A stretch of 64,000 nucleotides of DNA from Bacteriovoracaceae bacterium. GTDB lineage: Bacteria > Bdellovibrionota > Bacteriovoracia > Bacteriovoracales > Bacteriovoracaceae. Below, one piece after another: positions 1-64,000 of the stretch. The stretch is from assembly GCA_947441615.1 (NCBI GenBank), contig CANEUH010000014.1, positions 1-64,000 on the forward strand, given 5' to 3'. A program made the translations under genes and the position numbers. The notes under the pieces are model-generated. The model made no database searches. It was not told where the DNA came from and saw only the letters and a list, made by a program, of their open reading frames with translations. Within the stretch, counting starts at the first letter, position 1. The number at the start of each line of letters is the position of its first letter.

Positions 1-6
1 TAACGG

Positions 7-981
7 TTGTGCTCCTTGAAGTTAAGTAGCCTTATATTTATCACCTTTCTTGTTGTCACTTTCTCCGCAATGGCGGAATCGATTAAATTTAGTTGGGATA
101 AAGTTGAGGACGCCGTCCTTTATGAAATTGAGGTATACTCTGCGCCGGAATTAACCGGTCGATTAAAAATTGAACAACTGACAAAACCCACCACAAAAAT
201 CACTTCTGGGCCAGGTCAAATCTTTTTCCGGGTTCGTTATAAAGATGCCTATAGTCGTTGGTCCGATTTTTCAAACATCTCCACAATCACTATTAAACCA
301 AAGAAAATTCCTGTCATTGTTGTTGAGGAGAAAAAACCAAGTGTCGAAATAAAAACAGAAGCCGTTTCAGAACTTGAACCACAAGTTTCAGCTCAACCAG
401 AAGAAGTGATCATTCGAGCACCTTGGGACTTTGAGTGGCAACTCACCCCCGTTTATTCTACCTTTAATCTCACTTCAGAAAGTGTGAAGATAAATGAATC
501 ACTTTTAATTCTCATGCTTGGACTTCAGAAAAAATTAGGTACCCTTATTTTAGGAGGGGATTTTAATTTCAATGCTATTGATAAAGGTGTAAGGCCCAAT
601 GATTACGGTATCACTTTGGGCAAGAATTTTTATCAATACTTTACACTGAAAGCTGGGGTCGGTTACTATACGCTTACCGTAGACTCAAATGAATTAAATT
701 CAGATATTAAACTTTATTACTACAGTTTAAGTGTTTCTTTTGAAAAAGAAATTACACAACGACTTCTTCTCCGCCTCTCTCCGACTGTTAAAGTATGGAG
801 TCCATTCACTAACTATTCCACCCAGCTTAGGGCGCATCTAGCCTATACGCCAAACTGGCTAAATTCTAATTCTTACATTGATTTTTTTGCTGGTTATAAG
901 AGTTGGTCGTTTGAATCCGAAATTGAGACCCTAAATACCACTCAACTGCACTCTGGTATCGGTTTTATAAAGCAATTTTAG
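7..981 (+). CDS. Envelope protein: FN3-like domain plus C-terminal beta-barrel, unknown function
   Basis: Begins with a hydrophobic signal peptide (about residues 4-22, ending SAMA before ESIKF), then a fibronectin type III-like module (about 25-98, with the core pattern FSWDKVEDAVLYEIEV and a later FFRVRYKD strand). A Glu/Pro/Lys-rich linker (100-140) follows, then about 180 residues of alternating amphipathic strands ending in Phe, as expected for an outer-membrane barrel recognised by BAM. An in-frame stop lies just upstream, so the protein is complete. TTG at 7 or TTG at 16 may be the start; neither has an obvious ribosome binding site. Family not recognised. Inferred role: outer-membrane protein with a periplasmic FN3-like domain. 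Confidence 0.7.
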   Translation: MCSLKLSSLIFITFLVVTFSAMAESIKFSWDKVEDAVLYEIEVYSAPELTGRLKIEQLTKPTTKITSGPGQIFFRVRYKDAYSRWSDFSNISTITIKPKKIPVIVVEEKKPSVEIKTEAVSELEPQVSAQPEEVIIRAPWDFEWQLTPVYSTFNLTSESVKINESLLILMLGLQKKLGTLILGGDFNFNAIDKGVRPNDYGITLGKNFYQYFTLKAGVGYYTLTVDSNELNSDIKLYYYSLSVSFEKEITQRLLLRLSPTVKVWSPFTNYSTQLRAHLAYTPNWLNSNSYIDFFAGYKSWSFESEIETLNTTQLHSGIGFIKQF

Positions 982-1027
982 TCATAACCATTGTCATTTT
1001 TTTTGGCACTTTACCGATAAATTGTTC

Positions 1028-3142
1028 ATGAAGAATTATTTCTTCCTTTTCATGATTTTTATCTTCCTTGGCTGTGATCCACCTCTACCAGAGCCAGATA
1101 TATCTATTACTAAAAATTCAGATCCAACTCCTACTCCTACTCCTACTTCAACTGAAATTTTGGGCCATGTTTCGACCTTTGCCGGTAAGGCGGTCTATGG
1201 TGGTGATGATGGACCTTTAAAGGATGCGGGATTTTTTTTACCCAAGTCTATAGCCTATCATAGCTCAGGAAATCTCTACGTTATTGATTTTTTCTGCGTT
1301 CGAAAAATAAATCCATCTGGTATCGTAAGCACTTTCGCAGGATCTGTTAATCAGCCTGGATCCACAGATGGAATCGGAACTGAGGCGAGGTTTTATTATC
1401 CATCTGGAATTGCTATTGATAGTTCAGATAATCTTTTTGTTGCAGATACTAGCAATCATACAATTCGTAAAATAACTCCATCTGGAGTCGTAACTACATT
1501 ATCTGGAGCAGCTGGTACAAGTGGTAGTGCAGATGGAACTGGTCCAGCTGCGAGATTTAACCAGCCTTGGGGAATGACCATTGATGGGTCAGACAATTTA
1601 TATGTAACCGATGTTGGCAATTATACAATCCGAAAAATTACGCCTACTGGATTTGTCACAATTTTGGCAGGAGCAGCAGGATTTCGTGGTAATAGAAACG
1701 GTACAGGCCATAGAGCGTGGTTTCATACACCAAGAGGAATCACCATTGATCAATCGGGTGATTTATTCGTTGTGGAAGAACACATCCATTTAGTAAGAAA
1801 AATAACCTCGGTTGGTGTGGTGACAACTTTTGCCGGACAGGCCGATGTATCAGGCAATACTGATGGCACAGGGACTTCTGCAACTTTTTTTCGACCAAGA
1901 GGAATAACGATTGATGACGCCGGAAATTTATTTGTCACTGATTCCAATAATTACAGTATAAGAAAGATTACTCCCGCCGCCGTCGTAACGACTTTTGCTG
2001 GTCAGGCCGGAGTTGGAGAGGGCTGGATTGATGGTACTGGATCAAATGCACGTTTCAGTTCTACAAATGGAATTGTTATGGATAGCTCCGGAAACCTTAT
2101 CGTAGCGGATACATATAATAAATCACTCCGATCGATTAATTCTTTGGGAGTAGTCACTACTTTAACTGGGCCTTACAAACTTTACAATGGGACTGGATCA
2201 GCGGCTCGATTTGTAGGCCCCACATCCTTGGCCTTAGATAGTAACAAGAATGTGTTTGTTGCTGATCCTGGTAATCATACGATCCGTAAAATTACACCCG
2301 CTGGGGTCGTCACCACCTTTGCTGGTCAAGTGGGCATCACTGGAAACACTGATGCGACAGGAATCGCTGCTCGTTTTAAGCAGCCATATGGAATTGCTAT
2401 AGATCGTTCAAATAATTTATTTGTTACTGATTCAGGAAGTCATACAATCCGTAAAATTACTCCTGCTGGAGTCGTCACCACCTTTGCTGGTAAATCTGAT
2501 ACATTAGGTTCTGATGATGGTACCGGAGAAGCAGCGAGATTTAATTCTCCTCAAGGCATTACTATAGACGCCCAGAACAACTTGTATATCGGGGACACAA
2601 ATAATTTTACCATCCGTAAAATAACACCTACTGGAGTGGTTACCACGGTTGCTGGAAATCCAGGTAATTACGGCCACGTTGATGGTACTGGTGCGGCAGC
2701 TCAATTTTACAATCCACTCAACTTAACCACTGACCACGAGGGTAATATCTTCGTTGCAGACTGTGATACAGGCGGCGGAGAATATTCTTATATAAGAAAA
2801 ATTACTCCTACTGGAGACGTCATCACTGTCGCTGGCGGAGACAACACAAATGGACTCGTTGATGGCCCAGGATTAAGTGCTTCTTTCAGTGAAGGATTTG
2901 GAATAGTCAGCGATGGTGCTGGAAACTTGTATGTCGCTGATACGTATTTTCACTCCATTAGAAAATTAGATTCAAATTATAATGTTACGACTTTCGCCGG
3001 AAGTTCTACACGTCAATTTGGGAGAACCGATGGTCAAGGTAGTGAAGCCACTTTTATGAACCCAAGGGGAATTGCCTTTGATTCTAGCGGTGCTCTTTAT
3101 ATTGCTGATCTCGGAAATAGAAACATTCGAAAAATTGACTAG
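1028..3142 (+). CDS. NHL-repeat beta-propeller lipoprotein
   Basis: A lipoprotein signal peptide (MKNYFFLFMIFIFLGC, lipobox FLGC) anchors the protein. A short Pro/Thr stalk encoded by a tandem ACTCCT hexamer follows. The rest is twelve consecutive NHL-type repeats of about 55 residues with the consensus GI.ID..GNL.V.D..N..IRKITP.GVVTTFAG. The first repeat supplies a leading TFAG strand and the last ends at IRKID, consistent with closed propellers, for example two six-bladed ones. NHL propellers usually bind proteins or polysaccharide; the ligand is unknown here. ATG at 1028 is preferred over the in-frame TTG at 1022 because it starts the signal peptide cleanly. The gene converges on priA with a 1-bp gap. 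Confidence 0.85.
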   Translation: MKNYFFLFMIFIFLGCDPPLPEPDISITKNSDPTPTPTPTSTEILGHVSTFAGKAVYGGDDGPLKDAGFFLPKSIAYHSSGNLYVIDFFCVRKINPSGIVSTFAGSVNQPGSTDGIGTEARFYYPSGIAIDSSDNLFVADTSNHTIRKITPSGVVTTLSGAAGTSGSADGTGPAARFNQPWGMTIDGSDNLYVTDVGNYTIRKITPTGFVTILAGAAGFRGNRNGTGHRAWFHTPRGITIDQSGDLFVVEEHIHLVRKITSVGVVTTFAGQADVSGNTDGTGTSATFFRPRGITIDDAGNLFVTDSNNYSIRKITPAAVVTTFAGQAGVGEGWIDGTGSNARFSSTNGIVMDSSGNLIVADTYNKSLRSINSLGVVTTLTGPYKLYNGTGSAARFVGPTSLALDSNKNVFVADPGNHTIRKITPAGVVTTFAGQVGITGNTDATGIAARFKQPYGIAIDRSNNLFVTDSGSHTIRKITPAGVVTTFAGKSDTLGSDDGTGEAARFNSPQGITIDAQNNLYIGDTNNFTIRKITPTGVVTTVAGNPGNYGHVDGTGAAAQFYNPLNLTTDHEGNIFVADCDTGGGEYSYIRKITPTGDVITVAGGDNTNGLVDGPGLSASFSEGFGIVSDGAGNLYVADTYFHSIRKLDSNYNVTTFAGSSTRQFGRTDGQGSEATFMNPRGIAFDSSGALYIADLGNRNIRKID

Positions 3143-3143
3143 T

Positions 3144-5138
3144 CTAAACGAGCGTATATGGATCCACATCAATTTTATAACTAACACTGGATTGAGTTTT
3201 ATAATTCATCTCAAATGATTTAATTAAATTATGAAGCTCACCCATATTTTTTGATTTCAAAAGAATGGACCAGGTAAATTGATTCGACTTCTTCTCAATA
3301 TGAGCGGGCCTTGGTCCCAGGATCGAGACACTTTGAAAGTGTTTTGAAATAAGCTCTCTCATCATGGGTGCGACCGTTTCAGTCACGTGAGGAATAAGCC
3401 GCTCTTGGAATCGAGATGAAAAATGAATCATCGCAAGTCTCTTAAAGGGTGGGCAATCACAGAGCTTTCTAATTTCAAGCTCATCTTGATAAAACTGGTG
3501 GAAATCGTGCGTTTTTACAATTTGAAATAGAGTGCTCTCTGGATTTAGTGTTTGGATCAACACTTTTCCGTCTTGAGAGTAGCGACCGGCCCTACCAGAT
3601 ACTTGGGTGAGCGTTTGGTAAACTCTTTCAGCAGATCTAAAATCAGGAAAATTTAACTGCGAATCAATGCCTAAAATGAGAACAAGTTTTACTTTTTCAA
3701 AGTTATGACCCTTGGAGAGCATCTGTGTTCCCACCATGAGATCAATTTTTCCCGCGTGAAAATCCGATAAGCGCGCCTCAAGGTCTTTAAAGTTTTTAAT
3801 TTCATCCCGGTCAAAGCGCTCAATCTTTTTTTCTGGAAAAATCGTCGTAAGAACTTCCTGAATTTTTTCAGTCCCAAAACCTTTGTGGGAAAGAGTCATG
3901 CACCCACAGGCAGAACACTGCTGAGGAAGAGGTTCTTTGTATTCACAGTGGTGACAAGCGAGCTGATTTTTTCTTTTATAGTACCTAAGAGTTATTGAAC
4001 AATTCGGGCAATTAAACTGCTGCCCACAGGCGCGGCACTGAAGATAATTCGCAAACCCCAAGCGGTTCACAAAAACTAAGACTTGCTCCCCTCGACTAAA
4101 AGCTGACTTAATGGCGTCAATCGATTTCGGAACGAGTGGCCAGGTATCATCTTCTTTATCTGACTTTTCTCTGGCATCAATGAGTTCCACCGCAGGAAGA
4201 AAAGCATCCCCTGCTCTTTCTTTCATTTCAAAAAGATGTTGAGATGGTTGATGAAAAGAAAAATAAGACTCCACACTCGGAGTCGCAGAACCCATCACAA
4301 TCGGAATCCCGAGAAGCTGAGCTTTTTTACTCGCAACATCGCGAGCGTTATAGGGGCAGCGATCATCTTGCTTAAAGGATGTGTCGTGTTCCTCGTCAAT
4401 CACAATGAGGCCCAAGTTATTCACGGGTATAAAAACGGAGCTTCGAACACCCAGGATCAGCGCACCTTGGGTGAGACTTCTAGCCATCATCCAAATCTGG
4501 TATTTTTGTGAGTCAGATAATTCTGAATGATAGGAAAGAATGGGAGCATCTACGTATTTTGAAAAGGTTGAAATAAACTGAGGTGTTAAATTAATCTCTG
4601 GAAGTAAAAAAAGAACACTCTTTCCCCTTTTTAATGTTTCTTGAATAAGATCCAGATAGATGACCGTCTTCCCACTTCCCGTGACTCCGTGAACGAGGTG
4701 CCTTCCAAACTGGCCCAATCCTTCCCGGATGGAATCAATGATAGATTTTTGAGTTTTATTCGGAACAAACTCCAGGGGCCTTCCCTCTCCCATCGTTTGC
4801 TCAAGGACTCTAGGTCTTTTGAGGTGATGAGGGAGGCAATCAAAAATGAGCTGCCCCAAGGAATAGTGGTAGTAACTCGCCATCCACTGAAAAAGCTCAA
4901 GCTCCACTTCTTGGAGTTTCCAATCAGGGACGATGGTCTTAATACTTTTTATTTTTTCAACGGATGTTTTTTTAAATTCTTCAGATTCTGATTCATTAAT
5001 ACTTACAACACAACCAAGCTCCCCTCTTTTCCCGAGAGGAACTTCCACCACTTGACCGCGACTTAACTCTCCTTCATAAAAATAAAGGAGACCCTGATTT
5101 TTAAGGGGATAGTTAACGGCAACTCGGCAAACTTTCAT
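3144..5138 (-). CDS. priA: Primosomal protein N' (replication restart helicase PriA)
   Basis: PriA is a 3'-5' superfamily 2 helicase that reloads the replisome at collapsed forks. Visible features are an N-terminal DNA-binding domain, Walker A GVTGSGKT near residue 150, the DEEH box near 245, and a cysteine-rich zinc insert (CRACG, CPNC, CHHC, CSACGC near 370-420). Motifs V/VI follow (GTQMLSKGHNF, QVSGRAGR). The length of 664 residues is slightly short of the E. coli protein. Its start overlaps the stop of the upstream gene by one base (TAATG), so it is translationally coupled to the galU-unknown pair. Confidence 0.96.
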   Translation of the reverse strand: MKVCRVAVNYPLKNQGLLYFYEGELSRGQVVEVPLGKRGELGCVVSINESESEEFKKTSVEKIKSIKTIVPDWKLQEVELELFQWMASYYHYSLGQLIFDCLPHHLKRPRVLEQTMGEGRPLEFVPNKTQKSIIDSIREGLGQFGRHLVHGVTGSGKTVIYLDLIQETLKRGKSVLFLLPEINLTPQFISTFSKYVDAPILSYHSELSDSQKYQIWMMARSLTQGALILGVRSSVFIPVNNLGLIVIDEEHDTSFKQDDRCPYNARDVASKKAQLLGIPIVMGSATPSVESYFSFHQPSQHLFEMKERAGDAFLPAVELIDAREKSDKEDDTWPLVPKSIDAIKSAFSRGEQVLVFVNRLGFANYLQCRACGQQFNCPNCSITLRYYKRKNQLACHHCEYKEPLPQQCSACGCMTLSHKGFGTEKIQEVLTTIFPEKKIERFDRDEIKNFKDLEARLSDFHAGKIDLMVGTQMLSKGHNFEKVKLVLILGIDSQLNFPDFRSAERVYQTLTQVSGRAGRYSQDGKVLIQTLNPESTLFQIVKTHDFHQFYQDELEIRKLCDCPPFKRLAMIHFSSRFQERLIPHVTETVAPMMRELISKHFQSVSILGPRPAHIEKKSNQFTWSILLKSKNMGELHNLIKSFEMNYKTQSSVSYKIDVDPYTLV

Positions 5139-6127
5139 TAAAGGAGAAACTCAGGTCTTGGCTCAGTTGATTCTTTTCCTTTAAGGATTTGATCCCAGTT
5201 CTTAAGACGCTTAATCATATCTTCTTCGCGCTCAAGGTAATGGCGAAGATTTGTCACTTCCACTTGATACTGCTCACCCGTAAAGGTTTTAACCAGGATA
5301 AAGCGAGGCAACGAATGGGCGCCATTCGCAAGCCAGTAGTCTTTACAAATAAGTTCAAACTCTCCCGCCTGAGATTTATATCTTAAACTTAAGAGATCTC
5401 TTTCTTTGAAAGAGAAAATCGCCTCAAAAGCTCCGGCCGTCACGAGCCACGCAGCGGCTCCGTTTTCTTTTGTGAGCTTTACTTGTTTTTGATCCGTATA
5501 CATCGATTCACTCATAATGGACTGAGCACGCTCCCTCGCATTTGGATCATTTGGGTGAAGAGGGTTCTCTTCCGTTTTTTTGGCGTTTCTATCTTTACCC
5601 GTAAGGATCAGGTAGCGTTTGTAGTCCGCTAAAAATTCTATTTTTTCGCGATTAATAATTTCATTGTTAAGTTTCACTGGAATATCAAGGGACTTTAAAT
5701 AATTAAGTAGAAGTGAGCCGTTATTAAAGGCGAGGGCTTGAATCACTCCAAGAAAGATGCCTTTTTCAACTGCTTCAACAGAGGGCTTGATTGAAAAGGG
5801 GCTGTAGTTTCCGAGATAGATTTTGTGCTGAAGAGAGCCCTCTGAAAAGGAAGCGCTGTTATATCTAGCTTGAGCTAACTTTAGAGACTCGGTAAATTTT
5901 GTGAAAAATATTTTATAAAAATCGACTTCTTTTTCTTCTAGAAGAAGAGAGGCATCGTTTAATGAATTCGGTTTCTCCCCTGGGTGAATCTTTTTTACCG
6001 TCATTGTGAGGGCAATCCCATTGGCCGAAATATCTGGATTACTTCCATGGCGAAAGAGAGACTCCACCGTTGGGACATAAGCTTGAACGCTAGTTGAAAG
6101 AAGTAAAAGAGCTAAGTATTTTTTCAT
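5138..6127 (-). CDS. Secreted protein of unknown function, between galU and priA
   Basis: 329 residues with a short cleavable signal peptide (MKKYLALLLLSTSVQA, then YVPTVESLF). The mature part is mixed alpha/beta without repeats or membrane segments and I do not recognise a family. A conserved-looking opening, VESLFRHGSNPDISANGIAL, is followed by a helical segment and a C-terminal strand-rich part. Its start overlaps the galU stop (ATGA) and its stop overlaps the priA start (TAATG), so it is the middle gene of a tightly coupled three-gene operon. Periplasmic location is inferred from the signal peptide. Confidence 0.75.
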   Translation of the reverse strand: MKKYLALLLLSTSVQAYVPTVESLFRHGSNPDISANGIALTMTVKKIHPGEKPNSLNDASLLLEEKEVDFYKIFFTKFTESLKLAQARYNSASFSEGSLQHKIYLGNYSPFSIKPSVEAVEKGIFLGVIQALAFNNGSLLLNYLKSLDIPVKLNNEIINREKIEFLADYKRYLILTGKDRNAKKTEENPLHPNDPNARERAQSIMSESMYTDQKQVKLTKENGAAAWLVTAGAFEAIFSFKERDLLSLRYKSQAGEFELICKDYWLANGAHSLPRFILVKTFTGEQYQVEVTNLRHYLEREEDMIKRLKNWDQILKGKESTEPRPEFLL

Positions 6128-7008
6128 AAAGAAATTCCGTGTTTATTTAGTCGTTGTTTTAGAGAAGCGAGAAATTTTTCTCTGACTTCCGGATCCCGAA
6201 GAGCGAAATCTATCGTGGCATCTAAGTAACCATGGACATTTCCCGTGTCATAGCGATCACCCTCAAAGCGGTAAGCATAGACGTCCCTTGTTTGGCATAA
6301 TACATTGATGGCATCTGTTAATTGGTACTCATTACCGGCACCACGCGGGATTTTTTCAAGTATCGAAAAAATTTCTGGAGTTAAAATGTATCTTCCAGGT
6401 GTCGCGAGATTAGTGGGAGCGTCTTCTGGTTTTGGCTTTTCCACCATGCCCGTCATTCGTAGTGTTTTCTCGTTAATAACTTCACCTTTTACAATACCGT
6501 ATTTATTCGTTTCATTTCTTGGAACTTCCATGACTCCAATAACAGTCGCACCAGAGTGAGTCAGTGAAACATCCATCAGCTGCTTGATGGCAGGTGTCTG
6601 GTTCACAACAATATCGTCTCCCAATAAAACGGCGAAGGGTTCATTTCCAATCATATTTTTTGCACACAATACGGCATGGCCCAAACCCAATTGTTCTTTT
6701 TGTCTCACACTCGTGACATCCACCATAGAGCCAATTTTTCGAATGAGCTCTAGTTCTTTATGCTTATTGTTTCTTTCAAGAAAAGCTTCCAATTCTTGGT
6801 TACGATCAAAATAATCTTCCACCGCAAATTTTCCAGAAGCCGTTACGAAAATAACCTGCTCAATCCCGGCCTCACAGGCCTCTTCCACGATATAGTGAAT
6901 CATCGGAACATTGATGATGGGGATGATTTCCTTAGCTATCTCCTTCGTTGCAGGAAGAAATCTTGTTCCTTTACCAGCAATAGGAATGATCGCTTTTTTG
7001 ATTTTCAT
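6124..7008 (-). CDS. galU: UTP-glucose-1-phosphate uridylyltransferase
   Basis: Makes UDP-glucose from UTP and glucose-1-phosphate for polysaccharide and lipopolysaccharide synthesis. The nucleotide-binding start AIIPIAGKGTRFLPATKEIAKE is typical of bacterial GalU, as are the later blocks FAVLLGDDIV, GIVKGEV, MVEKPKP and GAGNEYQLTDAI. The length of 294 residues is normal. A ribosome binding site AAGGAT lies upstream of the ATG. It is the first gene of the galU-unknown-priA operon and is divergent from the barrel protein gene at 7053. Confidence 0.96.
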   Translation of the reverse strand: MKIKKAIIPIAGKGTRFLPATKEIAKEIIPIINVPMIHYIVEEACEAGIEQVIFVTASGKFAVEDYFDRNQELEAFLERNNKHKELELIRKIGSMVDVTSVRQKEQLGLGHAVLCAKNMIGNEPFAVLLGDDIVVNQTPAIKQLMDVSLTHSGATVIGVMEVPRNETNKYGIVKGEVINEKTLRMTGMVEKPKPEDAPTNLATPGRYILTPEIFSILEKIPRGAGNEYQLTDAINVLCQTRDVYAYRFEGDRYDTGNVHGYLDATIDFALRDPEVREKFLASLKQRLNKHGISL

Positions 7009-7052
7009 AAATATCCTTGTTTAACAGAAAAATATTCTCTACATTTTTTAGT

Positions 7053-7946
7053 ATGAAGAAAGTCATTATTTTATCCGTCTTAATCCTTATGGGCCAGAAT
7101 TCATGGGCACAAATTCGTCAATTCCAGACCAGTAGACTCATGTCTACCGGCGGCGCAGGGGTCGCGAGTGTTCTTAGTACTGAAGCTGCTGTGCTTAACC
7201 CGTCTGCTTCGGCGTTTTATGATGAATCAAGCTTCTCTTATCAGTCCTATAGCTCGGTCTTACAAAAAAAGAACGACCTGCGCCAATCTCTGCCAGATCC
7301 ATACCCAGGAACAAACAAGTCCCAAGGGGCCTTTATGACCGACCATTCTGGTTCGATAAAAGGTGGTGTTGCTTACATTAAGCAACACGAAAACTCCTTT
7401 GAGCGTGAAAGACTTGTTCTCCACGGTGCTGCCCCTATGGGTAAGTCCTCTTCAGTAGGAGTGAGTTACAACTACCTCCAAGACCTGCGTCCGAAAAAAT
7501 TAAACCCACGTCACCAAACACACCATCAGGCCTCTGTAGGCCTAACTCAAATTGTTGATGAAGATACCATTTTGGGGCTCGTGATCTATGACCCAACAAG
7601 GACAACCCCTGGTGAAGAGCGACTCGTGGGTGGGTTTCAATACACATTGGCCGATCGCTTTACCATTATTGGGGACTATGGAGCTCAGTACACGAAATCA
7701 TTTTCTAAAAAATACCTTTGGGCGGCAGCAGTTCAGATAAATATTTTTAGCGATTTCTTTTTTAGAACCGGACAGTTTTACGACAATATCACCAAACTCA
7801 AAGGAACGGGTTGGGGTGTGAGCTGGATTGGCCCAAGGTTTGGTGTTGAATTTGCCCAAAAGTTTTCTGAACAATTTGAGTCGGGTTACGTCTATAAGGA
7901 TGAGCGAATCGTAGACTCCTCTTTATCAGCGATCATTAAATTCTAA
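7053..7946 (+). CDS. Putative outer-membrane beta-barrel protein
   Basis: 297 residues starting MKKVIILSVLILMGQNSWAQ, a clear signal peptide with cleavage after SWA. The early mature region STGGAGVA..STEAAVLNPSASA resembles the opening of FadL/PorV-type barrels (a glycine-rich segment followed by a NPA-like turn). The rest consists of amphipathic strands and the last residues, SAIIKF, end in Phe as in BAM substrates. An in-frame extension to 7017 exists, but ATG 7053 starts the signal peptide exactly. Substrate or function cannot be assigned. Confidence 0.7.
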   Translation: MKKVIILSVLILMGQNSWAQIRQFQTSRLMSTGGAGVASVLSTEAAVLNPSASAFYDESSFSYQSYSSVLQKKNDLRQSLPDPYPGTNKSQGAFMTDHSGSIKGGVAYIKQHENSFERERLVLHGAAPMGKSSSVGVSYNYLQDLRPKKLNPRHQTHHQASVGLTQIVDEDTILGLVIYDPTRTTPGEERLVGGFQYTLADRFTIIGDYGAQYTKSFSKKYLWAAAVQINIFSDFFFRTGQFYDNITKLKGTGWGVSWIGPRFGVEFAQKFSEQFESGYVYKDERIVDSSLSAIIKF

Positions 7947-7977
7947 GAAATTACGACTCAAGTACCGATAATCTTGC

Positions 7978-8703
7978 ATGGCCCAAATAGAAACAGGAAA
8001 AATTGCTCGTGAAGAACGAGAGCGTCTGATCATGCTCAATCAAAAGTATGAGCAGCGGATTAGTATCGCCAAAATTGGGAAGGCCGCCTTAAATAATCGT
8101 GACTATGGAACTGCCCTAAATCGATTTGTTGAGTATATGAAAATCATGGCCGACGTGAAAGAAGTTGGTGACTACTTTGAATTAAGGCCATCAAATTTTG
8201 ATCCCAAAAAAGAACTGACAGAAATGCTGATGATGAGTCATGTTTTTTTTGAGATGGCGCGAATTTACGATGGTTCACCAAAGTTTTCTCAGGAAGCGAA
8301 AAAGTGCCTAGGTCAATTTATTGCTTTTACTACGAATCAACCTTACCAAATTGTTAACTCAGAAATGCTTCGAAAATATTTAAAACGAACGGCCTTTAAA
8401 AATGCTGAGATGTTTGAAAGTGCTCATAAGCAAATTTATATAGAATCCAAAAAATGTTATGTCGTAACTTTTTGCTACGGAGAGACTCATCCAGTAACTC
8501 AGGATTTTCGACTTGTAAAAGATTGGCTTCTTGAATTTAGTTTGGGCCAGCATTTAGTGAGGTATTATTACCTCTACTCATCAGTGGCAGTTCAAAAGTG
8601 GGAGCACCATTTATTGATGAAACTCTTTTCTGTCATCTTGATTAAACCTTCTTTGCTTTTTCTTTCAAAAACCATCCTACCGGTTATAATTAAAAAATGC
8701 TGA
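7978..8703 (+). CDS. Protein with C-terminal CFI-box-like domain, unknown function
   Basis: 241 residues without a signal peptide. The N-terminal two thirds is helical with a TPR-like stretch (GKAALNNRDYGTALNRFVEYMK near 35-55). The last third begins CYVVTFCYGETHPVTQDFR and continues with LVKDWLLEF.LGQHLVRYYYLYSS. This matches in order the pattern of the CFI-box C-terminal domain (CFIATAAYG.....V..LR.FRD..L....G...V..YY..S) known from Proteobacteria. A hydrophobic C-terminal segment follows. The last 7 bases overlap the start of the LptF/LptG-type permease gene, so the two are probably co-translated. Match judged by eye; function unknown. Confidence 0.65.
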   Translation: MAQIETGKIAREERERLIMLNQKYEQRISIAKIGKAALNNRDYGTALNRFVEYMKIMADVKEVGDYFELRPSNFDPKKELTEMLMMSHVFFEMARIYDGSPKFSQEAKKCLGQFIAFTTNQPYQIVNSEMLRKYLKRTAFKNAEMFESAHKQIYIESKKCYVVTFCYGETHPVTQDFRLVKDWLLEFSLGQHLVRYYYLYSSVAVQKWEHHLLMKLFSVILIKPSLLFLSKTILPVIIKKC

Positions 8704-9791
8704 TCCTATCTAAATTAATTGTAAATGAGTGGTTTAAGAGCCTTTTGGGCGCGATAACAGTTCTATTTCTTTTAATTTCAACAGCGGATCTTATTAATGG
8801 ATTCCTTCAAGGTAAAGATACCCAAAAAGTCCTCTTGGAATACGCTCTCAAGATGCCTGACCTCATGGGAAAAATGTTTCCCATCTGCTGCCTCGTGGCC
8901 TCTTTGTTTTCTCTTAATAAATTGAAGGCCCATTCAGAACTCATATCGATCCTCGCTGCTGGTTATTCTTACTTTAAAATTTACTTACTGATAGGAACTT
9001 GTGCTCTAACAATAGTTGCGACTCAATTTTTAAATCTTGGTTTTATTGAACCCTTTGCGAACAAAATTAAGCGCCAAGAAATTCAAAAAAGCCGCCGCTC
9101 AGAGGGAAAATATCTCACGAGAAGCTCAATTGAGGGTGGAAGATTTTGGTACAAAACACCCAATTATTTTGCCTCATTTGCTTTCTTTGATCGAAAAACC
9201 AACTCTTTTACTGATTTAGAAATTTATTTTTTCTCACTTACGCATGCGGGAGAAAAAATCATTAAGGCCTCTAAGGCTTCGTTTCTAAAAGATGGTGAGT
9301 GGTTACTAAATGATGTCACTGAACTTTCAAGTCTTGAAAATCAAACATTCCCCATGGAAATGAAAAGGCCAGAGATGATTCAAAAGCTTCAGGAAAAACC
9401 CGAAGATTTTGGCGAGTTTGAAGCTGATTTAACCACTCTTAACTTCATCAAACTTAGAAAATTTATTTCTCGTTTATCTAAGACTGGACTTAACATTGCT
9501 GAGTATGAAATCATTCTTTTAAATAAGATTTTTTTAAGTTTTGCTTGTTTAGTTTTTGCCCTCATTCCAGTCTCATCGATTTTTAATCCGAATCGCAGGT
9601 CAAGCTCATTTGGTAAGAATGTCGTTCTGACTTTGGTGGTTACTATTGTCTTTTGGGTCCTTTACAGCTCTTCTGTGGCCCTTGGTAACTCTGGGAAGCT
9701 TCCCCCGATCCTTGCGACGGGAATCATTCCGTCGCTCTTCTTTAGTTTTGTCTGCTGGAGCTTTTGGAAAAATCGAAAATTATCGGCCTAA
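8697..9791 (+). CDS. LptF/LptG family permease (YjgP/YjgQ-like)
   Basis: 364 residues. Three N-terminal membrane helices (about 12-35, 55-75 and 95-117), a periplasmic beta-jellyroll region (about 130-245) and three C-terminal helices (about 270-360) are the LptF/LptG plan. These permeases pair with LptB to extract lipopolysaccharide from the inner membrane and feed LptC-LptA. The conserved start KLIVNEWFKSLLGA and the block LKAHSELISILAAGYSYFK support the family. It cannot be decided by eye whether this is LptF or LptG; the partner permease is not in the window. The start overlaps the preceding gene by 7 bp. Confidence 0.85.
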   Translation: MLILSKLIVNEWFKSLLGAITVLFLLISTADLINGFLQGKDTQKVLLEYALKMPDLMGKMFPICCLVASLFSLNKLKAHSELISILAAGYSYFKIYLLIGTCALTIVATQFLNLGFIEPFANKIKRQEIQKSRRSEGKYLTRSSIEGGRFWYKTPNYFASFAFFDRKTNSFTDLEIYFFSLTHAGEKIIKASKASFLKDGEWLLNDVTELSSLENQTFPMEMKRPEMIQKLQEKPEDFGEFEADLTTLNFIKLRKFISRLSKTGLNIAEYEIILLNKIFLSFACLVFALIPVSSIFNPNRRSSSFGKNVVLTLVVTIVFWVLYSSSVALGNSGKLPPILATGIIPSLFFSFVCWSFWKNRKLSA

Positions 9792-9834
9792 TCCCCCCTC
9801 GTCGCCTTAGCTCTCCTGTGCTATAAAACCCCAC

Positions 9835-10407
9835 ATGAATAGAGAAAATTATAAGCTTGAGGGAGAGAAACTCCCCATTGTGACTTATCCCGATCCAGTC
9901 CTTTCGGCCAGGGCCCTGCCTGTCACTGATTTTGGACCTGATCTTAATAAGTTAATTAAGAACATGCTTTTTACGATGTACCATGCCCCGGGTATTGGAC
10001 TCGCTGCACCCCAGGTTGGGATCAGTCAAAGAATCTTTGTGCTTGATGTCGATTATGACCGTGAAGTGATCACCAATGCTGAAGGCCGCGATGAAGTTCG
10101 CATGTCGAACTTTAATCCAATGGTTTTTATTAATCCCATCATAACTGGAACCTCAGGCACAACGACCTATGAAGAAGGTTGCCTCTCCGTTCCTGGTGTT
10201 TATGAAGAAGTAAAACGCTACCAAACGATTCATGTGAAATATCAAAATTTAAAAGGTGAAAACTTAGAGATTGAAGCCGATGATCTACTTTCCATTTGTC
10301 TTCAGCATGAAAACGACCATCTTGATGGGGTTGTTTTTATTGAGCGCCTTAGTAATCTCAAAAAGAATTTCTATAAAAAGAAAATGAAAAAAGAGAAAGG
10401 GTCATGA
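9835..10407 (+). CDS. def: Peptide deformylase
   Basis: Removes the formyl group from nascent N-formylmethionine. All three signature motifs are present: GIGLAAPQVG (54-63), EEGCLSVP with metal ligand Cys116, and QHENDHLDG with ligands His158 and His162 and catalytic Glu159. At 190 residues it has a slightly long N-terminus and an insertion near 75-95. Its stop overlaps the fmt start (ATGA), the classic def-fmt pairing. Confidence 0.97.
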   Translation: MNRENYKLEGEKLPIVTYPDPVLSARALPVTDFGPDLNKLIKNMLFTMYHAPGIGLAAPQVGISQRIFVLDVDYDREVITNAEGRDEVRMSNFNPMVFINPIITGTSGTTTYEEGCLSVPGVYEEVKRYQTIHVKYQNLKGENLEIEADDLLSICLQHENDHLDGVVFIERLSNLKKNFYKKKMKKEKGS

Positions 10408-11336
10408 AAAAGTTTAGAGTTGCTTTTTGTGGCACACCTGATTTTTCTGTGCCCACTCTGGATTTATTAAGTCATCATCCGCACATTGAACTCGTAAAAG
10501 TCATCTCGATGCCCGATCGTCCTGCTGGACGTGGGATGGAGCTTAAGTCTCCCGAAGTGATTTCATTTTCTAAAGAAAATAAAATTCCCTTTTTTCAAAC
10601 GGAAAATATAAATAAAGAACCAGAAATGCTTCTTGAACTTAAAAACCTGAACCTTGATTTTGTGGTCGTCCTTGCCTTTGCTCAATTCTTGGGTTCTGAA
10701 ATGCTGAATCTTGGAAAAATGGGCTGGTTTAATATCCACACTTCTATTCTTCCCAAGTACCGTGGGGCCGCACCCATTCAGTACGCGCTTATGAATGGCG
10801 ATACGGAAACAGGTGTCTCCATTCAGAAGATGGTAAAGAAAATGGACGCTGGAGATCTCGTTCACTTTCATACGGTGAAGATTTCCCCCACGGAAACTGG
10901 TGGTCAACTTTACACGAGACTTAAGTTTCAAGCAGCACTTGCCATGAATGATCTCATTCAAAAGATGCTCACAAGTGAATTAGCTTTTACTCCTCAGGAC
11001 GAGTCTCAAGTGTCTTTTGCTCCCACTCTTAAAAAAGAAGACGGTCACTTACAATTCAAAGATAAAACCAAAGCTCAGATCTTAAACCTCATCCGTGCTC
11101 TGGATCCATGGCCCGGGACTTATTGTTTTTTAAACGGAAAGCGCCTTAAGGTTTTAGAAGCAGAGAACTACCACACGAAAATCACTCCAGGTAAATCACA
11201 AAATGATTTGGGATCCTTAGTTGTGGGATGCCTTGACGGTAGTCTTAGACTCACTCAAATTCAGCTTGAGGGGAAAAAACCTTGCAGTGATCGAGAACTT
11301 TTAAACGGGATTAAATCGGAAATCATTTTGACCTAA
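10404..11336 (+). CDS. fmt: Methionyl-tRNA formyltransferase
   Basis: Formylates initiator Met-tRNA using 10-formyltetrahydrofolate. The Rossmann start RVAFCGTPDFSVPTL, the catalytic block WFNIHTSILPKYRGAAPIQ (Asn110, His112) and VKKMDAGD (Asp148) are present, as is a C-terminal OB-like domain (about 205-310). 310 residues is the normal size. Translationally coupled to def by an ATGA overlap. Confidence 0.97.
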   Translation: MKKFRVAFCGTPDFSVPTLDLLSHHPHIELVKVISMPDRPAGRGMELKSPEVISFSKENKIPFFQTENINKEPEMLLELKNLNLDFVVVLAFAQFLGSEMLNLGKMGWFNIHTSILPKYRGAAPIQYALMNGDTETGVSIQKMVKKMDAGDLVHFHTVKISPTETGGQLYTRLKFQAALAMNDLIQKMLTSELAFTPQDESQVSFAPTLKKEDGHLQFKDKTKAQILNLIRALDPWPGTYCFLNGKRLKVLEAENYHTKITPGKSQNDLGSLVVGCLDGSLRLTQIQLEGKKPCSDRELLNGIKSEIILT

Positions 11337-11349
11337 GAAAGGGATTATT

Positions 11350-12003
11350 ATGTCAGTTATTATTTCGCCAAGTCTTCTGTCAGCTGACTTTCTAGAGTTA
11401 AAAGTTGAATTAGAAAGACTTAATAAAATTGATGATCTTTGGATTCACCTTGATATCATGGATTCACACTTCGTTCCTAATTTAACTTTCGGCGAACCTG
11501 TTCTGAATAAAATCAAAACCGTTAGTAAGCATAAGCTTGATGCGCACTTTATGGTCACAAACCCGGATCTCTTTGCTGACTCATTTAAAGACGTGGGTCT
11601 TCATAACTTTACTTTTCATTGGGAAGCTGTAACTCATCATGATCGCCTCATTTCTAAATTAAAATCTCTCTACCCATCCGTAGGAATTTCTCTCAATCCA
11701 TCAACACCACTCAGTGTTGTTCCTGACTATATCTGGGGAAAAGTGGATCTCGTTCTTTTAATGAGTGTGAATCCTGGGTTTGGTGGACAGAAGTTTATTC
11801 CTGAAGTTGTGGATAAAGTCATTGAGCTAGATAAAATTCGTCATGATCACCAATTTAAATTTCAAATTCAAGTCGATGGTGGAGTGACAGACCAGAACGC
11901 TGGTTACCTCATTCAATCAGGGGCGAATAATTTAGTTGCTGGATCCTATATTTTCTCAGAACCAAATAAAGACTATCAAACTCGCATTAATAAAATTCGT
12001 TAA
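11350..12003 (+). CDS. rpe: Ribulose-phosphate 3-epimerase
   Basis: Interconverts ribulose-5-phosphate and xylulose-5-phosphate in the pentose phosphate pathway. A TIM barrel of 217 residues with the family blocks ISPSLLSADF, HLDIMDSHFVPN (metal ligands His and Asp), MSVNPGFGGQKFIP and QVDGGV. It follows fmt by 13 bp and precedes hutH by 8 bp, so def-fmt-rpe-hutHUI may be one transcription unit. AAAGGGAT before the ATG serves as ribosome binding site. Confidence 0.96.
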   Translation: MSVIISPSLLSADFLELKVELERLNKIDDLWIHLDIMDSHFVPNLTFGEPVLNKIKTVSKHKLDAHFMVTNPDLFADSFKDVGLHNFTFHWEAVTHHDRLISKLKSLYPSVGISLNPSTPLSVVPDYIWGKVDLVLLMSVNPGFGGQKFIPEVVDKVIELDKIRHDHQFKFQIQVDGGVTDQNAGYLIQSGANNLVAGSYIFSEPNKDYQTRINKIR

Positions 12004-12011
12004 GGTTAATT

Positions 12012-13568
12012 ATGATCGATTTTTCAAAAGCAAAAATTTTTAAACTTACTGGAACCAATCTTTCTCTAGAGGATCTCGCCTTCATTTCGAAAGCAAGACC
12101 TGGTCAAATCCAGTTACAGATTGATCCAGCGGCTTGGGATAAAATGAAAAAATCCCGCGAAGTCGTTTTAAATATCGTTCAAAAAGGTAAACCTGTTTAC
12201 GGTATTAACACCGGATTTGGTGCTCTTGCTTCAAAACAAATCGCCGTAGAAGATCTTGAGCAGCTTCAATATAACCTTATCCGTTCTCATTGCACGGGTG
12301 TGGGGCGACCTTTTTCTAGAGAAATCACTCGAGGTATCATGCTTGCAAGAGCTAATTGCCTCATTCAAGGATTCTCTGGAGTCACTCCTGAAACCATCGC
12401 TCTTCTTTTAGATTTTATTAATTTTGGCATTAATCCTGTGATCCCTGAAAAAGGATCGGTGGGTGCTTCCGGGGACCTTGCCCCTCTTTCTCACATTGCA
12501 CTCGCACTCATTGGAGAAGGTGAAGTTGAGTTTGAAGGAAAAATCATGCGGTCTGATTTTGCTATTCACCAAATTGGAAAAACACCCGCAAAGCTCGGGC
12601 CCAAAGATGGACTTGCTCTCATTAATGGAACCTCTGTCATGCTGGCCCTTGGGACACTTGCTCTCGTGGAGGCAAAAAAACTAGTTAAACTTGCTGATAT
12701 TATTTCTTGCCTCACTCTTGATGCTGTTCGTGGAACGGCTTCTGCGTTTGATGAAAGAATTTCTCTTTTAAAGCCTCAACCAGGTCAAGTTGATGTCTCA
12801 AGAAATCTTTTAAAGATTATTAAAGGTTCAGTTATTGTGACTTCACACAAAGATGATGGAAAAGTCCAAGACCCTTATTCTCTTCGCTGTATCCCTCAAG
12901 TTCATGGGGCTTGTAGGCAAACACTTCGCCACACAGAAGAAGTTTTAAACATTGAATTAAATTCAGTCACTGATAACCCTCTTGTTTTTGCGGATACAGG
13001 AGACGTCATTTCAGGAGGAAATTTTCACGGTGAAGCCCTCGCTTTAACGATGGATTATCTCGCCATGGGTTTATCTGAAATTTGTAATATCGCAGAAAGA
13101 AGAGTGGAAAAAATGATGAATCCACACTTTTCTGATCTTCCAGCATTCCTTACGAAAAATTCTGGTTTAAATTCTGGGCTCATGATCGCCCACGTAACGA
13201 TGGCGGCACTTGCCTCTGAAAATAAATACCTTTGTCACCCAGCTTCAGTGGATTCTATTCCAACTTCCACAGACAAAGAAGATCACGTTTCCATGGGGGT
13301 TACTTCAGGGAGAAAACTTCACGAAGTTCTCTCGAATGTTCAGCATGGACTCGCCATTGAACTTCTTTGTAACACTCAAGGTTTAGAATTTTTGCGTCCC
13401 CTTAAAACGTCACCTGGCCTAGAAAAAGTTATAACACTCGTTAGAAAACACGTTCGTCCAATTGAAGAAGACCGTACTTTCCATAAAGATATAGAAAATT
13501 TAACTAAACTTATCCAAACTGATGAACTTGTCCTCGAAGTTGAGTCCATCACTGGCCCACTTGCCTAA
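12012..13568 (+). CDS. hutH: Histidine ammonia-lyase
   Basis: Converts L-histidine to urocanate and ammonia, the first step of histidine catabolism. The Ala-Ser-Gly triplet that self-cyclises into the MIO cofactor is at 152-154 in [14 protein letters not shown]. Other family blocks are YGINTGFG near 63-70, [22 protein letters not shown] and [11 protein letters not shown]. Length 518 residues, normal for HutH. It is followed 11 bp later by hutU with an AAGGAG ribosome binding site. Confidence 0.97.
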
Positions 13569-13579
13569 GGAGAATCCTT

Positions 13580-15235
13580 ATGAATATTCCTCTTCCACCA
13601 ACAGGTGATCAATTAACATGTAAGGGTTGGCACCAAGAAGCCGCACTTCGTTGCTTACTTAATAACCTTCACCCTGATGTCGCTGAAGACAGAGACGAAC
13701 TCATTGTTTATGGGGGAAATGGTCAAGCAGCGAGAAACCCAAAAGCACTTAGTGACCTTATTCATGCTTTAAAAAATCTTGAAAACAATGAAACTCTCAT
13801 TGTTCAATCTGGAAAACCTGTCGCTGTTTTTCCAAGTAATCCCCAAGGACCTCGGGTCCTGATAGCGAACTCTAACCTCGTACCCAAGTGGGCAACATGG
13901 GATCACTTCAATAAATTAAAAGACGAAGGACTCATGATGTATGGCCAGATGACGGCCGGTTCATGGATCTACATCGGCTCGCAAGGTATCCTTCAAGGGA
14001 CCTACGAAACATTCATGGCGGCAGCGAGAAAGCATTACGGTGAGAACACGACTCTCAAAGGAAAACTCGTTTTAACTGGTGGAATCGGTGGCATGGGCGG
14101 AGCTCAACCTCTTGCAGTGAAAATGGCAGAGGGTGTTTGCCTTTGTTGTGACGTAGATAAAACCAGGATTGAGAAAAGACTAAAGTCAAAATACCTAGAT
14201 ATTTTGGCGAACTCATTTGATGAGGCGATTGACATTGCCATGAAGGCAAAAAATTCGGGTGAAGCCCTTTCAGTGGGTGTGGTTGGAAACGCGGTGGACT
14301 TCTTTGAGTTCGTCCTTGATAAAGGGATTGTTCCCGACTTAGTAACCGATCAAACTTCTGCTCATGATCCCCTCAATGGTTATGTGCCCGCTGGAATGAC
14401 TCTTTCGGAAGCAAATGATTTAAGAAAATCTGATCCACAAAAATACACTCACTATGCTTATGAAACGATGGGACAGCATATTCGAGTCATGATTGCCTTT
14501 AAAAAGAAAGGGGCGCATGTTTTTGATTATGGAAACAATCTAAGGGCCGGGGCAGAAAAAGTTGGTGTCAAAGACGCCTTCGCTTTCCCGGGTTTTGTTC
14601 CGGCCTATATTCGCCCACTTTTTTGCGAGGGCTCTGGCCCATTCCGCTGGATCGCTCTCTCAGGGGACCCTGAAGATATCCGCGTGACTGATGAGGCGTT
14701 AAAGGAGCTTTTCCCAGAAAATACATCGATGATTAATTGGCTTAATAAAGCTCAAAAGATGATTCAATTCCAAGGCCTTCCAGCTCGCATTTGTTGGCTT
14801 AAGTATGGGGATCGCGAGAAAGCAGCTTTATTATTTAATAAACTTGTTCGAGAGAAAAAAGTTAAAGCACCCATCGTGATTGGACGAGACCACCTTGATT
14901 GTGGATCGGTAGCAAGTCCAAATCGCGAAACAGAAGCGATGAAAGATGGCTCTGATGCCGTATCTGATTGGCCTCTACTTAATGCCATGATTAATATCAA
15001 TAATGGCGCAAGCTGGATTTCCCTTCACCACGGTGGAGGAGTTGGAATGGGCTTTTCTCAGCACTCAGGAATGGTTATTGTTTGTGACGGAACTGAAGAA
15101 ATGGACTTGAGACTTTCTCGCGTTTTAAATTCTGACTCCGGAATGGGGATTGTTCGTCACGCTGATGCTGGCTACGACATCGCACTTGATATTGCGAAAA
15201 AGCCATCAACAAAAATTAAGTTTCCTTCGCTTTAG
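13580..15235 (+). CDS. hutU: Urocanate hydratase
   Basis: Hydrates urocanate to imidazolonepropionate using a tightly bound NAD+. Visible are the NAD-binding glycine-rich stretch [10 protein letters not shown], the block [16 protein letters not shown], and the catalytic cysteine region [18 protein letters not shown]. The C-terminal [17 protein letters not shown] is also typical. 551 residues, normal. Codons and spacing match its hut neighbours. Confidence 0.97.
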
Positions 15236-15242
15236 GATAGAA

Positions 15243-16457
15243 ATGATTAAGGCGTACACCCATTTAAATGAAATTCTCACTTTAAGTAGCGCCCACAAAA
15301 AAGATGGACGCCACTTAAAACCAGAGGATCTTTCGATCATTTATAATGGCGCCGTGGTCTTTGATGAGCTTGAGATTTTGTGGGTCGGTGAAACGAAGGA
15401 CCTTCCACATCAATATCAAGATATTTCCCTAAATCTAGCTGGCCACGTTCTTACTCCTGAGTTGGTTGATTCTCATACTCACCTTGTTTTTGGCGGTGAT
15501 CGTGCTCAGGAGTATGCTGATCGCCTTAATGGAACAAGTTACGAGGAAATTGCCAAAAGAGGTGGCGGAATTCTTTATACGATGAAGAAAACCAATGATG
15601 CTTCACTCGAAGAATTATTTCAAACGGCGAGTGAGCGCATTGAAAGACTTCATTCTTATGGAGTGGGAACCATTGAAATTAAGTCTGGTTACGGTCTTAA
15701 TTTTGATCGTGAATTAGAAATTTCATTACTCATTGATCGATTGAAAAAGACATTTAAAAACAAAGTTCAAATCTTTAATACCTTTCTTGCGGCCCATGAT
15801 GTGCCGAGAGATTTTAATAACTCAGAAGACTATCTTAAAATCGTAGTACTCCCGCTTCTTGAAAGGCTCTCACCTCTTGGTGTTATTGATGCTGTAGATA
15901 TTTTTCACGAAAAAAATTATTTCACGGATCAAGATGTCGCGACACTTTTTACGAAGGCCAAGGCATTGGGTCTTCCGTGCAAAATCCACGCAGATGAATT
16001 AAATACTAATGGAGGGGCGGAACTGGCGGTTCAGTTTAATGCTCTTTCAGCAGATCATCTTTTAAAAATTTCTGACGAAGGAATCAGGTCGATCTCATCG
16101 AGTTCGACTGTTGCATCTCTCTTACCGGGCACCGCATTTTTCTTGGGTAAATCACTTGCGCCAGCACGAAAAATTTTAGATTCAGGGGCGAAGGTTTCAA
16201 TTGCCTCGGATTTTAATCCCGGCTCTTGTCACTGTGACAATGTTTTACTCGTGGCCTCCATGGCAGCAGCACAATTGAAAATAAACCAAGCTGAGTTGTG
16301 GGCGGGAATAACTTTAAATGCCAGTGCTTCTTTGGGTAAGTTTGATCAGGGGGCCATTATTCCTGGGATGAAACCAAGATTTAGTCTCTTTAAGACAGAT
16401 CTTCTTTCACAAATCACCTATAGCTGGGGCAGAAATTTTTCGGTCACTTTGCCTTGA
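15243..16457 (+). CDS. hutI: Imidazolonepropionase
   Basis: Amidohydrolase that opens imidazolonepropionate to N-formimino-glutamate. The first metal site is in LVDSHTHLVFGG; other ligands sit in KIHADEL, SADHL and ASDFNPGSCH. ATG 15243 starts right after the hutU stop (TTTAGGATAGAAATG) and gives 404 residues, the family norm; the frame is open further upstream inside hutU but that extension is not homologous. Neither hutG nor hutF follows. The 3' end overlaps the convergent thioredoxin-like gene by 14 bp. Confidence 0.95.
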   Translation: MIKAYTHLNEILTLSSAHKKDGRHLKPEDLSIIYNGAVVFDELEILWVGETKDLPHQYQDISLNLAGHVLTPELVDSHTHLVFGGDRAQEYADRLNGTSYEEIAKRGGGILYTMKKTNDASLEELFQTASERIERLHSYGVGTIEIKSGYGLNFDRELEISLLIDRLKKTFKNKVQIFNTFLAAHDVPRDFNNSEDYLKIVVLPLLERLSPLGVIDAVDIFHEKNYFTDQDVATLFTKAKALGLPCKIHADELNTNGGAELAVQFNALSADHLLKISDEGIRSISSSSTVASLLPGTAFFLGKSLAPARKILDSGAKVSIASDFNPGSCHCDNVLLVASMAAAQLKINQAELWAGITLNASASLGKFDQGAIIPGMKPRFSLFKTDLLSQITYSWGRNFSVTLP

Positions 16458-17001
16458 GAGATTGATCAATCATCTTTAAGAATCCTTTATCCATAAAGTT
16501 ATGGAGCTTCTTACTTACGTAGATAACTCTTCCTTTATGGAAAACGATCGAAACGGGATATGTTTTAATCAGGAATTGCTCAGCGACCCTCTCGTACGGA
16601 TCTTCAACTGATTGAAAATTTAACTTATATTGAGTCTCAATTTTCCGGATACTTTCCGCAGCATTTTCACTATCACCATTAATCCCAATGACCTTAACTT
16701 GACTGCCATATTTAGCTTGAAACTGCACCAAGCTTGGAAATTCCTTGAGGCAGGGAACACACCAAGACGCCCAGAAATTAAGGACGATAATTGGGCTTTT
16801 TACGTTCTTGAGTTCAATAGTCTTTTTCTTGGTTGTTGTTAAATTAAGTGTTTGGAAGATATTCTCATAGACCGTGTATTTTTGTTTATCAGCTTCTACT
16901 AATTCAGCATTAGAATTAAAGGAATCCCACAGGATTTGAATGGAAAGAAATCCTGTAAATGCCATAATAAAGAGGGAAATGGGTATTAATTTTTTTTTCA
17001 T
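16444..17001 (-). CDS. TlpA/ResA-like membrane-anchored thioredoxin
   Basis: 185 residues. An uncleaved N-terminal anchor (KLIPISLFIMAFTGFLSIQIL) places a thioredoxin fold in the periplasm. The redox motif is WCVPC within NFWASWCVPCLKEFPSL, followed by the TlpA-type block VIGINGDSENAAESI and the cis-Pro region IKTYPVSIVFHKG. Such proteins reduce disulfides during cytochrome c maturation or similar tasks; no cytochrome maturation genes are nearby, so the client is unknown. Confidence 0.87.
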   Translation of the reverse strand: MKKKLIPISLFIMAFTGFLSIQILWDSFNSNAELVEADKQKYTVYENIFQTLNLTTTKKKTIELKNVKSPIIVLNFWASWCVPCLKEFPSLVQFQAKYGSQVKVIGINGDSENAAESIRKIETQYKLNFQSVEDPYERVAEQFLIKTYPVSIVFHKGRVIYVSKKLHNFMDKGFLKMIDQSLKAK

Positions 17002-17045
17002 GGTCGTCCCCGATGGTGATGACTTTACAACAGATTATAAACAAT

Positions 17046-17282
17046 ATGAAGCCCTGGAAAAATTTGTTGATTCTTAAGCGTTTAAAGCACATTGGCAAAA
17101 AGTATTTGGGCCAGAGGGGTCAATCTATTGTGGAGTTTGTTCTTCTCCTTTCTGCGATTGCTTCCATTTCTTATTTTTTTATGGGATTCATGAACGCCAA
17201 CATTGCTCGCTATTGGGAATATTCCGTGAATCTCATCGTCAACGACACACCGGCAAAACCCAAAAAATTAAATATTAGATAA
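17046..17282 (+). CDS. Small class III signal peptide (TadE/Flp-like) protein
   Basis: 78 residues from the preferred ATG 17046 (an upstream GTG/ATG extension to 17013 is possible). The core is GQRGQSIVEFVLLLSAIA: a basic leader ending in Gly, then QSIVEF followed by a single hydrophobic helix. This is the pattern seen in TadE-like pseudopilins and other prepilins cut by a prepilin peptidase. A short polar tail rich in Asn, Pro and Lys ends the protein. No pilus assembly genes are adjacent, so it is an orphan minor pilin candidate. It sits just upstream of glpK. Confidence 0.6.
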   Translation: MKPWKNLLILKRLKHIGKKYLGQRGQSIVEFVLLLSAIASISYFFMGFMNANIARYWEYSVNLIVNDTPAKPKKLNIR

Positions 17283-17306
17283 ATGATTTGTACTAAGGAT
17301 GGACTC

Positions 17307-18785
17307 ATGAATTTACTTTTGGCCATTGACCAAGGAACAACTGGAACGACTTCCCTTTTGCTAGATGCTAAGACGCTTAAAATTATCGATAAAGAAAAAT
17401 CAGACTACCGACAAATTTATCCAAGGCCAGGTTGGGTAGAACATGATCTCCATGATATTTGGAATTCGGTTTCAGTTTCAATTGATACCATTTTAAAAAG
17501 ATCAAAGTGTGATCCCCAAAATATCATCGGCATTGGAATAACTAATCAGCGAGAAACAACTTGCGCCTTTGATAAATCAGGAAAGCCCCTTCATCATGCG
17601 ATTGTCTGGCAAGACAGAAGAACCGCTGAATACTGTGACTCACACAGAAGTCGCTATAATGAAATGGGTCGTAGAAAAACAGGGCTGCCGCTAGATCCTT
17701 ATTTTTCCGGTACAAAGATGCGTTGGCTCTTAGATCATTCTCCCGAGGTAAAATTAGCTGGTCAAAATAAAAACCTCTGCCTGTCTACCATAGATGCTTT
17801 TCTGGTCTATAAACTCACGAATGGGAAGAACTTTGTAACAGAGGCTTCCAACGCTTCCAGAACCATGCTCATGAACCTTGAAACATTTCAATGGGACAGC
17901 GACCTGTTAAATTTTTTTGGTATCGATCAACATTTCTTACCAGAAATTAAAGAGTCCTTTACTCACTTTGGAGCAACTTCTCATTGTGGCATTCTTCCAG
18001 ATGGCATTCCCATTTTATCCATTCTGGGAGATCAGCAAGCAGCTCTCTTTGGACAAGCCTGTGTGAAAGAAGGTGACATTAAATCCACCTACGGCACAGG
18101 TGCTTTTCTATTACTAAATACCGGTGAAAAAATTATCCATTCCACAACTGGACTTCTAACGACAGCAGCTTACTCATTTAAAGGTAAAAAAGTTTATGCC
18201 CTTGAGGGATCGGCCTATATTGCTGGAGCTGCTGTTCAGTGGCTAAGAGATAATTTAAAATGTATTAAATCCTCTCCCGAGGTTTCCCAACTTGCTTCAG
18301 AGATTACTGATTTAAATCAAATGGAGCATGTTCTTTTTATGCCTTTTTTTACAGGCATTGGGACTCCTTATTGGAATTCCCAAGCGAAGGCCGCCATCGT
18401 TGGACTCACCCGTGACACGCACAATGGCCACATTGCCAGAGCATGCCTTGAGGGAATTGCCCTTTCACTAAATGATTCTGTTTCAAGTTTTAAAAAAGAT
18501 TTCCCGCAATTAAATGATATCAGGGTCGACGGTGGAGCGGCCGGGAATGATTTACTCATGCAAATGCAGGCGAATTTCTCTCAAAAAACAATTCTTCGTC
18601 CAGAAATTATTGATACGACAGCATTTGGGGTAGCGGTAGGATGCCTCGTTGGAAAAGGTGAATTACAAATTGAAGACCTTAATAAAACATGGAAGCTTCA
18701 AAAAGAATTCAAGCCTGAGTCAAATCCTTATTACGCTAAGAAAAAAGATCTGTGGGACGGCACCATTAAAAAACTTTTTTTATAA
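17307..18785 (+). CDS. glpK: Glycerol kinase
   Basis: Phosphorylates glycerol to glycerol-3-phosphate. FGGY-type motifs: phosphate-binding DQGTTGTTSLLLD at the N-terminus, WQDRRTAEYCD, STYGTGAFLLLNTG, and the C-terminal adenosine-binding VDGGAAGNDLLMQ. ATG 17307 with an upstream AAGGAT is preferred over ATG 17283, which directly abuts the preceding stop. 492 residues, normal. No glpF or glpD is nearby. The gene ends 3 bp from the convergent radA. Confidence 0.95.
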   Translation: MNLLLAIDQGTTGTTSLLLDAKTLKIIDKEKSDYRQIYPRPGWVEHDLHDIWNSVSVSIDTILKRSKCDPQNIIGIGITNQRETTCAFDKSGKPLHHAIVWQDRRTAEYCDSHRSRYNEMGRRKTGLPLDPYFSGTKMRWLLDHSPEVKLAGQNKNLCLSTIDAFLVYKLTNGKNFVTEASNASRTMLMNLETFQWDSDLLNFFGIDQHFLPEIKESFTHFGATSHCGILPDGIPILSILGDQQAALFGQACVKEGDIKSTYGTGAFLLLNTGEKIIHSTTGLLTTAAYSFKGKKVYALEGSAYIAGAAVQWLRDNLKCIKSSPEVSQLASEITDLNQMEHVLFMPFFTGIGTPYWNSQAKAAIVGLTRDTHNGHIARACLEGIALSLNDSVSSFKKDFPQLNDIRVDGGAAGNDLLMQMQANFSQKTILRPEIIDTTAFGVAVGCLVGKGELQIEDLNKTWKLQKEFKPESNPYYAKKKDLWDGTIKKLFL

Positions 18786-18788
18786 ACG

Positions 18789-20159
18789 TTATTTAAAAAG
18801 TAAATCTTTAAGCTCGCTTGCCTTGTTGATACCAACAAGATCGAGTTTATACTTGCCCCTTAAATCATCTGCCGCGCGCTTTGAAGTGATGACCCTCTTG
18901 TAATTCATTTGAGCTATTTCTTTTAAACGCATCTCCATCATTGGGACAGAACGAACTTCACCAGTGAGGCCAACTTCACCTAAAAAGAGTGTGTCATTTG
19001 CTACGGGTGTTTGGTAATAGGAGCTAAGTAACGAGGCAATGACCGAAAGATCGTTCTCACGAGTTGATAACTTCATGCCACCTACGACATTGACGTATAT
19101 ATCATTATAAGAAAGTGGGATTCCTAAGTATTTATCAATAACAGCAACAAGTAAGGCGACACGATTTGAATCTAGTCCTTGAGTGGTTCTTCTACCAACT
19201 GCAAATTTATTTTCTACCACGAGCGCCTGAATCTCCACGAATAATGAACGGGATCCTTCTAAGATGCAAGTCAGAGAACGCCCATAGGATCCAGGTAATG
19301 ATTGTTCCAAAAAATACTGGGAAGGATTTTTAATTTCAACCAGTCCCTTTTCTTGCATTTCAAAAATACCTACTTCATTGGTATTTCCGAATCTGTTTTT
19401 CATTACTCTGAGCATTCTATATTGGCCTAATTGATCGCCCTCAAAATAAATGACTGCGTCTACCATGTGTTCTAGGATTTTTGGGCCTGCAATCTGTCCT
19501 TCTTTGGTGACATGGCCAATGATAAAACACGTTAGACCATAGGCCTTAGCATAATTCATAAGCTCATAAGTCACCTCACGGATCTGAGAAAGAGTTCCGG
19601 CAGCCGACTCGACCTGGTTAGAGTGAGTTGTCTGTATAGAATCAAGAACCAAAAACTTGGGTTTTAAATCCTTCACTTGTTCAATTATTTTCTGCCAACT
19701 GGTTTCATTATAAATATAAAATCCGTCGTTATTCACACCAAGTCTTTTTGATCGCTGAGCGACCTGAGACTCCGACTCCTCTCCACTTACATATAAAATC
19801 TTCTCTTTTCCATATTCATTTAAAAGTTTTCCACAAACTTCCATAAGAAGTGTGGATTTCCCTATCCCGGGCTCACCACCAATAAGAGTAAGTGAACCAA
19901 TCGTCACTCCTCCGCCCATCACTCGATCGAACTCCCCAATTTTTGTTTGGAAACGGTGTACTGTTTCAAGTTCAACTTCATTAATTGTCTTGGGCTTTGA
20001 TTCTCGGCCAGAAATTGATTTAGGGGCAGCTTTACTTGGTTTAATCGTTTCCTCTTCAGAAAAGGAATTCCACTGCTGACAGTCAGGACACTTTCCTAAC
20101 CACTTCGGGGATTGGTACCCACATTCTTGGCAGGTAAAGACTGTTTTTATTTTTGCCAT
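18789..20159 (-). CDS. radA: DNA repair protein RadA (Sms)
   Basis: RecA-like ATPase that promotes branch migration in recombination. The N-terminal zinc finger has Cys10, Cys13, Cys24 and Cys27 (CQECGYQSPKWLGKCPDC). Walker A is GGEPGIGKST (94-103), the RadA-specific KNRFG motif is present (MKNRFGNTNEVG), and a C-terminal Lon-protease-like domain ends the protein. 456 residues is typical. It starts immediately after the ligA stop with no gap. Confidence 0.97.
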   Translation of the reverse strand: MAKIKTVFTCQECGYQSPKWLGKCPDCQQWNSFSEEETIKPSKAAPKSISGRESKPKTINEVELETVHRFQTKIGEFDRVMGGGVTIGSLTLIGGEPGIGKSTLLMEVCGKLLNEYGKEKILYVSGEESESQVAQRSKRLGVNNDGFYIYNETSWQKIIEQVKDLKPKFLVLDSIQTTHSNQVESAAGTLSQIREVTYELMNYAKAYGLTCFIIGHVTKEGQIAGPKILEHMVDAVIYFEGDQLGQYRMLRVMKNRFGNTNEVGIFEMQEKGLVEIKNPSQYFLEQSLPGSYGRSLTCILEGSRSLFVEIQALVVENKFAVGRRTTQGLDSNRVALLVAVIDKYLGIPLSYNDIYVNVVGGMKLSTRENDLSVIASLLSSYYQTPVANDTLFLGEVGLTGEVRSVPMMEMRLKEIAQMNYKRVITSKRAADDLRGKYKLDLVGINKASELKDLLFK

Positions 20160-22052
20160 CTATCCCTCAATCATTTTAAGAAGTTGTTTTTCGTCAATGA
20201 TAGAAACGCCCAAAGACTTTGCTTTTATGAATTTACTCGAGGCACTCTCACTTTCGTTTGTAACAAGATAATTTAAATTTTTACTAACTCCTGCAATAAC
20301 TCCACCATTAAGCTTAATGAGCTTTTCAATCTGTGGTCGAGGTTGACTGAGTTCACCGGTAATACAAAACTTTAAACCTTTTAGGGGGCCCTCTCCCGAA
20401 GAGATTTCGTCCGCCCGAACAACAACACCAACCTTAAGGAGTTCTGTTATGAGTTTCGACTTCTTTTTGATTGAACTGACAATCATTTCAGAGGATTTTT
20501 CAGCAAATCCCTCAATCTCGAGCATCTTATCTACGGTTAGAGCTTGGATTTTTTCCAGGGTGTTGTAACCTTGTGCAATTATTTTTTCACTTTTGGTAAC
20601 GGAAACTCCTTCAACACCAATGGCGGAAATAAATTGCGCTAAATTTTGCTCCTTAGTTTTCTGAATATTTTCAAACATCTTTGCGGCCAATTTTTCTTTT
20701 ACTTTTTCTAGTTTTAGAAAATCTTCCTCTTTCAATCGATAGAGATCTGGAATGTCTTGAACTAGCCCCTTTGAGATCATTTCCTCGAGTCGCTTATCGG
20801 AGACATCTTCAATATTCGCCTTGTGAATGTAGTTGAGAATTTCTTCTTTTATCTTTGAAGGGCATTTTTCGTTTTCACAAAATAACCAAATATCTTCCAC
20901 TTTTAATTTCGACTGACAACTAGGACATGTCTCTGGGTAAGAAAAATTTCCAATAGCTTTTTCTACAACTCCAAGAAATTTTGGAATAACTTCACCAGAA
21001 CGGATGATTTCAATTTTATCTCCAGCCTTTAATTGAAAATTTTGAACCATCCCGAAATTATGTAAAGTGACTCGACCGATGACTGCTCCAGAGAGTTCTG
21101 TGGGTTCAATCAACGCAACAGGAGTCAGAGTTCCGTTACGTGAAACTCCCCACTCGATTTCATTAATTTTCGCAATCTTCGTGTCTCCAGCAAATTTGAA
21201 GGCGAGTTTATATCTTGGGTGGTGGCCCGTTTCCCCAAGTTCCTGGTGAAGCTTTAAATCATCATAGATAAAGACAAGACCATCTATAAGGTAGTCTCCT
21301 GAGCTCATGAAGTCTCTTGCTTCTTGGAGCTTGACCTTTAACTCTTTCGTTCCTTTATGAATCACATAGTCCGGAGTTTTAAATCCGGCGCCTTTTAGAA
21401 AATCTAATTTTTGATGTTCGTTTTGAAATTTTTCTTCCGTTATAATATCGAATGCTTGAAAACTTAAATGTCGAGAAAGCTGTATATTTTCTTTTCTACC
21501 TAAAAGACCCGCTACAATATTTCGCTGCGAGCTTGGTGTTTCTAGATTTAATTCCTTCATCTCTTTTGAGAGTGTGAAAAAGTTCTTTTCAATACAATAA
21601 ACTTCTCCTCGAACTTCAAAATTTTTCTTTTTTTCAACACTTTTAGGAATATCAGGAATAAACACGGCTTTTTTGGTTATATTTTCACCAAACTGACCAT
21701 CTCCTCTCGTTTTCGCCAAAACTAGGTGCCCATTTTCATAAACGAGGGAGCAACTTGAGCCATCAATTTTGAAAATACTTAGAACTTCTTTTTTATCGAT
21801 CCATTTTTCAAGATCTTTTTCATCATAGGTCTTATCTAGGGAAAGCATCTTTTTTTGATGTTCCACTTTGTTTACTTGCTCGGATTGTTTAAATCCTACG
21901 ATTTGGAGTACAGGGTTTTGTGGGTCTAATTTTTTTAATTCATCTTCTAATTTATCAAACTCTTCATCAGATATTTCAGCTTGTCCTATGTAATATCGTT
22001 CTTTGTGATGAATAATGAGCTTTTCTAATTCTTGGATGCGTTGAATTTTCAT
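20160..22052 (-). CDS. ligA: NAD+-dependent DNA ligase
   Basis: Seals nicks using NAD+. Domain Ia is present (YYIGQAEISDEEFDKL), the adenylated lysine is Lys95 in the motif FKIDGSS, followed by TRGDGQFGENIT, FEVRGEVY and the OB fold. Next come a four-cysteine zinc finger (CPSC..C....C), HhH repeats, and a C-terminal BRCT domain (about 550-630, LKGLKFCITGEL). 630 residues is 40 or so shorter than E. coli LigA, with no missing domain seen. Confidence 0.96.
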   Translation of the reverse strand: MKIQRIQELEKLIIHHKERYYIGQAEISDEEFDKLEDELKKLDPQNPVLQIVGFKQSEQVNKVEHQKKMLSLDKTYDEKDLEKWIDKKEVLSIFKIDGSSCSLVYENGHLVLAKTRGDGQFGENITKKAVFIPDIPKSVEKKKNFEVRGEVYCIEKNFFTLSKEMKELNLETPSSQRNIVAGLLGRKENIQLSRHLSFQAFDIITEEKFQNEHQKLDFLKGAGFKTPDYVIHKGTKELKVKLQEARDFMSSGDYLIDGLVFIYDDLKLHQELGETGHHPRYKLAFKFAGDTKIAKINEIEWGVSRNGTLTPVALIEPTELSGAVIGRVTLHNFGMVQNFQLKAGDKIEIIRSGEVIPKFLGVVEKAIGNFSYPETCPSCQSKLKVEDIWLFCENEKCPSKIKEEILNYIHKANIEDVSDKRLEEMISKGLVQDIPDLYRLKEEDFLKLEKVKEKLAAKMFENIQKTKEQNLAQFISAIGVEGVSVTKSEKIIAQGYNTLEKIQALTVDKMLEIEGFAEKSSEMIVSSIKKKSKLITELLKVGVVVRADEISSGEGPLKGLKFCITGELSQPRPQIEKLIKLNGGVIAGVSKNLNYLVTNESESASSKFIKAKSLGVSIIDEKQLLKMIEG

Positions 22053-22075
22053 CCTTATTTTTTATCATTTTATTT

Positions 22076-23539
22076 CTAAAAATTAAACGAAAGCCCGACT
22101 TTTAAACGATTGTCTTTATAGGATACCTCTTTGTAGGTTCCGCCAAATCGCGCCTTGTTTGAGAGTGTTTCGATTGTGCCGTCAATCGTCATTCTAGTCG
22201 TATATTGGTACTTTAATCCAATTTCTAACTCCATAGAAGTTGCCATTTGCGCCGACCCATAAATACTATCTTCTTCGCTAAAGGTAGGTAGTGGGATGAA
22301 TTCTGCTTGGGCGACAAAGCGGTATTCTCTATTGAGAGGAATATTAACTGCTGTTCCGAGAACAATTCCAGAAATTGAATTTTTTCCAAAGCCATCGGTT
22401 TCTGACACATCTAGATCAAAAGTGTGTTTAACATAACCAGTATAAACATCAATCTGAGGTCCATAGAAAAACCCAATCGGTAAATATTTATAACCACCGG
22501 TTAATTTAAATGTACTGTTATTCACATTAACTGATGATTTTGTTGGATTGCCTGATGTCTCTTTCAAGGAGCCAAGTGCCCTTTCTATTTCTATGGCCGC
22601 AAAGTATTCTCTGGTGACCCAACCCTCAACTCTCAAGTCGACACCGAATATATTTCCACTCATTCGATTTGAGTCGGTTGGAGTTTTGGCGTCCACACTT
22701 GAAGATGAGCCAAAAAGAGCAAGAGATAATACTCCTAATGTTCCTGGGGACTCATCAGTTTTGTTGTCTTCATCGGTTTTAACTTCTTTATCTTCTTCTT
22801 TAAATTCTTCTAATCTAACCCAATCACCGGCGATAACTTTTTTATCACTTTTATACGCCTTGATTATTCCCAGTGCTTGATTATCAGAAATATTAAAGAT
22901 CTTTCCCTCAGCAAGGATTAGAGTTTCCCAATCCACAATTTTCTTTAAAAGAGGGTGCTTTTTAGTTTGGACAGGTCTTTTAATGATAAATTTTTGCCCA
23001 ATATTGATTGGATAACCCTTACCAACATCAAGTGTTATTTGATCTCCAAGCACACCATTAATTTTTGCATCATAAGGAATGGTTTTTGCATAAACCTCTA
23101 GCCAATTATTGATTGTCTGAGAAACGATTTCAATCTCATCTGTTTTGAGAGAAGCTTTTTCTGAGAAATAAAGATCCTCACCATTTTCGCCGTAAATTTT
23201 AATTTCTGCATCAATACCATTGATTTCATTTTTTAAACTCACCAGAATCAGTGAGCCGACTTTTAATTTTTCTGAAACCGTTGTTAGAACTTCTTTCGAT
23301 TTTAAATATTGAGGTAAATTTTCTCTATAACGACTAAAAACATTAATAAGATTTGAATTCGAAATGTAAGTACACCAATTGCTATTTTTTAATTCCGTTT
23401 CTACCTGTTCAAATACCTTGAATCCAATGGCCCCACCAACGCTATCGGTTACAGGAAGAAGAGTGCACCGACGCATAGACGATTGTGCGAACACTGAATG
23501 ATTAAGAATCAAAAAAAGAAGAATAAAAAAAATTTTCAT
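22076..23539 (-). CDS. Exported protein with N-terminal periplasmic domain and C-terminal barrel, unknown
   Basis: 487 residues starting MKIFFILLFLILNHSVFAQ, a cleavable signal peptide. Residues 20-250 form a periplasmic alpha/beta part that includes a TolB-N/FlgT-like pattern (CTLLPVTDSVGGAIGF...ELKNSNWCTYI) and a later SH3-like segment (LDVGKGYPINIGQKFII). An acidic linker (KEEDKEVKTDEDNKTDES) follows, then amphipathic strands ending GLSFNF with terminal Phe. Function not known. The start overlaps the stop of the upstream helix-turn-helix gene by ATGA, so the two form a coupled unit. Confidence 0.7.
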   Translation of the reverse strand: MKIFFILLFLILNHSVFAQSSMRRCTLLPVTDSVGGAIGFKVFEQVETELKNSNWCTYISNSNLINVFSRYRENLPQYLKSKEVLTTVSEKLKVGSLILVSLKNEINGIDAEIKIYGENGEDLYFSEKASLKTDEIEIVSQTINNWLEVYAKTIPYDAKINGVLGDQITLDVGKGYPINIGQKFIIKRPVQTKKHPLLKKIVDWETLILAEGKIFNISDNQALGIIKAYKSDKKVIAGDWVRLEEFKEEDKEVKTDEDNKTDESPGTLGVLSLALFGSSSSVDAKTPTDSNRMSGNIFGVDLRVEGWVTREYFAAIEIERALGSLKETSGNPTKSSVNVNNSTFKLTGGYKYLPIGFFYGPQIDVYTGYVKHTFDLDVSETDGFGKNSISGIVLGTAVNIPLNREYRFVAQAEFIPLPTFSEEDSIYGSAQMATSMELEIGLKYQYTTRMTIDGTIETLSNKARFGGTYKEVSYKDNRLKVGLSFNF

Positions 23540-23871
23540 ATAAATTGCGGAAGCTCGGGTGGCTGTTCTGTTACCCAATTATTTTTGACCTGCTCATAAA
23601 GATTAACCAGCATTCTCAGTTCACTATTTTCTTCACTTAGCTCTTTTACTTGTCTGCGAAGAAGTTCAAGCTCAAGTTTTAGCCTCAACAATTCTTCTTC
23701 CTCTCTTACTTGGATTTTTTCAGATGAGTGGAAGTAAATAAAATACTTTCCGTTTTCCTCTTTGTGTTTCAGAATGTTGTTTTTAATATGTCTTCTAATC
23801 GTTGAGATCGAGACATTTTTAAAACGGGAATAGTCGTTTATGGACAGCCAAACCCCATCATTGGTGTTCAT
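23536..23871 (-). CDS. Small helix-turn-helix protein with coiled coil
   Basis: 111 residues from ATG 23871, chosen for its strong AAGGAG ribosome binding site 6 bp upstream. Residues 7-45 (WLSINDYSRFKNVSISTIRRHIKNN) look like a MerR/excisionase-type winged helix-turn-helix, and residues 55-95 form a heptad coiled coil (ELLRLKLELELLRRQVKELSEENSEL). A DNA-binding dimer is likely. It is coupled to the outer-membrane protein gene downstream and divergent from the patatin gene, so either could be a target. Confidence 0.7.
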   Translation of the reverse strand: MNTNDGVWLSINDYSRFKNVSISTIRRHIKNNILKHKEENGKYFIYFHSSEKIQVREEEELLRLKLELELLRRQVKELSEENSELRMLVNLYEQVKNNWVTEQPPELPQFI

Positions 23872-23957
23872 TAAGGCTCCTTTATCATTAATCTTAATGT
23901 TAAAGAATCCGATAGAGATGTGCAAAATCAAAAAACAGTTAGAAAAGTTGAGTGTAG

Positions 23958-25139
23958 ATGTCGGTTGATTTAAATGATTTAAAGAATAAAAAAATCGCTC
24001 TGGTCCTATCAGGCGGAGTTGTTAAAGCGGCGGCCTGGCATCTTGGAGTCACTCTCGCACTAGAAGAACTTGGATTTTCATTAAAGAGTAACAAGAACTC
24101 ATCTAGTGGCCAGGATTTAAATCAAAAGAGCCTTGAGATTGGAACCTATGTTGGCTCTTCAGCGGGTGCTATGATTTGTGTCTATTTGGCGGCCGGGTAT
24201 ACTCCTCAAGATGTTATTCAGGCGACCTTGGGAATTAAGGGTTCAAAACTTCGTGGTATTAGTTACAAAGATATGTTTTATATCAAGAGACCGGAGTTAA
24301 AGACACCAAAACCCGATCTCTACCACCCTCTTGATGGTCTACCTACTCTAGTGCGAAATCTCATGAAGCCAGTTATTTCGCTTCCGGGACTTTTTTCAAC
24401 CGAAGGTGTTCGGAACCATCTTATTAACGATGTGATTGAAAGTGATGCATTTGAAGACTTTGCTGCTGACTTATTTATTGTAGCAACTCAACTAGACCAT
24501 TCGAGAAAAGTGATTTTCAGTAAATATAATTACCCAAATCCTTCCCATGATTCGACTTCTGTCTACTACACGGGAACAAATGTTTCTTATGCTGCTGCTG
24601 CAAGCATGAGTGTTCCCCCCTTTTATTGCCCCTATCCTATTAAAAACCGTCACACGGGCCAAGTAGATTATTATATCGATGGTGAAATTCGAGAAACCCT
24701 CTCAACTCACGTCGCAGAAGATAATGGTTGTGACGTCATTATAAGTTCATGGACTCATACCCCTTATCACTTTCACGATGAGGTTGGCTCACTCGTGAAC
24801 TATGGTTTACCTCCGATTGCTATTCAGTCTATTTATCTTATGATTCAAAAAAAGATTATCTCGTCCCGTGCAGAAAGGGCCAAGGCGATTGATATTATCG
24901 ATACCGTTAATGATTACATGAAAATGGAAAAATTTTCTCAAGCACATAGAAGAGAAATCATGGCGATCCTTCAAAGAAAATTAAATATTAATCCGAGGGT
25001 GAAACTAATTGATATTTATCCTGATCATCACGATTACAAATTATTTTTTGCCAATTCATTCTCGCTCAACTCAAAAGTTTCCGCACACGCGGTTGAAGCT
25101 GGGTATAAAAGAACAATGCAAGTTTTGAGTCCTAAATGA
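23958..25139 (+). CDS. Patatin-like phospholipase
   Basis: 393 residues. The oxyanion-hole loop is SGGVVKAAAWHLG (18-30), the nucleophile elbow GSSAG (66-70, Ser68) and the dyad aspartate Asp241 in YYIDGEI, so a Ser-Asp lipid acyl hydrolase. No signal peptide is seen, so cytoplasmic or type-secreted by another route. The ATGA overlap with the downstream transglycosylase gene couples them. Family members hydrolyse phospholipids; the true substrate is unknown. Confidence 0.88.
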   Translation: MSVDLNDLKNKKIALVLSGGVVKAAAWHLGVTLALEELGFSLKSNKNSSSGQDLNQKSLEIGTYVGSSAGAMICVYLAAGYTPQDVIQATLGIKGSKLRGISYKDMFYIKRPELKTPKPDLYHPLDGLPTLVRNLMKPVISLPGLFSTEGVRNHLINDVIESDAFEDFAADLFIVATQLDHSRKVIFSKYNYPNPSHDSTSVYYTGTNVSYAAAASMSVPPFYCPYPIKNRHTGQVDYYIDGEIRETLSTHVAEDNGCDVIISSWTHTPYHFHDEVGSLVNYGLPPIAIQSIYLMIQKKIISSRAERAKAIDIIDTVNDYMKMEKFSQAHRREIMAILQRKLNINPRVKLIDIYPDHHDYKLFFANSFSLNSKVSAHAVEAGYKRTMQVLSPK

Positions 25140-26503
25140 AGTATGCCTTATTTGTTTTCTTTTCGTTATTAACTATCTTTTTCATCACCTCATCTGATCC
25201 ATTTTTTGGAACAGAGCTATCATTTAAACCAATTCCAAAAGATAAGAGCGCAGATGTTCGCGAGTTACCGTGGTTAAGCACAGAAGCGATGAGACCCTAC
25301 CTCATTGATAAAGATAATAGAGTTGATGATCTCTTTAAGGTTACTCCTTACTACTATCCAACTGTTCAGTTTTGGTTTTTAATTTATACCCAGTTTGAAT
25401 CTAGCTCTGTCGTTATTCACGACAAAAATAATCTCTCACTTATTTACAAGGTTCTTGATTTCTCTTCACTGAAATCAAAAAAACTCTCATCCAACACACT
25501 CTATGTTCTTCAAAGAAAATTATCTGATGAAAAATTGACTGAGCTCCGACGTGATCTGGATCAGCTGGCCCGTGACCCCTTTTTAACAACTAATTCAGCT
25601 CAGAAAATTTTTAGAACTCTACAAAACGCCAACATAACTCTTCCTGAATCAAAGAATGAAAGAAGACGATTTTTTTCAAATTTACGTGATAATTTAAGAA
25701 CTCAAACAGGTCAAAAAAATTTTATACGAGATGGAATTATCCGCTCTATTCCTTATCAGAAATTTTTGACCAATTATTTTTCAAAGAGAAAACTTCCAAA
25801 GGAATTATTGGCGATTCCTTTTCTCGAATCTAGTTTTAATCCTAAAGCGCAGTCCAAGGTGAACGCCCTTGGTATTTGGCAATTCATGCCTCTTATTTCA
25901 AGCTACTACGTTCCAAAAAGATCAAACCACTTTGATTACCGCTTCAACGTTGGTGTGGCCTCTGTTGCTGCTGGTTTTTTAATGTCGGAAAACTATTCAA
26001 TCATGAAATCATGGGATATGGCGGTTACCGCCTACAATTCTGGTACCAAGCATCTTGTTAAAACCAGACGGGAACTAGCTGGAAAGAAAGTAGATTTAGA
26101 GGCCGTCATAAAACACAGTGACTCAAAACATTTTGGCTTTGCCTCAAAGAACTTTTATAGTGAGTTTTTGGCCTTGGTGCATACACTTGCTTATCGTGAA
26201 GAACTCTTTACGCACCTCCATGACCTGGATCGTACAGACGTTGAAAAGGACTTACGCTTTTTTATGAGTAAATGTTCATTAAAATTACAGTCAGTTCTTT
26301 CAGCTAAGCAAATGGATGATATCTATTTTCATAATCATCACACTTCTGAGGATAAATCCAGTGTTCCGAAAGGATTTATTCTAATTGCCAAGTCAGCATT
26401 ACCTACCAGTAAATTTTATGAAGTTCCGGAAAAACAGCTACTAAAGAAAAAACCCAAGGAGTGGATAAAACTTATTGGACGTCAGAGTTGCTCAACAAGA
26501 TAA
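25136..26503 (+). CDS. MltD-like lytic transglycosylase
   Basis: 455 residues with an N-terminal signal or anchor (about 3-19). A helical middle section leads to a family 1 SLT domain (about 215-350) with catalytic Glu231 in IPFLESSFNPKAQSK, then GIWQFMP and AVTAYNSG. These enzymes cleave peptidoglycan between MurNAc and GlcNAc. No LysM repeats follow, unlike E. coli MltD. Coupled to the patatin gene by ATGA and overlapping the convergent gene by 22 bp. Confidence 0.9.
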   Translation: MKYALFVFFSLLTIFFITSSDPFFGTELSFKPIPKDKSADVRELPWLSTEAMRPYLIDKDNRVDDLFKVTPYYYPTVQFWFLIYTQFESSSVVIHDKNNLSLIYKVLDFSSLKSKKLSSNTLYVLQRKLSDEKLTELRRDLDQLARDPFLTTNSAQKIFRTLQNANITLPESKNERRRFFSNLRDNLRTQTGQKNFIRDGIIRSIPYQKFLTNYFSKRKLPKELLAIPFLESSFNPKAQSKVNALGIWQFMPLISSYYVPKRSNHFDYRFNVGVASVAAGFLMSENYSIMKSWDMAVTAYNSGTKHLVKTRRELAGKKVDLEAVIKHSDSKHFGFASKNFYSEFLALVHTLAYREELFTHLHDLDRTDVEKDLRFFMSKCSLKLQSVLSAKQMDDIYFHNHHTSEDKSSVPKGFILIAKSALPTSKFYEVPEKQLLKKKPKEWIKLIGRQSCSTR

Positions 26504-28485
26504 GTATTTGGTGAGCAGTAACTTCCAAAATACTGCACACTCTCATCTTCATAAGTAATTTTGAGATTAATTTTCGAGTCTAGGATCGATGTACCGTTCC
26601 CCTGATTTTCACCCACGATGATGATTTTTTCACTCTTTGCACCTAATGAATCATAAAATTTACCGTCAGCATCAAGCATCTGCTGATATGTTCTAAGGGA
26701 TTCTCCAACAGACTCTGACCCAATATCAACCCGTGTCGCTTTTCTCGTTAAGTTAACTTGAATGACACAACGATTACCAAGGCCACTTTTTTCAGATTTA
26801 CTTAGTATATTTCTAATAAAGTTTTCCGAGGGTATATCAAGGTTCTGATTTTCTTTAAATCCCACGAAAATCGGCTCTTCTAGATGATTTAATTCAATAT
26901 ACTTTCGACTGCCGAGCTGAATTTTATTAAATTCTGTTACAAATGTATGATCGTTTATTTTCTTTGCCGTCTTATCAGTTGCAAATTGCTTAACTTGATC
27001 ACCCGAAATAATCAGGGGCATTTTCTCTTTACTGAGAATATCTTCTTCAAAAAGAGAGATTTTTTCATTTGTAACATTCTCATAGAAGTTTGATTCAAAT
27101 GTTAATTCACGCTCATGAATGTGGATAATTTTTGAAGACGTTTCTCCATGAGAAGTCTTATAGCTCAATAAGGCATTCCCAGCTTTGACACCAACGAATA
27201 ATTGATATGAGAAATTATCTCCCTGAACAATATTCATATTTTCATTTAATTTAATGACCTGAGAGTAAGGAACATCCAAAGTCGCAGTCTCTGTTTTATT
27301 ATCTAATTCAATAAGAACTGAACCAATTGGGCCTCTAGACTCATACGGAGCTATTAATTCATTAAATGTTTCTTCTTCTATTAAGGGGACCGTCATCTCT
27401 GAAGCACCCTCTTCAAGAATCATGTCGGTATTGGTTGGAGCGAACCCTCTTTTAAGGATGGCGACAGATCTCGTCATTTTACTGCCCGCAAGCTTAGTCT
27501 CAATTTGAACATCGCCGTTATTGTAGTCAAAAAATGATTCACTTAAATCATCTTGTGGCCTAACTTCAAAGCCAACTTCATCTTGGGTTTTCTTTAAATC
27601 TGTCCCCACAATTTGAATAGTCACACCGTTATCAAGTTTAGGTTTTTTTATGAAGTCACTTACAATCTTATTTCCTTGAGTAGTCACACCCGGTTTTGAT
27701 TCAGAAGTGATTGGATTCGTCATTGATCCAGGCAATTTTTCAGTACTAGCATCTAACACTTTCTTTGATACTTCTGTTTGAGTAGTCACCATCGAAACGG
27801 TTGGAAGGGTTTTTTCTTTTAAATCGTGCTCTGCCTTTGAGTAGTCAAACGCAAAAAGATCCTCAACCTGAACTTCTTCTTGTTGCGGTGTTGAGGAAGC
27901 TTCAGTTTTCACTTCTTCTTTTATAACTTCCGTAATTTTATTTTCTTCCGTTTTTACTATTTCTTTGTTTGTTGTTGTTTTCTCAACCGGGTATTCAAAA
28001 AACTCTGGCTCACTGACAGCGGCCATTTTGGTATCAACTTGATCTTCGATAACTTTGTTTTCAGCAATGACTTCTGGTTTGATTTCACTAAATAACGATG
28101 CGTATTGTCCGGTAATTTCATTTGTCTTAAAGACAGGGGTCAAAACAACGGGTTCAGAAAACGGAAGCTCATTTTTATCAACTGAAGTGTACTTGAATTG
28201 TACCGGTGATGATTTAACTATTATGTTTTCTTTAACTAGCTTAATTCTCTTAGTAATAAATGACTTCTTTTCATTTATTTGAATGTCTTTAAAGACCATC
28301 AGAGGGGCTTCAAGAGTCTCTGTTTGGGATCTGTTGATCTTTGTTTCTGAGAAGAGAGATAGGTGTGCTGTGCTTATTTCAAATGATGTCATTTCTGGAG
28401 TAAATACACGCACGCCGACCCAGCCCACGACGAGGTACAAAGAAAGCGTTAATGATGCAAACATCCGTGTTAGCAGCGATGACAT
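26482..28485 (-). CDS. Large membrane-anchored envelope protein, unknown family
   Basis: 667 residues: one N-terminal membrane helix (LTLSLYLVVGWVGVRVF, about 12-28), a long Glu/Thr/Lys-rich low-complexity region (about 150-270), then strand-rich domains (about 280-667) that look like repeated beta-sandwich or carboxypeptidase-regulatory-like folds. I recognise no family. It is followed on its 3' side by the convergent transglycosylase gene, and transcribed from the 158-bp gap that separates it from atpC. Periplasmic, inner-membrane-anchored location is inferred. Confidence 0.65.
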   Translation of the reverse strand: MSSLLTRMFASLTLSLYLVVGWVGVRVFTPEMTSFEISTAHLSLFSETKINRSQTETLEAPLMVFKDIQINEKKSFITKRIKLVKENIIVKSSPVQFKYTSVDKNELPFSEPVVLTPVFKTNEITGQYASLFSEIKPEVIAENKVIEDQVDTKMAAVSEPEFFEYPVEKTTTNKEIVKTEENKITEVIKEEVKTEASSTPQQEEVQVEDLFAFDYSKAEHDLKEKTLPTVSMVTTQTEVSKKVLDASTEKLPGSMTNPITSESKPGVTTQGNKIVSDFIKKPKLDNGVTIQIVGTDLKKTQDEVGFEVRPQDDLSESFFDYNNGDVQIETKLAGSKMTRSVAILKRGFAPTNTDMILEEGASEMTVPLIEEETFNELIAPYESRGPIGSVLIELDNKTETATLDVPYSQVIKLNENMNIVQGDNFSYQLFVGVKAGNALLSYKTSHGETSSKIIHIHERELTFESNFYENVTNEKISLFEEDILSKEKMPLIISGDQVKQFATDKTAKKINDHTFVTEFNKIQLGSRKYIELNHLEEPIFVGFKENQNLDIPSENFIRNILSKSEKSGLGNRCVIQVNLTRKATRVDIGSESVGESLRTYQQMLDADGKFYDSLGAKSEKIIIVGENQGNGTSILDSKINLKITYEDESVQYFGSYCSPNTYLVEQL

Positions 28486-28586
28486 ATAAGATTATTTTAG
28501 TGGAGAAAAACTTTTTTAGAATTTAAAAACGGTGACTCTGTTCATTTTGTGCCTATTCAGGCTTCGCGTAGGACCACTTTTATTGA

Positions 28587-28600
28587 ATACTCATGAGTAT
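28587..28600. repeat. Perfect 14-bp palindrome ATACTCATGAGTAT
   Basis: The sequence ATACTCATGAGTAT equals its own reverse complement. It lies in the 158-bp gap upstream of the large envelope protein gene (28485) and downstream of the atp terminator. It may be an operator for that gene; there is no other support. Confidence 0.35.
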
Positions 28601-28617
28601 CTAGTAGGGAAAATAAA

Positions 28618-28640
28618 AAACCCCGCTTAAAGCGGGGTTT
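28618..28640 (-). terminator. Rho-independent terminator of the atpF'FHAGDC operon
   Basis: On the minus strand AAACCCCGCT, a 3-nt loop, AGCGGGGTTT form a 10-bp stem followed by a run of T (TTTATTTTCC). It lies 3 bp downstream of the atpC stop and closes the leftward atp operon. Confidence 0.9.
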
Positions 28641-28643
28641 AAT

Positions 28644-29057
28644 TTATTTTAAATTTGCCAGACGAAGTCTCAGCTCTGCTCTTTCGAGCTTTCTTCTAAA
28701 CTTAATCAGATCGACATCTGTTAAGTTTTCCTTGCCGGATAAGCGATCCATCGCTTTTGACTTCGCTGATTTAGCTCTTTCAATATCGATGTCTTCGGAG
28801 CGCTCAGAAGTGAATGAGAGAATCGTCACAGTATCCTTTAAAACCCGACACAATCCAGCAGTCACAGAAAAATGTCTCGGACCCATAGTGGTCTTTGCAG
28901 TCATGATTCCTGTCGATAACTCTGTTAAGATATGTGTATGGTCGGGGAGAATATTAATCTCCCCGCGAACTGTTGGAATTACAATATCATTACACTCAAG
29001 ATCTTTAATAACCACACCCTTTGGGGTGAAGAGATTGAGTTTAAAGGCTGATGCCAT
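28644..29057 (-). CDS. atpC: ATP synthase epsilon subunit
   Basis: 137 residues. The N-terminal beta-sandwich (FKLNLFTPKGVVIKDLECNDIVIPTVRGEINILPDHTHI in part) carries the family block GEINILPDH, and the C-terminal helical hairpin (ERAKSAKSKAMDRL.....RRKLERAELRLRLAN) is intact. It is the last gene of the atp operon, 2 bp after atpD. The epsilon subunit couples and can inhibit F1 rotation. Confidence 0.96.
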   Translation of the reverse strand: MASAFKLNLFTPKGVVIKDLECNDIVIPTVRGEINILPDHTHILTELSTGIMTAKTTMGPRHFSVTAGLCRVLKDTVTILSFTSERSEDIDIERAKSAKSKAMDRLSGKENLTDVDLIKFRRKLERAELRLRLANLK

Positions 29058-29059
29058 AA

Positions 29060-30487
<1,428 letters not shown>

Positions 30488-31357
30488 TTAACCGTTGAGA
30501 GATTCAGCACCAGAAACAACTTCAATTAACTCAGTTGTAATTCGGGCCTGTCTCATCTTATTCATTTTTAGTGATAACTTTTTAATCATTTCTTTACAGT
30601 TTTTCGATGCGTTTTCCATCGCATTCATACGAGACCCGTGCTCCGATGCAATAGCATCTAAAACACATGTATAAACCGTTGTGAGGTAAACTTCAGGTAC
30701 AAGAGTATCTAAGATTTGCTCAGCACTTGGTTCATATTTAAAATCGTACGGATACCGAGATTTAATTTCCTCTTTTGCAGATGAAGAAACCTGCATAGGA
30801 AGAAGTTGTCTTACTTTAGAATCGAAAGCGATTGCAGAAATAAATGAGTTGTAGGCAACATAAATTTTTCCTACTTCACCAGTAACAAACATGGCACCCA
30901 ATTCATCAGCAATTTTTCTCACTTCTTCGTAAGTTGGATCTGCTTTAGCAAAAGTAAACGTCTTACCAGAGTTAACCTCTTTTTGAATAAGATCGCGTAC
31001 TTTTTTACCAATAAAGAAGAACTTCAGATCTTCATCCTGGTTTTCAGCCGTGAATCGTCTAACTGTTTTTGCGAGTGACGAATTATAGCCGCCGCAAAGA
31101 CCTTTATCAGATGAAATCACAAGAACTACCGCTTTATTATTTTCCTTCGGTGTGAAGTAATCGTTCGTGTAGTCCGTAGCTAAGGCAGAAACAGTTCTCA
31201 CTGTTTCTTCTAGCTCCGTTGAATAAGGACGAAGACCTAAGATACGAACCTGAGCTTTATTTAGCTTTGACGCTGAAACAAGCTTCATGGCCTTTGTGAT
31301 CTTGAAAGTACCTTTGGTACTTTTGATCTTTTTCTTGAGGTCTTTAATATTTGCCAT
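30488..31357 (-). CDS. atpG: ATP synthase gamma subunit
   Basis: Central rotor shaft of F1, 289 residues. The N-terminal helix MANIKDLKKKIKSTKGTFKITKAM and C-terminal helix KLSLKMNKMRQARITTELIEVVSGAE are the conserved coiled-coil halves; the middle Rossmann-like part has SSDKGLCGGYNSSL. It follows atpA by 18 bp. Confidence 0.97.
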   Translation of the reverse strand: MANIKDLKKKIKSTKGTFKITKAMKLVSASKLNKAQVRILGLRPYSTELEETVRTVSALATDYTNDYFTPKENNKAVVLVISSDKGLCGGYNSSLAKTVRRFTAENQDEDLKFFFIGKKVRDLIQKEVNSGKTFTFAKADPTYEEVRKIADELGAMFVTGEVGKIYVAYNSFISAIAFDSKVRQLLPMQVSSSAKEEIKSRYPYDFKYEPSAEQILDTLVPEVYLTTVYTCVLDAIASEHGSRMNAMENASKNCKEMIKKLSLKMNKMRQARITTELIEVVSGAESLNG

Positions 31358-31375
31358 GGTCTTTAATCCTTAAAA

Positions 31376-32890
31376 TTAAGCCTTGTAGCTAACAACGAAA
31401 TTCTTGATGATCTCAACAAGTTTCGCTTCATTTTCTGCAGACATCTGCATTTCTTTTCTCATCGTATTCATCATTTCTGAGTGACGAGAGTTAAGAACTG
31501 CAAGTAAGTCTTTCTCTACCTGTTGAATTTTGTTCACAGGGATTGAATCGAAATAACCTTTTGTTGCAGCAAAAATTGAAACTGATTGATCAATAACATC
31601 CATAGGTGAATATTGGCCTTGCTTTAAGAGCTCCACTAGACGAGATCCACGGTTTAGCTGTCTTTGAGTGGCTTCATCTAAGTCAGAACCGAACTGAGCA
31701 AATGCAGCTAGTTCGCGGAACTGAGCAAGATCAAGTCTTAGAGTACCAGCAACTTTTTTCATCGCTTTAATTTGGGCAGCACCACCAACTCGAGAAACCG
31801 AAAGACCAACGTTAACCGCTGGACGAATACCAGAGTTGAATAAATCCGACTCAAGATAAATCTGACCATCAGTAATCGAGATAACGTTTGTAGGAATATA
31901 GGCTGCAACGTCACCCTCTTGAGTTTCAATGATTGGAAGAGCAGTTAAAGATCCTGCGCCAAGCTCATCGTTCACTTTACAAGCACGCTCTAACAAACGT
32001 GAGTGAATATAGAAAACGTCTCCAGGGAATGCTTCACGTCCTGGTGGACGACGAAGAAGAAGAGAAAGCTGACGGTAAGCTTGAGATTGTTTTGTTAAGT
32101 CATCATAAACGATAAGCGCGTGCTTACCTTGGTCACGATAGTACTCACCCATTGTACAACCAGTGTACGGAGCAAGATACTGAAGTGGAGCTGAGTGAGA
32201 AGCAGTCGCAGAAACGATGATTGTATACTCGAGAGCACCAGCTTCTAGTAATTTTTGATAAACTTGGCGAACTGTTGATTGCTTCTGACCAATGGCCACG
32301 TAAACGCAAACAACACCTTTGCCTTTTTGATTGATGATCGTATCAACGGCCACAGCTGTTTTACCTGTTTTACGGTCACCAATGATAAGCTCACGTTGAC
32401 CACGACCGATTGGGATCATGGCATCGATTGCTTTGATACCTGTTTGCATAGGCTCGTGAACAGATTTACGAGCAATAATACCAGGTGCTTTAATTTCTAC
32501 GTTACGAAACTCAGTTGATTTTATTTCACCCTGGCCATCAATTGGCTCGCCGATAGCGTTAACAACTCGACCAAGAAGTGCATTACCAACAGGAACTGAA
32601 ACGATTTTTTCAGTACGTTTAACTGTTGAACCTTCTTTAATGGCCTCGTCGTTACCAAGAACCACGATACCAACATTGTTTGCTTCAAGGTTAAGAACCA
32701 TTCCTTTAACTCCGCCGTCGAACTCAACGAGCTCACCAGCAAGAACGTTCTTTAATCCAAAAACTCGGGCCACACCATCACCAATAGTGAGGACGGTCCC
32801 AATTTCGTTCATCTGCAAACGCGACTCAAAATTCGCGATGCGATCTTTAATAATCCCTGTGATTTCTTCAGGTCTGATTGATGTGCTCAT
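31376..32890 (-). CDS. atpA: ATP synthase alpha subunit
   Basis: Non-catalytic nucleotide-binding F1 subunit, 504 residues. Walker A GDRKTGKT at 171-178, the DELSEED-like region replaced by the alpha-type block, [21 protein letters not shown] and the arginine finger context [11 protein letters not shown] (as [18 protein letters not shown]) are present. Normal length. Confidence 0.98.
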
Positions 32891-32916
32891 CTAAAATCCT
32901 TCCCTTTTGGGTTTTA

Positions 32917-33456
32917 TTATTCGCTAAGAATAGATTGTTTAAATTGTTCTAATTGGTTATCTAACGAAGCATCAAGCTGGAGGTCTTCTATAGTAACTTT
33001 GTAACCAGCAGAAATGTTCGCACTTTGTACGTAATCTAAATGTGGCTCACGTCCGAATTTCTTTTTAAGAAATCCTTCGATTTTAGCCTTAAAAGCAGGA
33101 TCAATTTGAGTATCTGTCCCCTCAATTGTTCCCTTCATGAAGCCTTTTCTCTCATCATCCATCACGATGACTTCTTTAAAAATTAAAGGCAGGATTCCAA
33201 TGCGTTTTTCATCAATAAGGTATTTAACTGTTTCAGTTGTTATCGGAGAAAGAGAAAGTTTTTTAGCAACTTCATTGAAAACAGTTTTTTTCTCTTCTAG
33301 TGTAAACAGTTCTAGAAATAGAACATTTTCAAGGTCGTTTGATTTGTTAATAACCTCAGTAAGCTTCGTAAGCTCATCAGCTATTGCAACTTTTTTATCG
33401 TCACCAAGTTCTAAAAGGGACTTGGCATAAACTCTGGCAACTGCTTGCTCTTTCAT
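32917..33456 (-). CDS. atpH: ATP synthase delta subunit
   Basis: 179 residues. N-terminal helical bundle opening AVARVYAKSLLELG and the C-terminal block SANISAGYKVTIEDLQLDASLDNQLEQFK match OSCP/delta, which ties F1 to the peripheral stalk. It starts 1 bp after the atpF stop and precedes atpA by 26 bp. Confidence 0.94.
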   Translation of the reverse strand: MKEQAVARVYAKSLLELGDDKKVAIADELTKLTEVINKSNDLENVLFLELFTLEEKKTVFNEVAKKLSLSPITTETVKYLIDEKRIGILPLIFKEVIVMDDERKGFMKGTIEGTDTQIDPAFKAKIEGFLKKKFGREPHLDYVQSANISAGYKVTIEDLQLDASLDNQLEQFKQSILSE

Positions 33457-33457
33457 T

Positions 33458-34012
33458 TTATAGCCCCTGCAAAAGTTTCGATGAAACTTTGTTTTGATAA
33501 TCTTTATTCGTCTTAATTGTTGATTTCGTTTTACTGATCACTTGATTTAGAAGTTCTGTATTCAACTCATCCATGACTTCTTTTTTATCTGCTTGAATTT
33601 TTGAGTTGGCATCGATCTTTAACTTGTGAGTTTTATCTTCAGTTTCTTTTGATAGATTCTTCTCAAAATTAGCGACTTCGACTTCAGCGTGCTGTTCAAT
33701 ATTTTTGAGTTCGTTAGAAAGATTTGAAAGTTTTCTGGTCTCACCATCAAGCATGATTTGAGCTTCTTTTGATTTAAGATTTGCTCTCTCAAGAGTATTT
33801 GCAATCTCATCAGCTTTAGATGAAAAATAACTCTTAAGTGGTTGCTTAATTTTCCAAACAAGAACCCCAAGTAGAATTGAAACGTTAACTGCCGGTGCGA
33901 AGAGATCAAAGATAGAAGCGTGGTGCTCTTCCCCATGTCCTCCACCCGAAGCGTAGGCCTTAGTAATTGTCATGGCCAAAATGGCGTAAGCTGTCCAAAA
34001 ACGCATAGGCAT
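33458..34012 (-). CDS. atpF: ATP synthase b subunit with N-terminal signal-like segment
   Basis: 184 residues. An unusual N-terminus looks like a cleavable signal peptide (FWTAYAILAMTITKAYA) followed by a His-rich spacer (SGGGHGEEHH), then the true membrane anchor (ILLGVLVWKI) and a long charged coiled coil. Peripheral-stalk b subunits with an extra leader occur in several delta-type lineages. Located between the second b-type gene and atpH with 1-2 bp spacing. Confidence 0.88.
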   Translation of the reverse strand: MPMRFWTAYAILAMTITKAYASGGGHGEEHHASIFDLFAPAVNVSILLGVLVWKIKQPLKSYFSSKADEIANTLERANLKSKEAQIMLDGETRKLSNLSNELKNIEQHAEVEVANFEKNLSKETEDKTHKLKIDANSKIQADKKEVMDELNTELLNQVISKTKSTIKTNKDYQNKVSSKLLQGL

Positions 34013-34014
34013 CC

Positions 34015-34458
34015 TTATTGAAGAATTTTCTGTACGAGTGTTTGTGAAAGTGAATCGGCCTCAGCAAGATAGGCACTCTTATTTCCTTCCACTTCTTTTT
34101 TAAAATCGTTTCTCGACTGATCAACAAAAGCATTAACTTCTTTTTCTGTTTGCTTATATTGATCTGTAAATTTTTGTACGATCTTTTGTTTTTTTTTAGA
34201 AGATACTTTCATCGCACTTCTGTTTGCATTTTCAATTTTTGACTTGTAGTCAGCTTGCATTTTTTGAACTTTCTCAATTGTTTCATCAGCATTACTTTCA
34301 AGCTTCACCGTTTTCTCTTCACGAGTTTCGATGACACTTTGAAGTTTCCCGAGAAATAAAAATTGAGCAATGATGAATGCAGCGAGAATGATGAGAAATT
34401 GGGGAACAAGCGAGGAATCTACACCCAATTGAGTGAAAATGGCCGTAAATGTTTCCAT
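34015..34458 (-). CDS. ATP synthase second b-type (b') subunit
   Basis: 147 residues with one membrane helix (about 18-38, FLIILAAFIIAQFLFLG) and a long heptad coiled coil rich in Lys and Glu. Sitting directly ahead of atpF, it is the b' partner for a heterodimeric peripheral stalk. It is the first gene of the atp operon. b/b' assignments between the two genes are by order and could be swapped. Confidence 0.85.
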   Translation of the reverse strand: METFTAIFTQLGVDSSLVPQFLIILAAFIIAQFLFLGKLQSVIETREEKTVKLESNADETIEKVQKMQADYKSKIENANRSAMKVSSKKKQKIVQKFTDQYKQTEKEVNAFVDQSRNDFKKEVEGNKSAYLAEADSLSQTLVQKILQ

Positions 34459-34499
34459 TAGTTAACCCTTAAGAATGAAGCTGTTTATTTTGCCTTAAT

Positions 34500-34528
34500 T
34501 AATTAAGCTTCTACGGGGTTTCCGTCAA
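34500..34528 (-). promoter_or_regulatory. Possible promoter of the atp operon
   Basis: On the minus strand TTGACG is followed after 17 bp by TAATTA, about 40 bp upstream of the b' subunit ATG. The -35 box is good and the -10 box weak. It lies in the only gap (81 bp) between the bactofilin stop and the atp genes. Confidence 0.4.
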
Positions 34529-34539
34529 GGAAATTGGCC

Positions 34540-34875
34540 TTATTTTTTATCCTTCATTTTAGTGATTCCGTGGAAGATAACACCCTCTTCCACAATGAGA
34601 CTTGGACTTGTGACAGTGCCTTCAAAACGCGCGGGGCGTCTTATTTCAACTCTTGAAGATGCCTTAATTGAACCTTTGACTGAACCTGAAATGATAACGA
34701 TGTTGGCATTAATATCCGCATTAATGACAGCACCTTCTGAAATAATCAGTGTGTCATTTGAAAAGATACTTCCATTAACGTAGCCAGCGATTCGTACAGT
34801 ACCGCTAAATGAAAGGTTACCTTCAAATTTGCAGCCCTCTTCGATGATGGCGCAAATATCATTTTTCTTTGCCAA
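34540..34875 (-). CDS. Bactofilin
   Basis: 111 residues consisting almost only of the right-handed beta-helix repeats of bactofilins (GNLSFSGTVRIAGYVNGSI, GAVINADINAN, GSVKGSIKASSRVEI, GTVTSPSLIVEEG). Bactofilins polymerise without nucleotide into filaments that scaffold cell shape or chromosome segregation proteins. The start is TTG at 34875, supported by CCGGAGC 7 bp upstream. It directly follows parB, as in lineages where bactofilin filaments position ParAB. Confidence 0.9.
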   Translation of the reverse strand: MAKKNDICAIIEEGCKFEGNLSFSGTVRIAGYVNGSIFSNDTLIISEGAVINADINANIVIISGSVKGSIKASSRVEIRRPARFEGTVTSPSLIVEEGVIFHGITKMKDKK

Positions 34876-34894
34876 ATTGCCGCTCCGGTGGCGT

Positions 34895-35800
34895 TTATTT
34901 CATGAGATAAGAAAATATATCATTAAATTCAGCTTCGTTGCTAAATTTGATTGTTATTTCTCCAGCACCATTCTTTTTTGGCTTTACGTCAAAATGATAG
35001 CCTGTTTTTTGTTCGAGTTTGTTTTTTAGTTGCGTGTATTGCTCAGTTATAAACTTATTGTCTGAAGGTATCGCTTTAACCATTTTCTTTGTTTTCTTAG
35101 CGAGCTCTTCAAGCTCTCTAACTGAAAGTCCATGAGCTATGACCTCGTTAGAAAGTCTCTTAACCATTTCATCATCGTTTATTCCAACCAAAATTTTTGC
35201 ATGGCCAAATGATAAGAGATCTTTTTGAAGAGAAACGATGACCTCTTTTGGAAGCTTCAATATTCTTAAAAAATTGGCAATTGTTGACCGTTCTTTACCA
35301 ATTTTCTTGGCCACTTCTTCCTGAGTTAATTTGAACTCATTCATGAGTTGGAAGTAAGCTAGTGCTTCCTCCACACAGTTTAGATCTGAACGCTGAACGT
35401 TTTCAATGATAGACATCACGAGAACGTCTTTCTTTGTAGCCCTTTTCACAATCACAGGAACTTTATTAAGACCAGCTAGCCTTGAAGCGCGGTAACGGCG
35501 CTCACCCGCTACGATCTCAAATTTACCGTCTTTTTCGATGACGATAATGGGTTGAATAATGCCATTTTCTCTGATCGATTCAGCTAATTCTAAAAGATCC
35601 TTCTCTTTAAAGATCTTTCTAGGTTGATCCCTATTAACTTCAATCTTTTCTAAATCAACTAGAAGCGGTTGATTCTCTATTTGGATTTCTTTTTTTGGTT
35701 CTATAGGGGCATTTCTTTCTGGGGCATCTCCAAAAACTCCTGGGCTATTTCCAAGAAGTGCGGCCATACCTCTACCAAGTTGCGGCTTATTTTTTTGCAT
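34895..35800 (-). CDS. parB: Chromosome-partitioning protein ParB
   Basis: 301 residues. CTP-binding N-terminal domain with GERRYRASRLAG, the helix-turn-helix parS-reading domain (LTQEEVAKKIGKERSTIANFLRILKLP), and a C-terminal dimerisation domain. ParB loads at parS as a CTP-dependent clamp; two matching parS sites are in this window. GGAG ribosome binding site; 10 bp after parA. Confidence 0.97.
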   Translation of the reverse strand: MQKNKPQLGRGMAALLGNSPGVFGDAPERNAPIEPKKEIQIENQPLLVDLEKIEVNRDQPRKIFKEKDLLELAESIRENGIIQPIIVIEKDGKFEIVAGERRYRASRLAGLNKVPVIVKRATKKDVLVMSIIENVQRSDLNCVEEALAYFQLMNEFKLTQEEVAKKIGKERSTIANFLRILKLPKEVIVSLQKDLLSFGHAKILVGINDDEMVKRLSNEVIAHGLSVRELEELAKKTKKMVKAIPSDNKFITEQYTQLKNKLEQKTGYHFDVKPKKNGAGEITIKFSNEAEFNDIFSYLMK

Positions 35801-35810
35801 AAATTAACTC

Positions 35811-36653
35811 CTATGGCTGTACTTGATAATCTTCAAATTTCGGGATTTGGCTTAAAGGCATCTTAACCTGTGGTGAATCAGGTCTTTTCTCTGACTTTAA
35901 AATAATTTCTCTCGCCAAAGATAGATATGCTTCACTTCCCTTTGAAGTTATATCGTAAAGAATGATGGGCTTACCAAATGATGTACATTCAGAGAGCTTC
36001 ACATTTCTAGGAATAATTGATTTTAGTATGTCATCCTTGAAGTGGGTCATGAGGTCATTGGCCACTAATTTACATAAATTATTTCTTGAATCATACATCG
36101 TTAAGAGAATGCCCTCGAGTGTAAGCTTGGGATTAAGGGAAGCCCTAATAAGACGAACAGTATTCAGGAGCTGAGATAAACCTTCCATCGCCAAATACTC
36201 TGTTTGCATCGGAACTAAGTAAGAGTGAGCTGCGGTAAAAGCATTCACTGTTAGTAAGTTCAATGAAGGTGCACAATCTATTATGATGTAGTCGTATTTA
36301 TTTTGAATCGCTTCAAGGGCAACTTTTAGTTTTGATTCACGAGCGAACATGTGAACCAACTCTAATTCGGCTCCAACAAGATCGTTGTTCGAAGGACAAA
36401 GATCCAAAAGTGGTAGCTCTGTCTTATAAATACATGATTCAAAATTTTCTTCGTTAATAAGTGCGTGGTAAACATTCGACTTGGCGAACGTTTCCTTTTC
36501 TATCCCAAGGCATGAACTTGCATTTCCCTGAGGATCTAGATCAATAAGAAGCGTCCTCTTTTCTGCTGCGGCGAGGCAAGCACTTAAGTTTACAGAAGTA
36601 GTTGTCTTTCCTACCCCACCTTTCTGGTTTGCGATTGCAATGATTTTAGCCAT
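35811..36653 (-). CDS. parA: Chromosome-partitioning ATPase ParA
   Basis: 280 residues. Deviant Walker A KGGVGKTTT near the N-terminus (ANQKGGVGKTTTSVN), Walker A' and B LIDLDPQGNASSCLG and YIIIDCAPSL. Soj/ParA type without a long N-terminal regulatory extension. It uses DNA-bound ATP dimers to move ParB-parS. GAGGAT ribosome binding site; 37 bp after rsmG. Confidence 0.97.
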   Translation of the reverse strand: MAKIIAIANQKGGVGKTTTSVNLSACLAAAEKRTLLIDLDPQGNASSCLGIEKETFAKSNVYHALINEENFESCIYKTELPLLDLCPSNNDLVGAELELVHMFARESKLKVALEAIQNKYDYIIIDCAPSLNLLTVNAFTAAHSYLVPMQTEYLAMEGLSQLLNTVRLIRASLNPKLTLEGILLTMYDSRNNLCKLVANDLMTHFKDDILKSIIPRNVKLSECTSFGKPIILYDITSKGSEAYLSLAREIILKSEKRPDSPQVKMPLSQIPKFEDYQVQP

Positions 36654-36690
36654 TTAGATCCTCGCGATGAGTGTTTTGAGAGCTCTAAAT

Positions 36691-37329
36691 TTAAAGAAAA
36701 TCAGAGAGATTGACAAGTGAATTAGCTGTTCCACGTGGAACATTTACAGACTTAAAAGAAACTAAAAAACGCTGCTGTGTTCCAGGAACGGTAATCTCCT
36801 GATTTTCCAGTAACTTCCAATCTTTCTCTAGCTTAGGTAGGTCTTTCCCCTCGAGCTCCATAAAGTTTGGTCCCTTATACAGAAAAACTGAAAGATCCTT
36901 GGTCGTGTGTTGAATCGCTGGCAAATAATCTTTTGCTGTTCCGACCGCCTTGAAGGTAATCGTTGCAGGTTTATCAAAAAGAAAATCCTCTAGTCTTGAA
37001 TGAACCAATTTTACATTTACTAGACCTAACTCTTCCGCGATCAAAGTGACTGCGTCTACTTTTTTTCGCTTACTTTCTACTCCAACAAAACGGACTTCAG
37101 GGAGAAGTTTTGCTAGAGGCAGAATGGGAAACCCTCCCCCGAAGCCAACATCAACCACGACCCCAGATTTCTTTACCTGCGCTTGAAACAAATCCGACTG
37201 AAGGTATGGGTGAATGGAATCAAGAATTTGTTTATGATAAAACTCATCTGGGTCTAAAATATTAGTTAGATTAAGGCCCGCAAGCTTTGTTTTTAACACC
37301 TGTAGATATTTGATTGAAAAGTCCAACAT
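36691..37329 (-). CDS. rsmG: 16S rRNA (guanine527-N7)-methyltransferase
   Basis: 212 residues, class I SAM methyltransferase with the SAM loop VVDVGFGGGFPILPLA and acidic strand end VGVESKRKKVDAV. Methylates G527 (E. coli numbering) of 16S rRNA; loss gives low-level streptomycin resistance in other species. The start overlaps the mnmG stop (TAATG). A parS palindrome is embedded in the last codons, encoding VPRGT. Confidence 0.95.
   Translation of the reverse strand: MLDFSIKYLQVLKTKLAGLNLTNILDPDEFYHKQILDSIHPYLQSDLFQAQVKKSGVVVDVGFGGGFPILPLAKLLPEVRFVGVESKRKKVDAVTLIAEELGLVNVKLVHSRLEDFLFDKPATITFKAVGTAKDYLPAIQHTTKDLSVFLYKGPNFMELEGKDLPKLEKDWKLLENQEITVPGTQQRFLVSFKSVNVPRGTANSLVNLSDFL
36727..36742. 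other. parS: parS site inside rsmG
   Basis: TGTTCCACGTGGAACA, a perfect 16-bp palindrome matching the parS consensus TGTTNCACGTGNAACA. It lies in the 3' coding part of rsmG, 74 bp from the start of parA. Confidence 0.95.
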
Positions 37330-39173
37330 TATAGTGCCTTCGCTGCTACAACTGCGAGGGTTGCTGGTCGAATCCCTTCAATGAGCTTAAGCTGGCCAAA
37401 CGTTTCTGGTCTTATTCTGGTAATTCTCTGCTTACACTCAAAAGAAATATTTCCCGAAGAAACTATTTCTTCCCAATTAATCTTGGTGGTGTCCATCTTC
37501 TTTAATTTTTCTTGCTGATCACTGGATCTCTTAATGTATCCATCGTATTTCTTAGAAATGGCGACGGCACGGACCAGATCCGTATCAATAGCAATCCCAT
37601 TGTATCCAAGGATCCTATTCAGGGTATTTATCGGATTAAGCCACGCCTGCTTCAGAATTTCAGAAACACTCATGCGTTTTGTTAGCTTTTGTAGCTCCCC
37701 ATCCCCAGAAAATTCCACTAGAAGTGGTGATTTTTCTGAAACCATGGTCTCATCACAAAAGTCACTGAGTGTTTCATAAGAATTAACAAACCTGGCCTGA
37801 TACTGATCAAGCTCCAAGTTCAACAGGAACTTTGCTCTATAGGGAAACATTCTAAGAAGAGTATTGTCTTCTCTGAGGAACAATCTGTTTTCTGAACGGG
37901 CGGTGAAAAGCCTATAAGGCTCATCCCTAGTATTGGATGTTAGGTCCTCAATCATGACACCTATATAGGACTCATGCCTATTCAAAATAAGAGAATCCAT
38001 ACCCAGGATTGATAAAGAAGCGTTGGCACCAGCGATAAAACCCTGACCAGCGGCCTCTTCGTAGCCAGAGGTTCCATTAACCTGGCCAGCGAAAAAGAGT
38101 CCAGAAACACCCCTGTGCTCCAAGGTAAGATTTAATTCAGTAGTATCAACAACGTCATACTCCACTGCATATCCATAAACTAGAATCTTCCCCTCTTCGA
38201 GACCTTCAATTGAATGAACATATTCCTCTTGAACGTCCCTCGGTAGAGAGGATGAGATCCCAGAAGGGTAAACCGTATCGAGATTGAGACCTTCAGGCTC
38301 TATAAACACATGGTGAATATTCTTATCTGGGTACCTAAAGGCCTTATCTTCAATTGAGGGACAATAGCGAGCTCCAGTTCCCTTAATTTGACCGTTGAAC
38401 ATTGGGCTTCGCTCTTTATTATGGCGAATGATTTCCATCGTGGACTGATTTGTCCTAGCAAGATAACAAGATACTTGTTCAGAAAAGCGGGAATAAGGGG
38501 AATGAAGACAGTGAAAGTTCCGAACAGTAGAATCCGAGGGCTGTTCTTCAAGCCTTGAATAATCAATTGAAGCTTTATCAAGCCTTGGTGGTGTCCCTGT
38601 TTTAAATCTCTGGGTCCCAGTCTTGATTTCTGAGAATAAATCGCTTAACCCACCTGATTTATCACACCCAACTCTTCCGCCGGTAGTGGATTCGTTACCG
38701 GTATGAAGTTTTCCGTTAAGAAAGGTTCCTACTGTCATAATAACTTTCTTAGCGAAATACCTATTGTCAGCGACAATTTCAAAAACATCATCTTTAGTTA
38801 TCGCTTGGACTTTTTCTCGAATAACTGAAATATTCTTAATTGACTGAATCTTCTCCTCCGCCTCGAGCGAATACTTTTCTTTATCAATTTGAACTCTCGA
38901 AGATTGAACCGCGAAACCTTTGGAGTCATTTAAAGTTCTAAACTGAATTCCTGCTCTGTCAGCAAGAAAACCCATTAATCCACCAAGGGCATCAAGCTCT
39001 CTAACAACTTGACCCTTACCAACTCCACCCACGGAAGGATTACAGGGAGCAGACCCAATTGAAACACCCGGCATAGTCACAATGGCAACCTCAAGACCAA
39101 ATTGGCTCGCAATATAGGCTGCCTCTATACCTGCATGACCGCCGCCAACAATTAAAACATCATAAATTTTCAT
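37329..39173 (-). CDS. mnmG: tRNA uridine-5-carboxymethylaminomethyl modification enzyme MnmG
   Basis: 614 residues from ATG 39173; the longer open frame upstream runs across the parS site and is not homologous. FAD-binding DVLIVGGGHAGIEAA at the N-terminus, GPRYCPS-like block (GARYCPSIEDKAFRYPD), and GQVNGTSGYEEAAGQGFIAGANA are diagnostic. With MnmE it makes cmnm5U34 in tRNA. The start is separated from mnmE by a 35-bp gap that holds a parS site. Confidence 0.97.
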   Translation of the reverse strand: MKIYDVLIVGGGHAGIEAAYIASQFGLEVAIVTMPGVSIGSAPCNPSVGGVGKGQVVRELDALGGLMGFLADRAGIQFRTLNDSKGFAVQSSRVQIDKEKYSLEAEEKIQSIKNISVIREKVQAITKDDVFEIVADNRYFAKKVIMTVGTFLNGKLHTGNESTTGGRVGCDKSGGLSDLFSEIKTGTQRFKTGTPPRLDKASIDYSRLEEQPSDSTVRNFHCLHSPYSRFSEQVSCYLARTNQSTMEIIRHNKERSPMFNGQIKGTGARYCPSIEDKAFRYPDKNIHHVFIEPEGLNLDTVYPSGISSSLPRDVQEEYVHSIEGLEEGKILVYGYAVEYDVVDTTELNLTLEHRGVSGLFFAGQVNGTSGYEEAAGQGFIAGANASLSILGMDSLILNRHESYIGVMIEDLTSNTRDEPYRLFTARSENRLFLREDNTLLRMFPYRAKFLLNLELDQYQARFVNSYETLSDFCDETMVSEKSPLLVEFSGDGELQKLTKRMSVSEILKQAWLNPINTLNRILGYNGIAIDTDLVRAVAISKKYDGYIKRSSDQQEKLKKMDTTKINWEEIVSSGNISFECKQRITRIRPETFGQLKLIEGIRPATLAVVAAKAL

Positions 39174-39189
39174 AAGTGATTCCTGAAAT

Positions 39190-39205
39190 TGTTCCACGTG
39201 GAACA
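39190..39205. other. parS: parS site between mnmE and mnmG
   Basis: TGTTCCACGTGGAACA again, identical to the site in rsmG, and extended to 18 bp of symmetry by flanking T and A. It lies in the 35-bp gap before the mnmG start, 2.46 kb from the other site. Confidence 0.95.
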
Positions 39206-39208
39206 ATT

Positions 39209-40582
39209 CTATTTTCCAATACAGAAATTGGAGAAAATAGAATTTAAAACTTGGTCTGGTGAAACTATACCCAGGATATCTGAAATACAAGAACCCAAGG
39301 TATTTAATTCATGGGACAAAATGGCGACATCAGCTTCAGTCGTCGCAAGTGCCTGATATCTCATGAGAATTGTATCAGCCTGTAAAATCAGACCCTTGTG
39401 ACGATCCAATAATATTGGTTTATCAAGAGTTATGTCTAAATATTTTTTATTTACAAGATTGAAAAAGTAGGTTTCCCATTCTTGAGAAATCCTAGTTAGG
39501 TCAATCGCCCCTATAGAACCAAGACTTGGGTGTTTTAATATAAGCTTTTGCCTCACCTCATTAAACCCGGGTAGATCTGAATGTGTAAATAAAATAAGAT
39601 CAAACTCATTTATTATTAAATCATCGAACTCAGGACTTATTTCAAAAGGGTTTATAAGTAGAACCCTGTAAAAGGCATTCGTTAATTTCGATTTACTACG
39701 CCTAACCCCTTCCGCCTCGATCAGGTCAGAAGATTCTCTAATGCCGGCGGTGTCTATGAGCTTATACCGCACCTCGCCAATTTTTAAGAACTCAGTAAGG
39801 TAATCTCTTGTTGTTCCCGCGGTAGAAGAAACAATCGCGCGCTCTTCAGAAAGAAGGAAGTTAAAGAACGAACTTTTCCCTGAATTAGGAAGTCCGGCCA
39901 AAACAATTTCAGGTTGTAGAAGGCCTGGTCCCATAGGACCAACTCTTTTAACTAGGGAAGAAAACTTACTAGAAAATTGCTCTAAGCTCTTTAAGTAATA
40001 ATCACGAGCCGCTTCCTCTCCTATGTCATCAGAAAAATCAATCGAGAGCTCAAGAGAAGACTTATGAATTAAAAATAGATTATAGAGCTCAACATAAATG
40101 TCATGAAGATTACCACTGAGAAGGGATAAGCCTTGCTCAAGAGCGTAACTAGATTGTGCATTAAGAAATAAATCTAAACCTTCTACCTGAGAGAGATCAA
40201 TCTTCTTATTTTTTAAAGCCCGATAAGTAAATTCCCCAGCACTGGCCAGGCGGCAGCCAGCATAGCTTTGAAAAAGACCTAAAATTCGCTCAACATTAAG
40301 CATATTTCCGTGAACTGAGATTTCGAGAATATTCTCGCCATTATAGCTTTTCGGCCCTTCAAAAAATGTGAGGCAAACATCATCGATGAATTGCCCCTGT
40401 AGGACCAGGGAGGTGAAATAAACCTTTCTTGGTTCTATAGGACCAGTCAGGTCTTTAGTAAAAAAATCTTTGAATTGAGAAAGTGATTTAAAGCCAGAAA
40501 TTCGGATGACCGCCATCGCTGAATTAGCATTGGTACCAGTGCTACAAGCAATGATCGGCCCATCCGAATAAAGAAAATTCAT
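39209..40582 (-). CDS. mnmE: tRNA modification GTPase MnmE
   Basis: 457 residues: N-terminal folate-binding domain, helical domain, and a G domain with P-loop GLPNSGKSS, switch GTTRDY and DTAGIRES. The C-terminal CIGK with the conserved cysteine is present (NFCIGK). Partner of MnmG. The start overlaps the yidC stop by ATGA. Confidence 0.97.
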   Translation of the reverse strand: MNFLYSDGPIIACSTGTNANSAMAVIRISGFKSLSQFKDFFTKDLTGPIEPRKVYFTSLVLQGQFIDDVCLTFFEGPKSYNGENILEISVHGNMLNVERILGLFQSYAGCRLASAGEFTYRALKNKKIDLSQVEGLDLFLNAQSSYALEQGLSLLSGNLHDIYVELYNLFLIHKSSLELSIDFSDDIGEEAARDYYLKSLEQFSSKFSSLVKRVGPMGPGLLQPEIVLAGLPNSGKSSFFNFLLSEERAIVSSTAGTTRDYLTEFLKIGEVRYKLIDTAGIRESSDLIEAEGVRRSKSKLTNAFYRVLLINPFEISPEFDDLIINEFDLILFTHSDLPGFNEVRQKLILKHPSLGSIGAIDLTRISQEWETYFFNLVNKKYLDITLDKPILLDRHKGLILQADTILMRYQALATTEADVAILSHELNTLGSCISDILGIVSPDQVLNSIFSNFCIGK

Positions 40583-42039
40583 ACAACAACAGGAGTACTA
40601 CTCGATTTAGAATTAAACACTAAGGTTTGTTGAATAATTCCAAATAATGTTGAGACAAAAATATAAAGCGAAAGCCCAGAAGGAAGGTCTTTCATAATGA
40701 AACCAAATATTAGTGGCATGAAAGTCATCACTTTTTTCTGAACAGGATCAGTTATCGTATTTGGCGTCATCTTTTGCTGAAGGAACATAGCTATCGTCAT
40801 AAGGACTGGAAGAACATAGTAAGGGTCTTTATTCGAGAGATCCCCAATCCATAAAACGAATGGTGCTCCTACAAGCTCAACTGCAGAGTGAAGGACTTTA
40901 TAAAAAGCAAAGAATACTGGCATTTGAAGAAGAAGCGGAAGACACCCACCGAGAGGATTCGCCCCGGACTTCTTGAAAAGATCCATGCTTTCCTTTTGCA
41001 TTCTTTGTGGATCATCTTTAAATTTTTCACGTAGTTTTGTGAGTTCAGGCTGAATGACCTGAAGTTTTTTCATCGATACAAATGACTTATACTGGAGAGG
41101 GAAAGTTATGAGTCTTACCAACAGGGTAAGAAGAATAATACAAAGCCCATAGTTACTTACGAATGTGTGAAAAAACTGAAGTCCTTTTAAGATCCAAACC
41201 GCAAAGAATCCCCAAATACCAAAATCAACAGAATTATTTAAATTGTGACCGAGACTCGCTAGGTAATTATATTCTTTTTTTACAAAAACGAGCGAATAAG
41301 AAACCTGATTCGATGCCTTGTTTGAAAACATTGAAAAAGTATTATCCACGGCAGATTTAAAGAGAAGGTCTTGGGGCTTATCGAAATAAGTAGCAAACAA
41401 GTGGTAGTTAAAATCAATCCCACCCCATTTAATTCCCCGATCCCCAGACTCCTCGTCACCAATCGAGGCGTGCGTAAGCTCATCTGTATACCAGGCAAAA
41501 ACTCGCTGCTGACCGTTTTCTAGTTTTTTGGCATCCGTTTTAAAAATAAATCTGTATTTAAATGCCTTTGGTGAAACAGCATTAAAATTCATGACTCCCT
41601 TATCAGAAACTGAAGTCGTGACAGTGAGTTCATGAGAAGTATTAATAAACTTATTATCAGCAGTCTTAACAAAAGAAAGTGACTGGAAACCATTTCCGAA
41701 ATCAAACTCAATTTTCATGGGAGTTTGGTTCTCAACAGTATCTTTAAAATTGAAGGCAGCCTGAGCATTTTCAAAATTCTTTACAGTCAAAAAGCTATCA
41801 AAAACGAGGCCAACACCAGAACCCTGAAGATTAAATTCCTCTGAGACAACTGGCTCTATAGGGGCAGGTGCTTGTGTCGCAGTATTGTTGGCCACATTAC
41901 TAGTCGTCGTTTCAGTAACAGCTGGTCCTACAGGGGCAGTTACCACCTTTTGAGGGGCAGCAAAATAGTATTGCCATCCAAAAAGAATCAAACCAGATAA
42001 AACGACTGCAACTAATGCATTTCTTTGCTCAGAACCCAT
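40579..42039 (-). CDS. yidC: Membrane protein insertase YidC
   Basis: 486 residues. N-terminal helix (LVAVVLSGLILFGWQYYF), a low-complexity Thr/Ala/Pro linker, the periplasmic P1 beta domain (about 70-250) and five C-terminal membrane helices with the conserved cytoplasmic stretch MKKLQVIQPELTKLREKFKDD and GCLPLLLQMPVFFAFYKVL. Inserts membrane proteins such as the ATP synthase c subunit. Upstream yidD is 18 bp away. Confidence 0.96.
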   Translation of the reverse strand: MGSEQRNALVAVVLSGLILFGWQYYFAAPQKVVTAPVGPAVTETTTSNVANNTATQAPAPIEPVVSEEFNLQGSGVGLVFDSFLTVKNFENAQAAFNFKDTVENQTPMKIEFDFGNGFQSLSFVKTADNKFINTSHELTVTTSVSDKGVMNFNAVSPKAFKYRFIFKTDAKKLENGQQRVFAWYTDELTHASIGDEESGDRGIKWGGIDFNYHLFATYFDKPQDLLFKSAVDNTFSMFSNKASNQVSYSLVFVKKEYNYLASLGHNLNNSVDFGIWGFFAVWILKGLQFFHTFVSNYGLCIILLTLLVRLITFPLQYKSFVSMKKLQVIQPELTKLREKFKDDPQRMQKESMDLFKKSGANPLGGCLPLLLQMPVFFAFYKVLHSAVELVGAPFVLWIGDLSNKDPYYVLPVLMTIAMFLQQKMTPNTITDPVQKKVMTFMPLIFGFIMKDLPSGLSLYIFVSTLFGIIQQTLVFNSKSSSTPVVV

Positions 42040-42057
42040 GTATATACTCCAAAAAGA

Positions 42058-42267
42058 TCAAGGTACGGGGTCAGACCCGCCCGGATGAAAAGGGTGACAT
42101 TTACAAATTCGCCGAGATGAATACCACAAAGCTCTCCCTATTGAAAACTTTTGAAAGCACTCTCGTGAATATTGTGAACACGAGGGATAAAAACGACAGT
42201 TACTTCCCAAAAATGGAGAAATAAAAATCTGGTAAAAACGAATTAGACCCACAAAGATTGTTTTCAT
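42058..42267 (-). CDS. yidD: Membrane protein insertion efficiency factor YidD
   Basis: 69 residues with the diagnostic block [20 protein letters not shown] and C-terminal [15 protein letters not shown]. It is a short amphipathic inner-membrane-associated protein that helps YidC. The start overlaps the rnpA stop by ATGA. Confidence 0.95.
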
Positions 42268-42620
42268 TTCGAATGAAGTAACTGACCAATAATTTTAGAA
42301 AATGATTGCTGCAACTGCTCAGTTGAGTCAGGAGTTTTAACAATAACAATTAAAAGGTCCTTACCAAGATTCTTGATGGCAGGATTGAGACGAAAAGCCT
42401 CTTTCATATGTCTTCTGTAAAGGTTTCTATCGTGGGCCTTACCAATCTTTCTAGAAATAGAAAAAGCAATGCGGGTGTGAGGCAATAAAGATCTTGAAGG
42501 TTTGTGAAAACACAATAGAGGATGAACAAAGCTACGAGAGCTTTGTTCACGTAAATATTCGAAATCTTTTTTTTGGGTAAGTTTTAGAGATTTAGGAAAG
42601 CCGTTAGTGGCAGAACTCAT
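42264..42620 (-). CDS. rnpA: Ribonuclease P protein component
   Basis: 118 residues. The RNR-like signature is present as [23 protein letters not shown], with an N-terminal [10 protein letters not shown]. Basic protein that assists the RNase P RNA in 5' processing of tRNA. It follows rpmH by 9 bp. Confidence 0.93.
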
Positions 42621-42629
42621 CTCAAAAAA

Positions 42630-42788
42630 TTACTTTGTACCCGTAGAAACAGTAAGTTGCTTACGGCCTTTAGCACGACGACGGCTGATAACTTTTTTGC
42701 CACCAGTAGAAGCCATTCTTGCTAAAAATCCATGATCGCGAAGTCTTTTAAGTTTCTTTGGCTGCCAAGTTCTTTTTTGCATACTCAT
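42630..42788 (-). CDS. rpmH: Ribosomal protein L34
   Basis: 52 residues read directly from the minus strand: [20 protein letters not shown], then [22 protein letters not shown] and a short tail TVSTGTK. L34 signature QP.KLKR...HGF..RM is clear; it is a little longer than the usual 44-46 residues. AAGGAA ribosome binding site upstream. First gene of the leftward rpmH-rnpA-yidD-yidC-mnmE-mnmG-rsmG-parAB array. Confidence 0.95.
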
Positions 42789-42833
42789 ATTGAGTTCCTT
42801 AGGAAATTAACTAGGTAAAATTTTGGAATGTCT

Positions 42834-42862
42834 TTATTACAGGAAAATAGGGGCGGGGTCAA
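42834..42862 (-). promoter_or_regulatory. Sigma70-type promoter of rpmH
   Basis: Minus strand TTGACC, 17-bp spacer, TAATAA, about 46 bp upstream of the rpmH ATG. Both boxes are close to consensus and the spacing is ideal. Confidence 0.75.
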
Positions 42863-42983
42863 TAAGATTTATAAACCTAAGCGTCAGAGTAAGGTCTTGT
42901 AAGAGGCCCGTGATTGAAAATAATTTGGTGAAGTGCTACCTATCTTAAACTTTTTTAAAGCTTACCCAAGAGAATTTATTCAC

Positions 42984-44585
42984 ATGACACAAAAATTTCC
43001 TTTCAATCACTTTTTAAAACTAGATGGTCTCAACGAGAGCCCCGCGTTAACAAAAGGTGACGTAAGCCCTGTGGTTATTGAAAAAACTCTTAAAAGTCTC
43101 CCAGTTACAAATGAAAACAACTCTTTATCTTCTGAGTTTTGTACTGAGGAACTTAAAACAATTACCGATGCCTTGCTAGAGAACATAAAGAACCTAATTA
43201 ATCCAAACAAGTATCACGCGTATTTTGCTAACGCTTTTACTGTGGGGGCCATAAGACAAAACGTAGTTGAAGTTGTAGTCACAACCAGTTTTATTAAAAA
43301 GATGATCGAAACCCACTACCCAGAGACGATCAAGCAGGCCCTTAATGAAATATTAGGGAAAACTTATGATCTAGATATTCAGGTTATTGGCTCACCATCT
43401 ACTAGCCTGAGCTCAAACTCTGAGAACATATTAAATTCAATAAAAACTAAGAAATCTGAATCAGTGAAGAGTTCCTCTTTTTTTATAGATGAACTAGAAC
43501 CAACCAAAGACGACCTTTTTAAAGCTGTTGAATCTCAGGTTATCGAACATCAAAATGCTGGAAATTCTCATCAGATCGACATTACGAAGAATTTTAATAA
43601 CTTCATTATTGGACCATCAAATAATATTGCTCACGCTCTCTCATTTGCAGTAGCAAAAGAACCTGGCAAAACCTACCCTGCTCTTTATATATATGGAAAT
43701 TCTGGGTTAGGTAAAACTCACCTAATCCATGCCATCGCCAACTATGTGCAAGGCCATAAGCCCAACATGCGCATCTGCTTAACATCCGCCAATAGATTTA
43801 TGAATGAAATGGTGGATGCAATTAAAAAGCAAAAAGTTAGTGAATTTAAACTTCAGTATACTGACAATACTGATATTTTAATTATTGATGATATCCACGA
43901 ATTAAAAAATAAAACCACGACACAAGAAATGTTCTTCCACATCTTTAATGATCTTATTAGTAAGGGAAAACAACTCGTTTTTACCTCTGATAAAACACCA
44001 AAAGAGATTGATGGTATTGAAGACCGGATCCGGACTAGGCTTTCTTCTGCTCTTCCAGTTGAAATTCAACAGCCTGATTTCGAGACTAGAATTGCTATAT
44101 TAAAAAAGAAGGCGATCGAGAAAGATGTCTATTTAAGTGATGATGTCGTTAATCTGGTCGCCAAATGTGTAAAAAATAATATCCGAGAACTTGAAGGATG
44201 CCTGATTAAACTTGGGGCCGTTACTTCAATTCTAAAGGTTGATATTGATCTAGAAGTTGCGAAAGAGCATTTAAAGCTTAATGAGGAACTTGAGAATCAA
44301 AAGAATCTAACCATCGAAACAATTACTAAAACTGTCGCCAACTACTATAAAATACCTATGGGTGATATCAGAGGGAAGGCAAAAACAAAAGAAGTCGCCC
44401 TTCCAAGACAGGTCGCCATGTATTTAGTGAGTAAGATGCTAAAGCCAACTCTAAAGGACAATGGGCAGTACTTCTCAGGTAGAGACCACTCAACTGTTTT
44501 ACATGCCATTAAAACCATTTCAGATAAGATTAAGCACGATGGTCATCTAGCACAACAACTCCTAGATATTGAAAAACAACTCTAA
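42984..44585 (+). CDS. dnaA: Chromosomal replication initiator protein DnaA
   Basis: 533 residues from ATG 42984; an in-frame GTG at 42933 has no ribosome binding site, whereas AGAGAA precedes the ATG. Domain III has Walker A YGNSGLGKTHL, Walker B LIIDDIHEL and the sensor region; domain IV carries the DnaA signature GRDHSTVLHAI. The N-terminal half (domains I and II) is long and low in complexity. Divergent from rpmH across 195 bp. Confidence 0.97.
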   Translation: MTQKFPFNHFLKLDGLNESPALTKGDVSPVVIEKTLKSLPVTNENNSLSSEFCTEELKTITDALLENIKNLINPNKYHAYFANAFTVGAIRQNVVEVVVTTSFIKKMIETHYPETIKQALNEILGKTYDLDIQVIGSPSTSLSSNSENILNSIKTKKSESVKSSSFFIDELEPTKDDLFKAVESQVIEHQNAGNSHQIDITKNFNNFIIGPSNNIAHALSFAVAKEPGKTYPALYIYGNSGLGKTHLIHAIANYVQGHKPNMRICLTSANRFMNEMVDAIKKQKVSEFKLQYTDNTDILIIDDIHELKNKTTTQEMFFHIFNDLISKGKQLVFTSDKTPKEIDGIEDRIRTRLSSALPVEIQQPDFETRIAILKKKAIEKDVYLSDDVVNLVAKCVKNNIRELEGCLIKLGAVTSILKVDIDLEVAKEHLKLNEELENQKNLTIETITKTVANYYKIPMGDIRGKAKTKEVALPRQVAMYLVSKMLKPTLKDNGQYFSGRDHSTVLHAIKTISDKIKHDGHLAQQLLDIEKQL

Positions 44586-45093
44586 TTTAAATTTTTTAAA
44601 ATTAAGACGACCTAAATGAGGCCCGGAATCATCTGGGCCTTTTTTTTGCCAATCAGATTAACAACTTAACACCATTCACAGTGGGAAAATTGTTATCAAC
44701 ATGAAAACGATAAACAATGTGGAAGAAATTGTGGAAAAATGAAGTGAGAAACAGGAAGAAGTCCATTTTATATCAAGTGTCATTTTAAGTTACCCACGGC
44801 CCTGTCAAAAGGGCGGTGTAAAAGCATGATTTCTTCACGAGAAGTTAGTTAATATACGAATTAAAAAAAATGAATTTAACCCAAGAAATGTTGAAAAATT
44901 TGGATAAAAACAAGGTTAAATAACTAGAATCTTTAGCTTACCTTAAGATTCCTCAACACTATCCCAGGTAATAATAAGAGAGAATATAAATATATATATA
45001 AGAAGGGAGAGAAAGAAAATTAAACTCTAGGGGCAGTCTACTTGATTAACTGAATGCTTAAAGCTAAAACAATTCTTCTATAGAGGTTATTTT
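44586..45093. other. oriC: dnaA-dnaN intergenic region, candidate oriC
   Basis: A 508-bp gap with no gene. From left to right it holds the dnaA terminator, a cluster of DnaA-box-like sites (TTATCAACA at 44693-44701 on plus; TCTTCCACA at 44718-44726 and TTTTCCACA at 44730-44738 read on minus), and an AT tract at 44984-45002 (ATATAAATATATATATA) suitable as an unwinding element, followed by the dnaN leader. The location beside dnaA, within a gyrase/recF/par neighbourhood, supports an origin; it is not proven. Confidence 0.65.
44619..44648 (+). terminator. Rho-independent terminator of dnaA
   Basis: AGGCCC and GGGCCT form a stem around a 10-nt loop, followed by eight T residues. It starts 33 bp after the dnaA stop. 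Confidence 0.85.
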
Positions 45094-46206
45094 ATGAAAT
45101 TAACAATTCAGTCTCAAGTTTTAAGAGATGCCATCAATAAAGTTTTATCTGTTGTAGATAAAAAGAATTCAAGACCAATTCTTACGAATTGTTTAATTAA
45201 AACCCAAGGTCAGAAATTAGAACTGATTGCTACTGACTTAGAAGTATCAGCAAAAATTATTCTTAACGCTAATATTGAAAAAGATGGGACATTTTGTATT
45301 AATAGCAAAAACATCGCGGACATCTTAAGAGAACTTCCAAATGATGATGTGACTTTAAATGTTGATAACAACAACTTATTAAATCTTTCTTGTAAAAATA
45401 TAAATTATTCACTTTTAATCATTGGAGCTGAGGAATTTCCACAATTAGGCTTCCAAAATCAAAGTTCTGAATTTCGTTTAAAAACAAAACAAATAGCTCA
45501 TATCATAAATAAAACATCTCATGCTATTTCGACTGATGAAACGAGATTGTACCTTAATGGTATTTATCTCCAAATGACTGATTCAAAATTAAGATCAGTG
45601 GCGATTGACGGTCATCGTTTAGCTTTATTAGACACCCATGAATTTATTGGTGAAAACAAGTTCTTAACTGATGGTGTAATCGTACCTAGAAAAGGTATCT
45701 CAGAACTAAAGAAGATAGCTGATACATACCCAGATGAAGATGTTTCAATTTCTCTTGATGAATCATTTATGTTTGTGAATGCACGAAATGAGTACTATCT
45801 TTCTATTCGCCTGATTGCTAGAGAATACCCAAAGTATCAAACAGTCATTCCGTCAAAAACAACGAATCGTTTTTTAATCGATAGAAATGCCGTTTTAAAC
45901 GCCGTTAAAAGAATAAAAATTCTCTCTAATGAGAAAACTAATGGTGTTAAATTTAACATCCAAAATAACGAATTAATCATTTCAACTAACCACCCAGCTC
46001 TTGGTCAAGCCACTGAGACACTTCCTATAAGCTATGATGGTAAGGACACGGAAATTGGTTTTAATGCAAAATATCTCATTGAAAGTCTTTCAGTATTAAA
46101 TGAGACTGATGTGACGTTTGAATTTAATAATGAATTAAGCCCTGTGGTTATTAAGGCCGATGATCTTCCTGAGTTTCTAGGAATTATTATGCCACTAAAA
46201 CTGTAA
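45094..46206 (+). CDS. dnaN: DNA polymerase III beta sliding clamp
   Basis: 370 residues with the three repeated clamp domains. Typical stretches are RPILTNCLI, LRSVAIDGHRLAL, PRKGISELKKI and the C-terminal PVVIKADDLPEFLGIIMPLKL with the MPLKL ending of clamps. GAGGTT ribosome binding site. recF begins immediately after its stop. Confidence 0.97.
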   Translation: MKLTIQSQVLRDAINKVLSVVDKKNSRPILTNCLIKTQGQKLELIATDLEVSAKIILNANIEKDGTFCINSKNIADILRELPNDDVTLNVDNNNLLNLSCKNINYSLLIIGAEEFPQLGFQNQSSEFRLKTKQIAHIINKTSHAISTDETRLYLNGIYLQMTDSKLRSVAIDGHRLALLDTHEFIGENKFLTDGVIVPRKGISELKKIADTYPDEDVSISLDESFMFVNARNEYYLSIRLIAREYPKYQTVIPSKTTNRFLIDRNAVLNAVKRIKILSNEKTNGVKFNIQNNELIISTNHPALGQATETLPISYDGKDTEIGFNAKYLIESLSVLNETDVTFEFNNELSPVVIKADDLPEFLGIIMPLKL

Positions 46207-46212
46207 TTGTGG

Positions 46213-49772
<3,560 letters not shown>

Positions 49773-49787
49773 TTTTAAGGAAGAAAA

Positions 49788-52277
49788 ATGAGCGAAGAAA
49801 ATAATAATTCACAAGCTAACCACGGAAATATCTCTCCCCTTCTTATTCAAGATGAGATGAGAAACTGTTATCTCGATTACGCAATGTCGGTGATCGTGGG
49901 CCGTGCCCTACCAGACGTTCGAGATGGACTTAAACCGGTTCACAGGCGTGTTCTCTTTGCTATGCACATGCTTAATAACTATCACAATCGTCCATATCTG
50001 AAGTCTGCTCGTGTGGTGGGTGATGTGATCGGTAAATACCACCCCCATGGTGACTCAGCTGTATACGGCGCCATGGTACGACTCGCTCAAGATTTCTCAA
50101 TGAGATATACGATCATTGATGGTCAAGGGAACTTCGGTTCAATTGACGGAGATAACGCCGCGGCCATGCGATACACTGAAGTCAGAATGCAAAAACTTAC
50201 CAATGATATGTTGGGTGATATCGATAAAGAGACGGTTGATTGGCAAGATAACTATGACGGCTCTCTCCAAGAACCAACAGTTCTTCCAACGAAAGTTCCC
50301 AATTTATTAATCAATGGATCGGCAGGAATTGCTGTGGGGATGGCGACCAATATTCCTCCTCATAATCTAACAGAAATTTCAAATGGCTTATTAGCTCTTC
50401 TTGATAATCCAAATTTAACCGTTCATGACCTCATTAAGATTATTCCTGGACCTGACTTTCCAACAGCTGGGGCCATCCATGGTACTGCAGGAATTCAGCA
50501 AGCTTACCACACTGGTAAAGGTGTGATTCAGATCCGTGCTAAGGCGGATATTGAAATTGGTAAAAATGATAGAGAGAAAATCATTATTACTGAACTCCCT
50601 TACCAGGTGAATAAAGCAAAACTTATCGAAAAAATTGCTGAGCTTGTTACAGAAAAAGCCATTGAAGGAATCTCTGATATTCGAGACGAGTCTTCTCGTG
50701 AAGGAATCAGAGTGGTTATCGATATTAAACGAGGTGAGCAAGGTGCGGTTATTTTAAATCGCCTTTACAAGCAAACTCAAATGCAGGTTTCTTTCGGTAT
50801 CATTTTCTTGTCGATCTATAATGGTCAGCCGAAGGTAATGGATCTTAAAGAACAACTTCACTGCTTCATTGAACACCGACGTGAAATTGTTATTCGCCGA
50901 ACAACTTATGAATTAAAGAAAGCTCGCGAACGCGCTCACATTTTAGAGGGTTTAAAAATTGCAGTTGAAAATATCGATGCGATTGTTGAACTCATTAAGA
51001 AAGCTGAAGGTCCAGCACAAGCGAAAGATCAGTTAATGGCGAGATTCACTCTCTCGGCGATTCAGGCGCAAGCTGTTCTCGATATGCGGTTACAACGCTT
51101 AACAGGTCTAGAAAGAGATAAAATCATCGCTGATTACGAAGCCATCATGAAAGAGATCTTCCGCCTAGAGGGGATCTTGGGATCTGAAGATCAGATTAAA
51201 GATATTATCCGCGGCGAATTTGTTGAAATCCGCGAAAATTACGGGGATGCTCGTAGAACTGAGATCATCGCTCAGGCCGATGAGATTCAAATGGAAGATC
51301 TCATTAAAAACGAAGAAGTGATCGTGACGATTACTCAGAAGGGTTATCTAAAACGCATGGCCTCTGATACTTACCGTTCTCAAAAACGAGGTGGTAAAGG
51401 TGTTAAGGGTGCTGATCTTGATGATGATTTTTACACGTCAATATTTACTGCTGACACTCACGATACGTTGATGATCTTTACTGATAAAGGAACAGTCTTT
51501 TCAATTAAGGTTTACCAAATCCCAGAGGGACTTCGAACTTCTAAGGGGCGTAATATCGTCAACATCATTACTCTTCCTCAAGATGAGAAAGTAAAAGAAA
51601 TTATCACTGTCCCTCGTGAAGCTGAAGGTCACTTCTTAGTCTTTGCAACGAAACACGGGATTGTGAAGAAATCTGAACTCTCAGAGTATAAAAACATGAG
51701 ACAGAATGGTCTTAAGGCCATCAAGGTTGTTGATGGTGATGAAATTCTTGGCGTGAGAATCACTGACGGTAAGAAAGATGTTCTCCTTGCCTCTTCTGCT
51801 GGTAAGTCAATTCGTTTCCACGAAGATGAGTGCCGGGCCCAGGGTCGAGTTTCTCAAGGTGTAAAAGGTATGAGCCTTGATGAAGGCGAAGAAGTCATCG
51901 GTATGGAAATTATTGATGATAATTCTGAAATCTTGACTGTTACTTCTCGTGGTTATGGTAAGCGATCTGCTGCTGAAGAGTACCGTAAACAGTCTCGTGG
52001 CGGTAAGGGTATTCTTGCGATGAAGTTAACTGAGAAGACGGGTGAGATCATGGGTATTCTACCTGTTACTGATAAAGACGATCTTATGATTATTACTGAT
52101 AAGGGTCAGGTCATTAGAACTAAGATTTCGGGCATTTCATTACTTGGAAGAAACACTCAAGGAGTGCGACTCATTAATGTTAAGCCGGATGAAAAAGTTG
52201 TAGCAGTTGAAAAAATTGCTGAGTCTGATGAAGAGACTTCAGAGGGTGAGCCATCTGGTGAAACTCCTGTTCAGTAA
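49788..52277 (+). CDS. gyrA: DNA gyrase subunit A
   Basis: 829 residues. Catalytic tyrosine Tyr129 in [10 protein letters not shown], quinolone region [14 protein letters not shown] (Ser90 and Gly94; Gly94 sits where E. coli has Asp87), and the six-bladed C-terminal domain with the GyrA box QKRGGKG ([13 protein letters not shown]). An acidic tail ([15 protein letters not shown]) ends the protein. 15 bp after gyrB. Its 3' end overlaps the next gene by 20 bp. Confidence 0.98.
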
Positions 52278-53052
52278 ATTAGCGATAATTCTTTTAATCC
52301 TGGGGTTAAGTTCTTGTGACTTTACCTCAGGACTTAATCAAGACATTCTGAATGCTCAAAAGTATGTGGATAACCAAGATTTTTCTAAGGCGGTTGAGCT
52401 TTATGAAAGAATCTTGAAAAAAAATCCCTCTAAGATCATCAAAACAAAAATCAATTATCAGTTAGCAGAAATTTATTATCTTTATCTGGATGAGCAGGTG
52501 AAGGCCCTCAAGTATTATCAATTTATTGTGGATAACGTCGATGATCCTCTTTGGCAGGTGAAGTCACTAGAGAAAATGGCGGATATTAATTTTAGTTTTG
52601 CAAAAAATTTCAATGAATCGATTCATGCCTATCAAATTTTGATGCAGTTTAAGCCGAAACTTAAAAACTATGATTACTATTATTTAAGAGTCGGCGAATC
52701 CTTTTTTGAGATGGGGCAATACAATAAAGCTCGTGAAATTTTTAATCAAATACTTAATCAACCAACAAACCCTCATTATATAGAAGCCTTTAATCAAATG
52801 GGGCTGATTGAGTTTTATAATAAAAACTGGGATAAGGCCGTTGAGTATTGGTTTGAGTATCTAAAACGCGAGCGTAGAAAAGATCAAATTGTTAAAGTAA
52901 AGTTTCTTATCGCGAATGCCTATGAATCCAATGAAAAATTAAAAGAAGCTTATAATATTTATTATTCGCTGCTCCCCACCTATCCAAATCCCGAGGTTTT
53001 AAAGGCCCGTTTGAAGTCACTCTATGCACGTCGTGTGGCGAGAAAACGTTAG
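52258..53052 (+). CDS. TPR-repeat lipoprotein
   Basis: 264 residues from GTG 52258, preceded by GAGGG. The lipobox is LGLSSC with cysteine following a hydrophobic stretch ([16 protein letters not shown]). The mature part is helical with about five TPR-like units (AQKYVDNQDFSKAVELYERILKKNP; HYIEAFNQMGLIEFYNKNWDKAVEYW). Outer-membrane-anchored scaffold is likely. Function unknown. It overlaps gyrA by 20 bp. Confidence 0.75.
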   Translation: MKLLFSKLAIILLILGLSSCDFTSGLNQDILNAQKYVDNQDFSKAVELYERILKKNPSKIIKTKINYQLAEIYYLYLDEQVKALKYYQFIVDNVDDPLWQVKSLEKMADINFSFAKNFNESIHAYQILMQFKPKLKNYDYYYLRVGESFFEMGQYNKAREIFNQILNQPTNPHYIEAFNQMGLIEFYNKNWDKAVEYWFEYLKRERRKDQIVKVKFLIANAYESNEKLKEAYNIYYSLLPTYPNPEVLKARLKSLYARRVARKR

Positions 53053-53105
53053 ACCAAAAGCCGAATTTCCTTTATCTTAATTGAAATAATTTTACGGTGA
53101 CTAGC

Positions 53106-53297
53106 ATGACCAGTTGGAAGAAGGCTTTGGCCATTGCTTTAGGGCTTCCCTCGACGATTCTTGGAGTCTTTTTTGGTTTTCAAGAATTAGTGAAGGTGGG
53201 CTTAATATCTCAAGGTGTTGCCCAGGGTTTTTTAATTGCCGTAGTGGTCTTAATGCTCATTAAAATGATTCAGGTCTCATGGAAAAAAAAGAATTAG
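53106..53297 (+). CDS. Small membrane protein, AtpZ-like candidate
   Basis: 63 residues (GTG at 53097 is an alternative start) with two membrane helices (about 6-28 and 35-55) and a basic end VSWKKKN. Being placed directly before the AtpI-like gene and atpB suggests an AtpZ-type ATP synthase assembly or ion-uptake helper. Sequence similarity alone is too weak to prove it. It overlaps the next gene by 19 bp. Confidence 0.5.
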   Translation: MTSWKKALAIALGLPSTILGVFFGFQELVKVGLISQGVAQGFLIAVVVLMLIKMIQVSWKKKN

Positions 53298-53659
53298 ATA
53301 AGAAATTTTTTCTACTCTCATTAGTGAACATCATTCCTGCCATTATTTTTGGGGGAGGATTAACTCTTGAGTCACTCTTCTTTATTGCGGCTTTGGTGAT
53401 TTTGGTCGTTAACCACACTATTTTGGTGAAAATTGTAAAATCAGTTACAGCATCAGCAAGCGGAGAGGATACCGGTGGTGCCTCGCGTCAGGTTTCGCGA
53501 ATCCTCTTTCTTATGTTATTGAAGTTCTGTCTCCTGTTTGGCCTTGTTGGGGCCTTTTACTATTATAAGCGTGAACTCATTACAAAACTCTTTGTGTTGA
53601 TCTTTTTCCAATTGATAATTCAGGTCTTAAGTATTAAAAACAACTATCAAAATAGTTAG
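53279..53659 (+). CDS. AtpI-like membrane protein
   Basis: 126 residues with four membrane helices (about 10-25, 28-48, 72-92, 97-118) and a short polar loop (SASGEDTGGASRQ) between the second and third. The four-helix plan and its position just upstream of atpB match AtpI, which helps assemble the c ring. No catalytic motifs. Confidence 0.6.
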   Translation: MEKKELDKKFFLLSLVNIIPAIIFGGGLTLESLFFIAALVILVVNHTILVKIVKSVTASASGEDTGGASRQVSRILFLMLLKFCLLFGLVGAFYYYKRELITKLFVLIFFQLIIQVLSIKNNYQNS

Positions 53660-53668
53660 GACATATAT

Positions 53669-54439
53669 ATGAAACTTCTAGGTTTTCTTAGCATACTTTT
53701 AGCCCCGTCTGCGTTTGCTTCAGGTGGGTATAATTTCTTTACGAATGCTTCTCACTCAACACATATTCCTGCTCATACACTTGCACTAATTTTTGGATCT
53801 TTGTTAATCGTACTAATTGGTGTTGTTTACCGCGCTCAAATTTCAAGTGTTAAAAATATCATCATTCCAGATCGTGGAATAACAACGAGAAATCTCGTTG
53901 AGGCCTTGGGTCAGGCGATGCACGGAACAGCTAAGACAGTGATGGGAGAAGAGTCGACTAAGAAATACTTCTCTTATGTTATCTTTGTTTTTTTCTTTAT
54001 CCTTATCAATAATCTTATTGGAATTATTCCTGGCTCAATGTCTGCGAATCAAAATTTAAATACTACACTTGCTCTTGGTATCTTCACGTTCTTTTATTTT
54101 AACTACCAAGGGATTCGCGCTGTTGGATTTATTAATTACATGAAGCACTTTGCGGGCCCAATGCCAGCACTTGCCTTACTTGTTTTCCCAATTGAAATTA
54201 TTTCGGTTTCAGTTCGTCCCCTCTCTCTTGCTCTTCGCTTACGCGGGAACATGGATGGTGACCATTTGATTCTTGGCATTTTCTCTGAACTCGTTCCTTA
54301 CATTGTACCGATTCCTTTCTATGCGATGGGAATTTTTGTAGGGTTTCTTCAAGCCTTCGTCTTTACACTTTTAACAATGATCTATATTGGTATGGCCACT
54401 GCTCATCACGATCATGGCGAACATGACCACCACCATTAG
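53669..54439 (+). CDS. atpB: ATP synthase a subunit
   Basis: 256 residues. N-terminal signal-like segment (FLSILLAPSAFASGG), then five or six membrane helices. The essential arginine is Arg190 in LSLALRLRGNM; the last helices end QAFVFTLLTMIYIGMA. The C-terminus is His-rich (HHDHGEHDHHH), which is unusual. It forms the proton or sodium half-channels beside the c ring. 31 bp before atpE. Confidence 0.96.
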   Translation: MKLLGFLSILLAPSAFASGGYNFFTNASHSTHIPAHTLALIFGSLLIVLIGVVYRAQISSVKNIIIPDRGITTRNLVEALGQAMHGTAKTVMGEESTKKYFSYVIFVFFFILINNLIGIIPGSMSANQNLNTTLALGIFTFFYFNYQGIRAVGFINYMKHFAGPMPALALLVFPIEIISVSVRPLSLALRLRGNMDGDHLILGIFSELVPYIVPIPFYAMGIFVGFLQAFVFTLLTMIYIGMATAHHDHGEHDHHH

Positions 54440-54470
54440 GAAGATCAATTTTTTTACAAAGGATTAAAAA

Positions 54471-54707
54471 ATGGAAAACACTACTGCTTTCGTTGTTCTA
54501 GCTGCTGCTATCGCTTTCGCTTCTGCTGTTATCGGTGGAACAATGGCACAAGGTAAAGCTGCTTCAGTTGCTCTTGAAGGTATCGCTCGTAACCCAGCTG
54601 CTGCTGAAAAACTTCAGACTCCAATGATTCTAGCTCTTGCTCTTATCGAGTCTCTTGTTCTTTTCGGTTTCGGTATCGCATTCCTTATCTTAGGAAAAGC
54701 AGCTTAA
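54471..54707 (+). CDS. atpE: ATP synthase c subunit
   Basis: 78 residues, two helices joined by the polar loop EGIARNPAAAEKL. The ion-binding glutamate is in ALALIESLVLF; a glutamine lies in helix 1 (MAQGKAAS) 13 residues before the loop arginine. This Q plus E-S combination resembles the Na+-binding c ring of Ilyobacter tartaricus, but without the Thr and Tyr. Codon use is strongly biased, fitting a highly expressed gene. The terminator behind it has been interrupted by an insertion sequence. Confidence 0.96.
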   Translation: MENTTAFVVLAAAIAFASAVIGGTMAQGKAASVALEGIARNPAAAEKLQTPMILALALIESLVLFGFGIAFLILGKAA

Positions 54708-54729
54708 TTTTTAAATTAAGACCTGAAAT

Positions 54730-54741
54730 AAGAAGGGCCCG
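54730..54741. terminator. Left half of the disrupted atpE/uvrA bidirectional terminator
   Basis: AAGAAGGGCCCG. Its perfect complement CGGGCCCTTCTT lies at 56140-56151 on the other side of the insertion sequence. Joined through the remaining TTTT they would make a 12-bp stem with a 4-nt loop. Confidence 0.85.
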
Positions 54742-54744
54742 TTT
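54742..54744. repeat. Left target-site duplication TTT
   Basis: TTT, repeated at 56136-56138. The 3-bp size fits IS3-family elements; in an all-T tract the exact edges are ambiguous by one base. Confidence 0.6.
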
Positions 54745-54787
54745 TGATCTGAGCCCCAAATTTCGGACATTAAATTAAACGAGACTA
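54745..54787 (+). repeat. Left terminal inverted repeat of the IS
   Basis: Compared with the right end read in reverse, the first 13 bases are identical and the inner block AAACGAGACTA is also identical; the A/T-rich middle is diverged. Confidence 0.9.
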
Positions 54788-54812
54788 CCCCAGAAATGGG
54801 GTATTCTTTTTT
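54786..54812 (+). terminator. Inward-facing terminator at the left end of the IS
   Basis: TACCCC and GGGGTA form a 6-bp stem around AGAAAT, followed by TTCTTTTTT. It would stop transcripts entering from atpE before they reach the transposase start. Confidence 0.75.
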
Positions 54813-54825
54813 AAAGAGGTCCCAA

Positions 54826-55248
54826 ATGTCTAAGTTCCCTGAAAAAGTTCGTAAAATTCTTGAATCGAGTCCTTTTGTACAAAAAGTTACTGGTTCTCAA
54901 GTTCTGTTCACATCCGAATTCAAGATTAAAGCAGTTGAATTGAATCTTGAGGGCGCCAGCCCTCAAGACATCTTCAATCGTTTAGGAATTGATACAGCAC
55001 TGTTTTTACCAGATTTTCCTAAGAAATCTGTCTCCCGCTGGAGAAAGATTTACGAAACCTTAGGAGAGGAAGGTCTAAAAGAAGAACGCAGAGGTAGAGG
55101 GTCAACAGGTAGACCGAAACGTTCTTTTGACCCTTCTAATCCCGCTTCGCTTTTAGAGCGGATTGCTTACCTCGAAGCGGAGAACTATATCTTAAAAAAG
55201 CTCGAAGCCTTGGCGGCCAAACACGAAAAGAAGAAAGGTTCGAAGTAG
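54826..55248 (+). CDS. IS3-family transposase OrfA
   Basis: 140 residues from ATG 54826, which has AGAGGT upstream; ATG 54796 lies in the terminator hairpin and is less likely. Contains a helix-turn-helix (FKIKAVELNLEGASPQDIFNRLG) and a C-terminal leucine-rich coiled coil (ASLLERIAYLEAENYILKKLEAL), as in OrfA of IS3/IS150-like elements. It ends in a Lys-rich A/G tract where the frame shifts by -1 into orfB. Confidence 0.9.
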   Translation: MSKFPEKVRKILESSPFVQKVTGSQVLFTSEFKIKAVELNLEGASPQDIFNRLGIDTALFLPDFPKKSVSRWRKIYETLGEEGLKEERRGRGSTGRPKRSFDPSNPASLLERIAYLEAENYILKKLEALAAKHEKKKGSK

Positions 55249-56108
55249 TTGCTAAGGCAAAGAAGATTAATCCTCAGTGCTCTACTGCTGTACTCTGCGA
55301 TTTTGCGAATGTCACACCCAGTGGTTTTTATAGTTGGATCAATAGACCTATGGCGGAGATGTCTATTGATGAAAAAGTAATAATCGATCTCTTTAATAAG
55401 AGCAAAGGTAAGCTAGGTATTCGCCGACTTAAGATGGCGTTTGAGAGGGATAGAAAGAGGCTGATCAATCATAAGAAAGTGAGACGCATTAAAAAGGCAT
55501 TCAACTTGGTAACTGTTATTCGAAAGAAGAATAAGTTTAGAGCAATCTTCAAGACAGGTGAAGAAAGTAAAGTTGCTGCGAATTTAGTTCAAAGACAGTT
55601 CTATCCACCGAAGGAAGGAATCATTCTGTCGACCGATATGACCGAACTCCGGTACTCTTTTGGTCAGAAAGCTTATCTCTCAGCAGTAAAGGATCTAAGG
55701 ACAAAAGAGATTGTAACATATTCACTAAGTCCGAATCCAACGATTGAACTTGCGATAGGGAAACTATCTGAGGTCTTATCTCGGCATCCAAAATCAGTGA
55801 GAGAAAGAATTATTATTCATTCTGACCAAGGCGGACAATACTGTAGTCCGCAGTACCTCGGAGTATTAGAAAATTTAAATGTTACGGCTTCAATGTCCAG
55901 GAAAGGAAACTGTCTTGATAATGCCCCAATTGAGAGTTTCTTTGGTCATTTTAAAGATGAAGCCGAATATAAACACTGTAGGAACTTCCGAGAACTGAAA
56001 AATTGTGTGCGTACTTATATGAATTATTATAATAATGAAAGACCCCAATGGGGGTTAGAACGAAAAACCCCTGCCGAAGCAGGGGTTAACAATAGTCTCG
56101 TTTCTTAA
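55242..56108 (+). CDS. IS3-family transposase OrfB (DDE integrase)
   Basis: The open frame enters from within orfA in the -1 frame; the residues before Met at 55350 (FEVVAKAKKINPQCSTAVLC, NVTPSGFYSWINRP) match the usual IS3 OrfB start, so it is most likely made as an OrfAB fusion by frameshifting near the AAAAGAAGAAAGG tract (55226-55238). The start given here marks the frame entry, not a start codon. DDE residues: ILSTDMTELRY, IIHSDQGGQY and CLDNAPIESFFGHFK. Nothing is truncated. Confidence 0.9.
   Translation, partial: EVVAKAKKINPQCSTAVLCDFANVTPSGFYSWINRPMAEMSIDEKVIIDLFNKSKGKLGIRRLKMAFERDRKRLINHKKVRRIKKAFNLVTVIRKKNKFRAIFKTGEESKVAANLVQRQFYPPKEGIILSTDMTELRYSFGQKAYLSAVKDLRTKEIVTYSLSPNPTIELAIGKLSEVLSRHPKSVRERIIIHSDQGGQYCSPQYLGVLENLNVTASMSRKGNCLDNAPIESFFGHFKDEAEYKHCRNFRELKNCVRTYMNYYNNERPQWGLERKTPAEAGVNNSLVS
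56066..56087 (-). terminator. Inward-facing terminator at the right end of the IS
   Basis: On the minus strand AACCCCTGC, loop TTCG, GCAGGGGTT followed by TTT: a 9-bp stem with a stable UUCG loop and a U run. It would stop transcripts coming from uvrA. It overlaps the last codons of orfB. Confidence 0.75.
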
Positions 56109-56135
56109 ACTGTCCGATTTAAGGGGCTCAGATCA
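56093..56135 (-). repeat. Right terminal inverted repeat of the IS
   Basis: Reverse complement begins TGATCTGAGCCCC, identical to the left end for 13 bases, with AAACGAGACTA at the inner edge. Confidence 0.9.
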
Positions 56136-56138
56136 TTT
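56136..56138. repeat. Right target-site duplication TTT
   Basis: TTT, matching 54742-54744 on the other side. Confidence 0.6.
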
Positions 56139-56139
56139 T

Positions 56140-56151
56140 CGGGCCCTTCTT
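56140..56151. terminator. Right half of the disrupted atpE/uvrA bidirectional terminator
   Basis: CGGGCCCTTCTT, overlapping the first base of the uvrA stop codon and followed by TATTGTTTT. It is the exact complement of 54730-54741. Confidence 0.85.
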
Positions 56152-58952
56152 TATTGTTTTAAAATTTTCGAGAGGTACTTTCCAGTGTGAGAAGTCTTGG
56201 TCTTTGAGACAGCTTCCGGTGTCCCCTCGGCCACAATTAGTCCCCCACCCTTCCCGCCTTCTGGTCCCAAATCAATCACCCAGTCCGCTGTTTTAATCAC
56301 GTCTAAGTTGTGCTCAATAATAAGTAGTGAGTGACCCTGATCAATGAGTTTATTGAGTGCCTTTAAAAGGATTTTAATATCTTCAAAGTGAAGACCCGTG
56401 GTTGGTTCATCTAGAACATATAAGGTTGAACCTTTTACTGATTTTGAAAGCTCTCGAGAGAGTTTTAATCTTTGTGCTTCACCACCCGATAGAGTCGTGG
56501 CCGGTTGACCTAGTTTTATATAACCAAGGCCCACGGCATTTAACACTTTGAGGGCCCTGTTGACCTTAGGATGATTTTCAAAAAAGGGCTCGGCCTCTTC
56601 TATCGACATCGCGAGTACGTCAGCGATATTTTTCCCGCGGTAAAGGATGGAGAGAGTTTCGTTATTGTATCGACTCCCTCTACATTCAGAACAGGTGACG
56701 TAAACATCAGGAAGAAAATGCATTTCAATTTTTAAAACACCATTACCTTCGCAAGTTTCACATCTTCCACCTTTAACATTAAAAGAGAAGCGACCAGGCT
56801 TATAGCCTCTAACTTTTGATTCATTTGTTTGAGAGAAAATATTTCTTATATCGTCAAATAGACCAGTATAAGTCGCGGGATTGGAGTGAGGTGTTCTTCC
56901 AATCGGAGATTGATCAAGTTCAATGAGACTCTGGATTTTATCTACCCCAGAAATTGATCGGTAGTTCGCCTGGGAACCCCGTCTGCCACGGGAGAGATAA
57001 TTTTTTATCGCTGGAATGAGAACTTTGTGAATGAGTGTCGATTTCCCAGAACCAGAGACACCGGTAATACACGTTAATCCCCCGAGGGGTAATTTAAGAG
57101 TGACGTCTTGGAGGTTATGTTCCCGAGCTTTTTCTAGGACAATATAATCATTAAGCTTTCTTCGGTTTTCAGGAATTTCAATTTTAAGTTCTTTAGAAAG
57201 ATATTTACCCGTAATACTTTTTTTGGTTTTAATAATTTCCGCGGGTGTACCTGCTGCAACGATCTCCCCTCCGTGAATTCCCGCTTTGGGACCCATATCA
57301 ATTAAATAATCTGACGCCATCATGGTGTCTTCATCGTGTTCAACAACCAGGACAGTATTTCCTATATCTCTTAGATCAATCAGGGTTTTAATGAGTTTTT
57401 CATTATCTCTCTGATGAAGACCAATACTTGGCTCATCTAAAACATAAAGAACACCGGAAAGGGCCGAACCAATTTGAGTTGCTAGTCTTATACGTTGGGA
57501 TTCCCCTCCAGACAAAGTCATCGCGTCTCGATTAAGAGTGAGATAATTAAGTCCCACGTTTAAAAGAAACTTAAGTCGATCTCTCACCTCTTTAAGAACT
57601 TTTTGCGCAATAATGGCGCGGTTACCAGTGAATTCTAGTTGATCAAAAAAGAGTGCAGCATCGGCGATGGATAAATCACAAATATCCATAATGGATTTGT
57701 CTTGAATTTTAGCAGCCAAGGCAAAGGGGTTAAGCTTTTTACCATGGCAAGAAGGACATTTTTTTATGATCATGTACTCTTCAAGGTCAGCTCTGGTTTT
57801 TTCAGATTCAGACTCATGATATTTTTTTTCTAACCAAGAAGTGATTCCTGGAAATTCTTTTTTAAAATTCCAAGATGAATTTTCTGATTCAAATTTGTAA
57901 TTATAGATCTTATCTGAGCCATCATAAAGAATGGTTTTAAATTTATCAGATAATTTAGAAAATGGTTTTTCGAGATCTGTTTTTTCAGCTTCGGCCACCG
58001 AGCGGACCATCTGCATGAGAAAGGTATTTTTCTTTAATACCGGAATTGCCCCCTCTTCAAGTGAGAGATTCTCGTCAAAAAGAATCGAATCAAAATCAAA
58101 TTTTTTCGAGATTCCTAGCCCGTTACAAACGGAACAAGCTCCAAGAGGTGAGTTAAATGAAAAGAGCCTTGGCTCTAAGTCAGGGTAACTCTTCCCAGTC
58201 TTAAAAGAATAGTTTTTTTCTGAGAAAAAATGTTCCTTGTCGTCAGAAAGAACCACGAGATATCCATCAGATAACTTTAGCGCCTGTTCAATTGAATCTG
58301 TTAAACGTGAATTGATCCCTTCTTTCATCACGACACGGTCAATAATGATATCAATGTTATTAAATTTAGACTTATTAATTGCGAGAGTATCCTCAAGATT
58401 TAAGATGTCACCATTAAGTCTTATGCGGGAAAATCCCATGCTTTGGTATTTCGCGAGTTCTTCCTTGTGCTCACCTTTTTTCGAACGAATAACTGGCGAG
58501 AGAATTTGTAGTTTTGAACCCGCTTTAAATTTTAAAATAGAATCCACAATTTGTTGGGGAGTCTGTTTGGCGACTTTTTCACCAGATTCTGGACAGTAGG
58601 CATCACCAAGTCTGGCATACAATAATCTCAGGTAATCATAAATTTCAGTAATCGTTCCAACGGTTGAGCGAGGATTTTTGGTTGTGGATTTTTGGTCTAT
58701 GGCAATTGCTGGGGAAAGGCCCGTGATACTTTCAACCTCGGGTGCCTCAATTTGCCCAATGAATTGTCTCGCATAGCTAGAGAGTGATTCAATGTAGCGT
58801 CTTTGTCCTTCAGCATAAATGGTGTCAAAGGCAAGTGATGATTTTCCGGAACCCGAGGGACCCGTAATAACAGTTAATGAATGACGAGGAAGTGAAACAT
58901 CTACGTTCTTAAGGTTGTGTACCTTGGCCTTGGTGACTTGAATTTTTTCCAT
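56151..58952 (-). CDS. uvrA: UvrABC excinuclease subunit A
   Basis: 933 residues, the damage-sensing double-ABC ATPase of nucleotide excision repair. First Walker A GPSGSGKSSLAF near residue 33; signature LSGGESQRIRLA; second Walker A GVSGSGKSTLIH; signature LSGGEAQRLKLSREL. Zinc modules include CSVCNGLG, CPSCHGKK and CEGNGVLKIEM...CSECRG. Its 5' end overlaps pdxA by 44 bp. Confidence 0.98.
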   Translation of the reverse strand: MEKIQVTKAKVHNLKNVDVSLPRHSLTVITGPSGSGKSSLAFDTIYAEGQRRYIESLSSYARQFIGQIEAPEVESITGLSPAIAIDQKSTTKNPRSTVGTITEIYDYLRLLYARLGDAYCPESGEKVAKQTPQQIVDSILKFKAGSKLQILSPVIRSKKGEHKEELAKYQSMGFSRIRLNGDILNLEDTLAINKSKFNNIDIIIDRVVMKEGINSRLTDSIEQALKLSDGYLVVLSDDKEHFFSEKNYSFKTGKSYPDLEPRLFSFNSPLGACSVCNGLGISKKFDFDSILFDENLSLEEGAIPVLKKNTFLMQMVRSVAEAEKTDLEKPFSKLSDKFKTILYDGSDKIYNYKFESENSSWNFKKEFPGITSWLEKKYHESESEKTRADLEEYMIIKKCPSCHGKKLNPFALAAKIQDKSIMDICDLSIADAALFFDQLEFTGNRAIIAQKVLKEVRDRLKFLLNVGLNYLTLNRDAMTLSGGESQRIRLATQIGSALSGVLYVLDEPSIGLHQRDNEKLIKTLIDLRDIGNTVLVVEHDEDTMMASDYLIDMGPKAGIHGGEIVAAGTPAEIIKTKKSITGKYLSKELKIEIPENRRKLNDYIVLEKAREHNLQDVTLKLPLGGLTCITGVSGSGKSTLIHKVLIPAIKNYLSRGRRGSQANYRSISGVDKIQSLIELDQSPIGRTPHSNPATYTGLFDDIRNIFSQTNESKVRGYKPGRFSFNVKGGRCETCEGNGVLKIEMHFLPDVYVTCSECRGSRYNNETLSILYRGKNIADVLAMSIEEAEPFFENHPKVNRALKVLNAVGLGYIKLGQPATTLSGGEAQRLKLSRELSKSVKGSTLYVLDEPTTGLHFEDIKILLKALNKLIDQGHSLLIIEHNLDVIKTADWVIDLGPEGGKGGGLIVAEGTPEAVSKTKTSHTGKYLSKILKQ

Positions 58953-59862
58953 TCGAAACCCTCTTCAATGTTTCTAGGGCCTCTTTGAGTGAATAAGAAC
59001 ATCCACGATAATCGGCCATGTTTTTCCCAAAAAGACCAAACGATGTTCCGTGATCAGGGCTAAACCTGTAAAAAGGAAGCCCCAGGGTAATATTTGAACC
59101 AATAAAACCTTGAAGGGATTTAAAAACACCAAGTCCCTGATCATGAAAAATATAAATAAATAAGTCGTTTGAGGACTTTTTTTCAAGCACCATTGTATCA
59201 CCTGGGATGGGCCCAGACATTTCTATTTTAAACTCATTTCTTAGACGTTTGATGGCGTGGCCCACTCTTTCATCTTCTTGACCAATTAGGCCACCCTCGC
59301 CGGCATGGGGATTAAATCCAGACACAAGAACTCTAGCTGGCAAATGTCCTAGTTTTTTTAATGAATAAAGGGCCGTATGAATCCGGTGAAAAATTAAATC
59401 TTCAGATATATCCACCACTTCTTTAAGAGGCAAATGATCAGAGATGAGAAGCACCTTTAGTGTAGGTGAAGAAAAATACATCCCTAAATCAGGTAGATTA
59501 AAATAAGAACGAAAATACTCCGTATGACCTGGAAAACCCGGGAATTGATCTTTTGATGTTGGAAGGGTGTAGAGAACACCACCATCCTGAATCCGCTCCA
59601 AGCTTGTATTGAGAGAGCTAAAGCTTTGTGAAAAAGTCTTCTTTTTAATCCAATTTGATTTGAGAAATTGATGACAAAAAGAGAGACCATCAGGCAATAC
59701 CTCAAATGGAATATGTAACGTCTTCAGTGTTTGAACAATCGCTTCAGGGAATGCATTCAATTCAAGGCGAGATAAATCAGCTTCACTCATCATGAGGCAG
59801 GATTTTAGAAAAACCTCGATACCGATACCCTTTTCATGGCCCTGGGTAACCTGGATTTTCAT
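58909..59862 (-). CDS. pdxA: 4-hydroxythreonine-4-phosphate dehydrogenase PdxA
   Basis: 317 residues from ATG 59862 (an upstream extension to 59907 overlaps the surA-like gene and is not homologous). Oxidises 4-phosphohydroxy-threonine in pyridoxal phosphate synthesis. Diagnostic: VSGFNPHAGEGG, IPGDTMV, FHDQGLGVFKSL and NITLGLPFYRFSPDHGTSFGL. The N-terminal motif is VTQGHEKGIGIEV instead of the common T.GDPAGIGPE, a divergence worth noting. Confidence 0.92.
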   Translation of the reverse strand: MKIQVTQGHEKGIGIEVFLKSCLMMSEADLSRLELNAFPEAIVQTLKTLHIPFEVLPDGLSFCHQFLKSNWIKKKTFSQSFSSLNTSLERIQDGGVLYTLPTSKDQFPGFPGHTEYFRSYFNLPDLGMYFSSPTLKVLLISDHLPLKEVVDISEDLIFHRIHTALYSLKKLGHLPARVLVSGFNPHAGEGGLIGQEDERVGHAIKRLRNEFKIEMSGPIPGDTMVLEKKSSNDLFIYIFHDQGLGVFKSLQGFIGSNITLGLPFYRFSPDHGTSFGLFGKNMADYRGCSYSLKEALETLKRVSNGKNSSHQGQGTQP

Positions 59863-59863
59863 A

Positions 59864-60793
59864 CTAGAGTAGATTTTTGATGTAATAGTTTGAATACTCT
59901 CGGTCAAACCAGTTTGATGTTACTGATTTTCCCTTAGAGACAAAGATGTCGTTCTGTATTTGATCTTTTAATCGAGCAAATTCTTGAGATTCAACCAAGT
60001 CCTTTTTTTGGACATAAAAAACATGGAGATATTTATTGAGTGAAATAGCTTTAGAAAAAGAACCCTCGGCGGTTGTTTTTAAAAGTTTTGCTAAATCTTT
60101 TGAAAGCCCATCTTCATTAAGAGCATCTAAATTATTTGATTCAAGGTCACGATACTCAGAAGGTAATTTCCCCGTCAGTTGATAATCCTTGAGAACAGAT
60201 AAAAAAAGACTTTCATTTTTATCAATCAGTTTTTCTTCAGCAATATAGAAATCGACTAAGTTGTATTTAAACGAAAGGGCATTGTTAGTCGTATTTCTTT
60301 TGTAATATTCGTTTTTAATTTCTTGCTCTGTGACTGAAACGAGTGGTGCAATAATCCTTTGAGCAAAAATATTAAACTCCATCGTCTCGCGGATGATTTC
60401 AAAATATTCTTCGTAAGTAACGCCTTTGCCTTTAAGAAATTGCAAAAGGTCAGTTCTTTTTAAGCCGAGTCTCTCTTCAGTCATCTTAATTCGAGATTCT
60501 ACAGCATCATCATTGATGACATAACCTTGCGCATTGATCTTGTCTCTCACGATATAAGAGCGGATCATGATGTCTAAGAGTTCTTTTTGAGAAAACGATT
60601 TCTGATTGTAAATAATGGGTGATATTTCTTTTCTTGCATCCAGGGTTGCTTCAACTCGCTTCACCTCAGACAAAGAAATAACTTTAGTATTCACAACGGC
60701 AACGATTTTATCGATGAGTTTTTCAGAAGAATTTTTATCTTGGGCAAAAGAAAAACTTGTGCCCAAGATGATAAAGATTAAAAGTAGTTTCAC
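59864..60793 (-). CDS. SurA-like periplasmic chaperone
   Basis: 309 residues with signal peptide MKLLLIFIILGTSFSFAQ. The N-terminal SurA domain is clear (DKIVAVVNTKVISLSEVKR... and FSQKELLDIMIRSYIVRDK). The rest looks like a degenerate parvulin domain lacking the usual HIL...GGDLG motifs, so chaperone rather than isomerase activity is expected. One base separates its stop from the pdxA start. Probably assists outer-membrane protein folding. Confidence 0.8.
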   Translation of the reverse strand: MKLLLIFIILGTSFSFAQDKNSSEKLIDKIVAVVNTKVISLSEVKRVEATLDARKEISPIIYNQKSFSQKELLDIMIRSYIVRDKINAQGYVINDDAVESRIKMTEERLGLKRTDLLQFLKGKGVTYEEYFEIIRETMEFNIFAQRIIAPLVSVTEQEIKNEYYKRNTTNNALSFKYNLVDFYIAEEKLIDKNESLFLSVLKDYQLTGKLPSEYRDLESNNLDALNEDGLSKDLAKLLKTTAEGSFSKAISLNKYLHVFYVQKKDLVESQEFARLKDQIQNDIFVSKGKSVTSNWFDREYSNYYIKNLL

Positions 60794-60805
60794 GAATCCA
60801 GTATT

Positions 60806-61615
60806 TTATAAAAGATTAGGGGTCGTCTTAATGTCCGAACCCTTTGCCATATTTGCGAAATAGTTCTCAATAATGGCGTCTCTTTTTTTATCGTAAATGA
60901 TTTTCTTGTACAAGTTTTTGTCGATTTGATCAAAGGACTTAACGCCAAGAATCTTAATAACATGATAGCCCATTTGAGTTCTTACGGGTTTAGAGATGAA
61001 ACCAACTTTCTGACCCTTAATGGCCTCAAAATATTCTGGAGCTAATCTTGTTGGAGGTTGAAAGCCTAGTTCTCCTCCAATGGGAGCAGTCGACGTTTGC
61101 GAGAATTTATTAGCATACTTTGCAAAACTATCTGGTTCTTTTTGAAGAATGTCATAGATTTCCATAGATTGAGTAAATCCCGTTTTTACTTCTTCAGGAG
61201 TTGGCTCTGCTCTTAAACGGAAAAGGATCTGGGCCGTCCTGTATTCCTTATTCGTTTCGTAATATTTTTTAACGTCATCATCAGAAACCGTGATTTTTTT
61301 AAATTCACCTTCGAGATCTTTTGAAATTTGCGCGTGAAAAAGAATATCTTCTTGCTTAGAAACAACAACAGGGTCTTTATCTACTCCGCTCTTTTTTGCT
61401 TTTTGGATGCTAAGTTCACGATTGATAAGATCTTGAAGAGAAATTTCTTTCGTGATTTTTCTCTGCCCTACAAACTTTAAATTTTGTAAGTGATATTCTT
61501 CAAATTGTTTTTTGGTAATTGCCTTTCCATTAACCGTAGCAACAACCGGACTTTTTTGAGCGAATGCTGGAATGGCCAGCGTTAGAAGAACGACTGCGAG
61601 AGAAAATTTTTTCAT
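60806..61615 (-). CDS. PpiC-type peptidyl-prolyl isomerase
   Basis: 269 residues from ATG 61615 with AGGGAT upstream. Signal peptide FSLAVVLLTLAIPAFAQ, an N-terminal SurA-like helical part (VVATVNGKAITKKQFEEY), and a parvulin domain (about 125-240: RTAQILFRLRA, FAKYANKFSQ, PIGGELGFQPPTRLAPEYFEAI, GYHVIKILGVK). Periplasmic folding factor. 12 bp before the SurA-like gene. Confidence 0.9.
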   Translation of the reverse strand: MKKFSLAVVLLTLAIPAFAQKSPVVATVNGKAITKKQFEEYHLQNLKFVGQRKITKEISLQDLINRELSIQKAKKSGVDKDPVVVSKQEDILFHAQISKDLEGEFKKITVSDDDVKKYYETNKEYRTAQILFRLRAEPTPEEVKTGFTQSMEIYDILQKEPDSFAKYANKFSQTSTAPIGGELGFQPPTRLAPEYFEAIKGQKVGFISKPVRTQMGYHVIKILGVKSFDQIDKNLYKKIIYDKKRDAIIENYFANMAKGSDIKTTPNLL

Positions 61616-61660
61616 ACACATCCCTGTGGTATTTAATATTAACTTCTAATAAAAACAGTA

Positions 61661-64000
61661 TCATACACCCATTTCTGCTGCAATATGTTTTGCAAATTCA
61701 TAAAGCATGTGATGACTCACTGACTCTTTAAAAAGAGCGTTCACGGAGGTGTCTGGATTTAACTTATAAAATTTCGGTTTATTTATGAAGAAGTTCAGCA
61801 TCTTATCTCTTAATTGATGATTCCAGTTAAGTATTTCTTGGTCAAAATACATTCCAATTTGCTGGCCCGAAACCTTGATGAGGCGGATCCCCAGAGGCTG
61901 GAAAATAATTCTCGATCTTAGAATTGAATAGAGGGATTCGAGTTCTTTAGGTGTCATACCAAAGGCATCGTTAAGTTCAGAAATAATTTCTTCTAAGCGG
62001 TTAAGGTCACTGCAGTTCGAGAGTCTTTTATAATATTTGAGCCTTAAAGCATGGTCTTCGATATAACCATTAGGAATGTAGGCAGTAAATGGTGCCTGAA
62101 TTTCAATATTTTTAGCTGAAACTTTCTGTTCACCTTTAATTTCTTGAACGGCCTCTTGGAGAAGATCCATATAAAACTCAAGTCCAATAGCTTCAATATG
62201 ACCAGATTGTTCTCCACCTAAAATATCTCCAGCTCCTCGAATTTCCATATCCGATGAGGCCAGAGCAAAACCTGATCCCATTTCAGCGTACGTTTGGAGT
62301 GCCTGAAGTCGCCTTTGTGCCGTCTCAGATAATGTCCGATTCTCGGGAACGATAAAGTAGGCATAGGCCTTACGATCTGAGCGTCCAATCCTACCTCTTA
62401 ATTGGTGAAGTTGTGCTAAACCATAGGTGTCGGCCCGATCAATAATCATTGTGTTCGCATTCGGGATATCAATCCCGGATTCTATGATTGTAGTCGCTAA
62501 CAAGATATCAGACTTATGGTCGTAGAAATCATTAATTCGTTTTTCTAATTCTTTTTCATTCATTTGTCCGTGAGTGACAGAAATGCGCGCTTTTGGAACT
62601 AACTTTTTAAGATAAAGTTCATGTTCTTCAATATCATGAACTCGATTGTGGACGTAATAAATTTGTCCACCCCTGGAGAGCTCTTTTTCCATGGCCGACT
62701 TTAGGGTCAGATCGTCTTCTTTAATGATGTATGTTTTTATCGCTTGTCTTCTTGGCGGAGCGGTTTGAATAAGTGAAAGGTCTCGAATTCCCAAAAAGGA
62801 AAGCTGAAGTGTTCTCGGTATTGGGGTTGCTGTCATGGTAAGAACATCAACACCGGTTTTTAATAATTTTAATTTTTCTTTATGGGCCACACCAAAGCGA
62901 TGTTCCTCATCAATGATAAGAAGTCCCAAATCATGGAACTCTACCTTGTCAGACAGTACGGCATGGGTACCAATCAAGATATCCACTTTCCCTTCAGAGA
63001 CTTCGGTTAAGATTTCTGATTTTTGCTTAGCAGTCTTAAACCGTGAAACAAAATCAATGTTAACGGGAAAATTTTCAAATCGCTTTTTAAATGAATGATA
63101 GTGCTGGAGGGCCAAAACAGTTGTGGGTACTAATAGAACCACTTGTTTTTTATCTAAAACGGCCTTCATGGCAGCTCTCATAGCGACTTCGGTTTTTCCA
63201 AAGCCCACATCTCCGCAAACAAGGCGATCCATAGGGAATTGTCCTTGCATATCATCAAGCACATCTTGGATCGCCTTTTCTTGATCGGGAGTTTCTTCAA
63301 AAGAAAAAGAGAGTTCGAATTCTTTAAAGAGATGATCTGGAGGTGAGAACGGAAAGCCACCTCTTAGTTTTCTTTCTGCCTGAAGTTTAATCAAATCAAA
63401 GGCAAGTTTTTTGACTGAATTTCGAGCCTTTTGTTTCAGTTCATTAAATTTTTTAGATTTTAGTGATGCGACTTTGATACCCGAAGAGGAGTCGGCATGT
63501 TTTTGAACCAAATTTAATTTATAAACGGGGACATAAACCTTATCATTGTCTTCATACAGGATGACGAGATAATCGCTCTGTTGATCTCCGGCAGCGATCG
63601 TTTCTAATCCCTTGTAAACACCAACACCATAGTCCCGGTGAATAACATAATCATTCACTTTTAAGGTCGCTAACTGCTCAGCAAATAAATCTTTATTGGA
63701 AGACTTTACTTGTTTTGCTTTCTTCTTTTTAACTGAAAAAAAGTCGCCCTCAGAGAGGACAAAGGTATGATCGTTTTTATAATAAAAACCCTCATCTAAT
63801 TTTCCAAAAACAAAATGGAGTCTCTCACCTAATTCAGTCAGGCGATTTTCTTCCATGAGGTATTGAAGTTCTTGTCTCGCATTTTCAGACTTGTACGAGA
63901 CGATGAGATTCCCTCTGACATCAAGCTCTTTTCTTAAAAGTTTTAAACAGGCCTTTATGTAATCAAATTTATTATCGGGAACAGATCCACTTGTTTGCAA
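61661..64000 (-). CDS. mfd: Transcription-repair coupling factor Mfd (5' part outside window)
   Basis: C-terminal 779 residues of an expected 1100-1150; the real start is beyond base 64000. In the fragment: RNA polymerase-interacting CarD-like domain (ATLKVNDYVIHRDYGVGVYK at 111-130), Walker A CGDVGFGKTE (262-271), DEEH box (364-367), TMTATPIPRTL, motif VI QLRGRIGRSDR and the TRCF C-terminal domain (about 640-779). It removes stalled RNA polymerase and recruits UvrA, whose gene is four genes downstream. Confidence 0.97.
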   Translation of the reverse strand: MQTSGSVPDNKFDYIKACLKLLRKELDVRGNLIVSYKSENARQELQYLMEENRLTELGERLHFVFGKLDEGFYYKNDHTFVLSEGDFFSVKKKKAKQVKSSNKDLFAEQLATLKVNDYVIHRDYGVGVYKGLETIAAGDQQSDYLVILYEDNDKVYVPVYKLNLVQKHADSSSGIKVASLKSKKFNELKQKARNSVKKLAFDLIKLQAERKLRGGFPFSPPDHLFKEFELSFSFEETPDQEKAIQDVLDDMQGQFPMDRLVCGDVGFGKTEVAMRAAMKAVLDKKQVVLLVPTTVLALQHYHSFKKRFENFPVNIDFVSRFKTAKQKSEILTEVSEGKVDILIGTHAVLSDKVEFHDLGLLIIDEEHRFGVAHKEKLKLLKTGVDVLTMTATPIPRTLQLSFLGIRDLSLIQTAPPRRQAIKTYIIKEDDLTLKSAMEKELSRGGQIYYVHNRVHDIEEHELYLKKLVPKARISVTHGQMNEKELEKRINDFYDHKSDILLATTIIESGIDIPNANTMIIDRADTYGLAQLHQLRGRIGRSDRKAYAYFIVPENRTLSETAQRRLQALQTYAEMGSGFALASSDMEIRGAGDILGGEQSGHIEAIGLEFYMDLLQEAVQEIKGEQKVSAKNIEIQAPFTAYIPNGYIEDHALRLKYYKRLSNCSDLNRLEEIISELNDAFGMTPKELESLYSILRSRIIFQPLGIRLIKVSGQQIGMYFDQEILNWNHQLRDKMLNFFINKPKFYKLNPDTSVNALFKESVSHHMLYEFAKHIAAEMGV

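Follow-up and report, generated by a model that had tools for sequence, protein, structure and literature searches.

An IS150-type insertion sequence in the loop of the predicted atpE-uvrA terminator, and the probable exchange of terminators by its relatives

The window, that is the whole stretch of 64,000 nucleotides of Bacteriovoracaceae DNA that was analysed, carries between the convergent genes atpE and uvrA an IS3-family element of 1,391 bp (54745-56135, target-site duplication (TSD) TTT), inserted in the loop of a perfect 12-bp hairpin. The best explanation, to which we assign a probability of roughly three in four, is that an IS3 element of the IS150 type enters the loops of palindromes, mostly intrinsic terminators, and then substitutes inward-facing terminators of its own. 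Specifically, the element would integrate into the loop of palindromic DNA, with the 3-4 bp stagger falling on the loop, and the OrfAB transposase, the product of a predicted -1 frameshift, would most likely read the hairpin shape or its twofold symmetry, not the letters. The insertion would break a bidirectional terminator in two; as a terminator-like hairpin lies just inside either end and points inward, the atpE and uvrA transcripts should still stop, now within the IS, and since one terminator would be exchanged for two of the element's own, insertion should cost the host little, which may be a reason for the element's success. A broader formulation, proposed with less assurance but still favoured, is that terminator exchange is the way of life of a whole subgroup of the IS3 family, with members in two phyla or more, which would find its targets by shape, cut in the loop and bring two inward terminators, one of them antisense in the last transposase codons, where base pairs and amino acids would covary so as to keep the hairpin.

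The left host gene is atpE (F0F1 ATP synthase subunit c; 54471-54707, plus strand), an ORF matching NCBIfam ATP synthase c families, each under its cut-off, and the right one is uvrA (56151-58952, minus strand); the ORF positions agree with the convergent arrangement put forward in a preliminary description of the locus. The left arm of the split hairpin, AAGAAGGGCCCG (54730-54741), and the right arm, CGGGCCCTTCTT (56140-56151), form a 12-nt pair of 100% complementarity separated by 1,398 nt, exactly where that description had placed them; base 56151 belongs both to the right arm and to the uvrA stop codon, of which it is the final base. The TSD copies lie at 54742-54744, derived from the TTTT loop, and at 56136-56138. 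Removal of the IS and one TTT reproduced the 12-bp stem with a TTTT loop that had been claimed, a G+C-rich stem-loop with a T tract that is predicted to be an intrinsic terminator. The restored hairpin scores 11.2; compared with some 700 positions sampled from its own locus this gives p=0.0014, the lowest value that such a sample allows, and scores of at least 10 with the loop on the position are found at 0.18% of 20,100 host positions from all loci used.

The element itself is bounded by IRL (54745-54787, tip TGATCTGAGCCCC) and its inverted-repeat match IRR (56093-56135), which are 43 nt long and 79% complementary, with the first 13 bp perfect. On the plus strand, orfA (54826-55248), whose start was picked by a ribosome-binding-like site, matches HTH_Tnp_2 and, more weakly, other HTH models when the ORF is taken from 54796. 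A slippery heptamer, A_AAA_AAG (55194-55200; in-frame TTA AAA AAG), would allow a -1 frameshift into the orfB frame (55200-56108, plus strand) and thereby a 427-aa OrfAB. The orfB frame encodes a DDE transposase (D96, D159 and E195 of a 252-aa ORF) with 35 residues from the second D to E and K at E+7, that is, the D(35)E spacing and the K/R seven residues past E of the IS3 family. The other traits of that family are also present, namely the Pfam rve and HTH_21 domains, an NCBIfam IS3 transposase match of 223 bits (cut-off 160), two overlapping ORFs with a frameshift predicted by sequence, and TG...CA inverted ends with a 3-5 bp target duplication. In an OrfB tree of 72 rows, with long branches, a midpoint root and at most 18 rows per group, groups A-E together with the elements L203 and L151 are placed across a starred branch from six other IS3 rows. 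Identity to IS150 on plasmids is 36.7%. OrfA measures 124-185 aa in most A-E members and 95-129 aa in the controls, the two ranges overlapping through proteins of 110 aa in groups B and C, with outliers above 400. Judged by these features, the window element is a member of the IS150 subgroup, in a broad sense, of the IS3 family.

Relatives free of the IS had been expected to keep a terminator between atpE and uvrA, and they do possess a terminator-like structure. In particular, a genome of the same genus (G008; 97% identity over the atpE query) has no IS at the locus and an unsplit form of the predicted terminator, AAGAAGGGCCCG-AAAA-CGGGCCCTTTTTT. Moreover, a stem-loop follows atpE in 23/23 other same-genus loci folded, with a T tract after it in 21/23 (listing read by eye), the exceptions being L114 and L130. 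That the flanking palindrome is part of the IS ends, or a product of misassembly, might be suspected from an assembly in 40 contigs, but the presence of the same arms without an IS in G008, and of different palindromes around nearly identical copies of the element in G183 and G015, genomes of one contig each, leaves this idea with hardly any credibility.

As the genome of origin holds a single copy of the element, target choice was tested on relatives. From 230 elements with proposed ends 130 were kept, after exclusion of 45 without a TSD of at least 3 bp, 20 at a contig edge or N, 12 with unlike ends or length and 23 duplicate sites; 8 further loci (7 + 1) were never assigned ends. The plasmid matches (13 of 60 listed) and the E. 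coli matches (10 of 40 listed) were chosen by eye for variety. Half-terminators border several of the dropped elements, L004 at either end and L146 at its right end, a pattern such as recombination between copies would leave. Insertion ends were fixed by the inverted repeats and the TSD alone, and the strict count comprises restored sites with a hairpin whose loop contains the TSD. An earlier candidate test, a fold-based stem count, was too loose (null of about 30% at 6 pairs) and was replaced by the strict rule and later by a tolerant one.

The preliminary description had envisaged a terminator-seeking IS, with other copies at hairpins rather than at unrelated sites, and the relatives support it: a strict loop hairpin is found at 19/20 usable insertions of the window's own group, which come from the window's phylum, and at 9/15, 25/38 and 28/44 insertions of other members of the subgroup. 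This gives 81/117 for the IS150 subgroup in the broad sense, or 81/128 if 8 E. coli insertions and 3 odd members, all misses, are counted in. The tolerant rule, which admits asymmetric arms (score 6.5), is satisfied by 91/117 insertions compared with 2.5% of 8,040 positions. The failures, 36/117 by the strict and 26/117 by the tolerant rule, indicate that the specificity is not absolute. The TSD of the 117, for which a length of at least 3 bp was an entry requirement, measures 3 bp in 97 cases, 4 bp in 19 and 5 bp in one. Single genomes repeat the pattern, with strict palindromes at 6/7 (G183), 5/5 (G015), 6/8 (G381) and 7/8 (G618) sites. Target arms vary from site to site even within one genome, where near-identical copies, differing by 0-3 bases, have different flanks; the palindrome is therefore not carried by the IS.

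These numbers bear on the proposal that target choice does not exist, that is, that the IS may insert anywhere and selection then retains only those insertions that have hit terminators, between convergent genes. Few non-coding places are less harmful to hit than terminators, and 96/117 insertions do lie outside predicted ORFs of at least 80 aa, with 21/117 inside. A hairpin with a tail occurs at 0.81% of 20,100 host positions, and even when the background is confined to non-coding DNA of the same loci (10,104 positions), a loop hairpin is met at 3.9% of positions, and one with a tail at 2.4%, as opposed to 81/117 insertions. In addition, selection for gene integrity leaves unexplained why, among 91 sites with a hairpin score of at least 6 within about 25 nt, 52 insertions fall at offset 0 from the hairpin axis; 75/91 lie within 2 nt of it. 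Loop-centred insertion is also absent from the other IS3 elements examined: another IS3 subgroup, from genomes of one class, gives 0/12. Selection without target choice is thus very improbable. It is plausible that the element may spread while sparing genes, as initially suggested.

Regarding the controls, the 0/12 derive from 50 loci searched, in which end motifs read from the data left 12 usable insertions, 7 of them from genome G459; the inverted repeats of this group are weaker than demanded by the first end-finder, which left one usable insertion. In the strict test the control rows number 9, equal to 8 distinct sites (L022 and L175 being the same site), and L173, L175, L184 and L185 were added to them by hand; the true outgroup rows, 6 rows for 5 distinct sites, include none with a hairpin. 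L151, L203 and L205, which have no strict hairpin, were assigned to the controls by hand after their flanks had been viewed; L151 and L203 fall on the same side of the tree as IS150, and L205 shares its ends with L203. E. coli IS150/ISKpn8 insertions give 0/8 by both the strict and the tolerant rule, the L180 site scoring 5.0 against a threshold of 5.5.

A different question is what the transposase perceives. It might be attracted not by a DNA palindrome but by the terminating transcription complex, with its paused RNA polymerase, RNA hairpin and U-tract hybrid, and an A or T tail is indeed found at 79/81 strict targets. The lack of orientation bias (29/26/26) would fit bidirectional terminators, but equally any symmetric target. 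However, the targets include palindromes without a clear T tract (flanks of L032, L033 and L040), and related IS3 elements use REP palindromes, which the portions consulted of one report describe as not specific terminators (PMC1525189). Attraction by transcription is consequently regarded as unlikely, and recognition of DNA structure as the probable basis of target choice.

The second half of the proposed exchange concerns the hairpins of the element. The left inward hairpin (54786-54813, plus strand) has 7 pairs and a T tail, TTCTTTTTTA, and reads from atpE into the IS; the right one (56056-56087, minus strand), AACCCCTGC-TTCG-GCAGGGGTT followed by a T tail, has 9 pairs (stem 56087-56066), reads from uvrA into the IS and overlaps the 3' end of the orfB coding sequence in antisense orientation. 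Among 82 distinct elements, inward terminators are predicted on the left in 59/82 and on the right in 67/82, compared with 18/534 and 13/534 host stretches, by a rule that was widened to larger loops after folds had been viewed. None is predicted in the elements set aside as controls (0/11), and by the widened rule the left one is missing in 4/9 distinct elements of the window's group and in 3/3 E. coli elements. A narrower rule gives 44/82 on the left and 70/82 on the right, with a right match in 1/7 control elements and matches in 5/134 and 11/134 IS-internal stretches.

In the alignment of the right end, 91.9% of the cells of the hairpin are paired and covariation exceeds both shuffles and slid controls. 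Specifically, 242 cells are changed on both sides versus 67.8 in shuffles. The number of pairs with some two-sided change, 14/16, exceeds that in shuffles only slightly (mean 11.7, 2/500 as high). The alignment excludes 3/82 segments (L186, L187, L216), left out by eye; as these lack the usual right hairpin, their omission slightly favours the covariation count. In antisense letters the hairpin contains 189 G-U cells versus 22 A-C cells, an excess which points to antisense RNA as the molecule that would form it. Rather than ending the transcripts of neighbours, the hairpins could shield the transposase gene from read-through, or result incidentally from the symmetry of the IRs and from codon choice. 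The exclusion of outside transcripts from an IS is a known theme, and IRL forms one arm of the left hairpin in many members of groups B, C and D. Nevertheless, the covariation of the right hairpin is above both backgrounds, only the antisense strand of the window's right hairpin is classed as terminator-like, and protection is in no conflict with termination for the neighbours, since any terminator that protects the IS stops their transcripts as well. Shielding or by-product origin as the whole account is therefore doubtful, although less so than attraction by transcription.

Target selection by DDE transposases without sequence preference is an open matter for most IS, and the target here is apparently defined by structure. 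If terminator exchange is true, it would account for the piling up of near-identical copies of this subgroup mostly outside genes and insertion sites would become predictable; the same DNA stretch would serve as transposase codons and as antisense terminator, and the terminators of genomes and synthetic circuits would be insertion hot spots.

Among the literature matches listed (titles and abstract openings, with few subscription journals covered), there is no report of IS150-type IS3 elements that target terminators. Group IIC introns use intrinsic terminators as landing sites, but they are RNA-based retroelements and insert beside the loop rather than within it. IS1272 and TnSha1 belong to the IS1182 family, i.e. 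not to IS3. In the portions consulted of the report on them, they are described as using hairpin targets without sequence specificity, 5/7 targets being RNA-seq-confirmed terminators, with a blunt stem cut, by which part of the stem-loop is lost and the target is left unduplicated (PMC4923244). In contrast, the window's subgroup cuts in the loop, duplicates 3-4 bp and retains both arms; in the window itself, the TSD TTT and two intact 12-nt arms are found. The IS1447 group is likewise a two-ORF IS3 type, in which TA-type ends, present also in group C, go together with repeats of 3-4 bp; the portions of its description examined do not mention terminator targets, and the neighbours in Table 1 are often pseudo or hypothetical genes (PMC6211511). 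Group C, with ends TAAAATGTACCC, may correspond to the IS1447 group, to judge from the ends. As for E. coli IS150, group D is approximately 40-59% identical to InsK and shares one starred clade with it, whereas most of the E. coli copies adjoin hok-type genes, with a small hairpin close by, and 0/8 are in terminator loops. In the parts consulted of another report, IS1397 and ISKpn1 of the IS3 family, and ISPsy8, insert into REP palindromes, ISPsy8 doing so on the axis of symmetry of a predicted hairpin and producing a direct repeat of 3 bp, and the choice of target by IS1397 and ISKpn1 is credited to the transposase (PMC1525189). The window's subgroup, with its many copies, shares with these elements, as described there, the IS3 family and the axis insertion into hairpins; by that same description, IS1397 and ISKpn1 target one repeated family, REP, whereas the window's subgroup enters unrelated palindromes with arms unlike from site to site, most of them predicted terminators.

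The insertion sequence (IS) occupies positions 54745-56135 (1,391 bp) between the convergent genes atpE and uvrA, with TG...CA ends, a TTT target-site duplication (TSD) and imperfect inverted repeats of 43 nt (79%), whose first 13 bp are perfect. As the preliminary description had proposed, its flanks together constitute a single perfect 12-bp hairpin, interrupted within the TTTT loop, and the coordinates assigned there to the split hairpin proved exact when the window was re-examined. The left arm starts 22 bp past the end of atpE, while the base that closes the right arm also completes the stop codon of uvrA, read from the opposite strand. Within the element, orfA (54826-55248) overlaps orfB, and the overlap contains an in-frame A_AAA_AAG, from which a frameshift-fused transposase of 427 aa, OrfAB, is predicted. 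OrfB is an IS3 transposase (D-62-D-35-E, K at E+7), with identities of 36.7% to IS150 and 38.0% to ISKpn8 among the plasmid matches listed. In a tree of 72 rows, limited by long branches and midpoint rooting, the element groups with IS150 and IS1447-like elements, and a starred branch separates six other IS3 rows; two elements initially assigned to the controls, L203 and L151, sit on the IS150 side.

The IS is present in one copy in its own genome. In a genus set of 26 genomes, own genome included, atpE was matched in 25, the nearest being G008, with 97% DNA identity across the atpE query. Downstream of atpE, G008 carries AAGAAGGGCCCG-AAAA-CGGGCCCTTTTTTATT, that is, the arms found in the window, without the IS and with the look of a normal terminator; the comparison with an IS-free relative suggested in the preliminary description thus returned an intact terminator-like hairpin. 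Because G008 has the same arms and lacks the IS, the insertion probably postdates the split between the two genomes. A stem-loop with variable arms and loop follows atpE in all 23 folded loci other than the window (G008 counted), and a T tract was read behind it in 21 of them, the exceptions being L114 and L130. The window and the G008 empty site (L113) have different loops, TTTT and AAAA respectively, and one base of the right arm also differs, such that the window arms pair perfectly; this looks like a loop inversion or a quasipalindrome correction, occurring before or with the insertion.

Related insertions were collected by protein searches, which at the stated E-value matched 15 of 192 genomes of the window's relatives, 9 of 129 of its class and 14 of 368 of its phylum (overlapping sets), by a GTDB contig search (best 80 of 357), and from further chosen genomes and plasmids. 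With E. coli InsK, the IS150 transposase, as query, 35 of 299 genomes were matched in the class to which G371, a Lysinibacillus, belongs. Ends were defined via inverted repeat and TSD, giving 230 elements with ends and 130 usable sites.

A strict rule was applied to these sites: the loop had to measure 3-9 nt and include 2 nt or more of the TSD, and the ungapped stem had to score at least 5.5. In the window's group (A, TGATCTG ends) it recovered 19 of 20 insertions, 18 with an A- or T-rich tail, bearing out the expectation that copies in relatives lie mostly in hairpin loops. The corresponding counts were 9/15 (8 with tail) in the TGAACT...CCC group, 25/38 (25) in the IS1447-like TAAAATGTACCC group (C) and 28/44 (28) in the IS150-proper relatives outside E. 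coli (D). No hit, with or without tail, was obtained for the E. coli IS150/ISKpn8 copies (0/8) or for the rows kept apart as representing other IS3 elements (0/9, L022 and L175 being the same site, and L151 and L203, by the tree, and L205, by its ends, belonging on the IS150 side). Since these last three had been assigned by hand with their flanks already seen, a severe subgroup count was made that includes them and E. coli, and strict hits still amount to 81/128. In the background, a hairpin with tail occurs at 0.81% of 20,100 positions; among 10,104 non-coding positions of these loci, hairpins reach 3.9% and hairpins with tail 2.4%. A tolerant rule, based on the antiparallel match of two 26-nt flanks (score 6.5), found 91/117 insertions versus 2.5% of 8,040 positions, and again 0/9 set-aside rows and 0/8 E. 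coli copies. As an additional control, 50 loci of a different IS3 group from the class of G371 were examined; they yielded 12 usable sites, none with a loop hairpin. OrfA is mostly 124-185 aa long in members versus 95-129 aa in controls, and it is a guess that the additional part might choose the target.

Two observations concern the elements without strict hits. The E. coli IS150/ISKpn8 copies adjoin hok-type toxin-antitoxin genes in 11 of 13 fetched records (L168, L177, L180, L258-L262, L264, L265, L267), often with a small hairpin nearby. In Bacillus sp. FJAT-49736, a single IS with ends TGATATTGTACCC is inserted at two sites, L203 and L205, which have the flank ATC|CG[CT]TAT[TC]TGTGACAAAA in common and lack a strict hairpin; a target defined by sequence seems likely for them.

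Insertion is also precise. Where a good hairpin occurs within about 25 nt (91 sites), the centre of the insertion coincides with the hairpin axis in 52 cases and is no more than 2 nt from it in 75, and the TSD is entirely within the loop in 59 of the 81 strict hits. IS copies of the same genome differ by 0-3 bases, yet have unlike flanks, and strict palindromes occur at 6/7, 5/5, 6/8 and 7/8 sites of near-identical copies in genomes G183, G015, G381 and G618, respectively. Because such copies have different flanks, the palindrome is a property of the target and not of the IS. Survival alone might be invoked to explain insertions in terminators; however, target choice is visible in recent insertions, near-identical copies being already in different palindromes, which argues against that explanation. 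Comparison by eye revealed no common sequence in arms, loops or TSDs, and no clear T tract accompanies the palindromes that flank L032, L033 and L040; for these reasons we infer that symmetry or an extruded hairpin is what gets recognised. These three insertions and L109 lie in palindromes of the GGGAC...GTCCC type, again with no clear T tract, which may be a palindrome repeated in Bacillaceae. L147 has, at about 845-900 and directly left of the insertion, a long palindrome that seems perfect, bears T and A tracts and adjoins the targeted terminator. L004 and L146 have no TSD, and half-terminators flank the former on both sides and the latter on the right only, as might be seen if IS copies located in different terminators had recombined.

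The element also carries terminator-like structures of its own, a scan giving five sites versus 1.6 expected. One hairpin (54786-54803, plus strand) is just inside the left end and faces inward, with tail TTCTTTTTTA; the other (56087-56066, minus strand), near the right end and also inward, reads AACCCCTGC-TTCG-GCAGGGGTT followed by a T tail. In groups A-D, all within the broad IS150 subgroup and represented here by 82 distinct elements, a first rule predicted inward terminators at the left end in 44 and at the right end in 70, with a right hit in 1/7 controls; in 134 stretches each, left and right hits were 5 and 7 in host DNA and 5 and 11 inside the IS. A wider rule, allowing larger loops and changed after the folds had been seen, gave 59 left and 67 right, versus 18/534 and 13/534 host stretches and 0/11 elements set aside as controls, of which L151 and L203 are on the IS150 side in the tree. 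By group, the wider rule gave 5/9, 10/14, 25/29 and 19/30 on the left and 9/9, 13/14, 21/29 and 24/30 on the right for A, B, C and D, respectively. The E. coli IS150/ISKpn8 elements have a right inward terminator (3/3) and no left one. In many group B, C and D elements the left inverted repeat is the first arm of the left hairpin.

The right hairpin overlaps the last orfB codons. In an alignment of 79 right ends (3 of 82 segments excluded by eye), RNAalifold found 13 pairs, 11 of them with compensatory change. Over a 16-pair helix, 91.9% of cells are paired, and 242 cells are changed on both sides versus 67.8 in shuffles (sd 6.4) and 29-89 in slid controls, counts that related rows can inflate; 14 of 16 pairs show change on both sides versus 11.7 (sd 1.0), as high in 2 of 500 shuffles. 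Read as antisense RNA, the hairpin has 189 G-U cells versus only 22 A-C, a skew to which codon constraints could contribute, and because of it the folding strand seems to be the antisense one, entering from the right flank.

Site, specificity, structures and covariation are established in this analysis. Their best reading is a mechanism in which OrfAB would locate a palindrome and insertion would take place in the hairpin loop with a 3-4 bp stagger, the split terminator being superseded by the two inward terminators of the element, where termination is predicted. Since these would take over from the split one, both convergent neighbours should still terminate.

Among the papers listed in searches of an open-access library, none describes terminator targeting by IS150-type elements in its title or the opening of its abstract, a scope that makes any claim of priority provisional. 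The consulted portions of the IS1447 paper do not mention terminators as targets (PMC6211511), and those of a large IS survey treat them as motifs inside, or created by, IS (PMC9208149). Going by the available portions of the respective reports, the nearest known systems are IS1397, ISKpn1 and ISPsy8, IS3 elements that insert into REP palindromes (PMC1525189), and IS1272/TnSha1, which targets hairpins and terminators with stem deletion (PMC4923244).
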